A stretch of DNA of 64,000 nt from Algoriphagus yeomjeoni. GTDB lineage: Bacteria; Bacteroidota; Bacteroidia; Cytophagales; Cyclobacteriaceae. The position numbers were made by a program, and so were the translations under genes. The DNA is taken from positions 186,001-250,000 of the forward strand of contig NZ_QLLK01000001.1 in NCBI RefSeq assembly GCF_003259505.1. Direction: 5' to 3'. Shown here one piece after another: positions 1 to 64,000 of this stretch. Under the pieces are notes generated by a model. It was given only the letters and a program-made list of their open reading frames with translations, ran no database searches and was not told the DNA's origin. Each line of letters starts with the position of its first letter. The stretch's first letter is position 1.

Positions 1-100
1 TCCTACTAGTTGAGAAAAACAGTACCAAAAAGAAAAGGGATTTGGTATCGCTCTTATTTTTACATCAAATAATCCTATTTTAATACTACAAATCCAACCT

Positions 101-796
101 TTATATTCCCATACCAATCGGGGGAAGATTATTCATTTGCCGAAGAATCCAGGCTTGCCTCCCATAAATATACGGGGTTGGTTTAGCTGGTGACCATCTT
201 CTTGGATTAGGAAGTACAGCAGCTATCAAGGCAGCCTGATTTCGAGTGAGTTTAGCCGCTGGTTTATTGAAAAATTCCTGAGAAGCAGCTTCAATACCGT
301 AAATACCATCTCCCATCTCTATCACATTGAGATAAACCTCCATGATGCGCTCCTTAGGCCAAATCAGCTCCACTAACACCGTGAAATATGCTTCCAGCCC
401 TTTTCGTAGATAATTGCGCGATTGCCATAGGAAGACATTTTTAACTGTTTGTTGGGTAATGGTACTAGCTCCCTTCACCCGCTTTCCTTTTTTGTTGTTT
501 TCCCAAGCCTTTTCCATTGCCTCAATATCAAATCCACTATGATCAAGGAATTTCTGATCTTCTGAGGCATACACAGCTTGGGGTGCATTCTTTGATATTT
601 CACTAAAAGGAACCCAGTCTTTTCGAAGTCGAACCTTTTTATCAGAATCAAATGTCTGTTCAAAAAGTCTTATAACCATTAATGGCGTGATAGGTACAGG
701 AACGAAACGGTAGAGAACTGTTAACCCCACGGATAAAATGAAAAACCACATAATCGTTTTCCAAATCAATCGCCATAGCCACTTAAAAACCTTCAT
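101..796 (-). CDS. mtgA: Monofunctional peptidoglycan glycosyltransferase
   Basis: GT51-family enzyme that polymerises lipid II into glycan strands at the outer face of the inner membrane. The 231-residue length is normal for the monofunctional form and no transpeptidase domain follows. One membrane anchor lies at about residues 13-33. The catalytic Glu is in ASEDQKFLDHSGFD (E79), and the second family motif GASTITQQTVKN is at 109-120. A further conserved stretch reads KERIMEVYLNVIEMGDGIYG. It lies 9 nt downstream of the methyltransferase gene on the same strand, so the two are probably co-transcribed. The ATG start at 796 puts the anchor directly at the N-terminus. Confidence 0.95.
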   Translation of the reverse strand: MKVFKWLWRLIWKTIMWFFILSVGLTVLYRFVPVPITPLMVIRLFEQTFDSDKKVRLRKDWVPFSEISKNAPQAVYASEDQKFLDHSGFDIEAMEKAWENNKKGKRVKGASTITQQTVKNVFLWQSRNYLRKGLEAYFTVLVELIWPKERIMEVYLNVIEMGDGIYGIEAASQEFFNKPAAKLTRNQAALIAAVLPNPRRWSPAKPTPYIYGRQAWILRQMNNLPPIGMGI

Positions 797-805
797 AATT
801 TCGAT

Positions 806-1600
806 TTAAACTGTTGCACTTGCCTGTACAAAATGGTAGAAAAAGACAGCATCCTCATCTTGGGCAATAGCATCAAGATCATTCTCCATAGCCGAAACAT
901 CTTCTGCAGAAATCAACGCTGCTTCAATCAATCCAGTAGCTGCACTTTTCATCAACTCTTTCCAGTATTGTGTAATCTTATGAAGATCGCCAGGATTTCG
1001 TTGATCTAAATGAAAACCCCCTCGAAATAGCTCAATTTGGTTGTAGCCAGCACTGTTCAGTAGATTTCCAAGATTAGCCCCAATATCTGGATTACCACCT
1101 AAAGATACCTGAAGATCATTGTAGTTTTTATAGTATTTTGTCAAGCCAGGCAGCGGTGGATGAAAATAGAAACTAGCGTTAAAAACCTCTGTGAACCAGA
1201 GCTTAGTCTCAGGAAGAAGATAAGGCTTGATAGCTACCAAAACCTGAGATGCCTCAGGAATATGCTCCAGTGCCCAGCAAATGAATACTGAATCATAGTT
1301 CTCTTCCAACTGAAGGATCCTTGCATCTTGACAGACGAACTTTACCCTATCCCCAGCAAAAGCTAAATTCTGTCTGGCTCTATCAAGTTGACTTTGGGAG
1401 TAATCTACACAGGTAATCTCCAGTTCTGGAAATAGCCTTAACAAAACCTCAGTTTGTGCGCCAACTCCAGATCCTACTTCAAGAAGTTTTTTGCAGCCAG
1501 AAAAATCAACCCTAGGGTAAATTAAAGAACCAAGCACACCAGCTTGGTCCATCAGCCGCTGTTGCTCCTCAGGAATATATCCATGTAAATATGCACTCAT
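806..1600 (-). CDS. Class I SAM-dependent methyltransferase
   Basis: A 264-residue Rossmann-fold methyltransferase of unknown substrate. Motif I (EVGSGVGAQT) is at residues 41-50, the acidic SAM-ribose ligand is in ITCVDYS (D66), and a post-I/II region VCQDARIL precedes WALEHIPE. Such soluble enzymes act on small molecules, lipids or quinones, and nothing here discriminates between them. It is followed at 9 nt by mtgA. Upstream, the next gene on the same strand stops at 1653. The downstream half (FNASFYFHPPLPGLTKYY) is specific to this subfamily and gives no substrate clue. Confidence 0.85.
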   Translation of the reverse strand: MSAYLHGYIPEEQQRLMDQAGVLGSLIYPRVDFSGCKKLLEVGSGVGAQTEVLLRLFPELEITCVDYSQSQLDRARQNLAFAGDRVKFVCQDARILQLEENYDSVFICWALEHIPEASQVLVAIKPYLLPETKLWFTEVFNASFYFHPPLPGLTKYYKNYNDLQVSLGGNPDIGANLGNLLNSAGYNQIELFRGGFHLDQRNPGDLHKITQYWKELMKSAATGLIEAALISAEDVSAMENDLDAIAQDEDAVFFYHFVQASATV

Positions 1601-1652
1601 CTCCTTGGGTATTTGCTCTCAAAATTATCAATAAAAGAACAAATACTTCACG

Positions 1653-3587
1653 TCAGTTTGGTGAAGGAACTGACTTCTTTTTAAGAATCACTGGCTCTGA
1701 AAGTTTTGAAGCAACACTTTCCATAAAATATTTAAGGTTTTCATATTCGCTTGCAGGAATAAGAGGGTTATTCACAACGAATTTGGCTGAAATTGTCAGA
1801 CCATTATTAACTACAACAGGGGAATACACAAAAATTACATATTCTCCATTAATAGTATATCCAGCTTCTAGTGGGTAATCATCTAATTCATATCCTTCTG
1901 GAATAGTCACCACAGTATTATACGTTTCCGTAAAAGCGTATCCAAAATCAACTGGAAACATTCTGTACTCTTGGGAAAAAGGATTCTCAGAGAAAGAAGA
2001 AAATTTAAGTGGGCTAAATAGAATCATCTCTTGATCTCCCAACTCAGTAATCTTCGTGTCGAAATTTATTACCAGCATGTCCTTCTCCTCTAAAGAATTA
2101 TTGATTTTAAAGTTCTCAAAAACAACACCATCCTCCTCATCAAACAGCTTATCTAAGGACTCCTTTCTTTTTTCTATTCCAGCTATTTCTTTGGCTAAAC
2201 TAAGACCTCTATATCGATAGTTTCGGTGAGAATTAGCCATCACGAGTTGACCCTCTTCATTTAGGCCAATTTGTCCAAAATATTGAGAATTAGAATTATG
2301 CTGAATGTCTATCGGGATAAGCTTACTTTGATCCTCTTGTAGGTACAGGCCTCCCTTCACGTGTTTATCCAGATCTACGTACCCAAAAGGCGCGTCAGAT
2401 TGCGATAAATCCAGATATTGAGGCTTGCCATCGAGTACTGCTAATAACAATATTTCATCAAACTGATTAAGGAACGGGAACGGTACCAGATCGCTCCTTC
2501 CATAACCTTTACTGCCAATTAGAACAGGCTCACAAGGAATTCCTTCTGACTTCAGAACTCCCATTAATGCCAGCATAAGTTCTCCAGGGGTGCCTACTTT
2601 GGACTTTAGTAATTGATTGAGATTTTGTTGAGGATAAATCCAGTCTTCTCCTTCTACTCTAAAGTTATTTCTCAAATAATAATACGCTTTCTGAGCTGTT
2701 TCCAGTTGTGTAGAACCCTTCAAATCAACGTCAAGGAATTCTTTTGCAATAGGATTATTTCTATAAAAACCCTTCTCCGTATAGTTAGAAATAACTTCGT
2801 CACCCAAAACCTCCCATGAATTGAGCACATCCTTCCACTGAATGCCCATATCGCCTGAAGTTTTATATTGAGCCAATTGAAATTCAATCCGGTCTATGTA
2901 GTCCCTATAATTCTTCATGAATGGTTCCTCTTTGAGCGAACGCAAATCCCTCAAAGTCCAAGTGTAAAAATCAAATTCGTGTGTTTTTTCCACACTACTG
3001 GCGAAATTTTGACCTTGTCCCATGGTTCTGTATTCCAGGTTAGGGTTCATTTTAATTCCATATTGACTGAAAAGAGTTGGAAGTCTATTTTGAAATGTCC
3101 AGCCGTCTATAAACGTAAGATTTTTGTCCACTTTCTTGTATTGATACTCCATAATAGACCCTACTTGTACATTCGGAAAAGAAATTCTTAGCTCCTTATA
3201 TCCACCATCTAGGTCTACTTCAAAAATACCATCCTTAGAAACCTTTACCGTTTCTGCCTTGCCGTTTGCAAAATTTGTTGTTTGGGCTTTCACACCTGAA
3301 ATGTCCTCCATCCTTTGGTCTCCCGCATAATAGCGAATACGGATATCAGCGTTGTCCTTACCTGCTTCTGAAAGCACCTTTAATCGGATAAAATAGGTGG
3401 TTTCGATTAGCCCAGGTAAGAACTTAGAATTTCCATGAGACACTAATATAACAGCTGGTGCATCTGGTTCAAATGCTACCTCAGTCATAGAAATCTCGCT
3501 ATCACTAAACTCTCCCAGTTTAGGTATTTGAGAATAGGTAATCCTCGAAATAAGGATCAAAATCAGGGTTAGTAATGTTTTATTCAT
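1653..3587 (-). CDS. DUF3857/transglutaminase-like secreted protein lacking the catalytic Cys-His
   Basis: A 644-residue exported protein with a signal peptide (MNKTLLTLILILISRITYSQ), an N-terminal DUF3857-type beta domain (about 30-230), a transglutaminase-like core (about 290-400) and a C-terminal beta domain. It is the partner of the adjacent upstream paralogue, whose 3' end it overlaps by 8 nt, so translation is probably coupled. The segment corresponding to the catalytic GDCKG box reads GTPGE (332-336), so the nucleophilic Cys is missing. The NHVIL histidine region reads FDEIL (376-380). The third position is kept as YLDLS. I infer a non-catalytic, possibly binding or regulatory, member. 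The family occurs as tandem sets in Bacteroidota. Function unknown. Confidence 0.8.
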   Translation of the reverse strand: MNKTLLTLILILISRITYSQIPKLGEFSDSEISMTEVAFEPDAPAVILVSHGNSKFLPGLIETTYFIRLKVLSEAGKDNADIRIRYYAGDQRMEDISGVKAQTTNFANGKAETVKVSKDGIFEVDLDGGYKELRISFPNVQVGSIMEYQYKKVDKNLTFIDGWTFQNRLPTLFSQYGIKMNPNLEYRTMGQGQNFASSVEKTHEFDFYTWTLRDLRSLKEEPFMKNYRDYIDRIEFQLAQYKTSGDMGIQWKDVLNSWEVLGDEVISNYTEKGFYRNNPIAKEFLDVDLKGSTQLETAQKAYYYLRNNFRVEGEDWIYPQQNLNQLLKSKVGTPGELMLALMGVLKSEGIPCEPVLIGSKGYGRSDLVPFPFLNQFDEILLLAVLDGKPQYLDLSQSDAPFGYVDLDKHVKGGLYLQEDQSKLIPIDIQHNSNSQYFGQIGLNEEGQLVMANSHRNYRYRGLSLAKEIAGIEKRKESLDKLFDEEDGVVFENFKINNSLEEKDMLVINFDTKITELGDQEMILFSPLKFSSFSENPFSQEYRMFPVDFGYAFTETYNTVVTIPEGYELDDYPLEAGYTINGEYVIFVYSPVVVNNGLTISAKFVVNNPLIPASEYENLKYFMESVASKLSEPVILKKKSVPSPN

Positions 3588-5442
3588 TTCTGAGCGCAGC
3601 TGTGTTTTTGATAAAATAGAAGTTAGAAGAGCCTAGGGCATTAATTCGTTTAATAAGTTCCGATTTAGATTCATCGGTCATTTCCTCACTGATTGAAAGC
3701 TTCACTTCCCTTTTTACATGTAAGTTTTTACCATCTAGCGAGGCAGATAAAGTCACCGATATTCCATCCTCCTCAATCGATAAATTATCTGGAAGATTTT
3801 CTGCCTCCATCACCTCAGGAAGCTCAATTTCATATTCATCAATCTGACTAAGTGAGTTATTGACCAGCATCTCATCGGTTACTTTTCCAAGAAATGATTT
3901 TAAAATCATTCGTTTAGCTGTATTCTGGACGAACTTTTGAATAAAACCATCATAGCTTACCTCTGCAAGCAAAAGAGAATCCTTATGGTCAACAGCCAGC
4001 TCATACTGTTGGATAATTAATCCTGCAACAGGTGAATTTCGGTTGAAATAATCGCGCTGCTGTCGGGTATCGAGACGTTGCTTCACCGTAAGCATGTCTT
4101 CAGCGAAATTGCCATCAACTTTAAGCCTTGTTGCAATAGAAGCATCTCCATTATTATCAATTTTCACCTCATTTTTGCTGTAGATAGTATTCCAGTCGAG
4201 TGAATTGTACGAAGGTGTTTTAGTCAAATAACCTCCTTCTCCATCAATGACCAAAACGTGCCTATTTTTGGTAAAGTCCCCGAGAAACCCCGCTGGAAGA
4301 GAGTTAGAAGTGCATTCCAACCAAACTGGACTCTGCCCTTCTTTCATAGGCACCTGTAGGATCACATGGTTAAATTGAGTGGAAGGAAGATCTATCTCGA
4401 TATCATCCGCATCTTCACCTGCTTGTACCAAGGTATAGTTGGAGCTGATCCCGACAGCCTTCAACATCGCTTGCATTAGATTTGTCAATCCCTTACAATC
4501 TCCATATGCATATTTCACCACATCTGAAGCTAGCATAGTTTGCCAACCACCAATTCCTAATTGGATACTGACGTAGCGGTAGTTTTTTTGCAGGTAGTCA
4601 TAGAGAATCTGAATTTTCTCGTACTCACTCGAAGCATTTTTCACCATAGCAACAAGCTTGGCTTGGAAATCCTCCGGAAGCGCTTTTCGCTCTTCATTGA
4701 GCTTAAACTGCCATGCCGCAAGGCCAGACCAATCTTCCATCTTACCGACATAATCTCCCAAAGCAAAGCTGACAGGTGCTAACAATAACTTGTGATCATC
4801 TTCCTTCTTCAAATCTGGAGTTTGAACTGGAAGATCTTTTTCCACCCAGGTAATTTCAGTTTTATTGTCAACGGTCTTTTGAGTTCTCTCACCAAGCAAA
4901 TTCACCGCTTTATATCGTAAGCCAATTTGCTCTGGATAAACCACAGTTAGCGTGGATTTCAACACCTTCTGGTTATAGCGATGTACTGGTACCCAATCTC
5001 TCAAATAGAAATTAGTGGAAGATTTAGTCTCAATAGTAATAGTAACCTGTATTGGGAACTTACTGCTATTTACCTCAAAATACTTATGCCGATTATCATC
5101 AAAAATGCTGCTGGTAGAATAGATAGCTGCATCAGTCATGTCCTTGGTCTTCGCCTTCTCCATAGTTTTACCACTCAGCGGATCGGTAATTTCTATCTCA
5201 ACATTTTCAATATCATTCAACTTATTATAGAAAACGGAGGTAAAAGCATGGCTTAATCCATCAGGCGAAAAGATGGTAAACTTTCGCTCTATTTTATAGG
5301 TAACTTCATAGGATTCTGTAATTTCTATTCGCTGATCCTCTGTAAGCAGGGAATAGATTGTGGGAACCTCTTTAGTTGGAATTGTATCAACAGGAGCTTG
5401 AAAACCAAAGAGAAAACTGGTGACTAAACCCAATAGTAGCAT
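3580..5442 (-). CDS. DUF3857 and transglutaminase-like domain protein, apparently active
   Basis: A 620-residue exported protein with a hydrophobic N-terminus (MLLLGLVTSFLFGFQ), a DUF3857 beta domain (about 35-230) and a transglutaminase core. The triad appears intact: YGDCKGLTNL with C316, FNHVIL with H359, and WLECTS with an acidic residue at 376. Family knowledge suggests a periplasmic or surface cysteine peptidase/transglutaminase fold; substrates are not known. It is first in a two-gene unit and its stop overlaps the start of the inactive-looking paralogue by 8 nt. The upstream intergenic (5443-5628) is shared with the divergent MaoC gene and should hold both promoters. Confidence 0.85.
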   Translation of the reverse strand: MLLLGLVTSFLFGFQAPVDTIPTKEVPTIYSLLTEDQRIEITESYEVTYKIERKFTIFSPDGLSHAFTSVFYNKLNDIENVEIEITDPLSGKTMEKAKTKDMTDAAIYSTSSIFDDNRHKYFEVNSSKFPIQVTITIETKSSTNFYLRDWVPVHRYNQKVLKSTLTVVYPEQIGLRYKAVNLLGERTQKTVDNKTEITWVEKDLPVQTPDLKKEDDHKLLLAPVSFALGDYVGKMEDWSGLAAWQFKLNEERKALPEDFQAKLVAMVKNASSEYEKIQILYDYLQKNYRYVSIQLGIGGWQTMLASDVVKYAYGDCKGLTNLMQAMLKAVGISSNYTLVQAGEDADDIEIDLPSTQFNHVILQVPMKEGQSPVWLECTSNSLPAGFLGDFTKNRHVLVIDGEGGYLTKTPSYNSLDWNTIYSKNEVKIDNNGDASIATRLKVDGNFAEDMLTVKQRLDTRQQRDYFNRNSPVAGLIIQQYELAVDHKDSLLLAEVSYDGFIQKFVQNTAKRMILKSFLGKVTDEMLVNNSLSQIDEYEIELPEVMEAENLPDNLSIEEDGISVTLSASLDGKNLHVKREVKLSISEEMTDESKSELIKRINALGSSNFYFIKNTAALRNE

Positions 5443-5628
5443 GTGGAGAACGAATAAATTTGGTGCAAAATATACTTTTTTGTTTGTAAAACTAAAGTTC
5501 TATTAAAATATAATTATAAGGCTCTCAATGCCCGCTAGAAACATTATAATTCGATTTTAGCCTTAATAATACTCTTGTAATTCCCGCTAAAACTTCCCTA
5601 ATTTGGTTTAATACAAAAAATATATTCC

Positions 5629-6093
5629 ATGCAACCAGTGATTATAGGCAGTTTTGAAGAGTTTGAAAAGTACAATGGGCAGAGCTTGGGCTCATCTGAA
5701 TATTTTCAAATCACTCAGGACCAGATAAATATATTTGCAACAGCTACTCATGATCACCAGTGGATTCACACCGATCCAGCGAGAGCCAAAGCTGAAGGAG
5801 CATTTGGGAATACAATCGCTCACGGTTACCTCACATTAAGTATTGTACCCCATCTTTGGGAACAAATCGTAGATGTGCGAAACCTGAAAATGATGATCAA
5901 CTACGGAATTGAATCCCTACGTTTTGCAAATCCCGTCTTGGTAAATAGTGAAGTTCGTCTGGTAGCTACCCTAAAAAACGTTGCTAATCTACGAGGAACA
6001 GTAAAGGCAGAAGTAGAAGTAAAACTTGAAATAAAGGACCAAAAGAAGCCAGCCTTTTCTGGAGTTTTGATCTTCCTTTATCATTTTCAGTAA
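5629..6093 (+). CDS. MaoC-like (R)-specific enoyl-CoA hydratase
   Basis: A 154-residue single hot-dog-fold protein. The hydratase-2 signature is visible: HDHQWIHTDPARAK places the catalytic Asp at 42 and His at 47. The second family stretch GNTIAHGYLTLSI lies at 60-72. Enzymes of this type hydrate trans-2-enoyl-CoA to the (R)-3-hydroxyacyl-CoA in lipid metabolism. Length is typical for a stand-alone MaoC domain. It is a single gene, divergent from the DUF3857 pair and followed by an unrelated lipoprotein on the same strand, so context does not name a pathway. Confidence 0.9.
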   Translation: MQPVIIGSFEEFEKYNGQSLGSSEYFQITQDQINIFATATHDHQWIHTDPARAKAEGAFGNTIAHGYLTLSIVPHLWEQIVDVRNLKMMINYGIESLRFANPVLVNSEVRLVATLKNVANLRGTVKAEVEVKLEIKDQKKPAFSGVLIFLYHFQ

Positions 6094-6209
6094 GCCAAAT
6101 AGGCTACGTAAGCAAGTTGATCTGCACAAGATTCCTAACCAAAATATGCTATTCGATTAGGTAATTATCTGATGAGCAAATATATTAGTTGGAGCTAATC
6201 TCCAACAAT

Positions 6210-7373
6210 ATGAAACTTCCTTTCGGACTACTCATTCTTCTTATTCCATTCATCTTTTTTGCCTGCAAGCCATCTACTACCTCCGAGACATCAGAAATAC
6301 TAGATCTTAAATTAGAGATCAAGGACTCCATCCGCGTCGACTATATAGGTATGCTCAATCTTATGGATGTCAATCCAGAATTTGAGAAAATTTTATTCTT
6401 TGATCCTCAGAACATGAAGTTTGTGAGTACAGACTTTGACGGAAATATCCTGGGTGAATTCAGCAAAGACCGCGATGCGCCGGACGGGTTTGGCTTTTAC
6501 CCTATGGCTGCCGGCAGATTCAATGCATCACAAAATATCCAGGTTGTTTCGATGTTTGGCATATATGAATATGATCTTAATGGCAACTTACTGACAAGCA
6601 AAAAAATCCCAAGAGATGAAGCAAAATCTTTCAGTGGCAGAGCAGATGCTAAGCGTGAGATTCAATTTGTCAAGGATAAAATTCTTCTTAGCGGAACCAT
6701 TGGGCGTGGAGAGTACAACAAGACACAGCCAGAATTTTATGACACTTTTTTACAGCTAGTTTGGGCTGATCCTCAGACAGGGTCGTTTGAGCAGTTTCTA
6801 GCTCTGGATTCTGCCAGCATTTTCCAAAACAATATGTCCCATGAGCCATCGACACTTTCGCCAACATTTGAAATCGTAAATGACAAATTGTATGTCATCA
6901 CTGGAATAGATCCATTTTTGAATATTTACGAACTTGATTCTCCCTATACTAAACTCCAGAGAATCCCTCTAGAACTAACAGACTACAAACTGAATACCGG
7001 TGAAGATCCCAAAAAAGCTGACCCAAGAGCAATAAGTTATGATCCATCATATGGTATCACTCATAAACTGGTGAAAGTGGGAAACAAACTGGTAATCATG
7101 TATGAAACTGGGTATAGCGAAGAAGATGCTATCCGCTCTCGTGAAAACATGTCCCAATCTGAATGGGAAGAATTTTATTCCCGCATGAAAGACACCTATA
7201 AAATGCGGTATCAGATCCTGGACCTTGAGGGAAATATGCTAAATGATGCTATAATACCTGATGAACTAAGCGATTTGTTCGTTAGTCGTGAAGGTTCGTT
7301 ATGGTTTATGGGTAAGCCAAATCCGGATGTTGAAGAGGATTTTTATACCCTTTATAAAGTGGGAATAAACTAA
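6210..7373 (+). CDS. Lipoprotein with beta-propeller-like repeats, DUF4221-like
   Basis: Unrecognised function. The ATG at 6210 is preferred over the in-frame TTG at 6189 because it puts a lipoprotein signal directly at the N-terminus (MKLPFGLLILLIPFIFFAC, lipobox FFAC). The mature part has repeated short strands with phrases such as FDPQNMKFVSTDFDGNILGEF, QILDLEGNM and EYDLNGNLL, which fit a 6-bladed-propeller-like fold seen in Bacteroidota DUF4221 lipoproteins. It is probably tethered to a periplasm-facing membrane. The gene stands alone and ends just before a strong bidirectional terminator hairpin. Confidence 0.7.
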   Translation: MKLPFGLLILLIPFIFFACKPSTTSETSEILDLKLEIKDSIRVDYIGMLNLMDVNPEFEKILFFDPQNMKFVSTDFDGNILGEFSKDRDAPDGFGFYPMAAGRFNASQNIQVVSMFGIYEYDLNGNLLTSKKIPRDEAKSFSGRADAKREIQFVKDKILLSGTIGRGEYNKTQPEFYDTFLQLVWADPQTGSFEQFLALDSASIFQNNMSHEPSTLSPTFEIVNDKLYVITGIDPFLNIYELDSPYTKLQRIPLELTDYKLNTGEDPKKADPRAISYDPSYGITHKLVKVGNKLVIMYETGYSEEDAIRSRENMSQSEWEEFYSRMKDTYKMRYQILDLEGNMLNDAIIPDELSDLFVSREGSLWFMGKPNPDVEEDFYTLYKVGIN

Positions 7374-7377
7374 GAAA

Positions 7378-7398
7378 AGCCGGACCAATGGTCCGGCT
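7378..7398. terminator. Bidirectional Rho-independent terminator
   Basis: A perfect 9-bp stem, AGCCGGACC / GGTCCGGCT, with a 3-nt loop sits between two convergent genes (stops at 7373 and 7418). Plus-strand RNA continues into TCTTTCT. Minus-strand RNA continues into TTTTCTTAG. It can end transcription from both sides. Confidence 0.9.
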
Positions 7399-7417
7399 CT
7401 TTCTATTTCAGATAACC

Positions 7418-9856
7418 TTAGTCTAATCTATTTCGCTCTTCGGAGCTTCCAGAATTACTTTTCACGCGGAAGCTTTCTCCCTTAGAGAAGTTATATTTCA
7501 ACGTAAATCGAACACCTTGATTGCTTCGGTACTGTCGGAAATTTGTATCAATATTTGCGAAGTCAACATTGGCCTTTATTACCTGCGTCCTGAACAGATC
7601 AGTTCCATTTACAGAAAGGGTGATTTTATCCTTCATGATAGACTTGGTCACCCCTGCATCTACCCATCCAAATCCAGCAATTTCGCCCTGTCCCCAGATC
7701 TGCGGTCCAAGATACATTCCCATCACTTCCACTTTAAAACCTAGTGGTAAAACAAAGTTGTGCTGCGACCTTGCCATGAACGAAGTCTGCGAATTATCTA
7801 GGTAATCATCCCCAATCTGTGACTTAAAGCGATTGTAATTCACCTGGACCATATTCGAAGTAGACCACCATTCTTTGATATCTACAGGGATAATCGCTCT
7901 GAAGTTTGCGTTTCTAGTCTTGTCAAAGTTGTCAGTAAACGTAGTAGTAGTACGCTCCTCCTCGTTCTGTATAAACACCTGCATAAATGCATCTTCCGTT
8001 TCGCTATATCCAAGCGTGAATTGGTACATCCCTTTTACTACATGATTCATTTCAATATTATTGGAATACTGCGGTTTAAGGTTCGGGTTACCTCTTTCAC
8101 TAGTCAACGGATCAATGTAGTATACAAAAGGATTCAGTAATCGATAATTAGGTCTGGTTATTCTACGATTCACATTGTAGACGATCTGGTAGTTATCACT
8201 GATTTTATGCTGTAGGAAACCACTTGGAAATAAATTGAAATACTTCTGCTTATTCACCTGATCAAGCGTCACCGAGTTACCAGTGATATCCGAATGCTCA
8301 CCTCTTAACCCTACCTGATAAGAAAGTTTATCGGAGAATTTCCCTTTGTAGGAAAAATATGCAGCCAATACATTTTCATTGTAAATGAACCTGTTGCTGC
8401 TTGGGTCAGGAATAAATGGACCATCTTCCTGTGCTTTACTTAGGTCTAGATTGTTATCAGATTTAACCCAGCTACCTTTTACACCAGTCTCAATTGTGTT
8501 TCCTTTTCCTACTGGTTTTACAAAATCTACCTTGGCTGTGAAGATATTGTAATACATATCATTCAGCGTCAAAATGTTACTATTCATTGCATCAGACATG
8601 TTCTCACCAACCCATTGCTTATTGGTAAGTAAGGATTGGCTATCGGAATTCATTCGGGTAAAGTCCACATCGGAACTTATTTTTGTGCCCAAAGTATCAA
8701 GTTTTGCATCGTAATGCAGGTTGGCAAAATATCTACTTCCTGTTCCTGTGGCGTCATTAATCGATTCCAAATAGCTAATTTCTTGCATGCCCGGTGTGAT
8801 GATATCAGTCAATGAGTTATTGTCATTTCCATCACGGGAATCCGAAGCCTGTATATTTATGGCAATGTTTTGATTCTCATTAATCTCATAATTTGCAGCT
8901 CCAGTAAAAAAGAGGTTCTTGTTTCTAGATACAATTCTAGATTCTTGGCTGAAGTTAGAAATGCCTTCAGGTAAGGTGAAATTTCTATAGATTTCGAGAT
9001 CATTGAAATTACCATAGTGGTTGTAATTCAAGTTGGCATTTGTACTCCACTTTCCTTTTTTCACATTCAGCGCTACGCCGGTATTTGGTAACCACTGTCC
9101 GTTATACAAGGCTCCTGCTTGGATATTCCCGAACATACCATCGACAGTATTCTTTTTCAACTTGATATTGATCACGCCGGCAGAACCTTCGGCATCAAAT
9201 CTTGCTGAAGGATTATTGATCACTTCTATGCTTTTAATATTATCAGCAGGCATAGATCGAAGAAAATTCGCCAAGTCAGTGGCACTCATGTAGGTCAAGC
9301 GATCATTGATCATCACGGTAGCTCCAGTACGCCCGTTCAGATTGATGATCCCATCTTGATCTACGTAAATTCCAGGTGATCTTCCGATCACATCCAGCGC
9401 GTTTGATCCTTCAGCCATCACTGTTCCTTCCACATTGATGGTTGTTTTGTCTGGCTCAATGATGATTTCCGGACGAGTAGATTTTACTGTTACCTCATCA
9501 AGACCTGTCATTTCATCCTGTACGGTTACTGACCCAAAATTCTTCTTCAAACCAGGTTCTAGCTGAAAAACTTCGGATTCAAAAGCAGTGAACCCAATAG
9601 AGGAAATCACCAATTTGACTTTGACAGTTTTGGTAGATTCTATTAGGAAAAAGCCATTTTCATCAGATACTGCGCCATCCACCAGGTTACCGCTCGTAGC
9701 ATCGATTAATGCCACATTAGCATATGGGACAGGCTGTTCATTTTGATCAGTTACTTTACCGGTAATCTCGCTGACGTCTTTGTCCGCAGCGGCAAGGTTA
9801 CTTATCCCTAGCAGGTAAGTAAATAGTGTTAAAAAAAGCAAGTTGGTCGTTTTCAT
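7418..9856 (-). CDS. TonB-dependent-receptor-like outer-membrane beta-barrel protein with carboxypeptidase-regulatory domain
   Basis: An 812-residue outer-membrane protein with a signal peptide (about 1-24), a carboxypeptidase-regulatory-like beta-sandwich (about 28-110, EITGKVTDQNEQPVPYANVA), a plug domain (about 125-230, SIEVINNPSARFDAEGSAGV) and a long barrel. Barrel sequence such as NVNRRITRPNYRLLNPF and GNPNLKPQYSNNIEMN is typical of the outer-membrane beta-barrel (OMP_b-brl_3) branch of the TonB-receptor superfamily. No SusD partner is adjacent, so a glycan-uptake locus is unlikely; substrate unknown. Its start is preceded by an MKSS leader ORF (9862-9945) ending 5 nt before the ATG. 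It shares a terminator with the convergent lipoprotein gene. Confidence 0.88.
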   Translation of the reverse strand: MKTTNLLFLTLFTYLLGISNLAAADKDVSEITGKVTDQNEQPVPYANVALIDATSGNLVDGAVSDENGFFLIESTKTVKVKLVISSIGFTAFESEVFQLEPGLKKNFGSVTVQDEMTGLDEVTVKSTRPEIIIEPDKTTINVEGTVMAEGSNALDVIGRSPGIYVDQDGIINLNGRTGATVMINDRLTYMSATDLANFLRSMPADNIKSIEVINNPSARFDAEGSAGVINIKLKKNTVDGMFGNIQAGALYNGQWLPNTGVALNVKKGKWSTNANLNYNHYGNFNDLEIYRNFTLPEGISNFSQESRIVSRNKNLFFTGAANYEINENQNIAINIQASDSRDGNDNNSLTDIITPGMQEISYLESINDATGTGSRYFANLHYDAKLDTLGTKISSDVDFTRMNSDSQSLLTNKQWVGENMSDAMNSNILTLNDMYYNIFTAKVDFVKPVGKGNTIETGVKGSWVKSDNNLDLSKAQEDGPFIPDPSSNRFIYNENVLAAYFSYKGKFSDKLSYQVGLRGEHSDITGNSVTLDQVNKQKYFNLFPSGFLQHKISDNYQIVYNVNRRITRPNYRLLNPFVYYIDPLTSERGNPNLKPQYSNNIEMNHVVKGMYQFTLGYSETEDAFMQVFIQNEEERTTTTFTDNFDKTRNANFRAIIPVDIKEWWSTSNMVQVNYNRFKSQIGDDYLDNSQTSFMARSQHNFVLPLGFKVEVMGMYLGPQIWGQGEIAGFGWVDAGVTKSIMKDKITLSVNGTDLFRTQVIKANVDFANIDTNFRQYRSNQGVRFTLKYNFSKGESFRVKSNSGSSEERNRLD

Positions 9857-9861
9857 CTCTT

Positions 9862-9945
9862 TTATAAATTTTCAAAGGTGAGATGGAATTCCGCATTCAT
9901 CATAATCTTCACGCCGTGTGTCGATGGAGTCATGCTCGATTTCAT
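9862..9945 (-). CDS. Putative 27-residue leader ORF of the MKSS type
   Basis: A short ORF on the sense strand of the TonB-like gene, beginning with ATGAAATCGAGC and encoding MKSSMTPSTHGVKIMMNAEF plus seven more residues ending FENL. Its TAA is 5 nt before the ATG at 9856. The opening 12-mer occurs twice more in the window in the same position relative to a gene (15680-15742 and 48030-48137). The peptide shares an MKSS-x-P-x-GV pattern with the second copy and a FH stretch with the third. I infer a leader peptide or conserved 5' UTR element. No known family recognised. Confidence 0.45.
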   Translation of the reverse strand: MKSSMTPSTHGVKIMMNAEFHLTFENL

Positions 9946-10100
9946 TTCAATAGTACATTGTGTATCGTCAGCCACCTATTGAAAAATAAATGCCACAGGT
10001 TGAAATCGGCCTAAAATAGCTCTATTCTCCACTTTTCAAAAAATATCGAAAAAAGAGTGTATCGAAAACGAACAGTGTTATTTCACCTTTGGACATAAAA

Positions 10101-10127
10101 AATCCCCGAACGTTATGTCCGAGGATT
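10101..10127 (-). terminator. Rho-independent terminator of the superoxide dismutase gene
   Basis: On the minus strand an 8-bp stem (AATCCTCG / CGGGGATT, one T-G wobble) closes an 11-nt loop and is followed by a run of T. It lies 21 nt past the sod stop codon. Confidence 0.8.
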
Positions 10128-10147
10128 CAAATTTTAGCTTTACCAGC

Positions 10148-10759
10148 TTATTTCTTCAACGCTTCTATATAGTTCGCGTTTGCTTGATCCCAATTGATTA
10201 CATTCCAGAAAGCGGCAATGTAATCAGGTCTCTTGTTTTGGTAATTTAGATAATATGCATGTTCCCATACATCCAGTCCAATGATAGGGGTTCCCTTTAT
10301 CTCTGCTACGTCCATCAGAGGATTATCTTGATTTGCAGTAGAAACCACCTCAAGCTTATCTGCTGCAGTCAAAATCAACCAAGCCCAGCCAGAACCGAAT
10401 CTTGTTGCAGCTGCTTTGTTGAAAACTTCTTTGAAGGATTCAAAGTTGACAAACTTATCATTGATTGCATTTGCCAAATCTCCAGTTGGAGCTCCGCCAC
10501 CTGTAGGAGACATGATTTTCCAGAAAAGGCTATGGTTATAGTGTCCGCCACCATTATTTCTTACTGCTGTATTTGATCCAGCAACCTGAAGCAATTCTTC
10601 CAAAGATTTGCCTGCTAGGTCAGTCCCTTCAATTGCGTTGTTAAGGTTAGTTACATATCCATTGTGGTGCTTGCCATGGTGTATTTCCATGGTTTTAGCA
10701 TCAATGTTGGGTTCCAAAGCCGTCGTGGCATAAGGTAAAGATGGAAGTTCGAAAGCCAT
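10148..10759 (-). CDS. sodA: Superoxide dismutase, Mn/Fe type
   Basis: A 203-residue cytoplasmic enzyme that dismutates superoxide to hydrogen peroxide and oxygen. The metal ligands are visible: H27 in [12 protein letters not shown], the His of [11 protein letters not shown], and the Asp and His of [20 protein letters not shown]. There is no signal peptide, so it acts in the cytoplasm. Sequence alone leaves Mn versus Fe preference open, so the sodA symbol is a family label. It is a single gene with its own terminator and lies downstream of tadA on the same strand, separated by about 105 nt of non-coding sequence. Confidence 0.95.
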
Positions 10760-10864
10760 TTTGTTTTAATTTTAAGGTTAAAAGATTGATTTAAAAATCT
10801 TACGAATAATCTGTTTTATCAACCAATCGAAAACGAAAAAGGTTCTTTAGTGATCAATTTCCTT

Positions 10865-11314
10865 TTATTTTCTCAGTTTTTTGAAAAATTCGAGCAAAAG
10901 CTGTTCGGATTCTAAGCCCAAACTTCCTGCAATTACTTTTGTTTTGGGGTGCAAAATTGCCGGATTACTCTGCAAAAACCCTCTTTTAAGATCGGATGCT
11001 CCATAATGGATTTCGCCGATCTGCGACCAAAATAGGGCCCCTCCGCACATCACGCAGGGCTCCAAAGTCACATACAGCCTACAATCATTCAGGTATTTAG
11101 CTCCCATGTAATTTGCCGCCGAAGTTATAGCAAGCATTTCGGCGTGGGCAGTGACATCATTAAGCTTCTCGGTCTGATTATAGGCTTTCGCGATGATTCT
11201 ATTTTTTGAAACTATCACAGCACCAACAGGTATCTCTCCCTCTTCAAAAGCAATTTTTGCTTGCTTGAGAGCTTCATTCATGAAGTACTCGTTGCTATAA
11301 AGTTCTATTTCCAA
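10865..11314 (-). CDS. tadA: tRNA-specific adenosine deaminase / nucleoside deaminase
   Basis: A 149-residue zinc-dependent deaminase of the cytidine-deaminase superfamily. The zinc/catalytic motif HAEM gives H57 and E59, and LEPCVMCGGALFWSQI gives C87 and C90. The N-terminal FMNEALKQAKIAFEEGEIPVG is characteristic of TadA, which converts the wobble adenosine of tRNA-Arg(ACG) to inosine. Guanine deaminase-like paralogues look similar, so the specificity is inferred from family resemblance. The gene starts 6 nt after the stop of the PiT-like transporter gene, so the two are likely co-transcribed. Confidence 0.85.
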   Translation of the reverse strand: MEIELYSNEYFMNEALKQAKIAFEEGEIPVGAVIVSKNRIIAKAYNQTEKLNDVTAHAEMLAITSAANYMGAKYLNDCRLYVTLEPCVMCGGALFWSQIGEIHYGASDLKRGFLQSNPAILHPKTKVIAGSLGLESEQLLLEFFKKLRK

Positions 11315-11320
11315 AGCGGT

Positions 11321-12451
11321 CTAGAAGAAGTCCAAGATCTCGTTTCTCACACCATCATTGATGATAAATGCTAGAATCAAGGAAACTACCAAACCTATAA
11401 ATGCTTTGAAGACGTCCTTCCTAGCTAGTCTAAATGCACGGAATAACCAGGCATTTCTCTTTTCCGCTTTGGCATGCTTACCGAGTGCAATCGCTATTTC
11501 TCTTCCGCCAAGCAATCCAATAAATACCCAAGTAGTACTCATCGGAACATTGCTATAAAGCTTAAAGTAGAATAGGATGATAGCATACACAAAATCTACT
11601 ATGGTTGCTGCACGAACGTCTGTAACACTGGTTTTCTCATTAACAATTCCCTGTATTTTATCTCCCTTCATGTAGAAAAGAAAACCCAGACCAATAAACA
11701 CGAAACCAGTGTAAACAGCGAATTCTACTACATCCAATTGTCTAGGTAGGAACACTGCAATATTCGCAGCATCTTGCATAATCCATACCGCCCAGAGCGT
11801 ACCAGAGGTGATCCACTGCAGGTAAATCCAATACGGAGCAGGCTTTCCTTTTAGGTAGTTTTTGACAAATCTCTCAAGAACAAACCAAACAGCAATAGCA
11901 ATTGAAAAGGCTAAAATATACCCTACAAAGCTTTTAAACATAACACTAACAATAGTCCCTGCTTTGTAAGTGAATACATTCAATAATAAAAATGTAGTGG
12001 AAACAGGCATTCTCAGCCTAGTCATAATAAGGAGTACAATCGGAGCTGCAAGCTGAAGGAAAACAAAGCTAGTAGGCGCCTTGTCCAATCCAGGTACACT
12101 TAATCGTTCATAACTCACATCACCATTAAAGGTGATCCAGCTATACGTGACAGTTGCCACAAAGATCAAACCCATAAATAACCACAACCAATACCATTTC
12201 TTACTATGATTTGAGGCTATAAATGTCCCGATTGTTTGAATACTATCATTTGCAATAGCAGAGTAGGCGGCTAATGCAAACCCAAACCACATAGCTGCAT
12301 AGGTGTATGGGGTGATTACCGCAGCGATGGATATGAGTACACAAATGACGATTAAAAAAGATTTCTCCTTCTTAGTAAAATCGAACAACGAATACGCTCC
12401 TTTGGAAAGCTTATCCTGATTAATGTTTTGGTCTATTTTTTTCTTGGCCAT
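11321..12451 (-). CDS. PiT-superfamily-like integral membrane permease
   Basis: A 376-residue protein with about ten membrane segments. Two internal repeats resemble the inorganic phosphate transporter (PiT) family: YSAIANDSIQTIGTFIAS (about 62-79) pairs with IMQDAANIAVFLPR in the second half, and RMPVSTTFLLLN pairs with NVPMSTTWVFIGLLGGREIA. In PiT proteins the ND-x-AN and P-x-STT motifs line the substrate path, so phosphate or another oxyanion is plausible but unproven. The cytosolic N-terminus is Lys-rich. It is transcribed divergently from a second phosphate-type transporter (12695) of an unrelated family, and upstream of tadA in the same orientation. Confidence 0.7.
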   Translation of the reverse strand: MAKKKIDQNINQDKLSKGAYSLFDFTKKEKSFLIVICVLISIAAVITPYTYAAMWFGFALAAYSAIANDSIQTIGTFIASNHSKKWYWLWLFMGLIFVATVTYSWITFNGDVSYERLSVPGLDKAPTSFVFLQLAAPIVLLIMTRLRMPVSTTFLLLNVFTYKAGTIVSVMFKSFVGYILAFSIAIAVWFVLERFVKNYLKGKPAPYWIYLQWITSGTLWAVWIMQDAANIAVFLPRQLDVVEFAVYTGFVFIGLGFLFYMKGDKIQGIVNEKTSVTDVRAATIVDFVYAIILFYFKLYSNVPMSTTWVFIGLLGGREIAIALGKHAKAEKRNAWLFRAFRLARKDVFKAFIGLVVSLILAFIINDGVRNEILDFF

Positions 12452-12474
12452 GATTTGGCTTTTGGTCTGTCGCG

Positions 12475-12482
12475 CAAAATTA
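12475..12482 (-). promoter_or_regulatory. Candidate Bacteroidota -7 box for the PiT-like gene
   Basis: On the minus strand the sequence TAATTTTG matches the TAnnTTTG -7 consensus about 23 nt upstream of the start codon at 12451. A convincing TTTG -33 box at the usual 19-21 nt spacing is not evident, so this is tentative. Confidence 0.35.
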
Positions 12483-12694
12483 AAGAAGATATACTTCTAT
12501 CCATGTTATCAAATTGTTAAGTAAACACAATTCCTCTTCTAAAAGATAGTTTTATCTTGTTTTTCGCAAAAAAATTTCAACTTTTGCCCAATATTTTATC
12601 AAAAATTTGGATTCTCGCTTAGTTCCGTTCTAATTCATAAGCCCTTAACCCTTAGATAAAATAAAGTATACAGAATAACTTCTGAATCTAATAG

Positions 12695-13804
12695 ATGGAG
12701 AGCTTAGAACCGGAAAAAGAAAAAGTAAATAAGACTAAAAGCTATGTAATGATGCTTTTGGCTCTTCTGTTATTCATCTTCGCGATTGATTTGCTCACTG
12801 TGGCAATGAGCCATTTGAACAATGACGTGGCAGAAAATATCCTTCTTGCTACAAGAAACCCCTTTGTCAGTCTTTTCATTGGCCTTCTAATGACTGCCCT
12901 TATCCAGAGCAGCTCCACAGTGACCGCCAGCATAGTCGCAGTAGTCGCCGCTGGCAACTTAACCTTAGAACAAGCTGTACCGATGGTCATGGGTGCCAAT
13001 ATAGGAACGACTTTAACCTCTACGCTGGTTTCTCTTTCCTATATCATGAACAAGAAGCAATTCAAGCGTGCCCTATCCGCGGGAATGCTGCATGATATAT
13101 TTAATATTTTCACAGTTGTTCTTCTCCTTCCACTTGAAATATATTTTGGTTTTTTATCCAAAATTTCGATCCAAATAGCCGATTTATTCATTCCGGATGA
13201 ATCCTACTCAGGGCCGATCGTTTACAATAAAGTTTTTACCAGACCGATCTCTGAATGGATCACGAGTACTATAGATATTCCATTCCTAACAATGATCCTT
13301 TCAATCTTCTTGGTTTTTGCAGCTATTAAGATCCTGTCCACATCGGTGTATAAGGCATTCGTTCTCAATAGCTTTCAGGATATCAACAAGCTGATTTTCA
13401 AGAATCCCTACATGGCTTTTATCTATGGGACTTTCTTCACTGCGGCGGTGCAGTCTAGTACAGTGACTACTTCACTGGTAGTACCCTTGGTGGCGAATAA
13501 AAAAGTATCCGTGAAAAAGTCTTTTCCCTTCATCATCGGGGCCAATATAGGAACCACCATTACCGCAGGAATTGCTGCCATTTATAAGACTGAAGCTGCT
13601 ATAGCATTGGCAATAGTTCACTTCCTATTCAATTTGATTGGAGCATTGATTTTCCTTCCATTTCCTACCGTCAGGAATATTCCTGTGATTCTGGCTTTGT
13701 ATATGGGCAAAAAGTCTGTTAAAAGTAGGTTCTTAGGTTTTGCTTATATCCTGTTGACTTTCTTCATCATTCCTTTTTTGCTGATTTACTTCAGTAACGA
13801 TTGA
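12695..13804 (+). CDS. Na+/phosphate symporter family (PNaS/NptA-like) protein
   Basis: A 369-residue membrane protein with two inverted Na_Pi_cotrans repeats. The first reads LIQSSSTVTASIVAVVAAG then MGANIGTTLTSTLVS. The second reads AAVQSSTVTTSLVVPLVA then IIGANIGTTITAGIAA. The QSSS and GANIGTT motifs form the substrate and sodium sites in this family, which moves phosphate with Na+. There is no C-terminal PhoU-like domain, so this is the short form. It is divergent from a PiT-like permease and its last 19 nt overlap the convergent deoC gene tail to tail. Confidence 0.88.
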   Translation: MESLEPEKEKVNKTKSYVMMLLALLLFIFAIDLLTVAMSHLNNDVAENILLATRNPFVSLFIGLLMTALIQSSSTVTASIVAVVAAGNLTLEQAVPMVMGANIGTTLTSTLVSLSYIMNKKQFKRALSAGMLHDIFNIFTVVLLLPLEIYFGFLSKISIQIADLFIPDESYSGPIVYNKVFTRPISEWITSTIDIPFLTMILSIFLVFAAIKILSTSVYKAFVLNSFQDINKLIFKNPYMAFIYGTFFTAAVQSSTVTTSLVVPLVANKKVSVKKSFPFIIGANIGTTITAGIAAIYKTEAAIALAIVHFLFNLIGALIFLPFPTVRNIPVILALYMGKKSVKSRFLGFAYILLTFFIIPFLLIYFSND

Positions 13805-14460
13805 GAATTTCTCCAAGCTTCCATTAATGCTTTTGCAGAGCTGCTGCCCAGCCTATCAGCACCCGCTTTAATAAGGTCCAGTGCTAAGTCTAGCGTTTTG
13901 ATTCCACCGCTTGCCTTGATACCTAGTGAAGAAGATAAATTTTCCCGCATCAATTTGATATCCTCCACTTTGGCTCCATGTGAAGCATATCCAGTGGATG
14001 TTTTCACAAAATCAGCCCCAGCATCCTGACAAATCATGCAAGCTTCCACAAGTTGCTTTTCATTCAAATTGGCTGTTTCAATGATGACCTTTAGAATTCT
14101 TTCTTCCTCATGGCAAATCTTTGCTATCTGCGCGATTTCAATTTTTGGCCAATTCATCCCCGAATGATAGGCCGTTTGGGACCAAACCAAATCCAGTTCA
14201 TCTGCACCTTGTCGGATCGCTTCCTTAGTTTCAAATACTTTGGTAGCTGTGTCGCTATATCCAAAAGGGAAGCCGATCACGGTTACTAGCTGAATATTCT
14301 CTTCCCCTAATTCCCTACGGACTTTTTTCAGCCAAAATGGAGGCACACAGACTCCTACAAATTGCTCATCAATTGCTTCTCTGACTAATAAATCCACTTC
14401 AATTCCAATCATAGTCGGCTTTAAAAGAGTGGATTCTAAAAAGCGATTCAGCTTATTCAT
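13786..14460 (-). CDS. deoC: Deoxyribose-phosphate aldolase
   Basis: A 224-residue class I aldolase that cleaves 2-deoxyribose-5-phosphate to glyceraldehyde-3-phosphate and acetaldehyde in deoxynucleoside catabolism. Catalytic features are visible: GADELDLVW (Asp), ILKVIIETANL (Lys near mid-protein) and FVKTSTGYASHGA, which carries the Schiff-base Lys. GIKASGGIKT follows as expected. The start overlaps the 3' end of the dehydrogenase gene by 8 nt, indicating translational coupling. The 3' end overlaps the convergent transporter gene by 19 nt. Confidence 0.94.
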   Translation of the reverse strand: MNKLNRFLESTLLKPTMIGIEVDLLVREAIDEQFVGVCVPPFWLKKVRRELGEENIQLVTVIGFPFGYSDTATKVFETKEAIRQGADELDLVWSQTAYHSGMNWPKIEIAQIAKICHEEERILKVIIETANLNEKQLVEACMICQDAGADFVKTSTGYASHGAKVEDIKLMRENLSSSLGIKASGGIKTLDLALDLIKAGADRLGSSSAKALMEAWRNSQSLLK

Positions 14461-15661
14461 GTTGATTTACAAATTCATTCAAATAAATAAACTCAATAGT
14501 CAAGTCACCATCCCGAGCAACTGTCGCCCGCTCCAGAATCCCGGAATTATCTTCCAATAGTGCAGGAACCACCCATTTTATCAATTGAATCCCAAATTCC
14601 TGACTTGCCTCTCGGGGTAGCTCACAGGGCAAATTGTCTATCGCCATGACCGATATACTCGTCTGACTTCCAAAGGCTGGAATTTTCTCACCCGTTTCAC
14701 GGTCTACATCGTAGACTGGATCAGTGATCGTGCTGGAAGTAAGTGTAGTCGGAATAGATCCACCCACATCGCAGCTCACATCTGCAATCACCGATAGTTG
14801 AAAATCCTCTCCTGCGATATCCTTCAATTCAAATAACCTTGGGGCGTCTGGATCCCAGTAAGCTCCAGAAATAAGTATCTCGCCCGCTTCTGCAAACTTC
14901 TGAAAATGGCTTTCATATTTCTCAGGAAAGGAATGGAATTCCTGTTTGTCATACCCTCCATCTGATTTTCTTCTATTATAGTCCGATGAGCTCAATTGTA
15001 CATAGACGGGCTCATCAAAGTACGCATGCAGAAAATCATGTACAGAAACCTCCCGTATTTTCATAGCATTCAAGATCTCCAAAGCTCCTCTTCCTACGCG
15101 ACCAGATCCGGTGAGGATAATTTTCACTGGGGGCAATTGAACCTTTGCAAGCTCAAAATGAAGCTTCTTCAGGTCTGCACATTCATTTGCCCGCTTAATC
15201 TCAAAAAGGTCTGTTTTCTTTCCATAGGTCCAGAATGCATTGTAAGCTCCTACGATTCCTGCCCATCTTCCGAAAGCTACCACACGATTTCCTTCCTCAT
15301 TTTTCAAAACCTCATAGTCAATCAGTCGGATTTTTTTGTCCAGGACAGCTTGGAGCAGTTTTCTATTGTAGGCTTGCTTTTTGATCGTATGAGAAAAGAA
15401 AAAATACGTCTTCTCCTCTAGCAACTGGTCAACGGGAACTTCCTTCACACCAAAAAGAACATCACAATCTGAAATATCATCAACTACTTCTATCCCTAAA
15501 TCAATAAATTCCTGATCTGTGAATGCCCGGAAAGGACTGGCTTGCACTTGTACGCTAATCTTACCGGCATATTCCTCCTGAATGCTTTTCAGTTGCTCCG
15601 GCGTAAATGGAACACGTTTATCAGGTGGGTTTTTTCCTTCGCGGATTATTCCGATTTTCAT
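14453..15661 (-). CDS. Saccharopine/alanine dehydrogenase-like NAD(P)-dependent oxidoreductase
   Basis: A 402-residue protein with an alanine-dehydrogenase/transhydrogenase N-terminal domain (IGIIREGKNPPDKRVPFTPE at 3-22) and a Rossmann domain with the dinucleotide motif ILTGSGRVGRGALEIL. The stretch VVAFGRWAGIVGAYNAFWTYG resembles eukaryotic-type lysine-ketoglutarate reductase/saccharopine dehydrogenase proteins. An L-lysine-linked amino-acid oxidoreductase is therefore the best guess, with alanine dehydrogenase less likely. It is coupled to deoC by an 8-nt overlap, an unusual pairing metabolically. An MKSS-type leader ORF (15680-15742) precedes the start by 18 nt. Confidence 0.75.
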   Translation of the reverse strand: MKIGIIREGKNPPDKRVPFTPEQLKSIQEEYAGKISVQVQASPFRAFTDQEFIDLGIEVVDDISDCDVLFGVKEVPVDQLLEEKTYFFFSHTIKKQAYNRKLLQAVLDKKIRLIDYEVLKNEEGNRVVAFGRWAGIVGAYNAFWTYGKKTDLFEIKRANECADLKKLHFELAKVQLPPVKIILTGSGRVGRGALEILNAMKIREVSVHDFLHAYFDEPVYVQLSSSDYNRRKSDGGYDKQEFHSFPEKYESHFQKFAEAGEILISGAYWDPDAPRLFELKDIAGEDFQLSVIADVSCDVGGSIPTTLTSSTITDPVYDVDRETGEKIPAFGSQTSISVMAIDNLPCELPREASQEFGIQLIKWVVPALLEDNSGILERATVARDGDLTIEFIYLNEFVNQHE

Positions 15662-15679
15662 ATTTTTATAATTTGATCT

Positions 15680-15742
15680 TTAATGGCCATCCCTCTGTAA
15701 GCTGCTAAGCGTCACGCCTGGATCGGGCAGGCTCGATTTCAT
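15680..15742 (-). CDS. Putative 20-residue leader ORF of the MKSS type
   Basis: The sense-strand ORF upstream of the dehydrogenase gene opens with ATGAAATCGAGC and encodes MKSSLPDPGVTLSSLQRDGH. Its TAA lies 18 nt before the ATG at 15661. It aligns with the leader at 9862-9945 as MKSS-x-x-P-x-GV, and the DNA shares GGCGTGA at the matching place. It shares a GGCCA-x-T-x-A block near its end with the third copy at 48030-48137. The role is inferred only from position and recurrence. Confidence 0.45.
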   Translation of the reverse strand: MKSSLPDPGVTLSSLQRDGH

Positions 15743-15778
15743 AAAAATTATAGTTGCTTCAAAATTTAATATACTTCA

Positions 15779-16357
15779 ATGAATTATGTACTGCTAGCCC
15801 TGAGCTGGATCATATTTTACACACTACATACCCTGCTGGCAGCATCCAAGTTAAAAAGAATTTTGGAGGTAAAATGGGGAGGAGCTTACAAATGGTACCG
15901 TTTAGTCTACACCTTAATTTCCCTGATACTTTTATTTGGTATCATGATTCAAGCAGTCTTAATTCCGAAAACTACATTGATTCCAAAAAGCGACTTTACA
16001 GATTATCTGGGATATATGCTTGCAGGATTTGGGACGATCATTGCTACCAAATCAAGCAAAAACTACTCAATAAAGCGCTTTCTTGGAATTAAACCCAGCT
16101 CAATGGATTCTGAAGAATTGATTACAACCGGTCTTTATGCCAAGGTCCGACATCCGCTCTATTCTGGATTGGTGTTGATTTTTCTTGGGTATTTTCTATT
16201 CGCAGGGACGATTAGCTCTGTAGTTCATCTCGGTTGTTTATTGCTCTATTTACCACTTGGGATATACTATGAGGAAAAAAATCTGATTGTTCAGTTTGGA
16301 GAAGCCTACCAAAAATACAAGGCAGCAGTCCCCGCAATTATCCCAAGATTCTGGTAA
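15779..16357 (+). CDS. Membrane-bound methyltransferase of the isoprenylcysteine/phospholipid methyltransferase (ICMT/PEMT) type
   Basis: A 192-residue protein with about five membrane segments. The C-terminal signature TGLYAKVRHPLYSGLVLI followed by YYEEKNLIVQFGEAYQKYK is that of the ICMT/PEMT superfamily, where the RHP and E-x-x-L residues hold SAM. The substrate could be a lipid or prenylated compound; there is no neighbour evidence. NnrU-like membrane proteins share the same N-terminal layout. It is a single gene, divergent from the dehydrogenase/deoC unit, with only 117 nt between starts. Confidence 0.8.
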   Translation: MNYVLLALSWIIFYTLHTLLAASKLKRILEVKWGGAYKWYRLVYTLISLILLFGIMIQAVLIPKTTLIPKSDFTDYLGYMLAGFGTIIATKSSKNYSIKRFLGIKPSSMDSEELITTGLYAKVRHPLYSGLVLIFLGYFLFAGTISSVVHLGCLLLYLPLGIYYEEKNLIVQFGEAYQKYKAAVPAIIPRFW

Positions 16358-16421
16358 CCAATGCAAGTTTTGATCTGGACAATTGAAAATTGAGCCTTGA
16401 ATTTGTCAATTGAAAATTCCT

Positions 16422-17024
16422 CTAGTCAAGCCTAGGCAAACTCAACTTATACTTTACAGAAAGCATCCTGATTGCGATGATTACAGAGATAGAAATCAAT
16501 AAATTAATATCCCGAGGGACCTGGAAATAATTCAGAATCAAATAAACAATCGCACCCGCTAGGCAAGCTGAAGCATAGACTTCCTTTCGAAATAATATAG
16601 GAATTTCATTCGTCAGGGTATCTCTGATCACACCACCCATCACGGCAGAAAACATCCCCATAATAGCCGCGATCTCTGGCCTCATCCCGAGACTCAGTGC
16701 TTTTTCAACACCTAGAACGGTGAAAAAAGCAATCCCTAGTGTATCAAAAAGAAAGAAGGTTTTGCGAAGCTTACTTAGGAATCTTGGAAAAATAAAAGCC
16801 CCTAAAACTCCAAGAAGAATAGCATATAGAAACATTACATCCGCTATCCAAACTAGTGGATAACTATCGAGCAAAATATCTCTGAGGGTACCACCACCTA
16901 TAGCCGTAATAAACCCAGTGAATCCTGCACCAAACATGTCGTGCTCCCGCTCCCGGATCGCCAAAGCCCCGGAAATCGCAAAAACAAAAGTTCCAACCAG
17001 TTCTAACCCGTATTGTAAATCCAT
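16422..17024 (-). CDS. Trimeric intracellular cation (TRIC) channel family protein
   Basis: A 200-residue protein with seven predicted membrane segments and the duplicated UPF0126/YadS domain. Repeat one reads GTFVFAISGALAIRE then TAIGGGTLRDILLD. Repeat two reads GMFSAVMGGVIRDTLTNEIP. The paired GGGxxRD / GGVIRD motifs are the family hallmark. Bacterial TRIC homologues form homotrimeric monovalent-cation-permeable channels; some relatives have been linked to glycine transport. It lies 11 nt after the methyltransferase at 17036 and is probably the last gene of a three-gene unit with that gene and the patatin. Confidence 0.9.
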   Translation of the reverse strand: MDLQYGLELVGTFVFAISGALAIREREHDMFGAGFTGFITAIGGGTLRDILLDSYPLVWIADVMFLYAILLGVLGAFIFPRFLSKLRKTFFLFDTLGIAFFTVLGVEKALSLGMRPEIAAIMGMFSAVMGGVIRDTLTNEIPILFRKEVYASACLAGAIVYLILNYFQVPRDINLLISISVIIAIRMLSVKYKLSLPRLD

Positions 17025-17035
17025 AGTCTCAGCTT

Positions 17036-17659
17036 TCAGTTTTCCATTTCTTTTTGCATCACGAAAACTCCCATTTCCCTTTGCTCCAGCACCAAAACGG
17101 TTTTGGGTGTTTCCAAAAAGGTCAATCCAAGTTGCTCAAATTTCTCTAGGTGCGCTTCAGTCAGTAAAAACCTTTCAGAACCATCAGGAAGCAGATATTT
17201 TCCACCTCCAAGGTCTTGGCTTTTTCCCAAAACACCTCCAAAAGCTGTGGTCATTCTAAACCATAAAATTCCGCCTGACTTCAGCACTCGGAGCATTTCA
17301 TTCATCATCTGCCAAAAATCACTTTCATCATGCGCGAAGTGTAAAACTGCTGAGCAAATAACTGCATCAAAAGCTTGATTATGAAATGGTATTTCCTCCA
17401 ATCCAGCCAGCTGAAACCTATGGGCATCATAGTTCTTGTCCAGACTTTTTGCCATGAATCTGCAGTACTGAATCGCAGTCTCATTCTGATCAATTCCAAA
17501 TAGCTGATAGCCTTCATTGATGAAATAGACAGCATTTCTTCCCTCGCCGCAGCCAGCATCTAAGATTCTCATTTCCGTAGAAAACCTTCCCTTCAGAATC
17601 TGATCCAGTAGGTAGATGTCGATATTTCCAAGCAATTTATTGAGTTCAGAGATATTCAT
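17036..17659 (-). CDS. Class I SAM-dependent methyltransferase (TehB/UbiE-like)
   Basis: A 207-residue soluble methyltransferase. Motif I is MRILDAGCGEGRNAVYFI (about 31-48), followed by GYQLFGIDQNE with the acidic ribose ligand. AFDAVICSAVLHFAHDESDF is the motif II region. The sequence resembles small tellurite-resistance or generic methyltransferases; the substrate is not predictable. Its start overlaps the 3' end of the patatin gene by 14 nt, so the two are translationally coupled. Confidence 0.85.
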   Translation of the reverse strand: MNISELNKLLGNIDIYLLDQILKGRFSTEMRILDAGCGEGRNAVYFINEGYQLFGIDQNETAIQYCRFMAKSLDKNYDAHRFQLAGLEEIPFHNQAFDAVICSAVLHFAHDESDFWQMMNEMLRVLKSGGILWFRMTTAFGGVLGKSQDLGGGKYLLPDGSERFLLTEAHLEKFEQLGLTFLETPKTVLVLEQREMGVFVMQKEMEN

Positions 17660-18548
17660 TTTCCCATTTGTCTAAGGCTTGAATTGCTTTTTCTCTCCCA
17701 ATTTCTATCAGTTCTTCCGCTCTATGAAACTCTAAAGTTCCAGCCTGATTTCGGGCTATTTGAATGGAAATATCAACCTTCTGTTTTTCAATCAACAAGG
17801 CAGAGAATCGATCTTGTAGCAAATCAAAGGAGCGTGTCATTAGGCTAATAGAGCTGAGCGACGTTTTCTTTTCTTCTTTGACCTGCTCGGGAAAATACTG
17901 ACGCATTTTAATGCGATAATCAGCTACCCAAGCTGGCATGGAAATAAAGCTTTTGCCAGTTGCATCTTTTTTAGGTGGAATAACTAATTCAGAATCACCG
18001 GCATTTAATCCCACTACCACGATCATATTTTCCTCTGACTGCTTCAAAAGTGACAGTGGAACAGGGTTTAGCACTCCGCCATCAATTAATTCCTGACGAT
18101 GAAGTCGTGCTGGCTGAAAAACGGTAGGAATGCTTCCGGAAGCACGAATAGCAGCATATAGACTGCCCTCGCTAAAAACCACTTCCTTCCCACTGATGTA
18201 ATCTACCGCATTGCAGTAAAATGGTATCTCAAAATCTTCTATTTGGCAGTCTTTGATCACTTTTTTCAGAGCATTATATACTTTTTCACCCTTGATAAAT
18301 CCCCTGCTTGAAAAGGTAAAATCCATCAAAGAAAATACGTCCAGCCGATCCAAATGGCAAATCCAATCTTTGAATTCGGGCATTTTCCCAGCGGCATACA
18401 TCCCGCCAACGAGCGCCCCGGCTGAGCAACCAGCAATCTCAGCTATGCGATACCCCCGTTTTTCCAGCTCTTCGATCACGCCCACATGCGCTAATCCCCG
18501 CGCTCCACCGCTGCTCAAAACCAATGATACAGATTTACTTTTCTTCAT
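17646..18548 (-). CDS. Patatin-like phospholipase
   Basis: A 300-residue cytoplasmic serine hydrolase of the bacterial patatin (RssA-like) group. The oxyanion-hole sequence SSGGARGLAHVGVIEELE is at 12-29. The nucleophile elbow GCSAGALVGGMYAAGK follows, giving Ser within G-x-S-x-G. The dyad Asp is in ELIDGGVLNPVPL. It is expected to hydrolyse acyl chains from lipids. There is no signal or barrel domain. It is first gene of the patatin-methyltransferase-TRIC unit, divergent from the VOC gene at 18609. Confidence 0.9.
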   Translation of the reverse strand: MKKSKSVSLVLSSGGARGLAHVGVIEELEKRGYRIAEIAGCSAGALVGGMYAAGKMPEFKDWICHLDRLDVFSLMDFTFSSRGFIKGEKVYNALKKVIKDCQIEDFEIPFYCNAVDYISGKEVVFSEGSLYAAIRASGSIPTVFQPARLHRQELIDGGVLNPVPLSLLKQSEENMIVVVGLNAGDSELVIPPKKDATGKSFISMPAWVADYRIKMRQYFPEQVKEEKKTSLSSISLMTRSFDLLQDRFSALLIEKQKVDISIQIARNQAGTLEFHRAEELIEIGREKAIQALDKWENEYL

Positions 18549-18608
18549 ATTATTTAGGGAATAAACAACTAAATTGACGCCATAAAACCCTCAACGAAAG
18601 TACGCATT

Positions 18609-19031
18609 ATGAGCCAATTTAAACCCTTCCACCTCGCTTTCCCGATTAGGGACATCGCAGAGACACGTGAATTCTACGGAGATCTTCTTGGCTGTGAGAT
18701 CGGTAGAAGCACTGACAAATGGATAGATTTCAACTTCTTCGGCCATCAGTTATCCGCCCATATTAAGCCTGAAGAATTGGCTAAAGCGAATACAAATGCA
18801 GTCGATGGCAAAAATGTCCCTGTTCGGCATTTCGGAGCTATTCTGCCTTGGCAAGAATGGCACGAATTGGCTGATAAATTAAAGGCGCATGGAATTGAAT
18901 TTGTGATCGAACCCTACATTCGATTCAAAGGGGAAGTTGGCGAGCAGGCGACGATGTTCTTTCTAGATCCTTGCGGAAATGCGCTGGAATTCAAATCCTT
19001 TCAGGATGAAACTCAGATTTTCGCCAAATAA
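18609..19031 (+). CDS. VOC (glyoxalase/bleomycin resistance) superfamily protein
   Basis: A 140-residue protein with two beta-alpha-beta-beta-beta modules. The start [23 protein letters not shown] and the end [16 protein letters not shown] are VOC hallmarks. Metal-binding positions probably include the His at FHLAF and the Glu in LEFKSF. Family members are metal-dependent dioxygenases, glyoxalases or binding proteins; the reaction cannot be told here. It is followed at 9 nt by an AOS-type PLP enzyme, likely one operon. Confidence 0.82.
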
Positions 19032-19040
19032 GCATACACA

Positions 19041-20099
19041 TTGAAAAATCACTACCTAGATACCGGAATTGGAAGAATGGTAGAAATAGAGGGCAGAGAG
19101 CATCTTTATTTCAGCGGAACCTCCTATCTGGGAATGGTTCAAAACAATGATTTCCTGGATATTTTGGCTGATCGACTGTTTGATTTTGGCTCCAATCACG
19201 GACAAAGCCGAATCAACAATATTCGACTACTGATTTTCGACGAGTTTGAAGAGGCCTTTGCAGCATCAGCTGGCGCTCCTGCCGCGGCGGTTTTTAGCTC
19301 GGGGTATCTGGCAGGTATCGCCGCATGGAAATCCTGTCATAAAAATGCTGATGTAATCTGGATCGCTCCTGATGCCCACTCAGCGATAGTACCAGATGAT
19401 TTATCCCCCTCTACTCAATTAAATTTTACACAATGGAAAAACTCCTGCTTAGAACAGTCAGAAGAACTTTCTCCTCGTAAAATCCTTTTGATTGGAAATG
19501 CCTTAGATCCTTTTCTCTGTGAGATCCACGACTATAATTGGGTGAAATCCATTGCTAAAAAACATGAAGTCACCTTGCTGATAGACGATAGTCATGCCTT
19601 TGGCACCATAGGAAAAAGTATCTATGGTACCTACGAAAACTGGGATGACCCGAATATCAACCTTCTGGTGACTGGCTCACTTGGAAAAGGGCTGGGTCTT
19701 CCCGCAGGAATAATTTTAGGAAATGAAATTCACATAGACTCCATCAAGTCAACTCCGCTATTCGGAGGTGCATCTCCAGGGTCACCAGCGCATCTGAGCG
19801 CTTTTTTGGATATGGAGCATATTTATTTGGAGGCGAAAAGCTGGCTGGAAGACGCCTGTGGAATATTCGCTCAAGAGACGGCAGAAGTATCGCAAATCAG
19901 TGGCAGTAGAGTATTTCCAGCATTTCCTTATGCAGATTCATCTTGGGTCAAAGAGTTTGAAAAAGCAGGTATTATCACCTCGTCCTTTCCTTACCCTACA
20001 GCGGAAAGTCCATCTGTGAACAGAATCGTGATTTCCGCCTTTCATGAATTAGGGGATATCATGTATCTAAATCAAATTATTCAAGGTTTGGTGAGGTAA
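19041..20099 (+). CDS. PLP-dependent aminotransferase-fold enzyme, alpha-oxoamine-synthase-like
   Basis: A 352-residue fold-type I PLP enzyme resembling 8-amino-7-oxononanoate synthase and 2-amino-3-ketobutyrate CoA ligase. LLIDDSHAFGTIGKS holds the PLP-pyridine Asp and His, and VTGSLGKGLGLPAG holds the Schiff-base Lys. FSSGYLAGIAAWKSC is the expected N-terminal PLP-phosphate region. The chosen TTG start at 19041 is 9 nt after the VOC stop; the next ATG at 19077 would shorten the N-terminus by 12 residues. No other biotin gene is nearby, so the exact substrate is open. Confidence 0.78.
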   Translation: MKNHYLDTGIGRMVEIEGREHLYFSGTSYLGMVQNNDFLDILADRLFDFGSNHGQSRINNIRLLIFDEFEEAFAASAGAPAAAVFSSGYLAGIAAWKSCHKNADVIWIAPDAHSAIVPDDLSPSTQLNFTQWKNSCLEQSEELSPRKILLIGNALDPFLCEIHDYNWVKSIAKKHEVTLLIDDSHAFGTIGKSIYGTYENWDDPNINLLVTGSLGKGLGLPAGIILGNEIHIDSIKSTPLFGGASPGSPAHLSAFLDMEHIYLEAKSWLEDACGIFAQETAEVSQISGSRVFPAFPYADSSWVKEFEKAGIITSSFPYPTAESPSVNRIVISAFHELGDIMYLNQIIQGLVR

Positions 20100-20151
20100 G
20101 TGATAGAAGTGCGATTTTTCTTCCCTATTTAAATCGATAAATTTAAGAACC

Positions 20152-20421
20152 ATGGTTCCCTCAAAGGCAAAAGAAAGATTCGAAAAGCATTTTACTCCGT
20201 ACCTGAAGTATTGGTATAGACTCATCCTTCCGAGTGCGGTCTTCTTCGCCTTGACAACTCATTTCACGATTAACCGAGAAATCTCCTGGGAATTTATTAG
20301 CGACAGGAGCTTCTATTCTACCTTCATTTGGTACCTTATTCTCACTACAATTTCCAACTATTACGTCTTTTATCGGCCTAACTTGAGATATCATCAGAGC
20401 GCAGGTAAAAATTCAAATTAA
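20152..20421 (+). CDS. Small membrane protein, tandem paralogue 1
   Basis: Unknown function. An 89-residue protein with two membrane segments (about 22-42 and 58-75), in the layout FTPYLKYWYRLILPSAVFFA, a short extracytoplasmic loop with ISWEF, then a second helix and a basic tail. Its stop codon TAA abuts the ATG of the next gene with no gap. It shares the aromatic-W-x-x-x-LP-(A/S) motif and overall length with the next two genes and is the most diverged of the three. Confidence 0.7.
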   Translation: MVPSKAKERFEKHFTPYLKYWYRLILPSAVFFALTTHFTINREISWEFISDRSFYSTFIWYLILTTISNYYVFYRPNLRYHQSAGKNSN

Positions 20422-20658
20422 ATGAAAAAACCACCTTTCCTATATCGTTCCTTTTTCAATTTCTGGCTGGTTTATATCCTTCCTGCCAGCATTCTCACGA
20501 TTATCCTCACACAGCTTTTCAAGGGTTCCATCAGCTGGAATTTCTTCAAGCTTCCATCTACCTATGTCAAAATGCTGATATTTCAGGTGATTTTTGGGTT
20601 GTGGATGTACTACAGAGATTATAAGCCAAAATCGAAGCAATTTAAAGATGGCGTATGA
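20422..20658 (+). CDS. Small membrane protein, tandem paralogue 2
   Basis: A 78-residue two-helix membrane protein of unknown function. PFLYRSFFNFWLVYILPASI is nearly repeated in the following gene (PFLYRSFFNFWMVVVLPATI). The ISWNFFKLP loop matches ISWEF in copy 1. The start codon immediately follows the preceding stop, so translation is probably coupled. The C-terminus is basic (YRDYKPKSKQFKDGV), predicting a cytoplasmic tail. Confidence 0.72.
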   Translation: MKKPPFLYRSFFNFWLVYILPASILTIILTQLFKGSISWNFFKLPSTYVKMLIFQVIFGLWMYYRDYKPKSKQFKDGV

Positions 20659-20679
20659 TCAGCAAATCAATGCGGGAAA

Positions 20680-20946
20680 ATGAAAAACAGTAAGACAAAT
20701 AATCCTTCTACTAATCAGAAAACCCCTTTTCTGTATCGCTCCTTTTTCAACTTCTGGATGGTAGTAGTTTTGCCTGCCACAATCATAGCTCTGATTATTT
20801 CCAAGCTCTATTATAACAATACCATCAATCTAGAACCTCTAAGAGAACCAAACACCTGGTTTTACTTTATAATTCTGCAAGTTTTTGTCTCGTTTTTCAC
20901 TTACCTGTGGGTGTATAGGTTGAAGGCAAAAAAGTACCGAAAGTAG
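20680..20946 (+). CDS. Small membrane protein, tandem paralogue 3
   Basis: An 88-residue two-helix membrane protein of unknown function, with a polar N-terminal extension (KNSKTNNPSTNQK) before the block shared with copy 2. Similarity to copy 2 is visible at DNA level too (TATCGYTCCTTTTTCAA), which suggests a fairly recent duplication. The basic tail RLKAKKYRK should be cytoplasmic. It is separated by 21 nt from copy 2. Confidence 0.72.
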   Translation: MKNSKTNNPSTNQKTPFLYRSFFNFWMVVVLPATIIALIISKLYYNNTINLEPLREPNTWFYFIILQVFVSFFTYLWVYRLKAKKYRK

Positions 20947-21030
20947 GCTTTTGTTAAATCTCCCAAAGATTAATTCCTCATTTGGAGACAACTAGGCATA
21001 ACGATGTAATTTTAAGCAAATTCAGACTTA

Positions 21031-22425
21031 ATGAAAACCTCCATTTTAGCTTTTCTAATTCTCTTCTCCGCATTTTCCTGCCAGTTCCCGCATTCAGAAG
21101 AAGTCTCGCTTTTTGAAAGCTTGGAAAAATTGCCTTCCGTTGCTGTAACTGATCTCGCCGACTTTTCCTTAGGAAACGAGCATATCCTAATCAGCGGAAA
21201 TCGGCAGGCAATCACCTTGGAAAGCATACAATTGTTGAGTGCCTTCAATGCGGCTATTAAAACGGAGACTGAGACAATTTGTCTGGAAAATCCAACTTCA
21301 ATTACCAAATATCCTTTTGCTGCAAAGCTATTTTATCCACTCGAAAATCAAGGTTTGGAAGTAAGTCAGCTACAAATTATCAGTAAAGATAAGCTAGGAA
21401 TCTCGCTACTTTACTCCATCAGGAATGTGGATAACTCTGCGAAAAGCGTTAAGTTTCAGTTTCAAGCGAATACCGGCCTCCAACCTAGTGTATTGAAGGA
21501 CAGTACTTTTGGCGTCAACGCAGCAGACCAGATAATTTTTGATGAGTTGACTGGAATTTTCACCGCAAAGGATGAGGCAAACGATTGGTACGCAGTCTGG
21601 GGAAGCTCTCAGGATTTTGTAGTGAGTCCGATTAATTCAGATTGCACACCAGAAATCTCCGTATTGGGGGCCAGCGCTGGATTAGAAATTTCTTTGGAAA
21701 TGGCAGGAAATGAAGAGCGAGTGATTCCTATTTTCATCGCCGGTTCTGACCAAGGAGAATTCACGGCCATTGAAACGTTGATTGATCTTCGGACTGATGT
21801 CCACACAGATTGGGACCAGAACTTTGCTTTGATAGATTCTCTGCAATCCACTTCCAAAATCACCATTCCTGATCAAGAAATACAGGAAGCTTATGAATGG
21901 AGCAAGTACAAAACGGGGTTAATGGAATTTGCAAAAGGATTAAAACGAGTTGATGGGGGATTAGACGACTCAGATGAGCTATTTAAATTTATTCAATTAG
22001 TAAGTAAGGATTTCGTTGAAAAGGTAGATCAGGAAATTTTCTTAACAAGAGGACCGAGACACTTAGCGCCAGGGCACGTTATGATACAGCCTTTACTTTT
22101 TATTACTCATTTAGGAATACTGCCTGACCGAGAGAACCGTGTGACCTACATCCGTCCAAATTTGCCAGCAGGTTGGGAGAAGGCTTCAATAGAGAACCTA
22201 TGGATTGATGATAATCAAATCAGCATTTACATCAATTCTACGGATAACCAAATGACCGTAGAAGTCACCCAAACTCAGAAGAAAGCTGGTATTTCCATCG
22301 AGATTCCAGATAAATACACCAAAGTAAAAGTGCTAGGCAAGGAAGTCAGTAACGACACCAAAGACGGTTTCCGCAGAATATTGATGACTGGCGATCACGC
22401 CAAGATTGAAGCTAGAAAGGATTAG
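21031..22425 (+). CDS. Lipoprotein resembling the ends of a family 63/15-like glycoside hydrolase
   Basis: A 464-residue lipoprotein (LIPO signal MKTSILAFLILFSAFSC). The first 280 residues look like the beta-sandwich N-domain of amylo-1,6-glucosidase / GH63-type proteins (ISLLYSIRNVDNSAKSVKFQ). This is followed by EIQEAYEWSKYKTGLMEF, which resembles the entry into an (alpha/alpha)6 barrel. Only a short helical stretch follows before a C-terminal domain (RPNLPAGWEKASIENLWI) typical of the end of such enzymes. The catalytic barrel seems to be missing, so it may be an internally deleted, non-catalytic remnant or a binding protein. The tail overlaps the convergent DUF5916 gene by 4 nt. Confidence 0.55.
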   Translation: MKTSILAFLILFSAFSCQFPHSEEVSLFESLEKLPSVAVTDLADFSLGNEHILISGNRQAITLESIQLLSAFNAAIKTETETICLENPTSITKYPFAAKLFYPLENQGLEVSQLQIISKDKLGISLLYSIRNVDNSAKSVKFQFQANTGLQPSVLKDSTFGVNAADQIIFDELTGIFTAKDEANDWYAVWGSSQDFVVSPINSDCTPEISVLGASAGLEISLEMAGNEERVIPIFIAGSDQGEFTAIETLIDLRTDVHTDWDQNFALIDSLQSTSKITIPDQEIQEAYEWSKYKTGLMEFAKGLKRVDGGLDDSDELFKFIQLVSKDFVEKVDQEIFLTRGPRHLAPGHVMIQPLLFITHLGILPDRENRVTYIRPNLPAGWEKASIENLWIDDNQISIYINSTDNQMTVEVTQTQKKAGISIEIPDKYTKVKVLGKEVSNDTKDGFRRILMTGDHAKIEARKD

Positions 22426-24629
22426 AGATTTAGCCAATAATTCAATTTAAACACCAAGGAGCGCTGTTTGGGAAGTAAACTCTCCGGGAAATAATTATCC
22501 GTATATACCAAGAAGAAATCTGAAACTGGAGCAAATCTCCACTGCAATCGGGTGTTTATATTCAGGTTATCGATCTGGTTATTGTACTGAATAAACGTTG
22601 TCCAAAATAGACTTTTAGTAAATGTCAAATCGATTCGTGGTCCAACTAACACCAGATCAGCATCGTTTTGAGGTGCTGGAAGTCTAATTCGTGCATAGTT
22701 GAAATTCATGGAGATATTCGCTTTGTAGCCAATTCGCACTGCCATTTCACTTTCTAGTTTTTGGTAGTTACCTGTGTAGTATTGACCACCTTCAGCTGTC
22801 AGCGTAACATTGAAAATATTCCTGGGGTTGCTTTTATACTCTAGCTGTAAGGTTTTGGTAGTATAATCGGTACCGGCTAATAATTTCTCTCCTCCAGTTC
22901 TAGTTGGATCAAAATCCTGAAATAAATACACATATCGGTTTTTTTGGGTTAGTGTGACTTCGGAAAAAGAGTTAAACTGAACCTTATAGCTCAGGTTAAT
23001 ATCTCTGTCAGTTGTGCCTATCGTCTCATTCCAATAGCCCTCAAATTCGACTTTGGGCCCATGTCTATTAATCAACCGAGATTGAGGATAAAATAGGTAG
23101 GAAACATCTGGGTTGAATCGCTTGAAATTTGACCTTGGTAAGTAACCAACTTCGGGATTGAAATCCTTTCCAATATCCTGAAAACTCGCACTCCAAGCCC
23201 AATGAATATCACTAAAAAGCATGTAGGCATTGAGTGAATAAGGTTTTTCAGTATCTCTAGATTCAAACGTCCTATGATAAAATGCCTTACCTGTCCACTT
23301 CCCATTCGCTGAATTGAGGTTGTAATCCAGACCCAAGAGTCTGTTGTAATCCGTGGGATCAAATAGAGATTGATATTCATCTTGCGCTAGTGATTCCTTG
23401 TCCACGTAAATCAAGCCTACATTCGATCTGGCAAAAACCTTCTTTTGAATCGCTAATACAGAAAAATTCTTCCCGGTAATCCCAGCTTCCTCCTCAGTTG
23501 CTGTCTGCATATTCATGGCACCTATCCTCCAGTTTTCATTGATTTTGCCACTCAGTCTTGCGCCGTAGATTATCTTGCTTTGCACATTTTGTCCTGTAGA
23601 CGAATCTATATCCACCCCAATTCTTCTGGAGAAAAAAGGTCTGGAACGCATTTGTCCGAAGCTATCAAAGAGGTCAGCATTTTCCAGAAAAAACTGCCTG
23701 CGCTCTGGAAAGAAGATCTCAAATCGATCCAGGTTGGTCACCTGCTGATCTACCTCTACCTGAGAAAAATCCGGATTAAACGTTAAATCCAGATTCATCG
23801 CTGGTCCAAGGCCAATTTTTGCATCCCCACCGACTGCAGGTTTAAATTTTTCGCTGGTATTTTCCAGGTAATTTTTTGAAGTTTTGCCTGCCACATAAGG
23901 GATCAATGAAATGTTGGCTGATGTCTTCCTAAGGGGCTCCTCAAAAATCAACTTCCTGTTGAATGCTGTAGATATTATTGAAAAGTTTCTTGGAATAGGA
24001 GACCAAGTACTTCTTTCTCCTACATGGCTATCAATTCGATAAAAATTAACATTCCAGTTTTGAGCACCATCTTTAAATCGTAGTGTGGATAAAGGAATAA
24101 TCACTTCTACCTGCCAGCGATCCTCAAATATCTTTGCCTCCGTATACCATTTGTTGTCCCAGGCTAAGCTCAAATCTTCAGATTTGGAGCCTCCATTTGA
24201 TAGTAATCCTTCTCGTTGAACTCCATAAGGGTTTACCCCAAATTGGAAGGCATTCGTTTTGTCGTTGAAAGTGTCAAAAACAAATGTGATCCCGTCGTTC
24301 TGTTGTCCTCTATAATCGCGACGCAATGAAGTTGAAACATATTCCCTTGGTTCGTTATTCTCCATTATCGCTGCCAAGTAAAGGTTATTCTCATCAAAGG
24401 CAATCTTGACACGGGTTCTAACCAACGCCAGAGAAGTATCCGAGGGAAAATATTGCATAAAATCCGTACTCCAGCCATGATCACCCCAGATTTCTTCAGC
24501 TAAGATGCCATCAAGGACGATAGGCTCAGTTAGCTTAAAAGCAAAGGCGTTTGATTGTTCAAACTTTTGGGCGCAAAGATTGTATTGGACAAGGGTGAAA
24601 ATTACAAGAAGAGGTAATAATTTTGTCAT
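22422..24629 (-). CDS. DUF5916 protein: CBM9-like domain plus outer-membrane beta-barrel
   Basis: A 735-residue exported protein with a signal peptide ending near QYNLCAQ, an N-terminal carbohydrate-binding-family-9-like domain (about 30-230; PIVLDGILAEEIWGD, KIAFDENNLYLAAIMEN) and a long DUF5916 region with barrel-like alternating strands (SQVEVDQQVTNLDRFEIFFP, ERRQFFLENADLFD). The last strand LVFKLNYWLNL is consistent with an outer-membrane barrel. The function of the family is unknown. It is a single gene, tail to tail with the lipoprotein gene. Confidence 0.85.
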   Translation of the reverse strand: MTKLLPLLVIFTLVQYNLCAQKFEQSNAFAFKLTEPIVLDGILAEEIWGDHGWSTDFMQYFPSDTSLALVRTRVKIAFDENNLYLAAIMENNEPREYVSTSLRRDYRGQQNDGITFVFDTFNDKTNAFQFGVNPYGVQREGLLSNGGSKSEDLSLAWDNKWYTEAKIFEDRWQVEVIIPLSTLRFKDGAQNWNVNFYRIDSHVGERSTWSPIPRNFSIISTAFNRKLIFEEPLRKTSANISLIPYVAGKTSKNYLENTSEKFKPAVGGDAKIGLGPAMNLDLTFNPDFSQVEVDQQVTNLDRFEIFFPERRQFFLENADLFDSFGQMRSRPFFSRRIGVDIDSSTGQNVQSKIIYGARLSGKINENWRIGAMNMQTATEEEAGITGKNFSVLAIQKKVFARSNVGLIYVDKESLAQDEYQSLFDPTDYNRLLGLDYNLNSANGKWTGKAFYHRTFESRDTEKPYSLNAYMLFSDIHWAWSASFQDIGKDFNPEVGYLPRSNFKRFNPDVSYLFYPQSRLINRHGPKVEFEGYWNETIGTTDRDINLSYKVQFNSFSEVTLTQKNRYVYLFQDFDPTRTGGEKLLAGTDYTTKTLQLEYKSNPRNIFNVTLTAEGGQYYTGNYQKLESEMAVRIGYKANISMNFNYARIRLPAPQNDADLVLVGPRIDLTFTKSLFWTTFIQYNNQIDNLNINTRLQWRFAPVSDFFLVYTDNYFPESLLPKQRSLVFKLNYWLNL

Positions 24630-24722
24630 CAGCGATTATTCGAAACAAAAATATGCGCTGGCGTGATTTTTAAATCTTTTATTATATCAATGGTGGTAAT
24701 CAGGTCTATTCGAAAAATTTGG

Positions 24723-25154
24723 CTAAATACTTTCCCCAAAAGCCGTAAGTATCAAGCTTCTACTCCCTCCGTTTCTCCGAAATTCACAGAGATAAATTCC
24801 CTGCCAAATTCCTAGGTTGAGTTTTCCACCAGAAATGGGTATTTGTAAGCTTGTGTCAAAAAAACTGGCTTTAATGTGCGCAGGCATATCATCCGGGCCT
24901 TCGTATGTGTGGATAAACCGTGGATAAGATTCTGGAATTAAATCATTTACGAAAGTTTGAAAGTCTTTTCTGACTGTGGGGTCAGCATTTTCATTGATTG
25001 TCAAGGCTGCTGAAGTATGCTGGATAAACACCTGCAAAAACCCAGTTTTAATCCGGGAAATTTCTGGAATCGCATCTTCTATTTTATCAGTAATCAAATG
25101 ATAGCCTGATGGAAAAGCCGGCAAACGAAGTTGGTGCTGGAAAAACTGAGTCAT
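24723..25154 (-). CDS. YjbQ/UPF0047 family protein (secondary thiamine-phosphate synthase)
   Basis: A 143-residue protein. The core HTSAALTINENADP with following His-rich segments (DDMPAHIKASFF, GIWQGIYLCEFR) is diagnostic for YjbQ/UPF0047. Family members have a weak thiamine-phosphate synthase activity; the physiological role is unsettled. I start the gene at the ATG at 25154 (MTQFFQHQL). A longer ORF to 25187 exists, but its extra 11 codons run through the terminator hairpin of the upstream gene (25169-25210). A riboswitch-controlled thiamine receptor lies 1.3 kb away, though on the other strand. Confidence 0.85.
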   Translation of the reverse strand: MTQFFQHQLRLPAFPSGYHLITDKIEDAIPEISRIKTGFLQVFIQHTSAALTINENADPTVRKDFQTFVNDLIPESYPRFIHTYEGPDDMPAHIKASFFDTSLQIPISGGKLNLGIWQGIYLCEFRRNGGSRSLILTAFGESI

Positions 25155-25168
25155 TTCTAAAAGTAAGA

Positions 25169-25210
25169 AAAGCACCAGTGTACTCAAAAAAATGAGTAAC
25201 CTGGTGCTTT
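25169..25210 (-). terminator. Rho-independent terminator of the FAH-family gene
   Basis: A long hairpin: AAAGCACCAG pairs with CTGGTGCTTT (10 bp), and above it TACTCA pairs with TGAGTA around an A-rich loop. On the minus strand it ends in TTTTCTTAC. It lies 37 nt past the stop of the gene ending at 25247 and upstream of the yjbQ start. Confidence 0.88.
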
Positions 25211-25246
25211 GTCCATATGTTTGAAAATGCTTTTGAAATTCAAATT

Positions 25247-26092
25247 CTAGATCTTTTCAATGAAATTTTCCAGCACTCCAACCTCATCAATTCCAATTCT
25301 GACTTTGTCTCCCACTTCTAACGTGAAATCGTCCGGCACGATTCCCGTGCCCGTCATCAAAAAGCACCCAATCGGAAAAGTATTTCCTCGGAACAGCCAG
25401 CCTGCCAATTCTTTCGGCTTTCGCTTCAGCTGTGTCAGAGGCGTTTCTCCAACAAAAGCCAATACATCATCCCGGAATATTTCCAAGCGTATATTTGCCG
25501 TTTCTTCGATAGCCTTATCTGTGATGAAAAGGCAAGGGCCAATCGCCGCACAGCCCGCATAAACCTTCGCCTGAGGCAAATAGAGCGGGTTTTCTCCCTC
25601 AATACTTCTACTGCTCATGTCATTGCCGCAGGTATATCCTTGGATTTTTCCCGACGGAGAAACTACCAAAGTCAATTCGGGTTCCGGCACATCCCAAGTA
25701 GAATCTTTACGGATATTTACGGCTGATCCCGGTGCTGAAACCCGACTGGCAGTAGCCTTGAAAAATAGCTCTGGTCGATCTGCGTTATAAACTTTGTCAT
25801 AAAAATCTGCTCCACCTGCATCTTGGGATTCTTCCATTCTGGCGGTCCGGCTACGGAAATATGTCACGCCTGCAGCCCAGATTTCCTGGTTTCCCATTGG
25901 GGCCAAAATCCCTTTTTCAAGTAGTGACTCAGCCTCCTCAGAAGATATTTTCGTCCAGGATTTGGATTTAGATAATAAGTGATCTTTTAGGTTTTCTTGG
26001 GCTAGCAAGACATCCCAGTCTAATTCAGGGCCCAAGAATACTTGGTTCTCCTGCTGCAAAAGTGTGCCTGAAGGCAGTTTGTATATTTTCAT
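25247..26092 (-). CDS. Fumarylacetoacetate hydrolase (FAH) family protein
   Basis: A 281-residue enzyme of the FAH fold. The metal-binding Glu pair is in WDVPEPELTLVVS, the Asp in YTCGNDMSSRSIEGENPLYL, and KVYAGCAAIGPCLF follows as expected. Members hydrolyse C-C bonds of diketo acids or dehydrate/decarboxylate sugar acids (for example 2,4-diketo-3-deoxy sugar acids). Sequence alone does not settle which. It is a single gene with a strong terminator, divergent from the riboswitch unit, with 356 nt between this start and the ATG at 26449. Confidence 0.87.
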   Translation of the reverse strand: MKIYKLPSGTLLQQENQVFLGPELDWDVLLAQENLKDHLLSKSKSWTKISSEEAESLLEKGILAPMGNQEIWAAGVTYFRSRTARMEESQDAGGADFYDKVYNADRPELFFKATASRVSAPGSAVNIRKDSTWDVPEPELTLVVSPSGKIQGYTCGNDMSSRSIEGENPLYLPQAKVYAGCAAIGPCLFITDKAIEETANIRLEIFRDDVLAFVGETPLTQLKRKPKELAGWLFRGNTFPIGCFLMTGTGIVPDDFTLEVGDKVRIGIDEVGVLENFIEKI

Positions 26093-26217
26093 AGGTCAAT
26101 AGGGTTTGGCTAGAAATTTAGGAAAAAGATTTGAGAGATGAATAAAAGATCAGTTATGAAAGTCCTGAAACAATCGCACTTATCGACTTTTGACAAATTA
26201 ATTTTCTAATCAGCAGA

Positions 26218-26248
26218 TTTGCTTAGCAATTTTTCACACTTACCTTTG
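26218..26248 (+). promoter_or_regulatory. Bacteroidota-type promoter of the thiamine receptor transcript
   Basis: TTTG at 26218-26221 and TACCTTTG at 26241-26248, separated by exactly 19 nt, match the -33 TTTG / -7 TAnnTTTG consensus. Transcription would start near 26255, just ahead of the TPP riboswitch. Confidence 0.8.
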
Positions 26249-26261
26249 CTTCTAGATCATA

Positions 26262-26333
26262 GGGGGTGCCTTAACAAAACGGGCTGAGATCATACCCATA
26301 CGACCTGATCCGGGTAATGCCGGCGAAGGGAAA
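26262..26333 (+). ncRNA. TPP (THI-element) riboswitch
   Basis: The conserved thi-box segments are present in order: GGGGTGCC (26263-26270), GGGCTGAGAT then ATACCC (26281-26297), ACCTGATCCGGGTAATGCC and GCGAAGGGAA. These form the pyrimidine- and pyrophosphate-sensing helices of the TPP aptamer. It lies between a consensus promoter and a TonB-dependent receptor gene. Downstream, GTAGCAA (26343-26349) can pair with TTGCTAC (26403-26409), and AAAATC (26355-26360) with GATTTT (26393-26398). This pairing is a candidate expression platform. High TPP is expected to reduce receptor synthesis. Confidence 0.95.
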
Positions 26334-26484
26334 TGAACAAGCGTAGCAACAAATAAAATCAAACCGATGAAGCGGTACCCTTCTGGATTTTCGATTTTGT
26401 CATTGCTACAGGGTAAACAAATACGGTAAGCTTCCCTAGAGCTTTCTCATGTTTCACTCAATCTTCCGAAAGGGAACATTACAC

Positions 26485-28875
26485 ATGAAAAAAGTACTAT
26501 TAAACGTGGCATTTTGCCTGTTTACAATTTCCGTCTGGGCTCAGAATAGCATCAGCGGTAAAGTATTGGACGCTAACACCAGCGAACCATTAATTGGAGC
26601 CTCAGTTTGGACCGAAAAACAAGGTCGAGGAGCTGTTACGGACGCAGATGGAAATTTCACCATTACGAAATTAAATGAAGGAGAGATTCAACTCCGGGTC
26701 TCGTATGTAGGCTTTGAAACACTTCAAAAAAGCCTCAGCGTGCCTTTGGCAGGAGAATTAAGGCTGGAGCTTAATCCAACAGACCTGCTTTCTGAAGAGT
26801 TTATTGTGTCTGCCACAAGAGCATCTGCCACGACTCCAACCACATTTCAGACGATAGATAAGGAAGAGCTTGCCAAAAGAAACTTGGGACAGGATATTCC
26901 TATTCTTTTGAATTTCACTCCGTCCGTGGTTACGAATTCAGATGCAGGAGCAGGAATCGGCTACACCAGTATGAGCATTCGAGGATCAGATCAAAGTAGA
27001 ATCAATGTGACAGTGAATGGAATTCCCATGAATGATGCGGAGTCGCATGGTGTTTTCTACGTCAACATGCCGGATTTTGCATCCTCTGTGGACAACATAC
27101 AGATTCAGCGGGGCGTAGGAACCTCCACCAATGGCGCTGCTACTTTTGGTGCGAGTCTGAATATTCAAACGGATACCCGAAAAGATGAACCCTATGCTGA
27201 AATTTCCAATTCTGTAGGATCCTTTAATTCTTGGAAGCATACGGTAAAAGCAGGAACAGGACTTTTGAATAACCGTTTTGCTGTGGATGCAAGGCTTTCC
27301 AAAATCACTTCAGACGGCTATGTGGATCGCGCATTTTCTGACTTGAAATCCTTCTTTGTTTCGGGAGGATATTACGGTGAAAACCATGTGGTGAAACTGA
27401 ATATATTTTCTGGACAGGAGCAAACCTATCAAGCTTGGTGGGGACTCCCAGAATCGAAATTAGAGAATGACCGGACCTTCAATTACTATACCTATGACAA
27501 TGAGACGGACAATTACCAGCAGGATCACTATCAGCTGATCTATACCGGGAAAATCGGTTCCAATTGGAAAACTAACGCAGCACTTCACTATACGTATGGT
27601 CGAGGCTACTATGAGCAATTCCGTGAAGATGATGATTTTGCAAGCTATGCTCTTCCCGATGTGGAAATCGGCGGAGAAATAATTTCCAGTACGGACATTA
27701 TCCGCAGAAGATGGTTGGACAACGACTTCTTTGGAGGAATAGCTTCTGTCAATTACATCTCTGATAATGGAAAGTGGGATGTCATTTTTGGTGGTGGAGC
27801 CAATCGCTACGATGGAGATCATTTCGGTGAAATCATCTGGGCAAGAATTGCGGGGGAGACAAACATCCGGGATCGCTATTATGATAACAATGCCGTCAAA
27901 GATGATCGGAATATTTATCTGAAAGCAACACATGAAATTACGCCTGGTTTGAATCTTTTCGGTGATTTGCAGGTCAGAGGAATCAACTACACTTTCTTTG
28001 GAGTCAATGACGATCAAAGAATAGTAGACGGAAATGAAACCTATACCTTTTTCAACCCAAAATTTGGATTGAGCTATGAACGAAGCAACGGGCAAGTTTG
28101 GTATGCGAGTTATGCAGTGGCAAATCGCGAACCAAAACGTTCTGATTTTACCGATAATCCGATTACTGAAATCCCTAGACCAGAGCGCTTGAATAACATT
28201 GAAGCTGGAGTTAGAGCGCAAAAAGGTAAGTTTAACTACAATGCAAATTTTTATTTAATGGATTACCAAGACCAGTTGATTTTGACAGGTCAAATCAATG
28301 ACGTGGGAGCATATATTAGAGAAAATGTCGCAAATTCTTATCGTGCAGGAATCGAACTATCTGGAGGCTACCAAGTTTCGAAGGCCTTGACTTTGGGCGG
28401 AAATTTGACGCTGAGCCAAAACAAGATCAAAGAATTTACTGAATACGTGGATGATTATAGCACAGCAGAATTCCAACAGGAGGAATTTACGTACGAGGAT
28501 ACCGATATCGCTTTTTCTCCAAACACTATTGCGTCAGCGATCATCGAGTATAAGCCAATCCAAAATCTATCGTTGAACTGGATGTCCAAGTATGTTGGAA
28601 AGCAATACTTAGATAACTCGGAAAGCGACAGTAGATCACTGGATTCCTTCTTTACCAATGATATCCGAATCAGCTACCAAGTGCAACCGAGGTTTTTCAA
28701 AAGTTTAGAGGTAAATCTTTTGGTCAATAACATTTTCAATGAGCTGTATGAACCGAATGGCTACACGTTTAGCTATTTCGTGCCTGGAGAAAGCCAAAAG
28801 CAATTGGTAACTGAAAACTACTATTACCCGATGGCGGGAACCAACTTTATGTTGGGATTGAATATGAAATTCTAA
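26485..28875 (+). CDS. TonB-dependent receptor, predicted thiamine or thiamine-precursor uptake
   Basis: An outer-membrane receptor of 796 residues from the preferred ATG at 26485, which gives a clean signal peptide (MKKVLLNVAFCLFTISVWAQ). The in-frame ATG at 26449 would add 12 residues ahead of it. A carboxypeptidase-regulatory domain (SISGKVLDANTSEPLIGASV) is followed by the plug (VSATRASATTPTTFQTIDKE, GYTSMSIRGSDQSRINVTVN) and a barrel ending GLNMKF with terminal Phe. The TPP riboswitch upstream predicts a thiamine-related substrate, matching the OMR1-type receptors described for Bacteroidetes. Here no PnuT transporter or thiamine pyrophosphokinase follows. A strong terminator ends the unit. 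Confidence 0.9.
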   Translation: MKKVLLNVAFCLFTISVWAQNSISGKVLDANTSEPLIGASVWTEKQGRGAVTDADGNFTITKLNEGEIQLRVSYVGFETLQKSLSVPLAGELRLELNPTDLLSEEFIVSATRASATTPTTFQTIDKEELAKRNLGQDIPILLNFTPSVVTNSDAGAGIGYTSMSIRGSDQSRINVTVNGIPMNDAESHGVFYVNMPDFASSVDNIQIQRGVGTSTNGAATFGASLNIQTDTRKDEPYAEISNSVGSFNSWKHTVKAGTGLLNNRFAVDARLSKITSDGYVDRAFSDLKSFFVSGGYYGENHVVKLNIFSGQEQTYQAWWGLPESKLENDRTFNYYTYDNETDNYQQDHYQLIYTGKIGSNWKTNAALHYTYGRGYYEQFREDDDFASYALPDVEIGGEIISSTDIIRRRWLDNDFFGGIASVNYISDNGKWDVIFGGGANRYDGDHFGEIIWARIAGETNIRDRYYDNNAVKDDRNIYLKATHEITPGLNLFGDLQVRGINYTFFGVNDDQRIVDGNETYTFFNPKFGLSYERSNGQVWYASYAVANREPKRSDFTDNPITEIPRPERLNNIEAGVRAQKGKFNYNANFYLMDYQDQLILTGQINDVGAYIRENVANSYRAGIELSGGYQVSKALTLGGNLTLSQNKIKEFTEYVDDYSTAEFQQEEFTYEDTDIAFSPNTIASAIIEYKPIQNLSLNWMSKYVGKQYLDNSESDSRSLDSFFTNDIRISYQVQPRFFKSLEVNLLVNNIFNELYEPNGYTFSYFVPGESQKQLVTENYYYPMAGTNFMLGLNMKF

Positions 28876-28893
28876 AGGGTTTATACTTTTAGT

Positions 28894-28934
28894 AGCACTG
28901 ATTTTCCCGAACTTGTTTTGAGAAAATCAGTGCT
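28894..28934 (+). terminator. Rho-independent terminator of the thiamine receptor gene
   Basis: A perfect 13-bp stem (AGCACTGATTTTC / GAAAATCAGTGCT) with a 15-nt loop and a T6 tract lies 18 nt after the stop codon. It confirms a monocistronic riboswitch-controlled transcript. Confidence 0.93.
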
Positions 28935-28997
28935 TTTTTATTACCGCAATAGTGATGTAAGGAGTCGAGATTTAAGCCGTTCAAAAAATTTACTTTT

Positions 28998-29510
28998 TCA
29001 AATTCCTATCCCAATTTTTATTTCCTCCAAGGCTTTCACCGCATCCCTTTCTTGTGTATAATCAAGTACTAAGAATTTGGCCCCATTTGCTAACAAGACA
29101 ATTTTATAAATAGTGACCAGCCCATTCATTGTAGGTGTAATGCCATTGGGGGTAAAAGATGTTCGAAAAGTGTGATGTATCAATTCTAGATGGTCTATAT
29201 CTGGGAATACTTCCCATTCGCCAGATTCAAACCAGAGAATCCTCTGGTATTCCTTGAATTTTCTGCTTTGAAAGTCAAAAAGAGTACCTGATCTAAGAGA
29301 GCTCAAAATTATTCCAATCAATAATGCTCCGCCACCAACTAATGCAATTTTCAGATTATCTGTATCCAAATCAGCAAAAAATGGTGTAATGATAACGATC
29401 ACTCCAGAAGCAAGAAGGATCTGGCCAAGTATTCTAGGACCCTTAGTCCCATCGTTTCTACTTTTATAGTCGAAGTGCTTCACGGGTTTTAAATCAGTTT
29501 CATTTGACAT
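28998..29510 (-). CDS. Unknown membrane protein with two N-terminal helices
   Basis: A 170-residue protein not recognised. The polar N-terminus is followed by two closely spaced membrane helices (about 29-46 and 53-70). A soluble C-terminal domain (about 75-170) resembles a PH-like small beta domain (SGTLFDFQSRKFKEYQRI, LVTIYKIVLLANGAKFLV). The start overlaps the 3' end of the next gene upstream by 11 nt, so they form a coupled pair. No homology-based role can be given. Confidence 0.6.
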   Translation of the reverse strand: MSNETDLKPVKHFDYKSRNDGTKGPRILGQILLASGVIVIITPFFADLDTDNLKIALVGGGALLIGIILSSLRSGTLFDFQSRKFKEYQRILWFESGEWEVFPDIDHLELIHHTFRTSFTPNGITPTMNGLVTIYKIVLLANGAKFLVLDYTQERDAVKALEEIKIGIGI

Positions 29511-29952
29511 TTATCTTTTTTATTAATACCAGCGAAATCACAGAATAAATTAGCAAATATTTATACAAATCCTCTGAGAGCGCAAATCGGAGATTGTTTA
29601 TGAAAGAATATGTTTCCTCATAAAAAACTGAGGACACTAAGTGCATTAATCCAGCAAATAAAAGAAGATGTAAGGAGGAAGTCAGAAATACGAAAAGGAG
29701 CCTTTTAAGTAACAGTAGAGAAATTTTGGTCAGCAATGAAAACTTTTTGAAGGTAATACCAGAAAGAATAGCTACTGGAAACACTAAAACCCAAAATAAA
29801 TTGCGTAGCAGAGGCTCGGAATAATAGTGAGAAAATTGCTGGTTTTCCTTAACCAGTATGTCTTGAAAAATCGTCACCAAAAGCACCAGAACCAAGACGA
29901 CGAGATATTTCAGCGTCGCTTTGATTCTGGGTTTTTTCTGGAGGATATTCAT
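29500..29952 (-). CDS. Unknown four-helix membrane protein
   Basis: A 150-residue hydrophobic protein of unknown function with four predicted membrane segments (about 13-30, 50-68, 82-107 and 130-146) and Lys-rich ends. Low-complexity Leu-rich helices make homology hard to judge. It overlaps the downstream gene by 11 nt and starts 80 nt after the fic stop on the same strand, so it may belong to the fic transcript. Confidence 0.55.
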   Translation of the reverse strand: MNILQKKPRIKATLKYLVVLVLVLLVTIFQDILVKENQQFSHYYSEPLLRNLFWVLVFPVAILSGITFKKFSLLTKISLLLLKRLLFVFLTSSLHLLLFAGLMHLVSSVFYEETYSFINNLRFALSEDLYKYLLIYSVISLVLIKKINVK

Positions 29953-30032
29953 CTGTTTATGTTCGTTTTTACTTGCTAAAATCTGCCCCGTGAAGAAGGA
30001 AACGGGATAGAATGTTGGACACTTTCATAGTG

Positions 30033-31100
30033 CTAAGCTTTTGCTGTCAGCAGCGCAAAAAGCTTCTCATTCACGTAATAATTTCCTGTCCCCAATTTCT
30101 CTTTGCGCAGCACCCTGTCTTCCGCAAGTTTATTGAGGTAATTGGCCGCCGTGATTCTGGAAACTCCAAGATCCCGCACGATAAACTCAATCTTGGTATA
30201 AGGATGTTTGAACAGGTTGTTCAACAACTCTTGAGAGTAAAACTTGTAGTTATCCCGAAGTTGAATCTTCATTTCAGCCATCTGAACTTTGAGGTTTTCT
30301 ATCAATACGATAGTCTCCCGAGCCGTATTTTCCACTCCTGCAATCATATAAGATAACCAATTTTCCCAATCCCCTTTTTCCCGAACACCCTGAAGCAATC
30401 TGTAATAATCAGCTTTGTTGCGGATGATATGGCTGCTCAGATAGAGGATAGGCAGCTTTTGCAAGTCACAAAGAATGAGATACAAAATATTCATAATCCT
30501 TCCCATACGACCATTGCCGTCATAAAATGGGTGAATACTCTCAAACTGAAAATGAATCACTGCCATCTTTACAAGTGGATCCAGATCGCTTAGTTCCGGA
30601 TTATTGATAAACTGCTCCAAATTTGACATCAGAGAAATGATTTCATTTGGATCTTGTGGTGGCAAATACACTGTTTCGCCAGTCTGTGCATTTTTCAGCG
30701 CAGTGCCGGGAAGCTTGCGGAATCCGGCATTGTTCCCCTCCAGCGTCTCCTGAATCTCTAAAATGATCTGATTGGTCAGCAATCCTTTCTTTTCAACTAA
30801 CTCAAATCCCCGCTTCATCGCCGCTACATAGTTCTGAACTTCCTTGATTGCCGGCGTCAAAGACTCAAATTCCAGGTCCGACTTGAACAGCTCGTCATGC
30901 GTAGTGATGATATTTTCCACGGCAGAGCTGTCCTTCGCTTCTTGAATAGCCAGCGTATTCAGCAAGATCTCATGATTAGGAATGGAGTAGATTAATCCCT
31001 TCAGCTCCGCCAAAGCCGCATGTGCGGCAGGCAGTTGCTTGAGAATTGTTCTTGTTTCCAATTCATCAACATGAGGAAGAAGGGAGATTTGCCAGGTCAT
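30033..31100 (-). CDS. Fic family protein (AMPylase-type) with self-inhibitory motif and C-terminal DNA-binding domain
   Basis: A 355-residue class II Fic protein. The catalytic loop HPFYDGNGRMGR starts at H190, matching HPFx(D/E)GNGRxxR. The N-terminal inhibitory helix carries SSAVEN (S58-E62-N63), matching (S/T)xxxE(G/N), which blocks ATP gamma-phosphate binding until relieved. A winged-helix-like domain (about 290-350, GVSRITAANYLNKLAEDRVL) follows. Family members transfer AMP to hydroxyl side chains of target proteins. The start codon lies at the edge of a repeat array (31098-31246), suggesting autoregulation through the C-terminal domain. Confidence 0.93.
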   Translation of the reverse strand: MTWQISLLPHVDELETRTILKQLPAAHAALAELKGLIYSIPNHEILLNTLAIQEAKDSSAVENIITTHDELFKSDLEFESLTPAIKEVQNYVAAMKRGFELVEKKGLLTNQIILEIQETLEGNNAGFRKLPGTALKNAQTGETVYLPPQDPNEIISLMSNLEQFINNPELSDLDPLVKMAVIHFQFESIHPFYDGNGRMGRIMNILYLILCDLQKLPILYLSSHIIRNKADYYRLLQGVREKGDWENWLSYMIAGVENTARETIVLIENLKVQMAEMKIQLRDNYKFYSQELLNNLFKHPYTKIEFIVRDLGVSRITAANYLNKLAEDRVLRKEKLGTGNYYVNEKLFALLTAKA

Positions 31101-31246
31101 ATGTAAAGATTATTCTATTTTCTTTACAAAGGTACTGGCTTATGTATAGAAAAGCTACAGTTTCTTTACATATGAAAATGTATATGTAAAGATTTTTGCG
31201 TTTTCTTTACATAAGGGTAATGATATGTTAAGTGATTTTACATATC
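31098..31246. promoter_or_regulatory. Multi-copy palindromic operator array upstream of fic
   Basis: At least six copies of the half-site CTTTACATAT / ATATGTAAAG occur in 150 bp: 31098-31108, 31122-31128, 31164-31174, 31181-31191, 31205-31214 and 31236-31246. GATATGT (31222-31228) and ACATATC (31240-31246) form a further inverted repeat. One half-site overlaps the fic start codon. The arrangement looks like a cooperative repressor binding region. Confidence 0.65.
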
Positions 31247-31304
31247 ATAATGGAGAAAAATTGGCGGTAAGGGCGAAATATTTTTCGCCCCTACCCAAAT
31301 AATA

Positions 31305-32423
31305 TCAATCCGGAAACATACTCTTATCCATACCCGGCACAATCCTCAACGCATTTTTATAGTAAAGCTTTTTTAAGACTTCATCAGAAAGTCCTAAGCC
31401 ATACATAGCCCAAAAGGCATGATACTTTTTATAATAAGGGAAGTATTCATCGTCAGTTTCCAAGACCCTGAAATAGGTGTAATACTCTTCTTTATTATAA
31501 GCATCTTTTCCAAAAAGAACGCGATCCTGATACTTTTCAAAAAACTCATTTGCACGTCTCGGCTGACGACCAAACTCAGCGATCACCGCTCCAATTCCAA
31601 AATTGACATTTGGATATTTCTCCAAATGGGCACTTGCAGCATCCAGGTCATTAGCCATCCATCCCATATGTGCATTGATGAAAGTTGTCTCAGGGTGCTT
31701 TTCGAAAACATGATGTTGCTCAGCCATAATCTGCTCGAAAGGCGCTGGATTGTCAGCTCCACGCGCCCTATTAGGGTGAGTTTTCAGTTCTAGCCATCGC
31801 TCATTATTGGCGTCCATCTCCTGCCAAAACTGCGCAGGGTCTGCAGAATGAATAATCACTGGAATTCCCAATTCACCGGCTTTTGCCCACACGGCATCCA
31901 AATCCGGATGATCCACAGGAACTCTGTTTCCATGGATATCATTTACATTCAGACCGAGACTCTTATAGATTTTCAAGCCGCTTGCTCCGGCAGCCACATC
32001 TTCTTCCAATTCTTTGACAGCAATTCTAGTCCAGTTTTCATCTCCAAAACCTGCGAAATTCAAATTGGTAAACACCATGAATCTGCCTGGAGCGTGGGTA
32101 TTAAATTCGGTGATCATGGATTTGATGTAATCTTGCTGGGTATTGCTATTCCCTCGTCCAAAACCTCTACCACTTAGATTCACCAAAACTCCCATGTTCA
32201 ACTCATCCATTTCACCAATTAGCTGATCAATTCTTTCTTCATTTATTCCTCCTTGGTGACTGTGGATATCTACAAAAGGAAATTTCGCTCTCTGCACAGG
32301 ATGTTCAGGGACTTTGAGTGTAGAGGGCGGGTTATATTCTTCAAAACTCATATCCTGGGCATATGTCGTGACTCCTAACATTAGCAGTGCAGGCATAAGC
32401 AATAATTTTGTAGAAATATTCAT
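31305..32423 (-). CDS. Exported amidohydrolase-family metal-dependent hydrolase
   Basis: A 372-residue TIM-barrel hydrolase with a signal peptide (MNISTKLLLMPALLMLGVTTYAQ in outline). Metal-site residues of the amidohydrolase_2 group are seen: VDIHSH (H54, H56), IIHSAD, FINAHMGW and a final Asp in LFGKDAY. SGLKIYKSLG occupies the strand-4 position. Such proteins hydrolyse or decarboxylate small cyclic substrates; the substrate is unknown. A periplasmic location is inferred. It follows the M14 peptidase gene on the same strand, but no read-through is expected past the terminator at 32497. Confidence 0.82.
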   Translation of the reverse strand: MNISTKLLLMPALLMLGVTTYAQDMSFEEYNPPSTLKVPEHPVQRAKFPFVDIHSHQGGINEERIDQLIGEMDELNMGVLVNLSGRGFGRGNSNTQQDYIKSMITEFNTHAPGRFMVFTNLNFAGFGDENWTRIAVKELEEDVAAGASGLKIYKSLGLNVNDIHGNRVPVDHPDLDAVWAKAGELGIPVIIHSADPAQFWQEMDANNERWLELKTHPNRARGADNPAPFEQIMAEQHHVFEKHPETTFINAHMGWMANDLDAASAHLEKYPNVNFGIGAVIAEFGRQPRRANEFFEKYQDRVLFGKDAYNKEEYYTYFRVLETDDEYFPYYKKYHAFWAMYGLGLSDEVLKKLYYKNALRIVPGMDKSMFPD

Positions 32424-32496
32424 AGACTATCTTTTAGTGTTTAGTAGGCTTGCTTACGCAAAATTTTATAAAACAGTTAAGTATTTTTAAAACATA

Positions 32497-32522
32497 AAAT
32501 CCCGAGCCAAGACCCGGGATTT
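32497..32522 (-). terminator. Rho-independent terminator of the M14 peptidase gene
   Basis: AAATCCCG pairs with CGGGATTT (8 bp) across a 10-nt loop, ending on the minus strand in TTTTATGTTTT. It lies 13 nt past the stop at 32536. Confidence 0.85.
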
Positions 32523-32535
32523 AGGATAATTGAAA

Positions 32536-35091
32536 TTATCTAGTTGTTCCGCCCTGAATTACTTGTCCAAAGAAAATCGCATTCATATAGAGTTTGTTTG
32601 TCCCAAACCAGAAAGCACGGAAGTTCATATTATCAGCGAAAGCAACAATACGTCCTCTTCCAATACCGGAAACCTGAATTACAGAACCATTTTGAATGCC
32701 CGCAAGATTTGAAGGATGCAGATAGCCTGATGCTAAGGGCTCATCGGTGTAAACCAATGGGTTTGCATATGGATTTTCTGAAGGCTCCAGGAATAAATTA
32801 TCATTTCGGAACGTGTGAATAGCAGTATCTAAGTAGCCGTAGCCAATGGGATGAGTAAGGTCTAGCCTTGCATTGAAAATCGCGCCTCCTGTTACTTTTG
32901 CACCGGTTTCGTTTTCATAATCTGCGTAGCTTTTTTGTAAATCTTTTTCAGCTTCGGCTCCATCCCGGAACTTGAAATCGCCTACTTCATTTTGAGCGAG
33001 AAATTGAAGCGCTCCGCCTTTTGCCAATAAAGTTCCTCCTCCGGACACCCAAGATCTCAAGGTAGCAGCACCAGACTTTCCAAGACCACTATATCTGCCA
33101 TCAGGCATTAGAATTACGTTGTATCTATCAAGTGTACTGCTACCGATATTATCCATGGACAATAGCGTAATCGGCATTTCGTAGCGCTGATCGAGCAGAT
33201 GCCAGATTTCCCCAGCTTCGTAGCTATCCACGCCACCTTCTACCAAAAGCGCAATTTCTGGTTTGTCGAGCACCATCATATTTGGCGATCCCAAATTCAT
33301 ACCGCCAGTATAGCCAGTAGTCAACCCATAAATATCTACAGTAGATTTCTGTGCTATTTCAGAGAGTTTGGTGAAAAAAGCCTGGTCATCCAGTCCACTT
33401 TCTCCTTTTCCTATTAACAATGTGCCTCTACCGAATTTTTTGCCATCGGCAGTGGAAAATTCTCCTGTCGCTACTCTAACCTGGAAATCTTCGGCCATCA
33501 ATTTATAGGCAGCCTTTGGAGCGTAATAATCCATCCATTCCATTGCATATTGATAAGCTCCGACAGTGCCAATTACTTTACCTGGCGTTAAAGTGATAGA
33601 GCTTTTGGTAATTTCATTTACACTTGCCAAGTTCAAAATCTGACTATTCAAGGCCATGTAATCTAAGTTAAAAGCCATTGGGTATGTCCATGCAGAAATA
33701 TCATAGAATAGGCTATCCTTGAAGGTATTTCGTGTTTCAAACATTGCCTTGATCAATCTGTATTGAGGCTGATCAGCTGGCACGATGTAGGAAGTTTCTT
33801 TTTCAAATTCTTTCCCGTTCACCGTGATATCGTCATTCAGGCTGAATACTTTGATATCATGCTGCAGGATCAAATCAGCAAGGTGGAAGCTTCGTGCGTC
33901 ATCTTCCTTACTTCCAAAAATGTAAGCTTTATTCGTATCAGCATCGACTTCTTTTTTAATATCACTGTAGAAATCCTTCATGAATTGATTCAATTCTTGG
34001 CGCATTTCTTTTGCGGCCTGAAAAGAGGAGAGATTAGCAGTGAACTGGTTTCTGATCGTGAAAGGAAAGCTCAGCATCCCATTTACACTTTCCTGCAGAT
34101 GGCCTCGTGAGCTGGCTTGCTCAAACAAAATTCCTATAGAACCTTGGACATCTGGATAGGTTGAGCCTTTTCCATAATAGTAATCATCGTAATTCTCCTG
34201 ATTGTAGTAAAGGGAGCCAATTTGATCCAAAGCTTTCGCGTGGTAGGTACCTATCTTCTCCGTCAGTTCAAAGTTCTTTTCTGGCGTGAGTGGGTGCATT
34301 CTTGCAGGTACACCTGGTTGGAAAAAGAAGGTGCTGTTTGTCCCCATTTCATGGAAATCCAAGTGGATATTTGGAAGCCAATCTTGGAAGACGCGCACTC
34401 TATTTCTGGATTCTGGATGCTGGACAGGTAGCCAATCTCTATTCAAGTCAAACCAATAATGGTTCGTTCTGCCTCTAGGCCATGCTTCGCTGAACTCCAC
34501 GTTGTTTGGGTCGCCATTCATGTTATAGGACTTATGAGTATTCACCCATGAAGCAAAACGATTCAAGCCATCTGGATTTATGGCTGGATCTAGCAGCAAA
34601 ACCATATTGTCCAAATCTCCAGCGATTTCATTTGCTGCCGCAAAATGATAGGCTGCCAGAAGAGAAGCATTTGCTCCGCTAGGCTCATTGCCATGAACAG
34701 AATAGCCCATAAACATCACAATCGGCATTTTTGCAATATCTGCCGAGGCACTGGCTTCCCTCAACTTTTTCCGATCTGCTTTGATTTGATCGATTTTTGT
34801 AAGGTTTGAAGGTGAGGTAATTGTCAAGAGAACTTGAGGTCTTTTCTCATACGTTCTACCTGTTTCCTCGAATGTCACCCGGTCCGATGCCTCTGCCACT
34901 GCCTTCATGTACATCACGAGTTGATCGTGACTCACATGCCATTCTCCCACTTCATAACCCAAGACTTCCTTTGGCGTAGGGATGGACTCATCATAGGTAT
35001 AGCCGGCTGGCAAGTAGTAGCTTAGATCGACTTGAGCATAGCTACAAAGCGCGAAAAAGGATAAAATCAGCGAAAACAGACTTCTTTTCAT
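32536..35091 (-). CDS. Secreted M14-family zinc carboxypeptidase with glutamine-amidotransferase-like C-terminal domain
   Basis: An 851-residue exported peptidase (signal MKRSLFSLILSFFALCSYAQ). The zinc motif H-x-x-E is in GYSVHGNEPSGA (H133, E136), the third ligand in IHLDFHEMGT, and a catalytic Glu probably in GILFEQASSRG. An extra C-terminal class I glutamine-amidotransferase-like region (about 640-800; LLVEGGVDSYEAGEIWHLL, NVILMPDGRYSGLG) is known in large Bacteroidota M14 proteins and may be structural. It is expected to trim peptides in the periplasm or outside. It is a single gene with its own terminator. Confidence 0.9.
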   Translation of the reverse strand: MKRSLFSLILSFFALCSYAQVDLSYYLPAGYTYDESIPTPKEVLGYEVGEWHVSHDQLVMYMKAVAEASDRVTFEETGRTYEKRPQVLLTITSPSNLTKIDQIKADRKKLREASASADIAKMPIVMFMGYSVHGNEPSGANASLLAAYHFAAANEIAGDLDNMVLLLDPAINPDGLNRFASWVNTHKSYNMNGDPNNVEFSEAWPRGRTNHYWFDLNRDWLPVQHPESRNRVRVFQDWLPNIHLDFHEMGTNSTFFFQPGVPARMHPLTPEKNFELTEKIGTYHAKALDQIGSLYYNQENYDDYYYGKGSTYPDVQGSIGILFEQASSRGHLQESVNGMLSFPFTIRNQFTANLSSFQAAKEMRQELNQFMKDFYSDIKKEVDADTNKAYIFGSKEDDARSFHLADLILQHDIKVFSLNDDITVNGKEFEKETSYIVPADQPQYRLIKAMFETRNTFKDSLFYDISAWTYPMAFNLDYMALNSQILNLASVNEITKSSITLTPGKVIGTVGAYQYAMEWMDYYAPKAAYKLMAEDFQVRVATGEFSTADGKKFGRGTLLIGKGESGLDDQAFFTKLSEIAQKSTVDIYGLTTGYTGGMNLGSPNMMVLDKPEIALLVEGGVDSYEAGEIWHLLDQRYEMPITLLSMDNIGSSTLDRYNVILMPDGRYSGLGKSGAATLRSWVSGGGTLLAKGGALQFLAQNEVGDFKFRDGAEAEKDLQKSYADYENETGAKVTGGAIFNARLDLTHPIGYGYLDTAIHTFRNDNLFLEPSENPYANPLVYTDEPLASGYLHPSNLAGIQNGSVIQVSGIGRGRIVAFADNMNFRAFWFGTNKLYMNAIFFGQVIQGGTTR

Positions 35092-35185
35092 ATAGATTGG
35101 TGGTTTAACTTTTAGCTAAATTCTTATTTCGAGTCCATAAAAAAAGCTATTTTGGTTCAATGGTTAAAATAATTGAAGAATACAC

Positions 35186-35449
35186 ATGGATTTAATAGCA
35201 TCTGGAGACGGGCAACTTATTTGGCAAATTTCATTCCTATTCTCTGTGGTTTACCTAGGTTTTTGGGCTTATGCGCTATTTGACGCCCTAGGATCGGAAT
35301 TTAGGGCAGCTCACAGTAAATTCCTGTGGGTTTTAATAATTTTGATTGCTCCTTTTATCGGAACATTTTTATATCTCGCCATGGCTAGAAGCATGAGAAA
35401 AGAACGGCGAAGATTTAATCCTTCATTTTCAAAACAACCAAACTCCTAA
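35186..35449 (+). CDS. PLDc_N-like small membrane protein, tandem paralogue 1
   Basis: An 87-residue two-helix protein resembling the phospholipase D N-terminal (PLDc_N) membrane domain without any nuclease domain: FWAYALFDALGSEFRAAHSKFLWVLI, then GTFLYLAMARSM and a basic tail. The role of stand-alone PLDc_N proteins is unknown. It is followed at 4 nt by a paralogue, forming a three-gene tandem. Confidence 0.75.
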   Translation: MDLIASGDGQLIWQISFLFSVVYLGFWAYALFDALGSEFRAAHSKFLWVLIILIAPFIGTFLYLAMARSMRKERRRFNPSFSKQPNS

Positions 35450-35453
35450 CTAA

Positions 35454-35687
35454 ATGACACTAACATTTATTCAGAATATGGGCGGAGCCTCACTTCTGCT
35501 TTTTCTCATTTTTGGAATTCTATATACCATATTTTGGATTTACTGCCTGGTAGATGTACTTCGCTCAGAATTCAAAGATCCGAATATGAAAATCATTTGG
35601 ATAGTGATTCTCTTATTTGCACAAGGTATTGGGCCGATTGTATATCTGGCGATGGGAAAAAGCACTAAAATCACAAATTATTCCTGA
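35454..35687 (+). CDS. PLDc_N-like small membrane protein, tandem paralogue 2
   Basis: A 77-residue two-helix paralogue: IFWIYCLVDVLRSEFKDP, then IGPIVYLAMGKSTK. It keeps the Asp-Val-x-x-x-x-F and YLAMG(R/K) positions of copy 1. It sits between copies 1 and 3 with gaps of 4 nt and 1 nt, so the three are very probably one transcript with coupled translation. Confidence 0.75.
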   Translation: MTLTFIQNMGGASLLLFLIFGILYTIFWIYCLVDVLRSEFKDPNMKIIWIVILLFAQGIGPIVYLAMGKSTKITNYS

Positions 35688-35688
35688 T

Positions 35689-35862
35689 ATGTTTGGAATG
35701 GGCGCTATTGGGTTAATCATTTACGCGATCACTATTTTCGATGTGGTGAGCAGTAGGTTTGCCAACCCAAATGACAAATTGATTTGGGTGGTAATTGTAG
35801 TCTTGTTGCCACTTTTAGGGGCTATTCTCTGGTTTTTAATTGGAAGAGGGAAAAGGATTTGA
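35689..35862 (+). CDS. PLDc_N-like small membrane protein, tandem paralogue 3
   Basis: A 57-residue copy (MFGMGAIGLIIYAITIFDVV at its start, then NPNDKLIWVVIVVLLPLLG and FLIGRGKRI). The ATG at 35689 is chosen because it abuts the previous stop with a 1-nt gap and gives the normal length. A longer ORF from 35617 lies inside copy 2 in another frame and its extra 24 residues do not resemble the family. Confidence 0.7.
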   Translation: MFGMGAIGLIIYAITIFDVVSSRFANPNDKLIWVVIVVLLPLLGAILWFLIGRGKRI

Positions 35863-35909
35863 AATCAAATTGATAACTTATTCGTTCAATTGAAATAAAT
35901 GTATGAATC

Positions 35910-36074
35910 ATGGTAACTGTAATCAAAAAGGGATCAGATAAAAAAGAAATAGAGAAAGCACTATCAAAAGCAAAAAGCAAAAAAAACTTTGATGCTCAAA
36001 AATATTGCGGAGCACTTAATTTAAAAGAAGACCCTCAAGTAATCCAAAAGGCTATGAGAAATGAATGGAAATAG
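35910..36074 (+). CDS. Putative antitoxin of the PIN toxin
   Basis: A 54-residue basic/acidic protein beginning MVTVIKKGSDKKEIEKALSK and ending QKAMRNEWK. Its 3' end overlaps the PIN-domain gene start by 14 nt, the usual antitoxin-first arrangement. The Lys/Glu-rich helical first half and a GALNLKEDP turn resemble small Bacteroidota VapB-like antitoxins, but I cannot assign a named family. It probably binds and neutralises the toxin and may repress the operon. Confidence 0.65.
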   Translation: MVTVIKKGSDKKEIEKALSKAKSKKNFDAQKYCGALNLKEDPQVIQKAMRNEWK

Positions 36075-36432
36075 TCTACTGCTTGACACCAACATTATTC
36101 TTTACTTACTTTCAGGAGATCAGACTATTGCCGATTTTTTAAACAATAAATCGATATTTATTTCATTTGTAACTGAGCTAGAATTGTTAGGATATAATGA
36201 CCTAACTACGAAAGGAAGGCAAATTGTTGAAAATTTATTGGAAGACTCTGCCATAATTGACATTAATTCAGAGATAAAAAAGCTTGTCATTGAATTAAGA
36301 AACTCAAATAAAATCAAGCTTCCTGATGCAATAATTGCAGCTACTGCATTTTACCTAAATATCCCTTTGATGACAGCAGATAAGCGTCTTTCGAAGGTTA
36401 AGGAATTGAACATACTTCTATTTGAAAAATAG
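36061..36432 (+). CDS. PIN-domain ribonuclease toxin (VapC-like)
   Basis: A 123-residue PIN protein. The acidic metal-binding residues are in place: D9 (SLLLDTNIILY), E39 (FVTELELLGY), D89 (KIKLPDAIIAATA) and D107 (LMTADKRL). VapC enzymes cut tRNA or rRNA and halt growth when freed from the antitoxin. The start overlaps the antitoxin gene by 14 nt. No transposase or integrase is beside it, so the module is not visibly mobile, although the flanking genes also look accessory. Confidence 0.85.
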   Translation: MNGNSLLLDTNIILYLLSGDQTIADFLNNKSIFISFVTELELLGYNDLTTKGRQIVENLLEDSAIIDINSEIKKLVIELRNSNKIKLPDAIIAATAFYLNIPLMTADKRLSKVKELNILLFEK

Positions 36433-36468
36433 AATTTTTGGGCATCTATAAACTAGAAGTACTTAATT

Positions 36469-36750
36469 ATGAGAAGTCTATTTCTGTACTACAAGCAAAT
36501 CAACAGTTTCAACATCCCTTTCTCACTTAGCATTGCCTTGTTAGTATTATCAGAAAGAGGCAGTTTTTCAGTTTTTTTCTTTTTACCCTTGCTGACTGTA
36601 GGTTTTTTGCTTTCACTTTATCTCTATCAAGTAAGGTATGCCAATCAATACTTTTTCTATTACAATCTAGGTTTGGATAAGCTAAAATTGATAGGTTTTA
36701 CCTTTGGAATAAATGCCTCAATCGCACTAGTCTATTTCTTAATTTTCTGA
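36469..36750 (+). CDS. Small three-helix membrane protein preceding the ABC-MutS fusion
   Basis: A 93-residue hydrophobic protein of unknown function with three membrane segments (about 14-30, 33-52 and 74-92) and a short aromatic/basic link (QVRYANQYFFYYNLGLDKLK). It lies 3 nt upstream of the ABC/MutS-like fusion gene and is almost certainly co-expressed. It could be the membrane anchor or a minimal permease for the ABC domain. Length is far below that of a normal ABC permease. Confidence 0.65.
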   Translation: MRSLFLYYKQINSFNIPFSLSIALLVLSERGSFSVFFFLPLLTVGFLLSLYLYQVRYANQYFFYYNLGLDKLKLIGFTFGINASIALVYFLIF

Positions 36751-36753
36751 TCG

Positions 36754-38784
36754 ATGATGGCCCTGCATAGCTTAGAAGTCGATAGCATAATCAAATCATT
36801 TGGGCAAAAGCATCTCTTAACAGACATCTATCTTAAGTGCGCAACGGGTGAGGTTATAGGTATTCTTGGACGAAATGGAACAGGAAAATCCACACTCCTT
36901 CAGATCATCTTTGGTTCGGTAGAAACGGAAAATAAAAGCATACGAGTAGATGGCAAACCCTTATCAAAAGCTTATTCGACTGGAGATAAAATAGCTTATC
37001 TACCCCAAGGAAATTTCTTGCCGAAAAACATTACTGTTTCGGGGGTCATTCGAACCTTTATCCCAGACGAAACCAGAAGAAGTTCAGTCAAGGCAAATAT
37101 CAGAGTAGAACCGCTTCTGAAGAAAAAAATCAATTCGCTTTCAGGAGGAGAGAAAAGGTACCTCCAAGTATTGTTAATTCTAAACCTCCCTACGGCATTT
37201 GCTCTACTAGATGAGCCTTTTTCCCAAGTAGAACCGCTCTACAGGGCTGAAATAAAGGCCCTCATTGATTTACATAAGCAAGAAAAAGGCATCATCATCA
37301 CGGATCACGACTATGTGAATCTGATGGATGTGAGCGACAAAACGTTCCTGCTGACTGGAGGCGCACTGAAGCCTATCCAAGATAGAAAGCAACTCATCGA
37401 ATACAATTACCTGCCGCCCGAAAAGTCCCAATCGGAAGAAGAAGCTGTAGATGAACGCTTTATTACCGATAAGCAAACGGCGAAAGACTTAGGTCTATCC
37501 GTCAATTACGATGAGGAAAGCCTCTTGGCGCTTTTTGAAAAGCCTGCTTCTAAAGGTGGGAAAGTATACTTGGAGAAGCTGTTTGGAAGTCCAACGAAGA
37601 GCAAAACCATCCTACAAAACAGACAGAAAGCAATTCAATTCTTTCAGACAAATGACTTCCTATTAAAAGTTGACAAAAAGCAACTTGACTTTATCGCTGT
37701 GTATCTGGAGTCTGGAATAGCGGTAACTTCTTCTTCCTATTTCAGCTCTTTGTCCATTTATTTGAAGAATACGTATAGAACTTCAAACAATTTTTACATC
37801 CAGGAAACTGGGATGCAGCATGTGTTTGACTTTTTGAAAAATGCGCTACAACTCGCCACTAAAATCCAAGACCTAAGCCCAACCTGGTATTTATCAGATC
37901 TTGCTTATCAGATTCAAGAGAAAATAAACAGTAATAGTTTTCGGGACTTCATAGATAACTATGGTAAGAAGCCACTTTCCCTCCACTTTTCAGCCTTTGA
38001 CTATATTTTGAGAAAAAAGGCAAAGGAAGAATTGCTCTGGTTGCTCGAACGCTTTTATGAATTTGATGCATACAACGCGGTAGCTCAAACGAGTAGAAAG
38101 TATAAGCTCTCGATTCCTGAATATGAAGAGGAGCAAGCCTCTCTTATAAAAATAGAAGGGTTATTTCACCCAAAGTTGGCGAAAGCTGTAGGGAATGACT
38201 TCACTATTTCAGCGAAAGAAAACATATGCTTTCTGACTGGGGCAAACATGTCTGGAAAATCCACCTTTTTAAAAGCCTTCGGCCTTGCCGCTTATCTCGC
38301 TCATTTGGGATTTCCTGTCCCAGCTACCAAAATGAAAACGAGTATTTTCGACGGGCTCTTCACTACAATCAATCTTTCTGATAACCTCAATACCGGCCTG
38401 AGCCACTTTTACAGCGAAGTAAAAAGAGTAAAGGAAGTAGCTAGCGAGATCAAAAATGATAAAAATCTGGTTGTGATTTTTGATGAGTTATTTCGTGGCA
38501 CAAATGTCAAAGATGCCTCTGCAGCCTCTTCATTGATTATTTCTGCAATCGCCCAACAGACCGGAAGTGTCTATATCATCTCTTCACACATAATGGAAAT
38601 CGCACAGGAATTGGAAAAGCAAAAGAACATCTTCTTCAGATGCTTTGATGTAAAAGTGGTGAATGATGAAGCTAAATATACCTACAAACTTGTCGATGGA
38701 GTTTCCAAAGACAGTCTAGGGCTGCATATCGTCATCAAAGAGCAAATAGTGGAATTGCTAGAAGGAAAAACTCCTAATTCTTGA
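36754..38784 (+). CDS. Fusion of an ABC-transporter ATPase with a MutS-type ATPase domain
   Basis: A 676-residue protein with two complete P-loop ATPases. Residues 1-220 form an ABC domain: Walker A GRNGTGKS (39-46), Q-loop YLPQG, signature LSGGE (129-133), Walker B ALLDEP with D153/E154, and switch His in TDHD (H185). After an acidic linker (about 221-236), residues 237-676 resemble the core/lever and ATPase region of MutS-related proteins: Walker A GANMSGKS (496-503), Walker B VVIFDE (573-578), then SSHIMEIA. The MutS mismatch-binding domain is absent, so mismatch repair is unlikely. In other Bacteroidota I would expect these as separate neighbouring genes. Function unknown. Confidence 0.88.
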   Translation: MMALHSLEVDSIIKSFGQKHLLTDIYLKCATGEVIGILGRNGTGKSTLLQIIFGSVETENKSIRVDGKPLSKAYSTGDKIAYLPQGNFLPKNITVSGVIRTFIPDETRRSSVKANIRVEPLLKKKINSLSGGEKRYLQVLLILNLPTAFALLDEPFSQVEPLYRAEIKALIDLHKQEKGIIITDHDYVNLMDVSDKTFLLTGGALKPIQDRKQLIEYNYLPPEKSQSEEEAVDERFITDKQTAKDLGLSVNYDEESLLALFEKPASKGGKVYLEKLFGSPTKSKTILQNRQKAIQFFQTNDFLLKVDKKQLDFIAVYLESGIAVTSSSYFSSLSIYLKNTYRTSNNFYIQETGMQHVFDFLKNALQLATKIQDLSPTWYLSDLAYQIQEKINSNSFRDFIDNYGKKPLSLHFSAFDYILRKKAKEELLWLLERFYEFDAYNAVAQTSRKYKLSIPEYEEEQASLIKIEGLFHPKLAKAVGNDFTISAKENICFLTGANMSGKSTFLKAFGLAAYLAHLGFPVPATKMKTSIFDGLFTTINLSDNLNTGLSHFYSEVKRVKEVASEIKNDKNLVVIFDELFRGTNVKDASAASSLIISAIAQQTGSVYIISSHIMEIAQELEKQKNIFFRCFDVKVVNDEAKYTYKLVDGVSKDSLGLHIVIKEQIVELLEGKTPNS

Positions 38785-38814
38785 CTTATGAGGGAAGGAT
38801 TACTCCCTTTGTCT

Positions 38815-39702
38815 CTAATTATAAATATGCTTTAAGGCTGGCACCAAATCAGGACATTCGTAATCGAAACCTGCTTTTTGGATTTTTTGAGAAGAAACTC
38901 GATTGCCACCAAGAACCATTGCCGCCATCTTTCCAAGAACTAGTTTGAGGACGAAACCCGGTACGCCTATTCCCACATAAGGTTTACCCTTAGCTTTTGC
39001 CGCTGCTTGAGTCAATTGCTGATTGGTAGCAGGATTTGGGGCAACTGCATTGAAAACTCCCTGTAGCGTAGTCTTTTCCAATGCAAAGACAAACATTCTA
39101 GCCAAGTCTTCTATACCTATCCAACTCATCCATTGATCTCCTGTACCGAGTGGAGCTGCGATAGGTGGCTTCATCATTTCTCCAAGTGCTCCACCATTGG
39201 CATCGAGCACAATTCCTATTCTGAGCATCACAGTTCGAAGGTGCAATTCCTCCATTTTCTTCACTTCATTTTCCCATGCTACCACTGTACGAGCTAAGAA
39301 ATCTGATCCTGGCTCATGCATTTCGTCCATCAATGATGTCCCAGTATTGAATCCATAATATCCCACAGCAGATGCTGAAATAAAGGTGTTTGGCTTTTCG
39401 GTGGCATTTTCTACGGCTGTGTAAAGCAACTTAGAACTATCAATTCGAGAGTCCAAGATGAGCTTTTTACGTTCATCCGTCCAACGTTTATCAGCCACAC
39501 CTGCACCGGCTAAATGAATGATGGCGTCTGCCCACTCTACTGCCTCAGTCTCTATAGTTTGCTTATCTAGGTCCCATAGAAATGACTTTTGCTTTTGTTT
39601 GGATCTACTTAGCCAGGCAACTGAATACCCTTTCAGTTCCAGCAGCTGAGTGATTTTTTGGCCAATAAGACCTGAACCTCCGGAAATAAGAATATTTTTC
39701 AT
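38815..39702 (-). CDS. TIGR01777-type NAD-dependent epimerase/dehydratase (YfcH-like)
   Basis: A 295-residue extended short-chain-dehydrogenase-like protein. The N-terminal dinucleotide motif is ILISGGSGLIGQKI (4-17). ADAIIHLAGAGVADKRW and FISASAVGYYGFNTG fit the YfcH/SulA group, and a C-terminal DUF1731-like segment (VSSQKIQKAGFDYECPDL) is present. The biochemical role of this group is not established. It is a single gene whose 3' end faces the ABC-MutS gene. Confidence 0.9.
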   Translation of the reverse strand: MKNILISGGSGLIGQKITQLLELKGYSVAWLSRSKQKQKSFLWDLDKQTIETEAVEWADAIIHLAGAGVADKRWTDERKKLILDSRIDSSKLLYTAVENATEKPNTFISASAVGYYGFNTGTSLMDEMHEPGSDFLARTVVAWENEVKKMEELHLRTVMLRIGIVLDANGGALGEMMKPPIAAPLGTGDQWMSWIGIEDLARMFVFALEKTTLQGVFNAVAPNPATNQQLTQAAAKAKGKPYVGIGVPGFVLKLVLGKMAAMVLGGNRVSSQKIQKAGFDYECPDLVPALKHIYN

Positions 39703-39836
39703 TGCTGGGTGATTTATTTTAAGATAACCCTATATCAATCCAATATGTTACTCTTCTCTGATAATATAAGGCTATGTACGCTTCTTTAAATTCAATTTCT
39801 ATTCCTAATTTGGGCTAACTAATTGAAAAAACTAGT

Positions 39837-41105
39837 TTGAACAGTACATCTATTTTTCGGTACGTACTACTCTGGATCGTTTTGAGTCTGGTAATCGGCT
39901 TACTTTCAGGGGCTGCCTCCGCTATTTTTCTAATTGCCTTGAACTGGGCTACTAATTACCGGGAATCTCACATCTGGATCATTGCATTTCTGCCAATTGC
40001 CGGGTTTGTAATAGGTTGGAGTTATTACCGGTTTGGTGAAAATTCTGTAAAAGGGAATAATCTTTTGCTGGATGAGCTTTACAAAACAGAAAAACCGATT
40101 CCCCTTAGAATGACTCCTCTGGTGCTATTAGGAACTGTTTTGACACATTTATTTGGAGGGTCCGCTGGACGTGAGGGCACAGCAGTGCAAATGGGAGGAT
40201 CACTTGCTGACCAACTTACAAAGTATTTTAAGGTGGATCCAGCAGATCGAAGAATCATTTTAATAGCTGGGGTTTCCGGGGGATTTGCCTCTGTTTTTGG
40301 GACACCCTTGGCTGGAGCAATATTCGCATTAGAATGGATGTTGCATAGGAAAATTAGATGGAAATCAGTGTTTCCAGCCTTTTTGACTGCTTTTGTGGCA
40401 AATTGGGTTTGTGCCTCACTTTTTGGAGTTGGCCACACGCATTATTTGGTAGATTTGGTTCCTCCGCATACGTTGATCAACCTACTTTGGATTATTCCCG
40501 CAGGAATTGCCTTTGGATTATCCGGGAGATTATTTGCCCAAAGCAATCATTTTTTTTCTCATCTATTTTCCAACTACATTTCTTATCCTCCACTTCGCCC
40601 GGTCATAGGTGGACTGGTGATCGCAGGAATTGTATACATTTCGGACAGTACGACCTACATAGGGCTTGGTATTCCAAGGATAGTTGAAGCCTTCGAGACT
40701 CCACTACCATGGTATGATTGGCTGGTGAAAACTGGCCTGACCAGCTTTACTTTAGGAGCTGGCTTCAAAGGCGGAGAAGTGACACCTTTATTCTTCACAG
40801 GAGCCACATTGGGCAATGCACTCTCTTCCTGGATTCCACTTCCGCTTGCCTTATTGGCAGGCATGGGATTCGTAGGCGTTTTTTCAGGAGCAACCAATAC
40901 TCCACTCGCATGTACTGTGATGGGCATGGAACTATTTGGATATGAATCAGGCATATTTTTGGGAATTGCCTGCTTGATCGCCTACCTTTTCAGTGGAAAA
41001 TCAAGCATCTATTCCTCACAAAATCTGGATAAAAAATTCCATTTATATCCAGCTGAAGGGATTTTTAAAACTTCAGAAAAACCAACTAGCAAAAAGGATA
41101 GGTAA
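39837..41105 (+). CDS. CLC-family anion channel/antiporter, possible fluoride-type branch
   Basis: A 422-residue membrane protein of the CLC fold. FGGSAGREGTAVQMGG carries the gating Glu (E113). GVSGGFASVFGTPLAG and FKGGEVTPLFFTGATLGN match later CLC motifs. The usual anion-binding GSGIP is replaced by VKGNNLLLDE (71-80), which I recall as a trait of CLC-F fluoride/proton antiporters, so fluoride export is possible. No fluoride riboswitch is visible upstream. The TTG start at 39837 gives a normal N-terminus. It heads an ion-transport block with trkH and trkA, 24 nt before trkH. Confidence 0.85.
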   Translation: MNSTSIFRYVLLWIVLSLVIGLLSGAASAIFLIALNWATNYRESHIWIIAFLPIAGFVIGWSYYRFGENSVKGNNLLLDELYKTEKPIPLRMTPLVLLGTVLTHLFGGSAGREGTAVQMGGSLADQLTKYFKVDPADRRIILIAGVSGGFASVFGTPLAGAIFALEWMLHRKIRWKSVFPAFLTAFVANWVCASLFGVGHTHYLVDLVPPHTLINLLWIIPAGIAFGLSGRLFAQSNHFFSHLFSNYISYPPLRPVIGGLVIAGIVYISDSTTYIGLGIPRIVEAFETPLPWYDWLVKTGLTSFTLGAGFKGGEVTPLFFTGATLGNALSSWIPLPLALLAGMGFVGVFSGATNTPLACTVMGMELFGYESGIFLGIACLIAYLFSGKSSIYSSQNLDKKFHLYPAEGIFKTSEKPTSKKDR

Positions 41106-41129
41106 CCCTTGTACGCGTAATTGTAAGCT

Positions 41130-42944
41130 ATGAAACTAAAGCTGAAATTCTTTTCTAACCCCGATCGAAACATCCTTTTTCTGAAGAAGGTGATGAAGAT
41201 TCAGGAAAAAGTAGTTCAGCTTAGCAGTATTTTAGCTTTTGGAATATTACTATTTCACTTAGGCTACTCAATAGACCCAAAAGATCAAGTTGCAACATCT
41301 TTCCTATTCAACTTGTGTTTGATGTTGATAGGCACAGGTTACTTGGTAAAAGTATTCCTCGTGGAGAAATCAATTTATCCTGCAAGGGTAATCTTTGAAA
41401 TTCTACTCTCCATACTCCTTTGTCTTACGGCATTGGTTCGGTGGAATTTATTTGGAAATGAGACTACAGAGATGATCCTCTCTTTTTCGACTCATTATCA
41501 CCTAATCAATGCCTTAGTCATTATCTTATTTTTCATAGAACTAAGCAAATTCAGCTTAACGGTGAATGAGCTTAAGCTCAGTCCTTCTCTAGTATTTATT
41601 CTATCTTTCATAATCCTGATATTCGTGGGAACAGGACTTCTGAGCCTTCCTGAAGCCACCACTAGAGATATCAGCTTTATAGATGCATTGTTTACTTCCA
41701 CTTCAGCCGTATGCGTTACAGGTTTGATCGTACTAGACACTGCCAAGGATTTCACCTTTTTTGGTCAGGTGATTATCATGATACTTTTCCAAATCGGAGG
41801 ACTTGGAATCATGGTTTTCACCAGCTTCTTCGGGTTCTTTTTCAAGGGAAGTTATTCTATAGAAAACAGGCTTTTCATACGCGACTACATCAATGAGAAC
41901 AATGTAAATGAGATTTACACCACCTTATTCAAAATCATCTCCTTTACTGTTTTGGTAGAAGGTATTTGTGCTTTCCTGATTTATCATTTCACAGATTCTG
42001 CTCAATTTTCTGGTCAGGGAGACCAGCTCTTCTTTTCACTTTTTCACGCCATTTCTGCTTTCTGCAACGCAGGTTTTTCTACGCTAGGTAATGGACTATA
42101 TCAGGAAGGGTTTAGGGAGGCATACAATATGCATTTAGCTATAGCCTTAGCAATTGTTCTAGGTGGAATCGGGTTTCCAGTGGTGTTAAACTACTATTCC
42201 TATGTAAAGCATCTGATTGTTGGTTTTGTGAAAAGCGTGCTCGGCTTAGAAAAATACCGGCACACACCAAGAGTTTCCAGTGTGAACACTAGACTGGTGG
42301 TCTATACCACTGGTATTCTACTGGTAGTTGGAATGGTAGTGTATGCGATTTCGGAGCAAGAGCACACCTTGAAAGGACTTAGTCTGTATGGGAAATTTGC
42401 TACTACAGTTTTTGGAGCAGTCACTCCTAGAACTGCAGGTTTCAACACTGTAGACATGCGCGAATTGGCAGTTCCTACTGTACTGGTTTATCTTTTCCTG
42501 ATGTGGATAGGAGCATCGCCTGGATCCACTGGCGGCGGACTAAAAACGAGCACCTTTGCAGTAGCTATGCTCAATACCTTCAGTATCGCTTCAGGGAAAA
42601 CCAGAGTGGAAGTATTCAGAAGACAACTCTCCAATGAAACGCTCAAAAAAGCCTTTGCTGTTATTTCTTTGTCCGTGCTTGTGATGGGTCTTGGGGTATT
42701 TCTACTAATGGTTTTTGATCCTGAACTCCCCATGATTGATGTGGCTTTCGAAGTTTTTAGCGCATTTTCCACAGTTGGGCTTTCCTTGGGGATCACCTCA
42801 CAATTGAGCTTGGGAAGTAAATTAGTCTTGATGGTAATCATGCTCATCGGAAGAGTAGGAACATTAACTATTCTAATTGCAATCGTTCGAAAAATAGGCG
42901 AACAACGGTACAAATACCCTGAAGAAACCGTCTTTATAACGTAA
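41130..42944 (+). CDS. trkH: TrkH-family potassium uptake membrane subunit
   Basis: A 604-residue K+ translocation subunit. The four pore-loop filters are seen with their Gly residues: AVCVTGLIVL, AFCNAGFSTLG, TPRTAGFNTVD and AFSTVGLSLG. About 130 extra N-terminal residues with roughly three additional membrane helices precede the first M1-P-M2 unit, making it longer than standard TrkH/KtrB. It acts with the RCK regulatory protein encoded 10 nt downstream. GASPGSTGGGLKTSTF is the conserved intracellular-gate region. Confidence 0.93.
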   Translation: MKLKLKFFSNPDRNILFLKKVMKIQEKVVQLSSILAFGILLFHLGYSIDPKDQVATSFLFNLCLMLIGTGYLVKVFLVEKSIYPARVIFEILLSILLCLTALVRWNLFGNETTEMILSFSTHYHLINALVIILFFIELSKFSLTVNELKLSPSLVFILSFIILIFVGTGLLSLPEATTRDISFIDALFTSTSAVCVTGLIVLDTAKDFTFFGQVIIMILFQIGGLGIMVFTSFFGFFFKGSYSIENRLFIRDYINENNVNEIYTTLFKIISFTVLVEGICAFLIYHFTDSAQFSGQGDQLFFSLFHAISAFCNAGFSTLGNGLYQEGFREAYNMHLAIALAIVLGGIGFPVVLNYYSYVKHLIVGFVKSVLGLEKYRHTPRVSSVNTRLVVYTTGILLVVGMVVYAISEQEHTLKGLSLYGKFATTVFGAVTPRTAGFNTVDMRELAVPTVLVYLFLMWIGASPGSTGGGLKTSTFAVAMLNTFSIASGKTRVEVFRRQLSNETLKKAFAVISLSVLVMGLGVFLLMVFDPELPMIDVAFEVFSAFSTVGLSLGITSQLSLGSKLVLMVIMLIGRVGTLTILIAIVRKIGEQRYKYPEETVFIT

Positions 42945-42954
42945 TCTAAAACAC

Positions 42955-43644
42955 ATGAAATATATAATTGTAGGCATAGGAAACTTTGGAGGATATCTGG
43001 CAAAACGCCTGACAAATCTAGGTCACGAAGTGATCGGTGTGGATTCCAATGAAGGCAGAATTGAAATGATCAAAGACAGTATCACTCATTCCATTGTCAT
43101 GGATGCCACAGATCAGGCGGCGGTAAAGAATCTACCTTTGAAGGAGACTGATGTGGTCATTATTGCCATAGGAGAGGATATTGGAGCATCCATCATGAGC
43201 ACAGCCATTTTCAAGCAGCTCAAATCAAAGCGAATTATAGCGCGTGCAATTAACGATTTGCATGAGACGGTGATTCAAGCAATTGGAGTGGATGAAATAA
43301 TCCATCCGGAAGAGGAGACTGCAGATCGACTTTCCAAGCGACTTGAAATGAAAGGCGTTTTGGACTCTTTGGAGATTTCGGATGAGTATAATATTGTGGA
43401 AGTAAAAGTGCCTGGTAGATATGTCGAAATGACTGTAGCTGAAGCGGATATCAGGAAGGAATTTTACTTGAATATTCTTACTATTATAAAAATCGAGCAG
43501 AAGAAAAATCTACTGGGTATCAATACTCCTTACAAAAATGTGATTGGCGTGGTAACTCCTGAGTATGCCTTCGAGGCTGAAGATATTTTACTTCTCTTTG
43601 GTAAGGTGAAAAACATACAGGATTTCCTAAAATTCGGCGATTAA
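42955..43644 (+). CDS. trkA: TrkA/KtrA-type RCK potassium uptake regulator
   Basis: A 229-residue cytoplasmic protein with one RCK_N Rossmann domain (IIVGIGNFGGYLAKRLTNLG, then VIGVDSNEGRIEMI) and one RCK_C domain (about 140-225, YNIVEVKVPGRYVEMTVAEA). Single-unit length is that of KtrA rather than the doubled E. coli TrkA. It binds nucleotides and gates the TrkH partner encoded immediately upstream. The 3' end overlaps the convergent K+ channel gene by 4 nt. Confidence 0.93.
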   Translation: MKYIIVGIGNFGGYLAKRLTNLGHEVIGVDSNEGRIEMIKDSITHSIVMDATDQAAVKNLPLKETDVVIIAIGEDIGASIMSTAIFKQLKSKRIIARAINDLHETVIQAIGVDEIIHPEEETADRLSKRLEMKGVLDSLEISDEYNIVEVKVPGRYVEMTVAEADIRKEFYLNILTIIKIEQKKNLLGINTPYKNVIGVVTPEYAFEAEDILLLFGKVKNIQDFLKFGD

Positions 43645-44453
43645 AACAGTTTTTCTCCACAGTTTTTGCAATAATTGTCTGTCTGAAGAAGTGGGGTATA
43701 TCTACATTTAGGGCATATTTTATCTCCTAGCAATAGTTCATCTTTTCTTTTTTGCGAAGCCATCTCAGAAGAAACAATGCCTGTGGGAACTGCGATGATC
43801 GCATAGCCAAGTAACATGATCAGTGAAGAAACCAGCTGACCCAGAGGAGTAACTGGATAGATATCACCAAATCCTACAGTAGTCAAGGTCACAATCGCCC
43901 AATACATCCCGACGGGAATACTGGTAAATCCATGCTCCGGGCCTTCAATGATAAACATGAAGGTTCCCATGATAAGCACAATAGTGATCACAAATCCTAT
44001 GAATATCATAATCTTGTGAGAGCTCGATTTTAAAGATTTGGTCAGATACTCTGCCTCAGCCACATATCGACCAAGCTTCAAAATACGAATTACACGCAAG
44101 AGACGAAGGGCTCTTACTACCGTGAATAATTGGGAATTAAGTACAAAGAAGCTGAGATAGGTAGGTAAAATTGCCAGCAAATCAACCATACCAAAAAAGC
44201 TGAAAATATAGCCAGTAGCCTTTCTGGATAACCAAACTCTCAATAAATATTCGATTGTAAATAGAATTGTAAATAACCACTCAAGAATTAAAAAAGCCTC
44301 GCCGTAATCTTCTCTTAGACTGGCAACTGAATCTAAAATTGCCACGAAAATACTTCCAAAAATCATGAATAAGAGGACCACGTCAAACAACTTTGACGCC
44401 TTATCATTTGATTCAAATACGATGTGTGCTAATCGCTTTTTGGTGATTTTCAT
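43641..44453 (-). CDS. Voltage-sensor potassium channel with C-terminal zinc ribbon
   Basis: A 270-residue Kv-like channel with six membrane segments. S4 carries regularly spaced Arg residues (R114, R117, R120, R123, K126, R129) in VRALRLLRVIRILKLGR, and the pore filter is TTVGFGD (191-197). The cytosolic tail ends in a zinc ribbon with C247, C250, C262 and C265 (CPKC ... CKNC). The ribbon could serve tetramer assembly or sensing. It is tail to tail with trkA, so inward Trk transport and this channel lie together. Confidence 0.9.
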   Translation of the reverse strand: MKITKKRLAHIVFESNDKASKLFDVVLLFMIFGSIFVAILDSVASLREDYGEAFLILEWLFTILFTIEYLLRVWLSRKATGYIFSFFGMVDLLAILPTYLSFFVLNSQLFTVVRALRLLRVIRILKLGRYVAEAEYLTKSLKSSSHKIMIFIGFVITIVLIMGTFMFIIEGPEHGFTSIPVGMYWAIVTLTTVGFGDIYPVTPLGQLVSSLIMLLGYAIIAVPTGIVSSEMASQKRKDELLLGDKICPKCRYTPLLQTDNYCKNCGEKLF

Positions 44454-44490
44454 GAGGGAATTTAGAGAAATTTCATAGGCAAAACCAACC

Positions 44491-46953
44491 CTAGTCCAGG
44501 TAATATACCCGCTTCACACGGGTGCTGATATTTGTCAGCAATTCATAGGGGATGGTTCCAATCTGATCTGCAAGTTCTTTCAAGGAGATCTTCTCTCCAT
44601 AGATAATCGCCTCATCTCCGGCCTTCACATCCATGCCTGAGACATCCACCATGCACATATCCATACACACATTTCCTATGATTGGAGCCTTGTGTCCATT
44701 GATCAGCACATAGCCCTTTCCATTGCTAAATCGTCTATCGTACCCATCCGCATAGCCAATTGCCAGCGTAGCAATTTTTCCCCCAGACGACAATACTCCC
44801 TTTCTTGAATATCCGATCGTCTCACCTGGATTTAGCTCTTTTATCTGGGAAATGGTGGTTTTCAAGGTACTAATAGCTCGAAGTGCCATCTCATGCTTAC
44901 CCGTCACTTCCACACCATATAAGCCAATTCCTAATCTCACCATATCAAATTGAAACTCTGGAAAGGCAACTATCCCGGCAGAATTGAGCGCGTGAATAAG
45001 TGGTTTGTAAGAAAGCACCTGAAGGATTTGATTTTTAATTTCTTCAAATGATTTCAATTGGGAGATCGAAAACTCCTGATGAACTTCCTCATCTGCACCG
45101 ACCAAGTGAGTATAGATTGAAGCTATCTCCAATTGAGGATTTGCTTGGATTAAGTTCTTCAGCTCTGACAAATGCTTTTCCTCAAAACCCAACCGGTGCA
45201 TGCCGGTATCCATATCGAGATGGATTTTCATCTTTTGCTGATGAATAGTACACCAAGCAGCCAGACTCTCGAAAAACTCAGAACTGAATACTACCGGCTC
45301 CAAATCAAATTTGCTACATAGCCCGAAGGATTCCTGCATGGCATTCAACACCATTATTGGAAGCTTGATCCCTTGCTTTCGAAGGGCCACCCCTTCATCA
45401 GAAAATGCAACTCCCAAGTAATCGGCTCCCATGGTCTGGATCTGATTGGCTATCTCCAAAGCACCTCCTCCATAGGCAAAAGCCTTTACCATCACCATCA
45501 CTTTGGTTTTTGGGAAAAGTAGCTTTTTGTAGAAATTATAATTGTGGGTAAGGGCATTAAGGTTGATCTCAAGCGTCGTCCCATGAATTCTCTGCTGAAG
45601 TCGATTAACCACTTCTTCAAAGCCAAATACTCGGGCTCCGGTGATCAAAATCATATCATTTGCGAAGCTCTCTGGATCGAGATTAGTCAATAACTCCTCT
45701 GTAGAACTAAAGGCTCTGAACGACTCCGGGAATTCTTTTTCCAAAACAATAATCTCCTTGCCCACTCCAAAAAGCAGATCAAATTGATACTTCTTGATCA
45801 GCTCTGTTACTTCTTCGTAAATTTTCTCAGGCGAACCTTGCTGTAGCAAATCTGATAAAATCAAGATTTTACGCCGCTTTGGGCGCTGCTGCTGCATAAA
45901 ATCCAATGCAACCTTCAGCCCGGCCAAATCATTATTATAAGTATCATCAATCAGCAAAGAATCATTGATTCCAGGCTTCAGGGTTAGCCGCATATCTACC
46001 GACTTCAGATGAGCAATACCCTCTTGGATAGATTCTGCACCTTGTCCCAAAGTCATCGCAGCTACGATCACATGGGTTATGTTTTCCAAGGAAGCCACAT
46101 CGGTAAATGGCACTTGAAAGGTGTGCGTACTCAGATCCGATTTCATCAATAGTAGCCTGGCACCGTTCGCTTTCAATTTCACCGATCTAGTAAATTCATA
46201 GCCTGCTCTGACTGACCAACCAATACGCTTTTCCGCTGGAAACAATACCTCTATTTGACTCGAAACCTGTTCATGATCAGCGCAGTAAATTACAAGATCT
46301 GAGTTTTCAAAAAGTGAAAGCTTCTCCTGAAGCTTGGAATCTAAGCTGTCAAAACCCTCTTGATGTGCAGTTCCAAGATTGGTAAAAATGCCCAAGTTAG
46401 GCTTGATCATTTCTTCTAAAGCAGCCATTTCTCCAGCCCTAGAGATTCCAGCTTCTAAAATCGCCACTTGATGATAAGACTCCATTCCGAAGATAGAAAG
46501 CGGAACACCAACTTGTGAATTGTAACTTTTTGGGCTTTTGGCTACAGCATACTTTTGTCCTAAAATCTGCCCTAACCATTCTTTTACGATGGTTTTACCA
46601 TTGCTGCCAGTGATGCTGACCACTGGATTTGTAAACATAGACCGCTCGTATTTGGCCAATAACTGCAAAGCTCTTCTGGTGTCTGAAACTTTGATAAAGC
46701 AAGCCTGAGGAAAAGCTCTTTCCTCAAAATCTTGATGAACCAAAAATGTCTTTACACCTGCCTCTGCTAGTTGTGCTATAAAATCAGCCCCATCAGCTTT
46801 TGCTCCTCGAAGAGCTACAAAGACTGTTTTTTGAGGGTGAAGTATTTGTCTGGAATCTATAGCAATTTGAGAAATCAGAACTTCATCGTTTCCGCTGAAG
46901 AGATTTCCTGTTGTGATTCTTGCTATTTGTCGTTGATTAACTTCCTGAAACAT
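44491..46953 (-). CDS. Bifunctional MurF ligase / alanine racemase
   Basis: An 820-residue fusion typical of Bacteroidota. The N-half (about 1-450) is UDP-MurNAc-tripeptide:D-Ala-D-Ala ligase with the ATP loop SITGSNGKTIVKEWL and GTAHQEGFDS. The C-half (about 455-820) is PLP alanine racemase with the Schiff-base Lys in VMVKAFAYGGGA and the second-base Tyr region TIGYSRKGVLS. It supplies D-Ala and adds D-Ala-D-Ala to the peptidoglycan precursor. Its start overlaps the 3' end of the UPF0104 gene by 17 nt, so the two are coupled. Confidence 0.95.
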   Translation of the reverse strand: MFQEVNQRQIARITTGNLFSGNDEVLISQIAIDSRQILHPQKTVFVALRGAKADGADFIAQLAEAGVKTFLVHQDFEERAFPQACFIKVSDTRRALQLLAKYERSMFTNPVVSITGSNGKTIVKEWLGQILGQKYAVAKSPKSYNSQVGVPLSIFGMESYHQVAILEAGISRAGEMAALEEMIKPNLGIFTNLGTAHQEGFDSLDSKLQEKLSLFENSDLVIYCADHEQVSSQIEVLFPAEKRIGWSVRAGYEFTRSVKLKANGARLLLMKSDLSTHTFQVPFTDVASLENITHVIVAAMTLGQGAESIQEGIAHLKSVDMRLTLKPGINDSLLIDDTYNNDLAGLKVALDFMQQQRPKRRKILILSDLLQQGSPEKIYEEVTELIKKYQFDLLFGVGKEIIVLEKEFPESFRAFSSTEELLTNLDPESFANDMILITGARVFGFEEVVNRLQQRIHGTTLEINLNALTHNYNFYKKLLFPKTKVMVMVKAFAYGGGALEIANQIQTMGADYLGVAFSDEGVALRKQGIKLPIMVLNAMQESFGLCSKFDLEPVVFSSEFFESLAAWCTIHQQKMKIHLDMDTGMHRLGFEEKHLSELKNLIQANPQLEIASIYTHLVGADEEVHQEFSISQLKSFEEIKNQILQVLSYKPLIHALNSAGIVAFPEFQFDMVRLGIGLYGVEVTGKHEMALRAISTLKTTISQIKELNPGETIGYSRKGVLSSGGKIATLAIGYADGYDRRFSNGKGYVLINGHKAPIIGNVCMDMCMVDVSGMDVKAGDEAIIYGEKISLKELADQIGTIPYELLTNISTRVKRVYYLD

Positions 46954-48025
46954 CTTGCTCCGGATTTACTTTCTTTCTCTTTTTATTGAAAAAAACCTGC
47001 TTAACCCAGCGAGGAAGGAAAAATGCTCCCAAAATCAAATATGGATAATAGGATAAAAGCCTCCACAAAATGCTAGTGACAAATGTATAGCTGGCCAAAA
47101 ACTCGGTAAAGAATTGGCCAAAAAAGAACTCTGCCGTCCCACTACTTCCGGGAGTCGGAGAAATCATCATCACGATCCACATGATCACTTGTCTGGCAAA
47201 AACAATAACATGTTCAAAGGCAGCCAACGGAACAAAGGCAGAAATCAAGGCATTAAGCATCAGATACCTTGAGCTCCAAATGAGTATAGTGGCTACAACA
47301 ATTGGCACCCAGTAATTCCACTTTTTTCCAGAAAGCTCTCTTGATGCGACGATGATTTGGTCACCATATTCTTGAGCATCATGCTTCCATTTGCGGAGCC
47401 ATTTGATCGAAAATATTTTGATTAATACCCATTTGAAAACTCTTGGTCGATAAAATAAAGCTGCAGCCATGATGATACTGTATGCAGCGTAAAGGGAATA
47501 GGAAATCCAGAAAATGGCTTCCAAACTGTTTTCAAGTTGCATTTCCAGCACTTTACTCGTTGGGAAAATATTTCCCTTTGCAAAAAACAGAATGATTGGA
47601 GCTCCAATTACAAAGAAGAGATTATCCAAAATCGCAGTCACCATCACATATGCAATAGCTCTTCCCAGTTTGATGCCTTCTTTGTTCAAAATGAAAATAG
47701 CAACCGCTGTACCTCCAACTACCGAAGGCGTCACCGCTGAGGCAAATTCCCAAAGAATGATTACATAAATCGACCGCTTCCAAGTCAGATGCCTATCGGT
47801 GATCTCGCGAATTCTATAAACATACCCAGCATCACGAAACAAAATGACCAAAACTGCAACAAGAATCCAAGGTATGGATGCATCAAAAATTCCACTTAAA
47901 GAGTCTTTGTTTACCGAGGGATCAAAGTAAAACATTGCAAAAACAATGGCTAAACCAATGATAACCGGAACCCAAATTTTATTCGGATTAAGTGTTTGGA
48001 AGATTTTTTTGTTATCCAGTTTCAT
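46937..48025 (-). CDS. UPF0104/lysylphosphatidylglycerol-synthase-TM-type membrane protein
   Basis: A 362-residue protein with about eight membrane segments. The signature ISPTPGSSGTAEFFFGQFF near residue 300 is typical of the flippase-like/AglD domain, found alone here without a synthase domain. It is suspected to flip lipid-linked substrates. Translational overlap with murF-alr suggests a link with envelope synthesis. An MKSS-type leader ORF (48030-48137) ends 4 nt before the ATG. The tail is Lys-rich (FNKKRKKVNPEQD). Confidence 0.85.
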   Translation of the reverse strand: MKLDNKKIFQTLNPNKIWVPVIIGLAIVFAMFYFDPSVNKDSLSGIFDASIPWILVAVLVILFRDAGYVYRIREITDRHLTWKRSIYVIILWEFASAVTPSVVGGTAVAIFILNKEGIKLGRAIAYVMVTAILDNLFFVIGAPIILFFAKGNIFPTSKVLEMQLENSLEAIFWISYSLYAAYSIIMAAALFYRPRVFKWVLIKIFSIKWLRKWKHDAQEYGDQIIVASRELSGKKWNYWVPIVVATILIWSSRYLMLNALISAFVPLAAFEHVIVFARQVIMWIVMMISPTPGSSGTAEFFFGQFFTEFLASYTFVTSILWRLLSYYPYLILGAFFLPRWVKQVFFNKKRKKVNPEQDVSGS

Positions 48026-48029
48026 GTGA

Positions 48030-48137
48030 TTACAAGTGTTTTTCAGTGGCCACCTCGTAAAGTAGGGACATGCTATGGAATCTCGAAGCGAGAAGAAATA
48101 TACGGGCGTTTACCTGCTGCGATATGCTCGATTTCAT
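48030..48137 (-). CDS. Putative 35-residue leader ORF of the MKSS type
   Basis: A sense-strand ORF before the UPF0104 gene, opening with ATGAAATCGAGC and encoding MKSSISQQVNARIFLLASRF followed by HSMSLLYEVATEKHL. Its TAA is 4 nt before the ATG at 48025, giving scope for translational coupling. It shares the opening 12-mer with 9862-9945 and 15680-15742, and ATTCCAT near its middle with the first. The segment also contains a small TCTCG/CGAGA hairpin (48081-48093). Confidence 0.45.
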   Translation of the reverse strand: MKSSISQQVNARIFLLASRFHSMSLLYEVATEKHL

Positions 48138-48140
48138 AGG

Positions 48141-48890
48141 CTAGGCTACAGCTATTGGCTCAGTCTTTTCCACCCAAAAGTTATTGAAACCATCTCCTAT
48201 GATGATGGTAACGAGGGAAAGTTGAAGTAATTCTAGAATTGCAAGGAAGGTATAAATCACAAAAATCTTCTCGGGTTTGTAGCTGATGAATTCATCAAAG
48301 GGCACTTTTTTCTTAAAACTGATTTTCTCTAGGACAAAATCCTTTTGCTGGGCAATAGTATATGGATACTGAATCACGGTGTGCTTTGTTTCATCCACAC
48401 GAGCTGCCATTTTAGCCATAGTCCGCTGAAACACCTTGAGCATTTTATACAAATCCATGTCCTGCATTTCTGCATCCACGTCATCTACTTTACTGAGTGT
48501 CTTTAGTTCAGCGGCAATATTCCCTCGCTTTTGCTTTGACATTTCCTCTCCCTCCATAGAAGAAAGCTCCTCAATCACAGATTTATACTTTTTGTACTCC
48601 AACAGATTCCTAATCAATTCCTCACGAGGATCTACTTCCTCTCCTTGCTCGTTGAGCTCAGGTCTAGGCAAAAGCATTCTAGACTTAATCTTCATCAACG
48701 TAGCCGCAAAGAGGATAAAATCACTGGCAACTTCCATTTCCATTTGCTCCATCTGATGAACATAATCCAAGAAGTCATTGGTAATCTTGGATATAGGAAT
48801 ATCATAAATGTCCAGCTCATCCCGCTCGATAAAGAAGAGCATGAGGTCGAAGGGACCTTCGAAGAGTGGTAATTTGATTTCGAAACTCAA
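48141..48890 (-). CDS. scpA: Segregation and condensation protein A
   Basis: A 249-residue kleisin that bridges SMC heads with ScpB in chromosome condensation. The N-terminus IKLPLFEGPFDLMLFFIERDELDIYDIPI is diagnostic (quoted in outline: LPLFEGPFDLMLFFIERDEL). The C-terminal winged-helix part is KVPFDEFISYKPEKIFVIYT. No ATG precedes this block, so a TTG at 48890 is taken as start. A TATCTTTG box lies about 40 nt upstream. The stop is 4 nt before an MKSS leader ORF, so scpA may be co-transcribed with the UPF0104 gene. Confidence 0.92.
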   Translation of the reverse strand: MSFEIKLPLFEGPFDLMLFFIERDELDIYDIPISKITNDFLDYVHQMEQMEMEVASDFILFAATLMKIKSRMLLPRPELNEQGEEVDPREELIRNLLEYKKYKSVIEELSSMEGEEMSKQKRGNIAAELKTLSKVDDVDAEMQDMDLYKMLKVFQRTMAKMAARVDETKHTVIQYPYTIAQQKDFVLEKISFKKKVPFDEFISYKPEKIFVIYTFLAILELLQLSLVTIIIGDGFNNFWVEKTEPIAVA

Positions 48891-48930
48891 AGGATATCTA
48901 AATTTTTGGTTAATTTTGCCACCTTGTTGT

Positions 48931-48938
48931 CAAAGATA
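48931..48938 (-). promoter_or_regulatory. Candidate -7 box for scpA
   Basis: On the minus strand TATCTTTG fits the TAnnTTTG consensus about 40 nt upstream of the TTG start at 48890. The -33 region has only a weak TTTC match, so confidence is moderate. Confidence 0.45.
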
Positions 48939-49067
48939 TTCAATTAAGCTAAATTAATTGGAAACGACAGGAGAAAGAGGCAATCGCCTAATGTCAATAA
49001 TTATTGATTGGAAAAACAATAAAGCACAATTGTTGTTATTTTAATTCGAACACATTACAGCTGTACA

Positions 49068-50987
49068 ATGCAGATTGAACCAGGAGAATTATTAGCTCAA
49101 ATAAAAAGTCCCGCAGACCTTAAAAAATTTCCATCGGAAAAACTGGTTCAAATCTGCGATGAACTCCGACAATTTATTATTGATAATGTTTCCGTTTACG
49201 GAGGTCATTTCAGCGCTAGTCTTGGTGTAGTCGAACTTACAGTAGCTCTTCATTATGTGCTTAATACACCAGAAGATCAGCTAGTTTGGGATGTGGGTCA
49301 TCAAGCTTACGGACATAAAATTCTTACAGAAAGAAGAGATCGCTTTCATACAAACCGTTTGTATGGTGGTCTATCCGGTTTTCCTAAAAGAAAAGAAAGT
49401 GAATATGATACGTTTGGAGTAGGTCATTCCAGTACCTCAATTTCAGCTGCATTGGGAATGGCTGTCGCTTCACAATACAAAGGACAAACAAAAAAACAGC
49501 ACGTTGCTGTGATCGGAGATGGCTCGATGACTGGTGGAATGGCCTTCGAAGCGATGAATCACGCAGGCGTAGCTGATACCAACTTGCTAATTATCCTGAA
49601 TGATAATTGTATGGCCATCGACCCGAATGTAGGTGCGCTGAAAGATTATCTCACAGACATCACTACTTCCAAAACCTACAATAAAGCAAAAGATGAGGTT
49701 TGGAAAATTTTGGGCAAACTGAGTAAGTTCGGTACAAGTGCTCAAGATGTAATCTCCAAAGTAGAAGGAGGGATAAAATCTGCACTACTAAATCAAAGTA
49801 ATCTTTTCGAATCTTTAAACCTTCGATACTTCGGTCCAGTAGACGGCCATGATGTCAATCATTTGGCAGAAGTTCTGAAGGATTTGAAAGATATTCCAGG
49901 TCCAAAAATCCTTCATTGTGTAACGATGAAAGGTAAAGGGTACGGGCCTGCAGAAAAAGGAAATCAAACCACTTGGCATGCACCAGGTGCATTTGACAAG
50001 GTAACGGGTGAGATCTATAAAACCACCCCAAGCAGTCCACAAGCACCGAAATACCAAGATGTTTTCGGACATACTTTAGTGGAATTAGCCGAGCAAGATG
50101 ACCGTATCATGGGTGTAACCCCCGCAATGCCATCTGGATCTTCTATGAACATCATGATGAAAGCAATGCCAGATCGAGCTTTCGATGTGGGAATCGCCGA
50201 GCAACATGCAGTAACTTTCTCCGCTGGCCTAGCTACTCAGGGACTTGTCCCTTTCTGTAATATCTATTCCACCTTCATGCAGCGCGCATACGATCAGGTT
50301 GTGCATGATGTATGTTTGCAAAATCTGCCGGTAGTCCTTTGCTTGGATAGAGCTGGTTTTGCAGGGGCTGACGGACCAACTCACCATGGAGCTTATGATA
50401 TTGCATATTTCCGCTGTATCCCAAATTTGGTGGTTTCAGCGCCAATGAATGAGGAGGAGCTCCGAAATATGATGTACTCTGCATCACTTCACAATGGTCC
50501 TTACTCTATCCGATATCCAAGAGGTAAAGGTGTGATGCCTGAGTGGAAAACGCCATTTGAGCAAATCCCACTCGGTCAAGGAAGAATAGTGAAAGAAGGC
50601 GAGGAGATCGCAATCTTAACCATTGGCCATATCGGTAACTATGCAGTAGAAGCTTGCGAAAAACTTGAAAAAGAAGGGTTAAACCCCGCTCAATACGATA
50701 TGAGATTTGTGAAGCCTCTAGACGGAGAGCTACTTCATGAGATTTTTGGCAAATTCAAGAAGGTGATTACAGTAGAAGATGGCTGTCTAATGGGCGGATT
50801 CGGTTCCGCTGTAATCGAGTGGATGATAGATCATGGTTATCAGGCTCAAGTTAAGCGTTTGGGTATTCCTGACGATATTATTGAGCATGGTGAGCAATTA
50901 CAACTACACAAAGAATGTGGATTTGACCCAGAAGGAATAGCCGCAGCAGTTAGAAACCTTTCAGAGGTTTCAAAAATCATTTCTTAA
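49068..50987 (+). CDS. dxs: 1-deoxy-D-xylulose-5-phosphate synthase
   Basis: A 639-residue TPP enzyme that condenses pyruvate and glyceraldehyde-3-phosphate as the first step of the MEP isoprenoid pathway. Motifs in order: DVGHQAYGHKIL (active-site His), GDGSMTGGMAFEAMNHAG then NDNCMAIDPNVG (TPP/Mg2+), the catalytic Glu in GIAEQHAVTFSAGLA, and DGPTHHGAYD. Full normal length. It is followed after 1 nt by an alpha/beta hydrolase. TPP dependence gives only a loose link with the thiamine functions elsewhere in the window. Confidence 0.96.
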   Translation: MQIEPGELLAQIKSPADLKKFPSEKLVQICDELRQFIIDNVSVYGGHFSASLGVVELTVALHYVLNTPEDQLVWDVGHQAYGHKILTERRDRFHTNRLYGGLSGFPKRKESEYDTFGVGHSSTSISAALGMAVASQYKGQTKKQHVAVIGDGSMTGGMAFEAMNHAGVADTNLLIILNDNCMAIDPNVGALKDYLTDITTSKTYNKAKDEVWKILGKLSKFGTSAQDVISKVEGGIKSALLNQSNLFESLNLRYFGPVDGHDVNHLAEVLKDLKDIPGPKILHCVTMKGKGYGPAEKGNQTTWHAPGAFDKVTGEIYKTTPSSPQAPKYQDVFGHTLVELAEQDDRIMGVTPAMPSGSSMNIMMKAMPDRAFDVGIAEQHAVTFSAGLATQGLVPFCNIYSTFMQRAYDQVVHDVCLQNLPVVLCLDRAGFAGADGPTHHGAYDIAYFRCIPNLVVSAPMNEEELRNMMYSASLHNGPYSIRYPRGKGVMPEWKTPFEQIPLGQGRIVKEGEEIAILTIGHIGNYAVEACEKLEKEGLNPAQYDMRFVKPLDGELLHEIFGKFKKVITVEDGCLMGGFGSAVIEWMIDHGYQAQVKRLGIPDDIIEHGEQLQLHKECGFDPEGIAAAVRNLSEVSKIIS

Positions 50988-50988
50988 C

Positions 50989-51762
50989 ATGTCTTCAATA
51001 AGTTTTTATGAAAAAGGCGAAGGGCAACCTGTTGTCCTTATTCATGGTTTCTGCGAAATCGGAGAAATGTGGAAAGACTTTGCCGAAGCCCTATCCAATG
51101 AATTCAGAGTAATCTGTCCTGACCTGCCAGGTTGCGGAAAATCCCCAATGTCACTTTCTCAAAATACCTTAGAGGAAGTAGCCGTACAATTGGAAGAGTG
51201 GATGGAAGAAAATAATATCCAAAACCCCATAGTCATCGGACATTCTCTAGGCGGATATGTGACGCTAGCTTTGCTCGTATTGATGGGCTCAAAGCTCAAA
51301 GCTATTGGCCTTTTTCATTCCACTGCCTTTGCAGATGATGAAGAGAAAAAGGGAATGAGAGATCGCACGATCATTTTTTTGAAGAAACATGGTGTGGACA
51401 AATTTGTCACGTCTTTTGTGCCACCACTTATCCCTGAGTATAAAAGAGATGAATTTCAAGCAGAAATTGACTTAGCAATAGCTCAAGCAAAGCAATCCAC
51501 TTTGGATGGATTGATTGCCTACACCAAAGCCATGCGTGATCGTAAAGATGGATTTGAGGTATTGAATAACTTCTCAGGGCAGAAACTTTTAATTGCTGGC
51601 ACAGAAGACGGCGCTGTAAAAATCGTGGCTAGTCGCAAACATAAAAGTGCTGTTACTTACTATTTCGAACTTGAAGATGTCGGTCATCTGGGGATGATAG
51701 AGCGAAAGGAAGAAAGTTTGGAGATTGTGAGGGGGTTTTGTGAGAGGGTTTCCGGCCTCTAA
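50989..51762 (+). CDS. Alpha/beta-fold hydrolase
   Basis: A 257-residue soluble hydrolase. PVVLIHGFCEIGEMWKDFA carries the HG oxyanion motif, IVIGHSLGGYVTLALLV the nucleophile Ser, and DVGHLGMIE the catalytic His. The acidic residue is probably the Asp of AGTEDGAVK. Esterase, lipase or thioesterase activity is possible; the substrate is unknown. The start is 1 nt after the dxs stop, so it is almost certainly co-translated. Its end meets a convergent gene at 51766. Confidence 0.87.
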   Translation: MSSISFYEKGEGQPVVLIHGFCEIGEMWKDFAEALSNEFRVICPDLPGCGKSPMSLSQNTLEEVAVQLEEWMEENNIQNPIVIGHSLGGYVTLALLVLMGSKLKAIGLFHSTAFADDEEKKGMRDRTIIFLKKHGVDKFVTSFVPPLIPEYKRDEFQAEIDLAIAQAKQSTLDGLIAYTKAMRDRKDGFEVLNNFSGQKLLIAGTEDGAVKIVASRKHKSAVTYYFELEDVGHLGMIERKEESLEIVRGFCERVSGL

Positions 51763-51765
51763 CAA

Positions 51766-52248
51766 TCAAAATCTCTCCTCGAGAACCCCCATCAACTTTT
51801 CCAAATACTCCTGATCCACCGAATCAAAATCATTCAGCTGATCGGAATCCACATCTAAAACCATTGCTACCAACCCTCCTCTGAAAACCGGAACAACTAT
51901 CTCGGACTTAGATGCCGAGCTGCAGGCGATATGTCCTGGAAAAGCATCTACATCAGGAACAAGGATAGTTTTAGCTTCCTGCCAAGCTGTCCCACAAACG
52001 CCTTTTCCCAAGGAAATTCTTGTGCAGGCAATCGGCCCCTGAAATGGACCTAAGACCAATTGATTCTCTTTCACCAGGTAAAACCCAACCCAAAAGAAGC
52101 CAAATGCCTCTTTAAGCGCTGCAGAAATATTGGCAAGGTTTGCATAAAGATCTGGCTCACCAGTGATCAATGCTTCGATCTGTGGCAAAATCGCTTCGTA
52201 CTTTTCAGCTTTAGTCGCTGATTCAGGAATATAAAGACTTTCAGACAT
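51766..52248 (-). CDS. GAF-domain free methionine-(R)-sulfoxide reductase
   Basis: A 160-residue GAF protein. Three conserved Cys of the fRMsr family are seen in GPIACTRISLGKGVCGTAW and GHIACSSASKSEIVVPV. It reduces free Met-R-sulfoxide as part of oxidative-damage repair. The start overlaps the ribD 3' end by 8 nt, so they form an operon together with the DUF4382 gene upstream. Confidence 0.92.
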   Translation of the reverse strand: MSESLYIPESATKAEKYEAILPQIEALITGEPDLYANLANISAALKEAFGFFWVGFYLVKENQLVLGPFQGPIACTRISLGKGVCGTAWQEAKTILVPDVDAFPGHIACSSASKSEIVVPVFRGGLVAMVLDVDSDQLNDFDSVDQEYLEKLMGVLEERF

Positions 52249-53269
52249 GATAGTAAATTCTTAAGGTATCGTCCAAGATCTCAATAGTCTCGGAAACTGG
52301 GGTAGGAGGTATAGGTGCTGCTATTCCACTACCAAATTTATTACTACTTGTAAACACGCGAGCTTCGTCCCATAGTTCGGAAGCCAAAAATTTATTCAAT
52401 AAATAGCTACCACCTTCGATGATTATGCTTTGAATATTACGCTTGTGCAGGTCTTCCAGGACATCCGATACCTGAAAACCTGTTCTCAGCATAACAAATT
52501 CTAACGTGCCTAGAACTTCTGATTTCAGTGTATTAAAACAAATGGTAGGAACAGCCTCATCAAATAATTTGAGCGTACTTGGTAGCTCCAACTTACTGTC
52601 TATGACTATTCTCAGCGGGTTTTTACCTACCCAATCTCGGACATTCAAGGCTGGATCATCGTATTTCGCAGTGTTTTTCCCAACCATAATAGCATCTTCT
52701 TCAGCCCTCCATTTGTGTACAAGTTGGCGACTGGAGGCATTTGTGATCCACTTGGACGAGAAATCTTCCCTTGCCACAAATCCATCGGCTGTTTGAGCCC
52801 ACTTCAATATTACATAGGGACGTTTCTTTTCGATCTGGGTAAAAAAGCGCTTGTTTTGCGTTCTAGCTTCATTTTCTAAAACCCCAGTCTGGACTTCGAT
52901 TCCAGCGTCCTTCAGAATCTGAATCCCTTTTCCTCCAACCAATGGATTCGTATCAAAAGCTGCAATCACGACTCTTTTCACCTTTTTTTCTACCAAAAGA
53001 TTCGCACAAGGAGGCGTTTTGCCAACGTGCGCACAGGGCTCTAAGGTCACATAAGCAGTTGCTTCAGCTAATAATTCTTGATTTTCAACAGAATTCACTG
53101 CATTGACCTCTGCATGAGCTTGACCATAGCGTTGATGATATCCCTCACCAATAATTCTATCCTGATGGACAATTACACAACCTACTAGTGGGTTTGGGCT
53201 AACTTTTCCCCTGCCAAATTCAGCTAGTTCGAGAGCTCGACGAATGTAAAGTTCATCAGAAATCATCAA
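52241..53269 (-). CDS. ribD: Bifunctional riboflavin deaminase/reductase
   Basis: A 342-residue cytoplasmic enzyme for two steps of riboflavin synthesis. The N-terminal deaminase has HAEVNAV (H52, E54) and LEPCAHVGKTPPC (C79, C88). The C-terminal reductase domain begins near residue 150 (RPYVILKWAQTADGFVAR) and ends with ESIIIEGGSYLLNKFL-like sequence (IIIEGGSYLLN). It overlaps the DUF4382 gene stop by 4 nt (ATGA) and the fRMsr start by 8 nt. No FMN riboswitch is seen upstream. Confidence 0.95.
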   Translation of the reverse strand: MMISDELYIRRALELAEFGRGKVSPNPLVGCVIVHQDRIIGEGYHQRYGQAHAEVNAVNSVENQELLAEATAYVTLEPCAHVGKTPPCANLLVEKKVKRVVIAAFDTNPLVGGKGIQILKDAGIEVQTGVLENEARTQNKRFFTQIEKKRPYVILKWAQTADGFVAREDFSSKWITNASSRQLVHKWRAEEDAIMVGKNTAKYDDPALNVRDWVGKNPLRIVIDSKLELPSTLKLFDEAVPTICFNTLKSEVLGTLEFVMLRTGFQVSDVLEDLHKRNIQSIIIEGGSYLLNKFLASELWDEARVFTSSNKFGSGIAAPIPPTPVSETIEILDDTLRIYYHV

Positions 53270-54063
53270 GGCTTTTTCTTAAAAGTGATTGGTATAAGCA
53301 CAGTGTCTTCACTTACTATTAAGTTTGAAGCGAAAGTAGTGTCTTGATACAGCTCATCCTTAGGGTCAAAGAAAATCTTATAAGACCCCGCTTGAACTCT
53401 GAAATAATATTTGCCAGAAGCATCTGGATGCGTAGAAATTGTACCCTCGTCATTACTTAGATAAACTGCTGGATAAAGCGCAGTTGGCTTCAACGATCCA
53501 CTGATTTCCACAGTACCAATTCCATTTACCAAAGTAAAGTTTGGGTCAAACTCGTAGGTTAAAGGAGATTCCGTTGCTTGAATAATCGACATTTCAAGAT
53601 CCAAATCCAGCAAAACATCATAGGAAATGCCTTGTTCTATATCTAGTGACGTTTCTAGAGAAATTTCATTTTTTGAAGGATCAGAAAGAGCCAAAACATA
53701 TCTTTTCTCCTTGAAAAACATGGAGTGATTATCACCAAGAATGATTTTCGCATTGATAATTTGACCTACAGGCAGTTCGTTTCTTCCCAGGAGAAGAGCG
53801 TTGCCCCCCACCAAATCACTAACCTTAATCCTTTTGTCTCCGGATTTATATTCAAAGAAAAATGTCTGACTCTGAGTCTCTCTTCCATCGGCCAGAACCT
53901 CTATATCTACTCCTTCGATCTCCACAAACACAGAATCCCATTTTGCCGGACTATCCACCAATATGAGATTGAGCAAGGAACGTGGACTGGAATCAGGGTC
54001 TTCACATGAAGCGAAGAAAAACACACAGGCAATTGGAAATAGATAAAAGTATGGTTTTTTCAC
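53266..54063 (-). CDS. DUF4382 lipoprotein
   Basis: A 265-residue lipoprotein with a lipobox in CVFFFASC. The DUF4382 domain (about 30-180) reads LNLILVDSPAKWDSVFVEIE and VGGNALLLGRNELPVGQI. A C-terminal carboxypeptidase-regulatory-like beta-sandwich (about 185-265, YYFRVQAGSYKIFFDP) follows. It is paralogous to the gene upstream, separated from it by a terminator. It overlaps ribD by 4 nt, an odd partnership. Probably surface- or periplasm-exposed; role unknown. Confidence 0.85.
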   Translation of the reverse strand: MKKPYFYLFPIACVFFFASCEDPDSSPRSLLNLILVDSPAKWDSVFVEIEGVDIEVLADGRETQSQTFFFEYKSGDKRIKVSDLVGGNALLLGRNELPVGQIINAKIILGDNHSMFFKEKRYVLALSDPSKNEISLETSLDIEQGISYDVLLDLDLEMSIIQATESPLTYEFDPNFTLVNGIGTVEISGSLKPTALYPAVYLSNDEGTISTHPDASGKYYFRVQAGSYKIFFDPKDELYQDTTFASNLIVSEDTVLIPITFKKKP

Positions 54064-54122
54064 AGGGTAAATTTAGTCCAAAAGTTTGCAATACATGGAA
54101 TCATGAATACCTAGATACAAAA

Positions 54123-54146
54123 AAAGGCCAGCCAAAGCTGACCTTT
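54123..54146 (-). terminator. Rho-independent terminator of the upstream DUF4382 gene
   Basis: AAAGGCCAGC and GCTGACCTTT form a 10-bp stem (one G-T pair) with a 4-nt loop and a T7 run on the minus strand. It sits 17 nt past the stop at 54163. Confidence 0.9.
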
Positions 54147-54162
54147 AATTTTATTAGTAGTC

Positions 54163-54987
54163 TTAATTTAATACTAAAGTAACTGGGTTGACATTAGTCA
54201 TCTTTCCTTCTTCCACTACAACTCCTTCCAACACAAATGGAGCATAAAGTTCATTTGGAGTAAATGTTAACGTGTATGTTCCATCGTCCAATCCTGAGAT
54301 TTTATAATTTCCTTCAGCATCTACAAAAGTATTCATCGAATCATCTCCAATTGAAGCAGTTACTTGTACAGGCTGTGCTTCGAGAGGAAGGACTTGTCCC
54401 ATAAGGCCGGTTGATACCTCGTCTATATACGCTCTCAAAACTGGCTTGAGGATGATTTGTCCTGAATTTCCCGCTTCTACTATTGATTTGGCAGCATCAA
54501 AATCGATGATCAAATCATAAGTCATTCCGCCTTCGATGTCCTCATCTACTTTTATTTTCAAGCCACTTTGCTGTGCACTTGGAGTTTTCATTTCAAAACG
54601 CTCGCCATCTTTGATTACATAATTATCTTCTCCGAGTATCAATCTGATTTGATCGATTTCACCTTCAGGAAAATCTTCAGAACCTAGTAATTCGCTGTTT
54701 CCGCCAGTCAATTCTAAAAGGTTGATAGGCTGGCTTTCGTCATAAACGATCTCAACCCATGAAGACTCATCGTCATCATCCATATCATCATCGTCGATTC
54801 CATCATCATCAACTTTGACGCGTACCGCAAGAACTTCTACCCAAACTTCATCATAAGATGCCGGAGCATCTACCAAATAAAAATTCACTCGTGCAGAACC
54901 ACTGGCCGGATTATCATCATTTGATGAACATGCCATTGCGATCAACGCCATTCCTATGATCGAGAGATAAGAAAATAAATTTTTCAT
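54163..54987 (-). CDS. DUF4382 lipoprotein with Asp-rich insertion
   Basis: A 274-residue lipoprotein (lipobox in ALIAMACSS). The DUF4382 domain shares VNFYLVDAPASYDEVWVEV and LTGGNSELLGSEDFPEGEI with the neighbour. An Asp-rich loop (about 58-75, DDDGIDDDDMDDDDESS) is absent from the paralogue and could bind Ca2+. The C-terminal sandwich is GNYKISGLDDGTYTLTFTP. Function unknown. It has its own terminator and thus its own transcript. Confidence 0.85.
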   Translation of the reverse strand: MKNLFSYLSIIGMALIAMACSSNDDNPASGSARVNFYLVDAPASYDEVWVEVLAVRVKVDDDGIDDDDMDDDDESSWVEIVYDESQPINLLELTGGNSELLGSEDFPEGEIDQIRLILGEDNYVIKDGERFEMKTPSAQQSGLKIKVDEDIEGGMTYDLIIDFDAAKSIVEAGNSGQIILKPVLRAYIDEVSTGLMGQVLPLEAQPVQVTASIGDDSMNTFVDAEGNYKISGLDDGTYTLTFTPNELYAPFVLEGVVVEEGKMTNVNPVTLVLN

Positions 54988-55089
54988 ACTAGTTTTAGTT
55001 TAGTTTCCGTAGCATAAATCCAATGACTGTGCCATATCAAAAATAACAAATAATAAAAGTAAAGTCTACAGAGCTTATTACTTTTGAGG

Positions 55090-56439
55090 ATGATGAAATG
55101 GGAGCGCCTATTATCCAGAGGCAGATTTGGTGATAATCCGGGATTTATACCCACACAAGTAGTAAGAAGTGAGTTTGAGGTTGATTACGATCGAATAATT
55201 TTTTCGTCGCCTTTTAGAAACCTTCAAGATAAAACTCAAGTCTTCCCACTACCTGAGCAGGCATTCGTTCATACTAGACTTACCCATAGTTTAGAAGTAT
55301 CAAGCGTGGGAAGATCACTGGGTAAAGCTGCGGGTGAGATGCTCCTGCAAAAGTACCCTCAGTTGAATAAAACAGGCATTACCCCATTCGAAATAGGTGC
55401 TATTGTAGCAGCCGCCGCTTTAACTCATGATATAGGAAATCCTCCATTTGGGCATGCTGGGGAGGAAGCTATTTCTGATTTCTTTAAGTTTCACCCTGCG
55501 GGAAAATGCTGGCAATCGCACGTGCGAACAGAACAATTAGCAGATCTCTGCAACTTTGAAGGAAATGCACAAGGGTTTAGAATGCTGGTTTCAAAGCAAT
55601 TTGGATTGAAATTGACATATGCAACCTTAGCCGCTTTCACCAAATATCCCCGACCTAGCATGATCGCTCAGCGGGATATAGCAAGAAGAAGCCAGAAAAA
55701 ATATGGGTTTTTTATTAACCAATCAGCTGATTTTGAGCAAATGGGGGCTGTTTTGGGAATGGAAAAATCCAGTCCGGAATGCTGGTATCGTCACCCTTTA
55801 GCTTTCTTAGTAGAAGCCGCCGATGATATTTGCTACAGTATTATCGACCTTGAAGATGGCTGTACGCTAGGTTTGGTCAGCTTTGAGGAAACTGTAAAAC
55901 TTCTGGCTCCGATTCTCAAGGACAAGTTTGACCCTAAAAAACTCAAAGAACCTCGAACTGAAGCCCAAAACCTGGGAGCACTTCGCGCCTTAGCAATTGG
56001 GGAGTTAATCAACGAATGTGTAGAGGTCTTTGCCAACTATGAGGAAAGTATGTGCAAAGGGAATTTTGATAAGGCATTAACCGATATTATTCCTTCTGCG
56101 AAAGCTTTGCATAAAATCACCGAAGTTTCTATTCAGAAAATCTATAGATCTCAAGTAGTTTTAGAAAAAGAAGCAGCAGGATTTCAAGTCCTAGAAGGAT
56201 TGTTAGAGGTATTTTCCAAAGCGCTTTATCACCAGTTTTACGCCCCGGAGAACTTTTCCGGTCAAGACAAAAGTATCCTTCGTCTTTTGCCAGCAGATTT
56301 CCCAATGAAAGGCTGGGGGGCTGAGGTTAATCCTTACCCTTTACTTCGTGCTCTGGTAGATTTCATTTCTGGAATGACAGACAAATATGCCCTGAACCTC
56401 TATCGCAGGGTGAAAGGAATTTCTTTCCCAGGTTCCTAA
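55090..56439 (+). CDS. dgt: Deoxyguanosinetriphosphate triphosphohydrolase-like (dGTPase)
   Basis: An HD-domain dNTP triphosphohydrolase of about 449 residues. The metal-binding HD site is HTRLTHSLEVSSVGRSLG with ALTHDIGNPPFGHAGE; the third Asp is in EAADDICYSIIDLEDG. It hydrolyses dGTP to deoxyguanosine and triphosphate. An in-frame TTG at 55084 lies within a TACTTTTG box (55079-55086) that resembles a -7 promoter element. I therefore prefer the ATG at 55090, which would give a nearly leaderless mRNA. Confidence 0.93.
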   Translation: MMKWERLLSRGRFGDNPGFIPTQVVRSEFEVDYDRIIFSSPFRNLQDKTQVFPLPEQAFVHTRLTHSLEVSSVGRSLGKAAGEMLLQKYPQLNKTGITPFEIGAIVAAAALTHDIGNPPFGHAGEEAISDFFKFHPAGKCWQSHVRTEQLADLCNFEGNAQGFRMLVSKQFGLKLTYATLAAFTKYPRPSMIAQRDIARRSQKKYGFFINQSADFEQMGAVLGMEKSSPECWYRHPLAFLVEAADDICYSIIDLEDGCTLGLVSFEETVKLLAPILKDKFDPKKLKEPRTEAQNLGALRALAIGELINECVEVFANYEESMCKGNFDKALTDIIPSAKALHKITEVSIQKIYRSQVVLEKEAAGFQVLEGLLEVFSKALYHQFYAPENFSGQDKSILRLLPADFPMKGWGAEVNPYPLLRALVDFISGMTDKYALNLYRRVKGISFPGS

Positions 56440-56616
56440 AAAGAATTCCTGAAGCTAGTTTCTTTCCAGAAAGGGAAGTCCAAAAGGTAATTGGAAAGCC
56501 ACCCGGCTTAAATTTTGCAACTATTTAGGCTGTGAAGGCTGATAATTACGTATCTAATGCCTGTTTGGAATCTACTTATTCCAGCAAACCCACCTATTCG
56601 CTTAATAAAACCATTT

Positions 56617-59600
56617 ATGAAAAAGACACTGATCATCATTTTAGGTGTATTTACATTTTTAATCGCTGCAGCAGTTGCTGTGCCCTTTCTATTCAAGGAC
56701 AAAATCGCTGCCCGAATTGACCGGGAAATTGCCCAATCTGTGAATGCAAAAGTTATTTATGACATTGATAATGTGAGCTTAAGCCTGTTTAGAAGTTTCC
56801 CTAGTGTATCAGCAAGCATCACTAATTTAGATATTGTCGGAAACGCTCCATTTGAAAATGACACCTTAGCGTCCTTACGTGAATTTGCCGTTGATTTCAA
56901 CTTGAAATCTGTGCTTTTTGATGACTATCCAACCCTGACGGGTGTTCACCTAAATGGTGGAAACGTCTACATCAAAGTTTTGGAAGATGGAACTGCAAAT
57001 TATGACATCACCTTTCCCTCAGAGGAAGTAGCATCAGAAGACAAGGAAAGCAATTTCCAGATAGGAATAGACGCTATGGAGGTCCGCGATCTAAATTTGG
57101 TATATGATGATAGACAGCTTGATTATTTCATGGCTTTGGGAGCAATCAACGCTAAAGGTTCGGGTGAATTCACAGCGGATGTCTATGATCTCCCGATCGA
57201 AATGGAAGCCTTGATCGCTGATATTACCTATGAAGACGTAAGTTATTTAACCAACAAGTCTTTCAAGGGAGAAACGCTACTGAATATTGACATGAATAAC
57301 ATGAAGTTCACGCTAGGCGAGGGTGATTTTCAACTGAATGACTTTCTTTTTGGCCTGAATGGATTTTTAGCCATGCCGAACGATGACATAGAAGTAGATG
57401 TCTCCATTGATGGAAAAGACAATGAGTTTAAGAGCATTTTGTCATTAGTTCCAGGTATTTACTCTGAGAGTTTTTCGAGCCTAAATACTTCAGGAACAAT
57501 GGATTTCAATGGAACTATTAAGGGGGTTTATAATGATGTAAAGATTCCTTCTTTCGACATTTCGCTGAAAGTAGCCGATGGAATGTTCCAATATCCAGAC
57601 CTACCGCGACCTGTAAAAAACGTAAATATTGATCTTCAGGTCAAAAATGAGACAGACAACATCGATAATACTTCCGTCTCCATTCCCACATTCAATTTGG
57701 ACTTCGGAAGCAATCCGATTTCCGGAAAGTTGTTTTTATCCGATCTGGTTAGCTACACGATTGATGCTGCTCTGAAAGGCAAGCTAGACTTGGAGGAATT
57801 GACCTCCATTTTCCCAATTGAAGGGCTAGCTATGAAGGGCAATCTGGATCTGGATGCCACAGCTAAAGGCAGATATGATTCTGTAGCAGGGGTAATTCCT
57901 GCGATCAACGCTAGGTTACTTTTGGCAAATGGCTATGTGAAAAGCGTGGATTATCCAGCGCCGATTGAAAAATTGAATATAAATGCCAAAGTCCAAAATT
58001 CAAGTGGAAGCATGACAGACTTTCTCGTTGATTTGAGCCGTTTTGGATTTGAGCTAGAAGGAGAAGCCATCAACGGAAATATGAAAATCCGTGATTTTGA
58101 TAAGCTGATCTGGGACGGTGAAATCGTGGGAGGAGTGGATTTGAAAAAGATTCTAGCCATTTTCCCTGTGGTAGATATGACTATGGAAGGTCACATCAAT
58201 GCGAATATAAATACGAAAGGATCATATGCAGCCTTAGAAGCTAAAAATTACAACCAATTAGAAACTCGTGGCAGCATGGATGTCAGTAATTTCACCTATT
58301 CATCGACAGATGTTCCACAAGGAATTCAGATTACGAAAGCTAAAGCCGAGTTCAACCCGGAGCGGATTAATCTAACAGAATTCGACTCTAAAATCGGAGA
58401 AAGTCCACTTCAGGCAACAGGATCACTTTCCAATTACATGGATTATTTGCTTGGAGAAAATGGAACCCTAAAAGGCCAGCTATCACTGAATAGTAGCAGA
58501 TTTAACGTGAATGAATGGATGACTGAAAATGCCTCCACCGACACAGCAAGTGCTGAACTTTCCGTAATTGAGCTTCCTAAAAACATTAATTTTTCCATGG
58601 TCGTTGCGGCTAATGAAGTGCTCTACGATGATATGAATCTGAAGGAAGTAAAAGGAACTATGGCACTAAGCGATGGCGTATTGAGTTTTTCAGATGCATC
58701 GATGAAGACCATGGGAGGTACTATTGGATTAACAGGGAAATATGACCCTCGTGATTTGACTGCTCCTGCTTTTAATTTCAACTTGAATATTGCTGAGCTT
58801 AGTATTGCAGAAGCATTCAAGTCATTCAACACCATCAAGGCCTTTGCACCAATTGCTCAAAATCTTACCGGTAAATTCAATTCCAACTTGAGTTTTTCAG
58901 GAAAACTAGGGCAGAATATGATGCCACTGCTCTCTAGCTTGGATGGGGAAGGCATACTAAAAGTGGTAGAAACAGCACTGAAAGACAGTAAAATCCTGGA
59001 AGGAATCACCAGCCTTACCAAACTGAAGGATATCAATACGCTACAATTGAAAAACATCTCAATTCCTATTTCTATTGAAAATGGAGTGATGGATGTGAAG
59101 CCTTTTGATGTGAAATTATGGGATTACCAAGCAAAGGTTCAAGGAACTGCGGGATTTGATGGCTCATTAAATTACCTGATAAATATGCAGGTGCCAGCAG
59201 GAAAATTTGGTTCTCAAGCCAATGCTCTTCTCGCCTCCATATCTGGGACACAGACGGATGAAAACTCCACCATTCCTTTGGCACTGAATCTATCCGGAAC
59301 ATACAATTCCCCAAAAATTTCACTTGCCGGTGGAAATAGTATGGAAACATTGCTGGCTAATGCCCTGAAAGCAAGAGTCAGTGGGGAAGCACAAACGCTC
59401 CAAACCCAAGCAACGGATCAATTCAAGGCAGCCCAGGATAGCATGAAGCAAGCCCTGAAAGCCAAATCAGAAGTAGCTCAAGATAGTGCGAAAAAGGAAC
59501 TGGAGAAGCAAGTAGACGTAGCAAAAGACAAAGCGGTAGATGAAGCCAAGAAATTGCTGAAAGGCTTTTTTCCGAAAAGTACTCCGCCTGCGAAGCCTGA

Positions 59601-59625
59601 TACGACTACCGTTAAGAAGGATTAA
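56617..59625 (+). CDS. AsmA-family envelope protein
   Basis: A protein of about 1002 residues from the ATG at 56617 (MKKTLIIILGVFTFLIAAAV), which gives one N-terminal anchor. The ATG at 56557 adds a Pro-rich, unlikely leader of 20 residues. AsmA-type repeats run through the periplasmic part (FKDKIAARIDREIAQSVNAK, TLTGVHLNGGNVYIKVLEDG, ITSLTKLKDINTLQLKN). Such proteins are thought to form long grooves moving phospholipids to the outer membrane. A Lys/Gln/Ala-rich coiled tail follows (about 930-990). Single gene. Confidence 0.85.
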   Translation: MKKTLIIILGVFTFLIAAAVAVPFLFKDKIAARIDREIAQSVNAKVIYDIDNVSLSLFRSFPSVSASITNLDIVGNAPFENDTLASLREFAVDFNLKSVLFDDYPTLTGVHLNGGNVYIKVLEDGTANYDITFPSEEVASEDKESNFQIGIDAMEVRDLNLVYDDRQLDYFMALGAINAKGSGEFTADVYDLPIEMEALIADITYEDVSYLTNKSFKGETLLNIDMNNMKFTLGEGDFQLNDFLFGLNGFLAMPNDDIEVDVSIDGKDNEFKSILSLVPGIYSESFSSLNTSGTMDFNGTIKGVYNDVKIPSFDISLKVADGMFQYPDLPRPVKNVNIDLQVKNETDNIDNTSVSIPTFNLDFGSNPISGKLFLSDLVSYTIDAALKGKLDLEELTSIFPIEGLAMKGNLDLDATAKGRYDSVAGVIPAINARLLLANGYVKSVDYPAPIEKLNINAKVQNSSGSMTDFLVDLSRFGFELEGEAINGNMKIRDFDKLIWDGEIVGGVDLKKILAIFPVVDMTMEGHINANINTKGSYAALEAKNYNQLETRGSMDVSNFTYSSTDVPQGIQITKAKAEFNPERINLTEFDSKIGESPLQATGSLSNYMDYLLGENGTLKGQLSLNSSRFNVNEWMTENASTDTASAELSVIELPKNINFSMVVAANEVLYDDMNLKEVKGTMALSDGVLSFSDASMKTMGGTIGLTGKYDPRDLTAPAFNFNLNIAELSIAEAFKSFNTIKAFAPIAQNLTGKFNSNLSFSGKLGQNMMPLLSSLDGEGILKVVETALKDSKILEGITSLTKLKDINTLQLKNISIPISIENGVMDVKPFDVKLWDYQAKVQGTAGFDGSLNYLINMQVPAGKFGSQANALLASISGTQTDENSTIPLALNLSGTYNSPKISLAGGNSMETLLANALKARVSGEAQTLQTQATDQFKAAQDSMKQALKAKSEVAQDSAKKELEKQVDVAKDKAVDEAKKLLKGFFPKSTPPAKPDTTTVKKD

Positions 59626-59680
59626 TCTAAATAGGATAAGCAATTGAAATGTCGGACAGAGCTAAGTTGAAGCCTTTGTT

Positions 59681-59707
59681 ACAAGAGCTCTCGACTTCGC
59701 TCGACCT
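59681..59707. repeat. Short GC-rich REP-like fragment between convergent genes
   Basis: The sequence around AGAGCTCTCGACTTCGCTCGACC resembles intergenic palindromic repeat remnants seen in Bacteroidota. It stands out from the AT-rich surroundings, but only one copy is seen in the window, so the call is weak. Confidence 0.25.
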
Positions 59708-59743
59708 GACACTATTCACTTGCCAGAAGTGAGATTTTTTGTC

Positions 59744-62155
59744 CTAAAATTCCCTGCTAAACCCAATATTATCGACGACCACCACACCTGAAGTACTTTG
59801 ATCGAAGACAAACTTGATGGTCCGAAGCTGAGTAGGAGTAAAGCTCGGGTTTTGTTTAGCTAGCTTCTCCAAGTTAAATGAAAACGTCTGGAAGACTTTT
59901 TCAGATTGACTATCGCCTTTGATAAAATCAGATTTCCAGATCGTAACGGCTATCTCTCGCTGAAGTGGAGAAAACTCACTCAGTAAAAATTGAATCGATT
60001 GGCCTGTAGAATCAACTAATTGAATTGTGAAGTCGAGGGGTTTTTCAGCATTCTTTTCTTCAGGCTCATCTTCACTTTCCTCTTCTTCTTCAGGGGCTTC
60101 AGCATTAGTTTCCTCCTCGTTTTCTTCTTCCTCTTCCTCGTTATTCTCTTTATTATCATTAATCCATTTTCCAGAAGTTTTAGGATTTGAGCTCTCTGTG
60201 GATTCAGCCATGGAGAACTGCAAAACACTAGTAGAGTCCAGCTGAAAATCCAATGGGTCAAAGTTCAAGCTATAGCTAGCGATCAATGAATCATTCACAA
60301 AATCCTTCGCTCTTTCATCTTTCAAACTATCCTCCACATCATAATTCCACCCCAAAAATGCTGCTCTAGAGCCTTTCTTTGCCCATTTCAATTGAATTTC
60401 GGCTTCTCTCCAAACACTCAAATTTTCAGATTGGATGCTTCCGGAGTCCAGAGATGTCGTTTTCACATCAAAGTCCTCATCAAAATTTGCCAAGGTTTTC
60501 AGATTTGAATCTTCAAACTGGTTCAGATAAATCGTTTCAGGCAACCAATTTTTCCCTTTTCTGGCATCAAGAAAAAGTGGTAGATACTCCTTTTTACCGC
60601 GCAAAGTAGCTTCAAGAAATGCTGAAATATAAACTTTAGCAATCACCTGCTGAGTAGAATCGTCCAGTTGCTGCTTGAGATTCAGGAGGCCAACAAAGGG
60701 ATTTCCGGTATCGTTTTTCCCCCAGGAGGTATTGAACTGCCCATGATTGGCGCCATAGACGTAAAGGCCAGATTTGAAATGATAGCTTGAATCCTGAAAG
60801 CTGATTCGCTCATATTGCATAGATCCCATGAAGGATGAAACATCCGCATCTTGAGCTCCATGAATTACGAAATAGCTAATGTCATTCAGTTTAGTTCTGG
60901 AACTTCCTGGCTCATATTGACCGTCTACAGGAGCGATGGCTACAATTGATTGTATGTTAAAATGATAATCCAACTTGACAGAAGCATCGTCTGGATAAAA
61001 ATCCAATTCATTGAGCATAGCAGCATGTGCTACAGCTTCTCCGCCTCTGGAATGTCCTATCAAAGCTATTTTTGTTGTGTCTATTTTATTGAAAAAAGGA
61101 TGGTCCGAACTAGCATTCCAATCATGCCAAACCTTGAGGTGCTCCAAGAGCAACCAACCACGGGCATCATTTTCTTCGCTTAAGCCCTCCCTAATGTCTG
61201 TCCAAGAGCCATTGATGAAATTCTCATCGACAGAAACCAAAATCATCCCTCTGGAGGCCAATAATTCGCCTAGATAATCATATCCTGGATCAGAATAATC
61301 CTGCATGCTGTGGTTTCCATGTACCACTAAAACTAATGGGAATGGGCCTTTTCCTTCCGGGTACCACACGCGACCATTGATTGGAAGTGATTTATCATCA
61401 AAGCCCCAGTATTTTTCCCGCCACCAGCCAGAAAAGCCACTCCAGTTATCTAGAAAAGCCACTCCATTCACTGAATCTGTTAAGAAATTATAGGTTACTT
61501 TCTCGGCAAACTCAGGCCTATGTCTGTCTTTTCCACTGCCATAAGTGATTGTTTTGACCAAATACTCTCCAGTCTCTCCTGGTGATTTTCCCAAAATCGC
61601 CGGTATTTTATCAGTGGAAAGTAAAGCTGCATTTTCAATGGGATCTACGTCCAAGCCCGTAAGAGAATAGTAATAGGCTAAAGCTCCAATTCCAAAAAGA
61701 GCAATACATAAAGCCAATGCGGCAACCACTTTTTTTGGTGTAGTCAGCCTCTTGAAACTCGATCGCACAAAAATAAAATAACTCGCTCCTAGAATAGAAA
61801 AGAGGATTGCCAAGCCTACTACAAGTACCACTTGGAAATAAACTATCATCGCCAGAATAGGCAAACACATGAGAAGCGCAAATTTGAACCACTTTGGGAT
61901 TTGGTACAAGAGCTTAATAATCCAAACTCCCAGCGCGCCAAGAAGTGCCAAAACAATGATTGTCACAAGACCAAAAAGTAAATAGTACGGATCGCCTATC
62001 TGAAAAGAGAAGATAACAGCATTAAGGATAATCAATAGAACTGTGAATGCTATTAACCCAAAGGCTGCGCCTTTAAATGCGTAAGAACCCGGGGAGATAA
62101 GTAATAACTTAGCTAATATCCAGTTTTTGGCATTTTTAAACCATCTCTTTATCAT
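59744..62155 (-). CDS. Membrane-anchored chlorophyllase-like alpha/beta hydrolase with acidic segment
   Basis: An 803-residue protein with about five N-terminal membrane helices (about 25-190), then an alpha/beta hydrolase. LVLVVHGNHSMQDYS carries the oxyanion region, ALIGHSRGGEAVAHAA the nucleophile Ser, and VYGANHGQFNTSWG the His. A strongly acidic low-complexity stretch (about 655-690, rich in EEE and NEE) interrupts a C-terminal beta domain (about 540-803). The layout suggests a periplasm-facing esterase; substrate unknown. It is downstream of the Trm112-like gene, with 82 nt between. Confidence 0.75.
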   Translation of the reverse strand: MIKRWFKNAKNWILAKLLLISPGSYAFKGAAFGLIAFTVLLIILNAVIFSFQIGDPYYLLFGLVTIIVLALLGALGVWIIKLLYQIPKWFKFALLMCLPILAMIVYFQVVLVVGLAILFSILGASYFIFVRSSFKRLTTPKKVVAALALCIALFGIGALAYYYSLTGLDVDPIENAALLSTDKIPAILGKSPGETGEYLVKTITYGSGKDRHRPEFAEKVTYNFLTDSVNGVAFLDNWSGFSGWWREKYWGFDDKSLPINGRVWYPEGKGPFPLVLVVHGNHSMQDYSDPGYDYLGELLASRGMILVSVDENFINGSWTDIREGLSEENDARGWLLLEHLKVWHDWNASSDHPFFNKIDTTKIALIGHSRGGEAVAHAAMLNELDFYPDDASVKLDYHFNIQSIVAIAPVDGQYEPGSSRTKLNDISYFVIHGAQDADVSSFMGSMQYERISFQDSSYHFKSGLYVYGANHGQFNTSWGKNDTGNPFVGLLNLKQQLDDSTQQVIAKVYISAFLEATLRGKKEYLPLFLDARKGKNWLPETIYLNQFEDSNLKTLANFDEDFDVKTTSLDSGSIQSENLSVWREAEIQLKWAKKGSRAAFLGWNYDVEDSLKDERAKDFVNDSLIASYSLNFDPLDFQLDSTSVLQFSMAESTESSNPKTSGKWINDNKENNEEEEEENEEETNAEAPEEEEESEDEPEEKNAEKPLDFTIQLVDSTGQSIQFLLSEFSPLQREIAVTIWKSDFIKGDSQSEKVFQTFSFNLEKLAKQNPSFTPTQLRTIKFVFDQSTSGVVVVDNIGFSREF

Positions 62156-62237
62156 ATATGGATAAGTTTTAAAAGTATTCCTAAGCTACTTTTTTCCTTA
62201 TAAATAATAGAACCATCCATACTGTTTTTCAATGACT

Positions 62238-62519
62238 TCAAGTATTCGTCAGGCTTTCTTTCAGCCTAAAATTCTTTATTTCTCTACCTTCCAATTGATT
62301 TTGCCATCTATCCAATACTGGCTGCTCCAAATGAGCCTCTCGATATTCATCTGGATTCATGATAGGAATACCTTTGATGATGGGATAAATTCTCTCGCAA
62401 CTAGGGCAGTTTAGCCAACCTTCCAAGATATTTTCGTGGGTATCTTTCAGAATTATTTTTAAGGTTAAATCATGCTTATCAAATGGACAGCAGAGCTTTT
62501 CTATCGTTTCTAGTTTCAT
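62238..62519 (-). CDS. Trm112-like zinc-ribbon small protein
   Basis: A 93-residue protein with a Trm112/UPF0434-like core: LCCPFDKHDLTLKI, then WLNCPSCERIYPIIKGIPIM, giving four zinc-binding Cys in CCP and CPSC. Eukaryotic Trm112 activates methyltransferases; bacterial homologues are small partners of unknown role. The start overlaps the ThiE/TenI-like gene stop by 4 nt (ATGA), indicating coupling. Confidence 0.82.
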   Translation of the reverse strand: MKLETIEKLCCPFDKHDLTLKIILKDTHENILEGWLNCPSCERIYPIIKGIPIMNPDEYREAHLEQPVLDRWQNQLEGREIKNFRLKESLTNT

Positions 62520-63166
62520 TTTTTTAAGTCATTAAGTAAATGTTGGTATTGAGAAATGGCTTTCCCCGGATCTGCAGCTTTCATGACCCCAGAGATCACA
62601 GCAATGCCATCAAATTCTAAGGGCTTTAGGTGCGCGATACTTTGAGTAGAGATACCTCCTGCTAGGAAAATTGGGATGGAGGTGAGTTTCCTTGTTTTTT
62701 GAACCGTTTCGAACTCCACCAAATCACAGCTATTTGCAGTGGATGATGGGAACATGGAGCAAAAGGAGAGGTAATCTACTTTGGCCTGAATAGCCTCTTG
62801 GATCAGCTCTAAGTCATTATTGATCGTCATTCCAATGAGTTTTCGCTGCTGCTTTAGCTTTGGAAATAATTTATTATAATCGGGAGGCAATTCATCAAAA
62901 TGCACTCCATCGAGATCAAGCAGTTCTGCCCATTCCGGATGGTTATTGATGAGAATAGGAATTTCTGATCCTTTTGAGCTCGCCTTAATTTTACAAATAA
63001 GTGGAAGGACCTGCTCAGGCGAGCTGAAATTATCCCAAATCTGAAGTGCACAAGGCTTCGCTGATACAGCTTTTTCTAATGATTCTATCAGTTGGCCCTC
63101 TTCCATAGAAGGATCTATCACCAAGTAAATTCCGGAATTTATTTTAGCTCCATGTATCATTTCCAT
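62516..63166 (-). CDS. ThiE/TenI-like thiamine-phosphate-synthase-fold protein
   Basis: A 216-residue TIM barrel. LLDLDGVHFDELPPDY and PIFLAGGISTQSIAHLK match the ThiE/TenI family. The ThiE phosphate/pyrophosphate motif that normally reads GPIFPT-x-TK is degenerate here (SFCSMFPSSTANS), lacking the key Lys. It may thus be a TenI-like isomerase or an altered synthase rather than canonical ThiE. It overlaps the AIR-synthase-like gene by 10 nt upstream and the Trm112-like gene by 4 nt downstream. No TPP riboswitch is inside the window for this unit. Confidence 0.7.
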   Translation of the reverse strand: MEMIHGAKINSGIYLVIDPSMEEGQLIESLEKAVSAKPCALQIWDNFSSPEQVLPLICKIKASSKGSEIPILINNHPEWAELLDLDGVHFDELPPDYNKLFPKLKQQRKLIGMTINNDLELIQEAIQAKVDYLSFCSMFPSSTANSCDLVEFETVQKTRKLTSIPIFLAGGISTQSIAHLKPLEFDGIAVISGVMKAADPGKAISQYQHLLNDLKK

Positions 63167-64000
63167 CCCTCTTTTAGAGCATTAAAATAAGCAGCCCAAT
63201 AGGGGTCAGTTTCCAAATAGACTAAGGGAGAGGTGACTCCGGATTTTTGAATTTGAATACCAGCTTTAGCATCAGTGATTTTACCCACTTCGGTGCAGAG
63301 AATCCCTGTAGAAGCTAGCCTGCAAATTACATCAGTTGCTTTTTCGGGATCGCAAGCAATGATCATGGATCCAGCACCGACGCAGTATCTTGGATCCAGC
63401 CCAAACAATCCTGAAATGGCAGCCGCAACATTTCCGATAGGTATCTGATCAATGTCAATTTCACCGCCTTTTTCAGAAGCAACTAGCATTTCATAGATAG
63501 CTCCTAGCACGCCACCTTCAGTGACATCATGCATGGCGTGGATTTCCGGGTATTTCTTATCCGTTCCAGCTGCGCAAAGTGCATCTTGAAGCGAGGATGT
63601 TTGGTAAAACTGTTCGAATGCTGAATGGTAAATTTCAACCCCAAGTTTTTGCTTGATAGTTTCAGGAAAACTCATCCCCAAAATTGCAGTTGCTGTCAAT
63701 CCACATGACTTGGTTATAAGAATGGAATCGCCAACTTGGGCACCGGTAGCACAAACGATTTCTTCCTCCGGAGCAATTGTCAGCAAGGTACCTCCACCTG
63801 CAAAGGTGGAATTTTGACCTTTCACAAAACCTGTATGTCCCCCTGTGATTGCGACGCCTATTTCCTTACAGTATTGATCTATAAAACTCCAATAAGTATT
63901 GAAATCATCCTTAGAAAGTGTATCTGGAAGGTTCAAAACAAACTGTCCATATTGCGGCGCAAAGCCGGTTGTAGCCATATCGTTTGCCATCAGGTGTACA
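63157..64000 (-). CDS. AIR-synthase-related (PurM/HypE/ThiL superfamily) protein, truncated by the window edge
   Basis: At least 281 codons on the minus strand. The frame stays open to the last base (VHLMANDMATTGFAP), so the N-terminus lies outside the window. The ATG at 63990 is internal, since NDMATTG is the conserved Asp-containing core motif. GGHTGFVKGQN, GDSILITKSCGL, HDVTEGGVLGAIYEML and GAGSMIIACDPE match the AIR synthase N- and C-domains, closest in look to HypE-like proteins. Superfamily members phosphorylate or activate small molecules with ATP. Pairing with a ThiE-like gene hints at thiamine or related heterocycle metabolism. Confidence 0.78.
   Translation of the reverse strand, partial: VHLMANDMATTGFAPQYGQFVLNLPDTLSKDDFNTYWSFIDQYCKEIGVAITGGHTGFVKGQNSTFAGGGTLLTIAPEEEIVCATGAQVGDSILITKSCGLTATAILGMSFPETIKQKLGVEIYHSAFEQFYQTSSLQDALCAAGTDKKYPEIHAMHDVTEGGVLGAIYEMLVASEKGGEIDIDQIPIGNVAAAISGLFGLDPRYCVGAGSMIIACDPEKATDVICRLASTGILCTEVGKITDAKAGIQIQKSGVTSPLVYLETDPYWAAYFNALKEGWK

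Follow-up and report, generated by a model that had tools for sequence, protein, structure and literature searches.

Why should the same 12 nucleotides open a short reading frame directly in front of three different genes? In the window, by which we mean the whole 64-kb stretch of DNA analysed here (C1:186001-250000), the 12-mer ATGAAATCGAGC is present in three copies, all on the minus strand, with starts at 9945, 15742 and 48137. The ORFs opened by these copies are 27, 20 and 35 codons long, run on the sense strand of the next gene and stop 5, 18 and 4 nt upstream of its ATG. An earlier note had described this arrangement and judged the recurrence to exceed chance; exact searches confirmed the three starts and the placement of all three ORFs. 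Shuffled versions of the window held a mean of 0.01 copies of ATGAAATCGAGC, with three copies in 0 of 100 shuffles, and no other ATG-initial 12-mer is present three times in the window. In the whole source genome (4.97 Mb, 30 contigs) there are 57 exact copies, against 0 for a reversed control pattern. Chance recurrence, as the note had argued, is therefore ruled out by the window shuffles and the genome-wide control.

The note had offered a conserved leader peptide, a coupled upstream ORF and a dispersed element with its own start codon as possible explanations. We consider it very probable that ATGAAATCGAGC belongs to a small (~92 nt), non-autonomous mobile DNA element, which inserts at ATGAA(A) and persists chiefly at sites where this sequence serves as a start codon.

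Extent and distribution of the element

Similarity among the flanks of all 57 copies extends for ~90 nt, from ATGAAATCGAGC through to a gene's ATGAAA, and the ATGAAA at the element end is the start of the next ORF in nearly every case. Searching the whole genome and congeners upstream of genes, as the earlier note had proposed, did not place the 12-mer mostly outside 5' UTRs. The consensus, ATGAAATCGAGCATGACnAAAACGTCACACAnnGGGATGATTATnAnnCATGCGAGATTCCATnTGACCATTAAAAAnCAAATTATAAACAC followed by the gene's ATGAAA, defines an element of roughly 92 nt of which ATGAAATCGAGC is the 5' arm, and this arm is the most constant part in one subfamily only. A covariance model search of the genome returned ~90 credible copies, and in the copies read the downstream genes are unrelated to one another.

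Copy 1 in the window (89 nt; 9857..9945, minus strand; covariance model match of 79 bits) is inserted at the ATGAAA start of a TonB-dependent-receptor-like gene (7418..9856), the target being the start codon and second codon of that gene (9851..9856, minus strand). Its 5' arm (9934..9945, minus strand) provides the start codon of the leader as well as the 5' strand of helix P1, an arm pairing that is backed by compensatory change in other subfamilies. The leader ORF occupies 9862..9945 (minus strand). It has an internal guide, GCGGAATTCCATCTC (9880..9894, minus strand; column pair 70/94), in which CATCTC exactly complements the GAGATG of the gene start; most copies have CATnTG/CAnATG, and both sides have changed in this one. 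Copy 2 (81 nt; 15662..15742, minus strand) has a degenerate guide and lies at the ATGAAA (15656..15661, minus strand) that starts gene 14453..15661. Copy 3 (112 nt; 48026..48137, minus strand) contains an extra hairpin-like insert, and lies at the ATGAAA (48020..48025, minus strand) that starts gene 46937..48025, within the 115-nt gap between this gene and gene 48141..48890.

Among the Rfam 15 family models, only a TPP riboswitch was found in the window, and six element loci gave no relevant match. About 100 nt separate the riboswitch (26252..26348, plus strand; 64.7 bits) from a downstream gene for a TonB-dependent receptor at 26449, which suggests that this receptor is thiamin-related. The open-licence literature yielded no account of such an element in the Cyclobacteriaceae, nor of insertion at start codons, and the family is apparently undescribed so far. 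A virus-borne origin was considered and set aside, the five IMG/VR matches to an extended 12-mer not being the element.

The genome also contains tandem arrays, one of five units and four of two, arranged head-to-tail. Neighbouring units share ATGAAA, since the end of the element is itself a target. Among dispersed copies in the source genome the highest identity is 97.9%, and no insertion in progress was observed. All 133 copies with a conserved right part are short and have no gene inside, and a long, gene-carrying autonomous copy was sought among them without success. Small palindromic inserts (CCCGATAGCTATCGGG, GCCTGTCCCGACTTCTCGGGA and CTGCCTGAGGCAGACAGGCA) are seen at fixed positions in otherwise unrelated copies, L012, L024, L026, L029, L031, L047 and L048 among them, and split the guide in part of these copies; either a separate repeat family or an exchange of hairpins inside the element family could explain them. 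In L280, L312 and L386, the usual loop gives way to an inner hairpin that is long, AT-rich and nearly perfect, ACGATTAAAAT...ATTTTAATCGT.

Of 35 further congeners searched, 30 have at least one match, with 1 to more than 70 copies each, the counts for rich genomes being at least the number given; fuller searches found 106 copies above the reporting threshold in G020 and 135 in G014. Within the family, a 17-mer was matched in Algoriphagus, Lunatibacter, Lunatimonas, Cyclobacterium, Aquiflexum, Pleomorphovibrio and Pararhodonellum contigs, and scattered matches in unrelated phyla are to be expected by chance for a 17-mer in 257 Gb. Outside the Cyclobacteriaceae, single copies occur in G037 and G193, and the element is otherwise nearly absent. 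When 23 copies from G014 were compared, the dispersed ones were at most 88% identical, and these copies look old.

Filled sites, empty sites and the target

Comparison with 40 congeners covered 7.6 kb of the window. The receptor-gene site of copy 1 is empty in G027, G061, G058, G020, G018 and G009, where the upstream sequence is followed by a single ATGAAA and the gene, with no scar. The copy 2 site is filled in the source genome, G027, G061 and G059, and empty in G058, G020, G018 and others; the G059 copy is unlike the rest and probably represents a separate insertion at the same codon. The copy 3 site is filled in the source genome and G018, and empty in G027, G020, G009, G017 and others. 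At sucC, empty alleles read ATGAATATT and the filled allele reads ATGAAATCG...ATGAATATT. Exact empty alleles are thus found in relatives for all three window sites and for sucC. This polymorphism, which is between species rather than strains, argues that the element is mobile. The dispersed element with its own start codon is the suggestion of the earlier note that fared best, given ~90 copies, exact empty alleles, tandem arrays and one site that was probably hit repeatedly.

Comparison of the filled and empty sucC alleles indicates that the sixth base at the 5' end belongs to the element, and that the shared part is ATGAA. Insertion occurs 3' of a short fixed target that is kept in the flank (TTTCAT; ATGAA on the gene strand), with no loss of sequence. 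The ATGAA at the junction fits a 5-nt target duplication and an element-borne end equally well, the two being indistinguishable by sequence because the target hardly varies.

On the gene side of 81 solo copies, the six successive positions are A in 80, T in 81, G in 80, A in 81, A in 81 and A in 76, with only an A-rich background farther out; the upstream side is A/T-rich with no further motif. An ORF of at least 60 codons is opened in 73 of the 81 cases; for all ATGAAA in 400 kb of a congener, the proportion is 26%. Of the 102 ATGAAA sequences in the window, 80 are inside genes, and no convincing copy inside a gene was seen in the source genome. In G009, one copy is antisense to a Y1 ORF, close to the 3' end of that ORF and at TTTCAT, which argues that the target is a DNA sequence and not start-codon function. 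The simplest reading is that the target is the DNA sequence ATGAA(A), and that selection removes insertions inside genes. There may also be a mild extra preference for gene starts over other intergenic ATGAAA (73:8 versus 13:6, p = 0.02), on few sites. We conclude with high confidence that this is a mobile element with the target ATGAA.

Internal pairing and the leader ORF

The 5' arm pairs with an interior sequence, GCGAGATTCCAT, the guide (TTCCATnTG), and the CAT of the same guide also pairs with the gene's ATG. Covariation was assessed in 168 distinct copies from the source genome and its relatives. The guide base in CAT[n]TG complements the base at -1 of the gene ATG in 149 of the 168, against a shuffle mean of 56.5 and a maximum of 75, while the ATG and AA of the target are constant in this pairing, the target ATGAA being nearly invariant. 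Positions 8, 9 and 11 of P1 covary above shuffles, the A1 covariation score is 0.153 versus 0.072 when shuffled, and the inner hairpin TGAC/GTCA has undergone compensatory changes as well. Entire arms have been exchanged together: ATGAAATGCCC goes with GGGCATTCCAT, and a further family has ATGAAACCCGCATGA along with TCATGCGGGTTCCAT. We found no copy in which an altered guide was accompanied by a correspondingly altered target. From covariation, we suggest with moderate confidence that the guide pairing may form part of target recognition.

We regard it as hardly credible that the leader is a conserved MKSS... peptide with a function of its own. The first four residues are shared, and the frame is more open than controls: the ATG frame stays open up to the last 15 nt of the element in 39 of 71 copies, compared with 10 of 71 in either shifted frame. 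For copies of length 57, the commonest spacing, 73 of 76 are open versus 66.2 after column shuffling, with control frames unaffected; this protection is suggestive only, because the shuffles ignore the relatedness of copies. Past MKSS, however, the residues differ between copies, subfamily peptides start with MKCP or MKPA, element lengths are spread over all three phases (30/22/19), and the leader halts before the guide in 18% of gene-associated copies. The conserved peptide of the earlier note was therefore not borne out, the subfamily arms being unrelated and the lengths falling in all three phases; the frame-breaking indels between copies that it had named as counting against a leader were found.

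The coupled upstream ORF that the earlier note had also proposed survives in part. Its frame is less interrupted than controls, and it stops near or over the gene's ATG: 65 of 173 leaders overlap that ATG (ATGA) and 41 end in a TAA four nt upstream, together 106 of 173. A partly stop-protected frame that ends at or near the gene start makes coupled translation plausible. What did not stand is an ancestral control design. The phase of the leader does not depend on that of the tail, which speaks against fine tuning, and no selection on total leader-plus-tail phase was detected. We suggest that coupled translation is plausibly an after-effect of insertion rather than an ancestral regulatory design. 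The start-context score is 5.62 for element 3' ends and 0.24 for native genes, and we infer from such sequence features that insertion could preserve gene expression through a new start context plus coupling. In two copies, L016 (C3:95858) and L046 (C13:15979), no stop separates the leader from the downstream gene, which is in the same frame, so that the gene would be annotated with an N-terminal extension of ~30 residues made by the element.

A host regulatory leader, either a coupled upstream ORF or an RNA switch that sequesters the start codon, could instead have been recruited upstream of many genes. Such a leader would account for a guide CAU able to pair with the leader AUG or the gene AUG, for the avoidance of in-frame stops and the clustering of leader ends at the ATGA overlap or four nt upstream, and for a sucC copy kept in several species. 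It fits poorly with unrelated downstream genes, with sites that are polymorphic between close relatives, with near absence outside the family and with subfamily arms that are completely different. Single-strand folding energy is not unusual either (z of -0.90 as RNA and -0.74 as DNA). We consider recruitment of this kind quite improbable, and our confidence in any regulatory role for the element is low.

The mobilising enzyme and known systems

The enzyme families profiled were Y1 and TnpB, and no mobilising gene was identified among the profiles of either. One possibility, which we think somewhat unlikely, is that a Y1 (HUH) transposase acts on the bottom strand and that the element is of the IS200/IS605 or REP type. 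The layout on that strand would then be target TTTCAT, left end, linker, guide CAnATGGAATC, hairpin and right end TTTCAT, and this order of target, linker, guide, hairpin and right end is that of IS608 (PMC5934647). In 165 of 168 copies the top strand retains an A·C mismatch, which corresponds to a T·G wobble when the bottom strand is considered, and Y1 genes are present in 37 of 40 congeners. Their presence does not track that of the element, however. G014, with its 135 copies, and G059 have the element and no Y1 match above the cut-off, whereas in G021 and G025 strong Y1 genes go with 0-1 element copies. A copy lies within 1 kb at 1 of 39 Y1 loci, where it is itself an insertion, and repeats of other kinds surround the Y1 genes examined. 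A Y1 transposase as a linked or co-distributed mobiliser is thus not supported. The replication-strand split in G020 (52:40 for elements versus 146:125 for ORFs) is without bias, in a comparison that gene-start selection confounds, and lends no support to lagging-strand targeting. TnpB occurs in only 2 of the 40 genomes, and a TnpB mobiliser was rejected since tnpB is missing from most host genomes.

At one Y1 locus, L210 (1089..2220), the encoded Y1 protein (184 aa) has the YIHQNP motif of RAYT subclass 2.6, and the palindromes on either side of it, GTCTTCAGAC, belong to a repeat family different from the element. Subclass 2.6 RAYTs of the Bacteroidetes have been described as having 'atypical' flanking structures (PMC6006769).

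The chances seem evenly balanced that the mobiliser is instead an enzyme of another or an unknown class, which may be rare or have been lost, and that the paired guide works at the DNA or the RNA level. The lack of correlation with Y1 or TnpB and the short, gene-free nature of every copy checked are in keeping with this, and the top (sense) strand has tandem G·A mismatches, conserved in 135-140 of 168 copies, that favour its being the strand that folds. Against it, the two enzyme families profiled provided no positive candidate. The age of the G014 copies means that loss of a mobiliser from that genome is possible, and our confidence in the identity of the enzyme is low.

Returning to the mobile element that we prefer, we suggest that a transposase-like enzyme acting in trans would recognise the hairpin formed by the 5' arm and the guide, and that pairing of the guide (TTCCATnTG) with the junction or target (CAn|ATGAA) would position the cut. 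After insertion, the host gene would keep its own ATG behind the element's A-rich 3' end, and the old gene-start context would drive the leader ORF from the element's ATGAAA, usually ending a few nt from the gene ATG. Expression would probably be kept by re-initiation or coupling, making the insertion nearly harmless. A stronger version, in which guide pairing with CAn|ATGAA sets the target of a start-codon-directed element, the enzyme class is new to such elements, and the element carries an initiation region and a coupled leader that keep genes expressed, we advance as a speculation that is more likely wrong than right.

If true, the element has made its way into a gene-dense genome by landing on the six bases with which host genes most often begin and by bringing its own start region along, and it has rewritten the 5' ends of ~100 unrelated genes per genome, sucC included. 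Natural alleles with and without the element would then be available for gauging the effect on expression of an added leader ORF and start-codon hairpin. For annotation, many gene starts in the family would lie behind an unrecognised insertion, and some in-frame leaders would have been misread as N-terminal extensions.

In IS608, the guide is just 5' of the hairpin, and base pairing serves to recognise the target, which remains in the left flank (PMC5934647). The element resembles IS200/IS605 members such as IS608 and ISDra2 in its site-specific insertion beside a short conserved sequence, in having no inverted terminal repeats, and in its hairpin and internal guide complementary to the target or junction (PMC5934647). 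It differs in having one hairpin and one guide for both ends, in lacking tnpA or tnpB inside or linked, in its target ATGAA(A)/TTTCAT, and in a host distribution that Y1 and TnpB do not match. The likeness to IS608 therefore speaks of a possible mechanism, not of membership.

REP/REPIN sequences (RAYT, TnpA-REP) are short, palindromic and extragenic, number tens to hundreds of copies, and show tandems and compensatory stem changes (PMC3733652, PMC8266576). The element shares the many extragenic copies, the tandem groups and the subfamilies with compensatory stem changes. However, its consensus has no GTAG or CGTC tag, it is ~92 nt long rather than 20-40, it sits at gene starts in the orientation of the gene, and it does not flank the RAYT/Y1 genes examined. 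Like MITEs, it is small, non-autonomous, dispersed and probably moved in trans; unlike them, it is without classical terminal inverted repeats, has a fixed target ATGAA(A) and no variable target-site duplication, and no related full-length element was found. With translationally coupled leader ORFs, it shares a short ORF that ends at or overlaps the next start codon, whereas the leader of the element is installed by insertion before unrelated genes and its peptide is not conserved.
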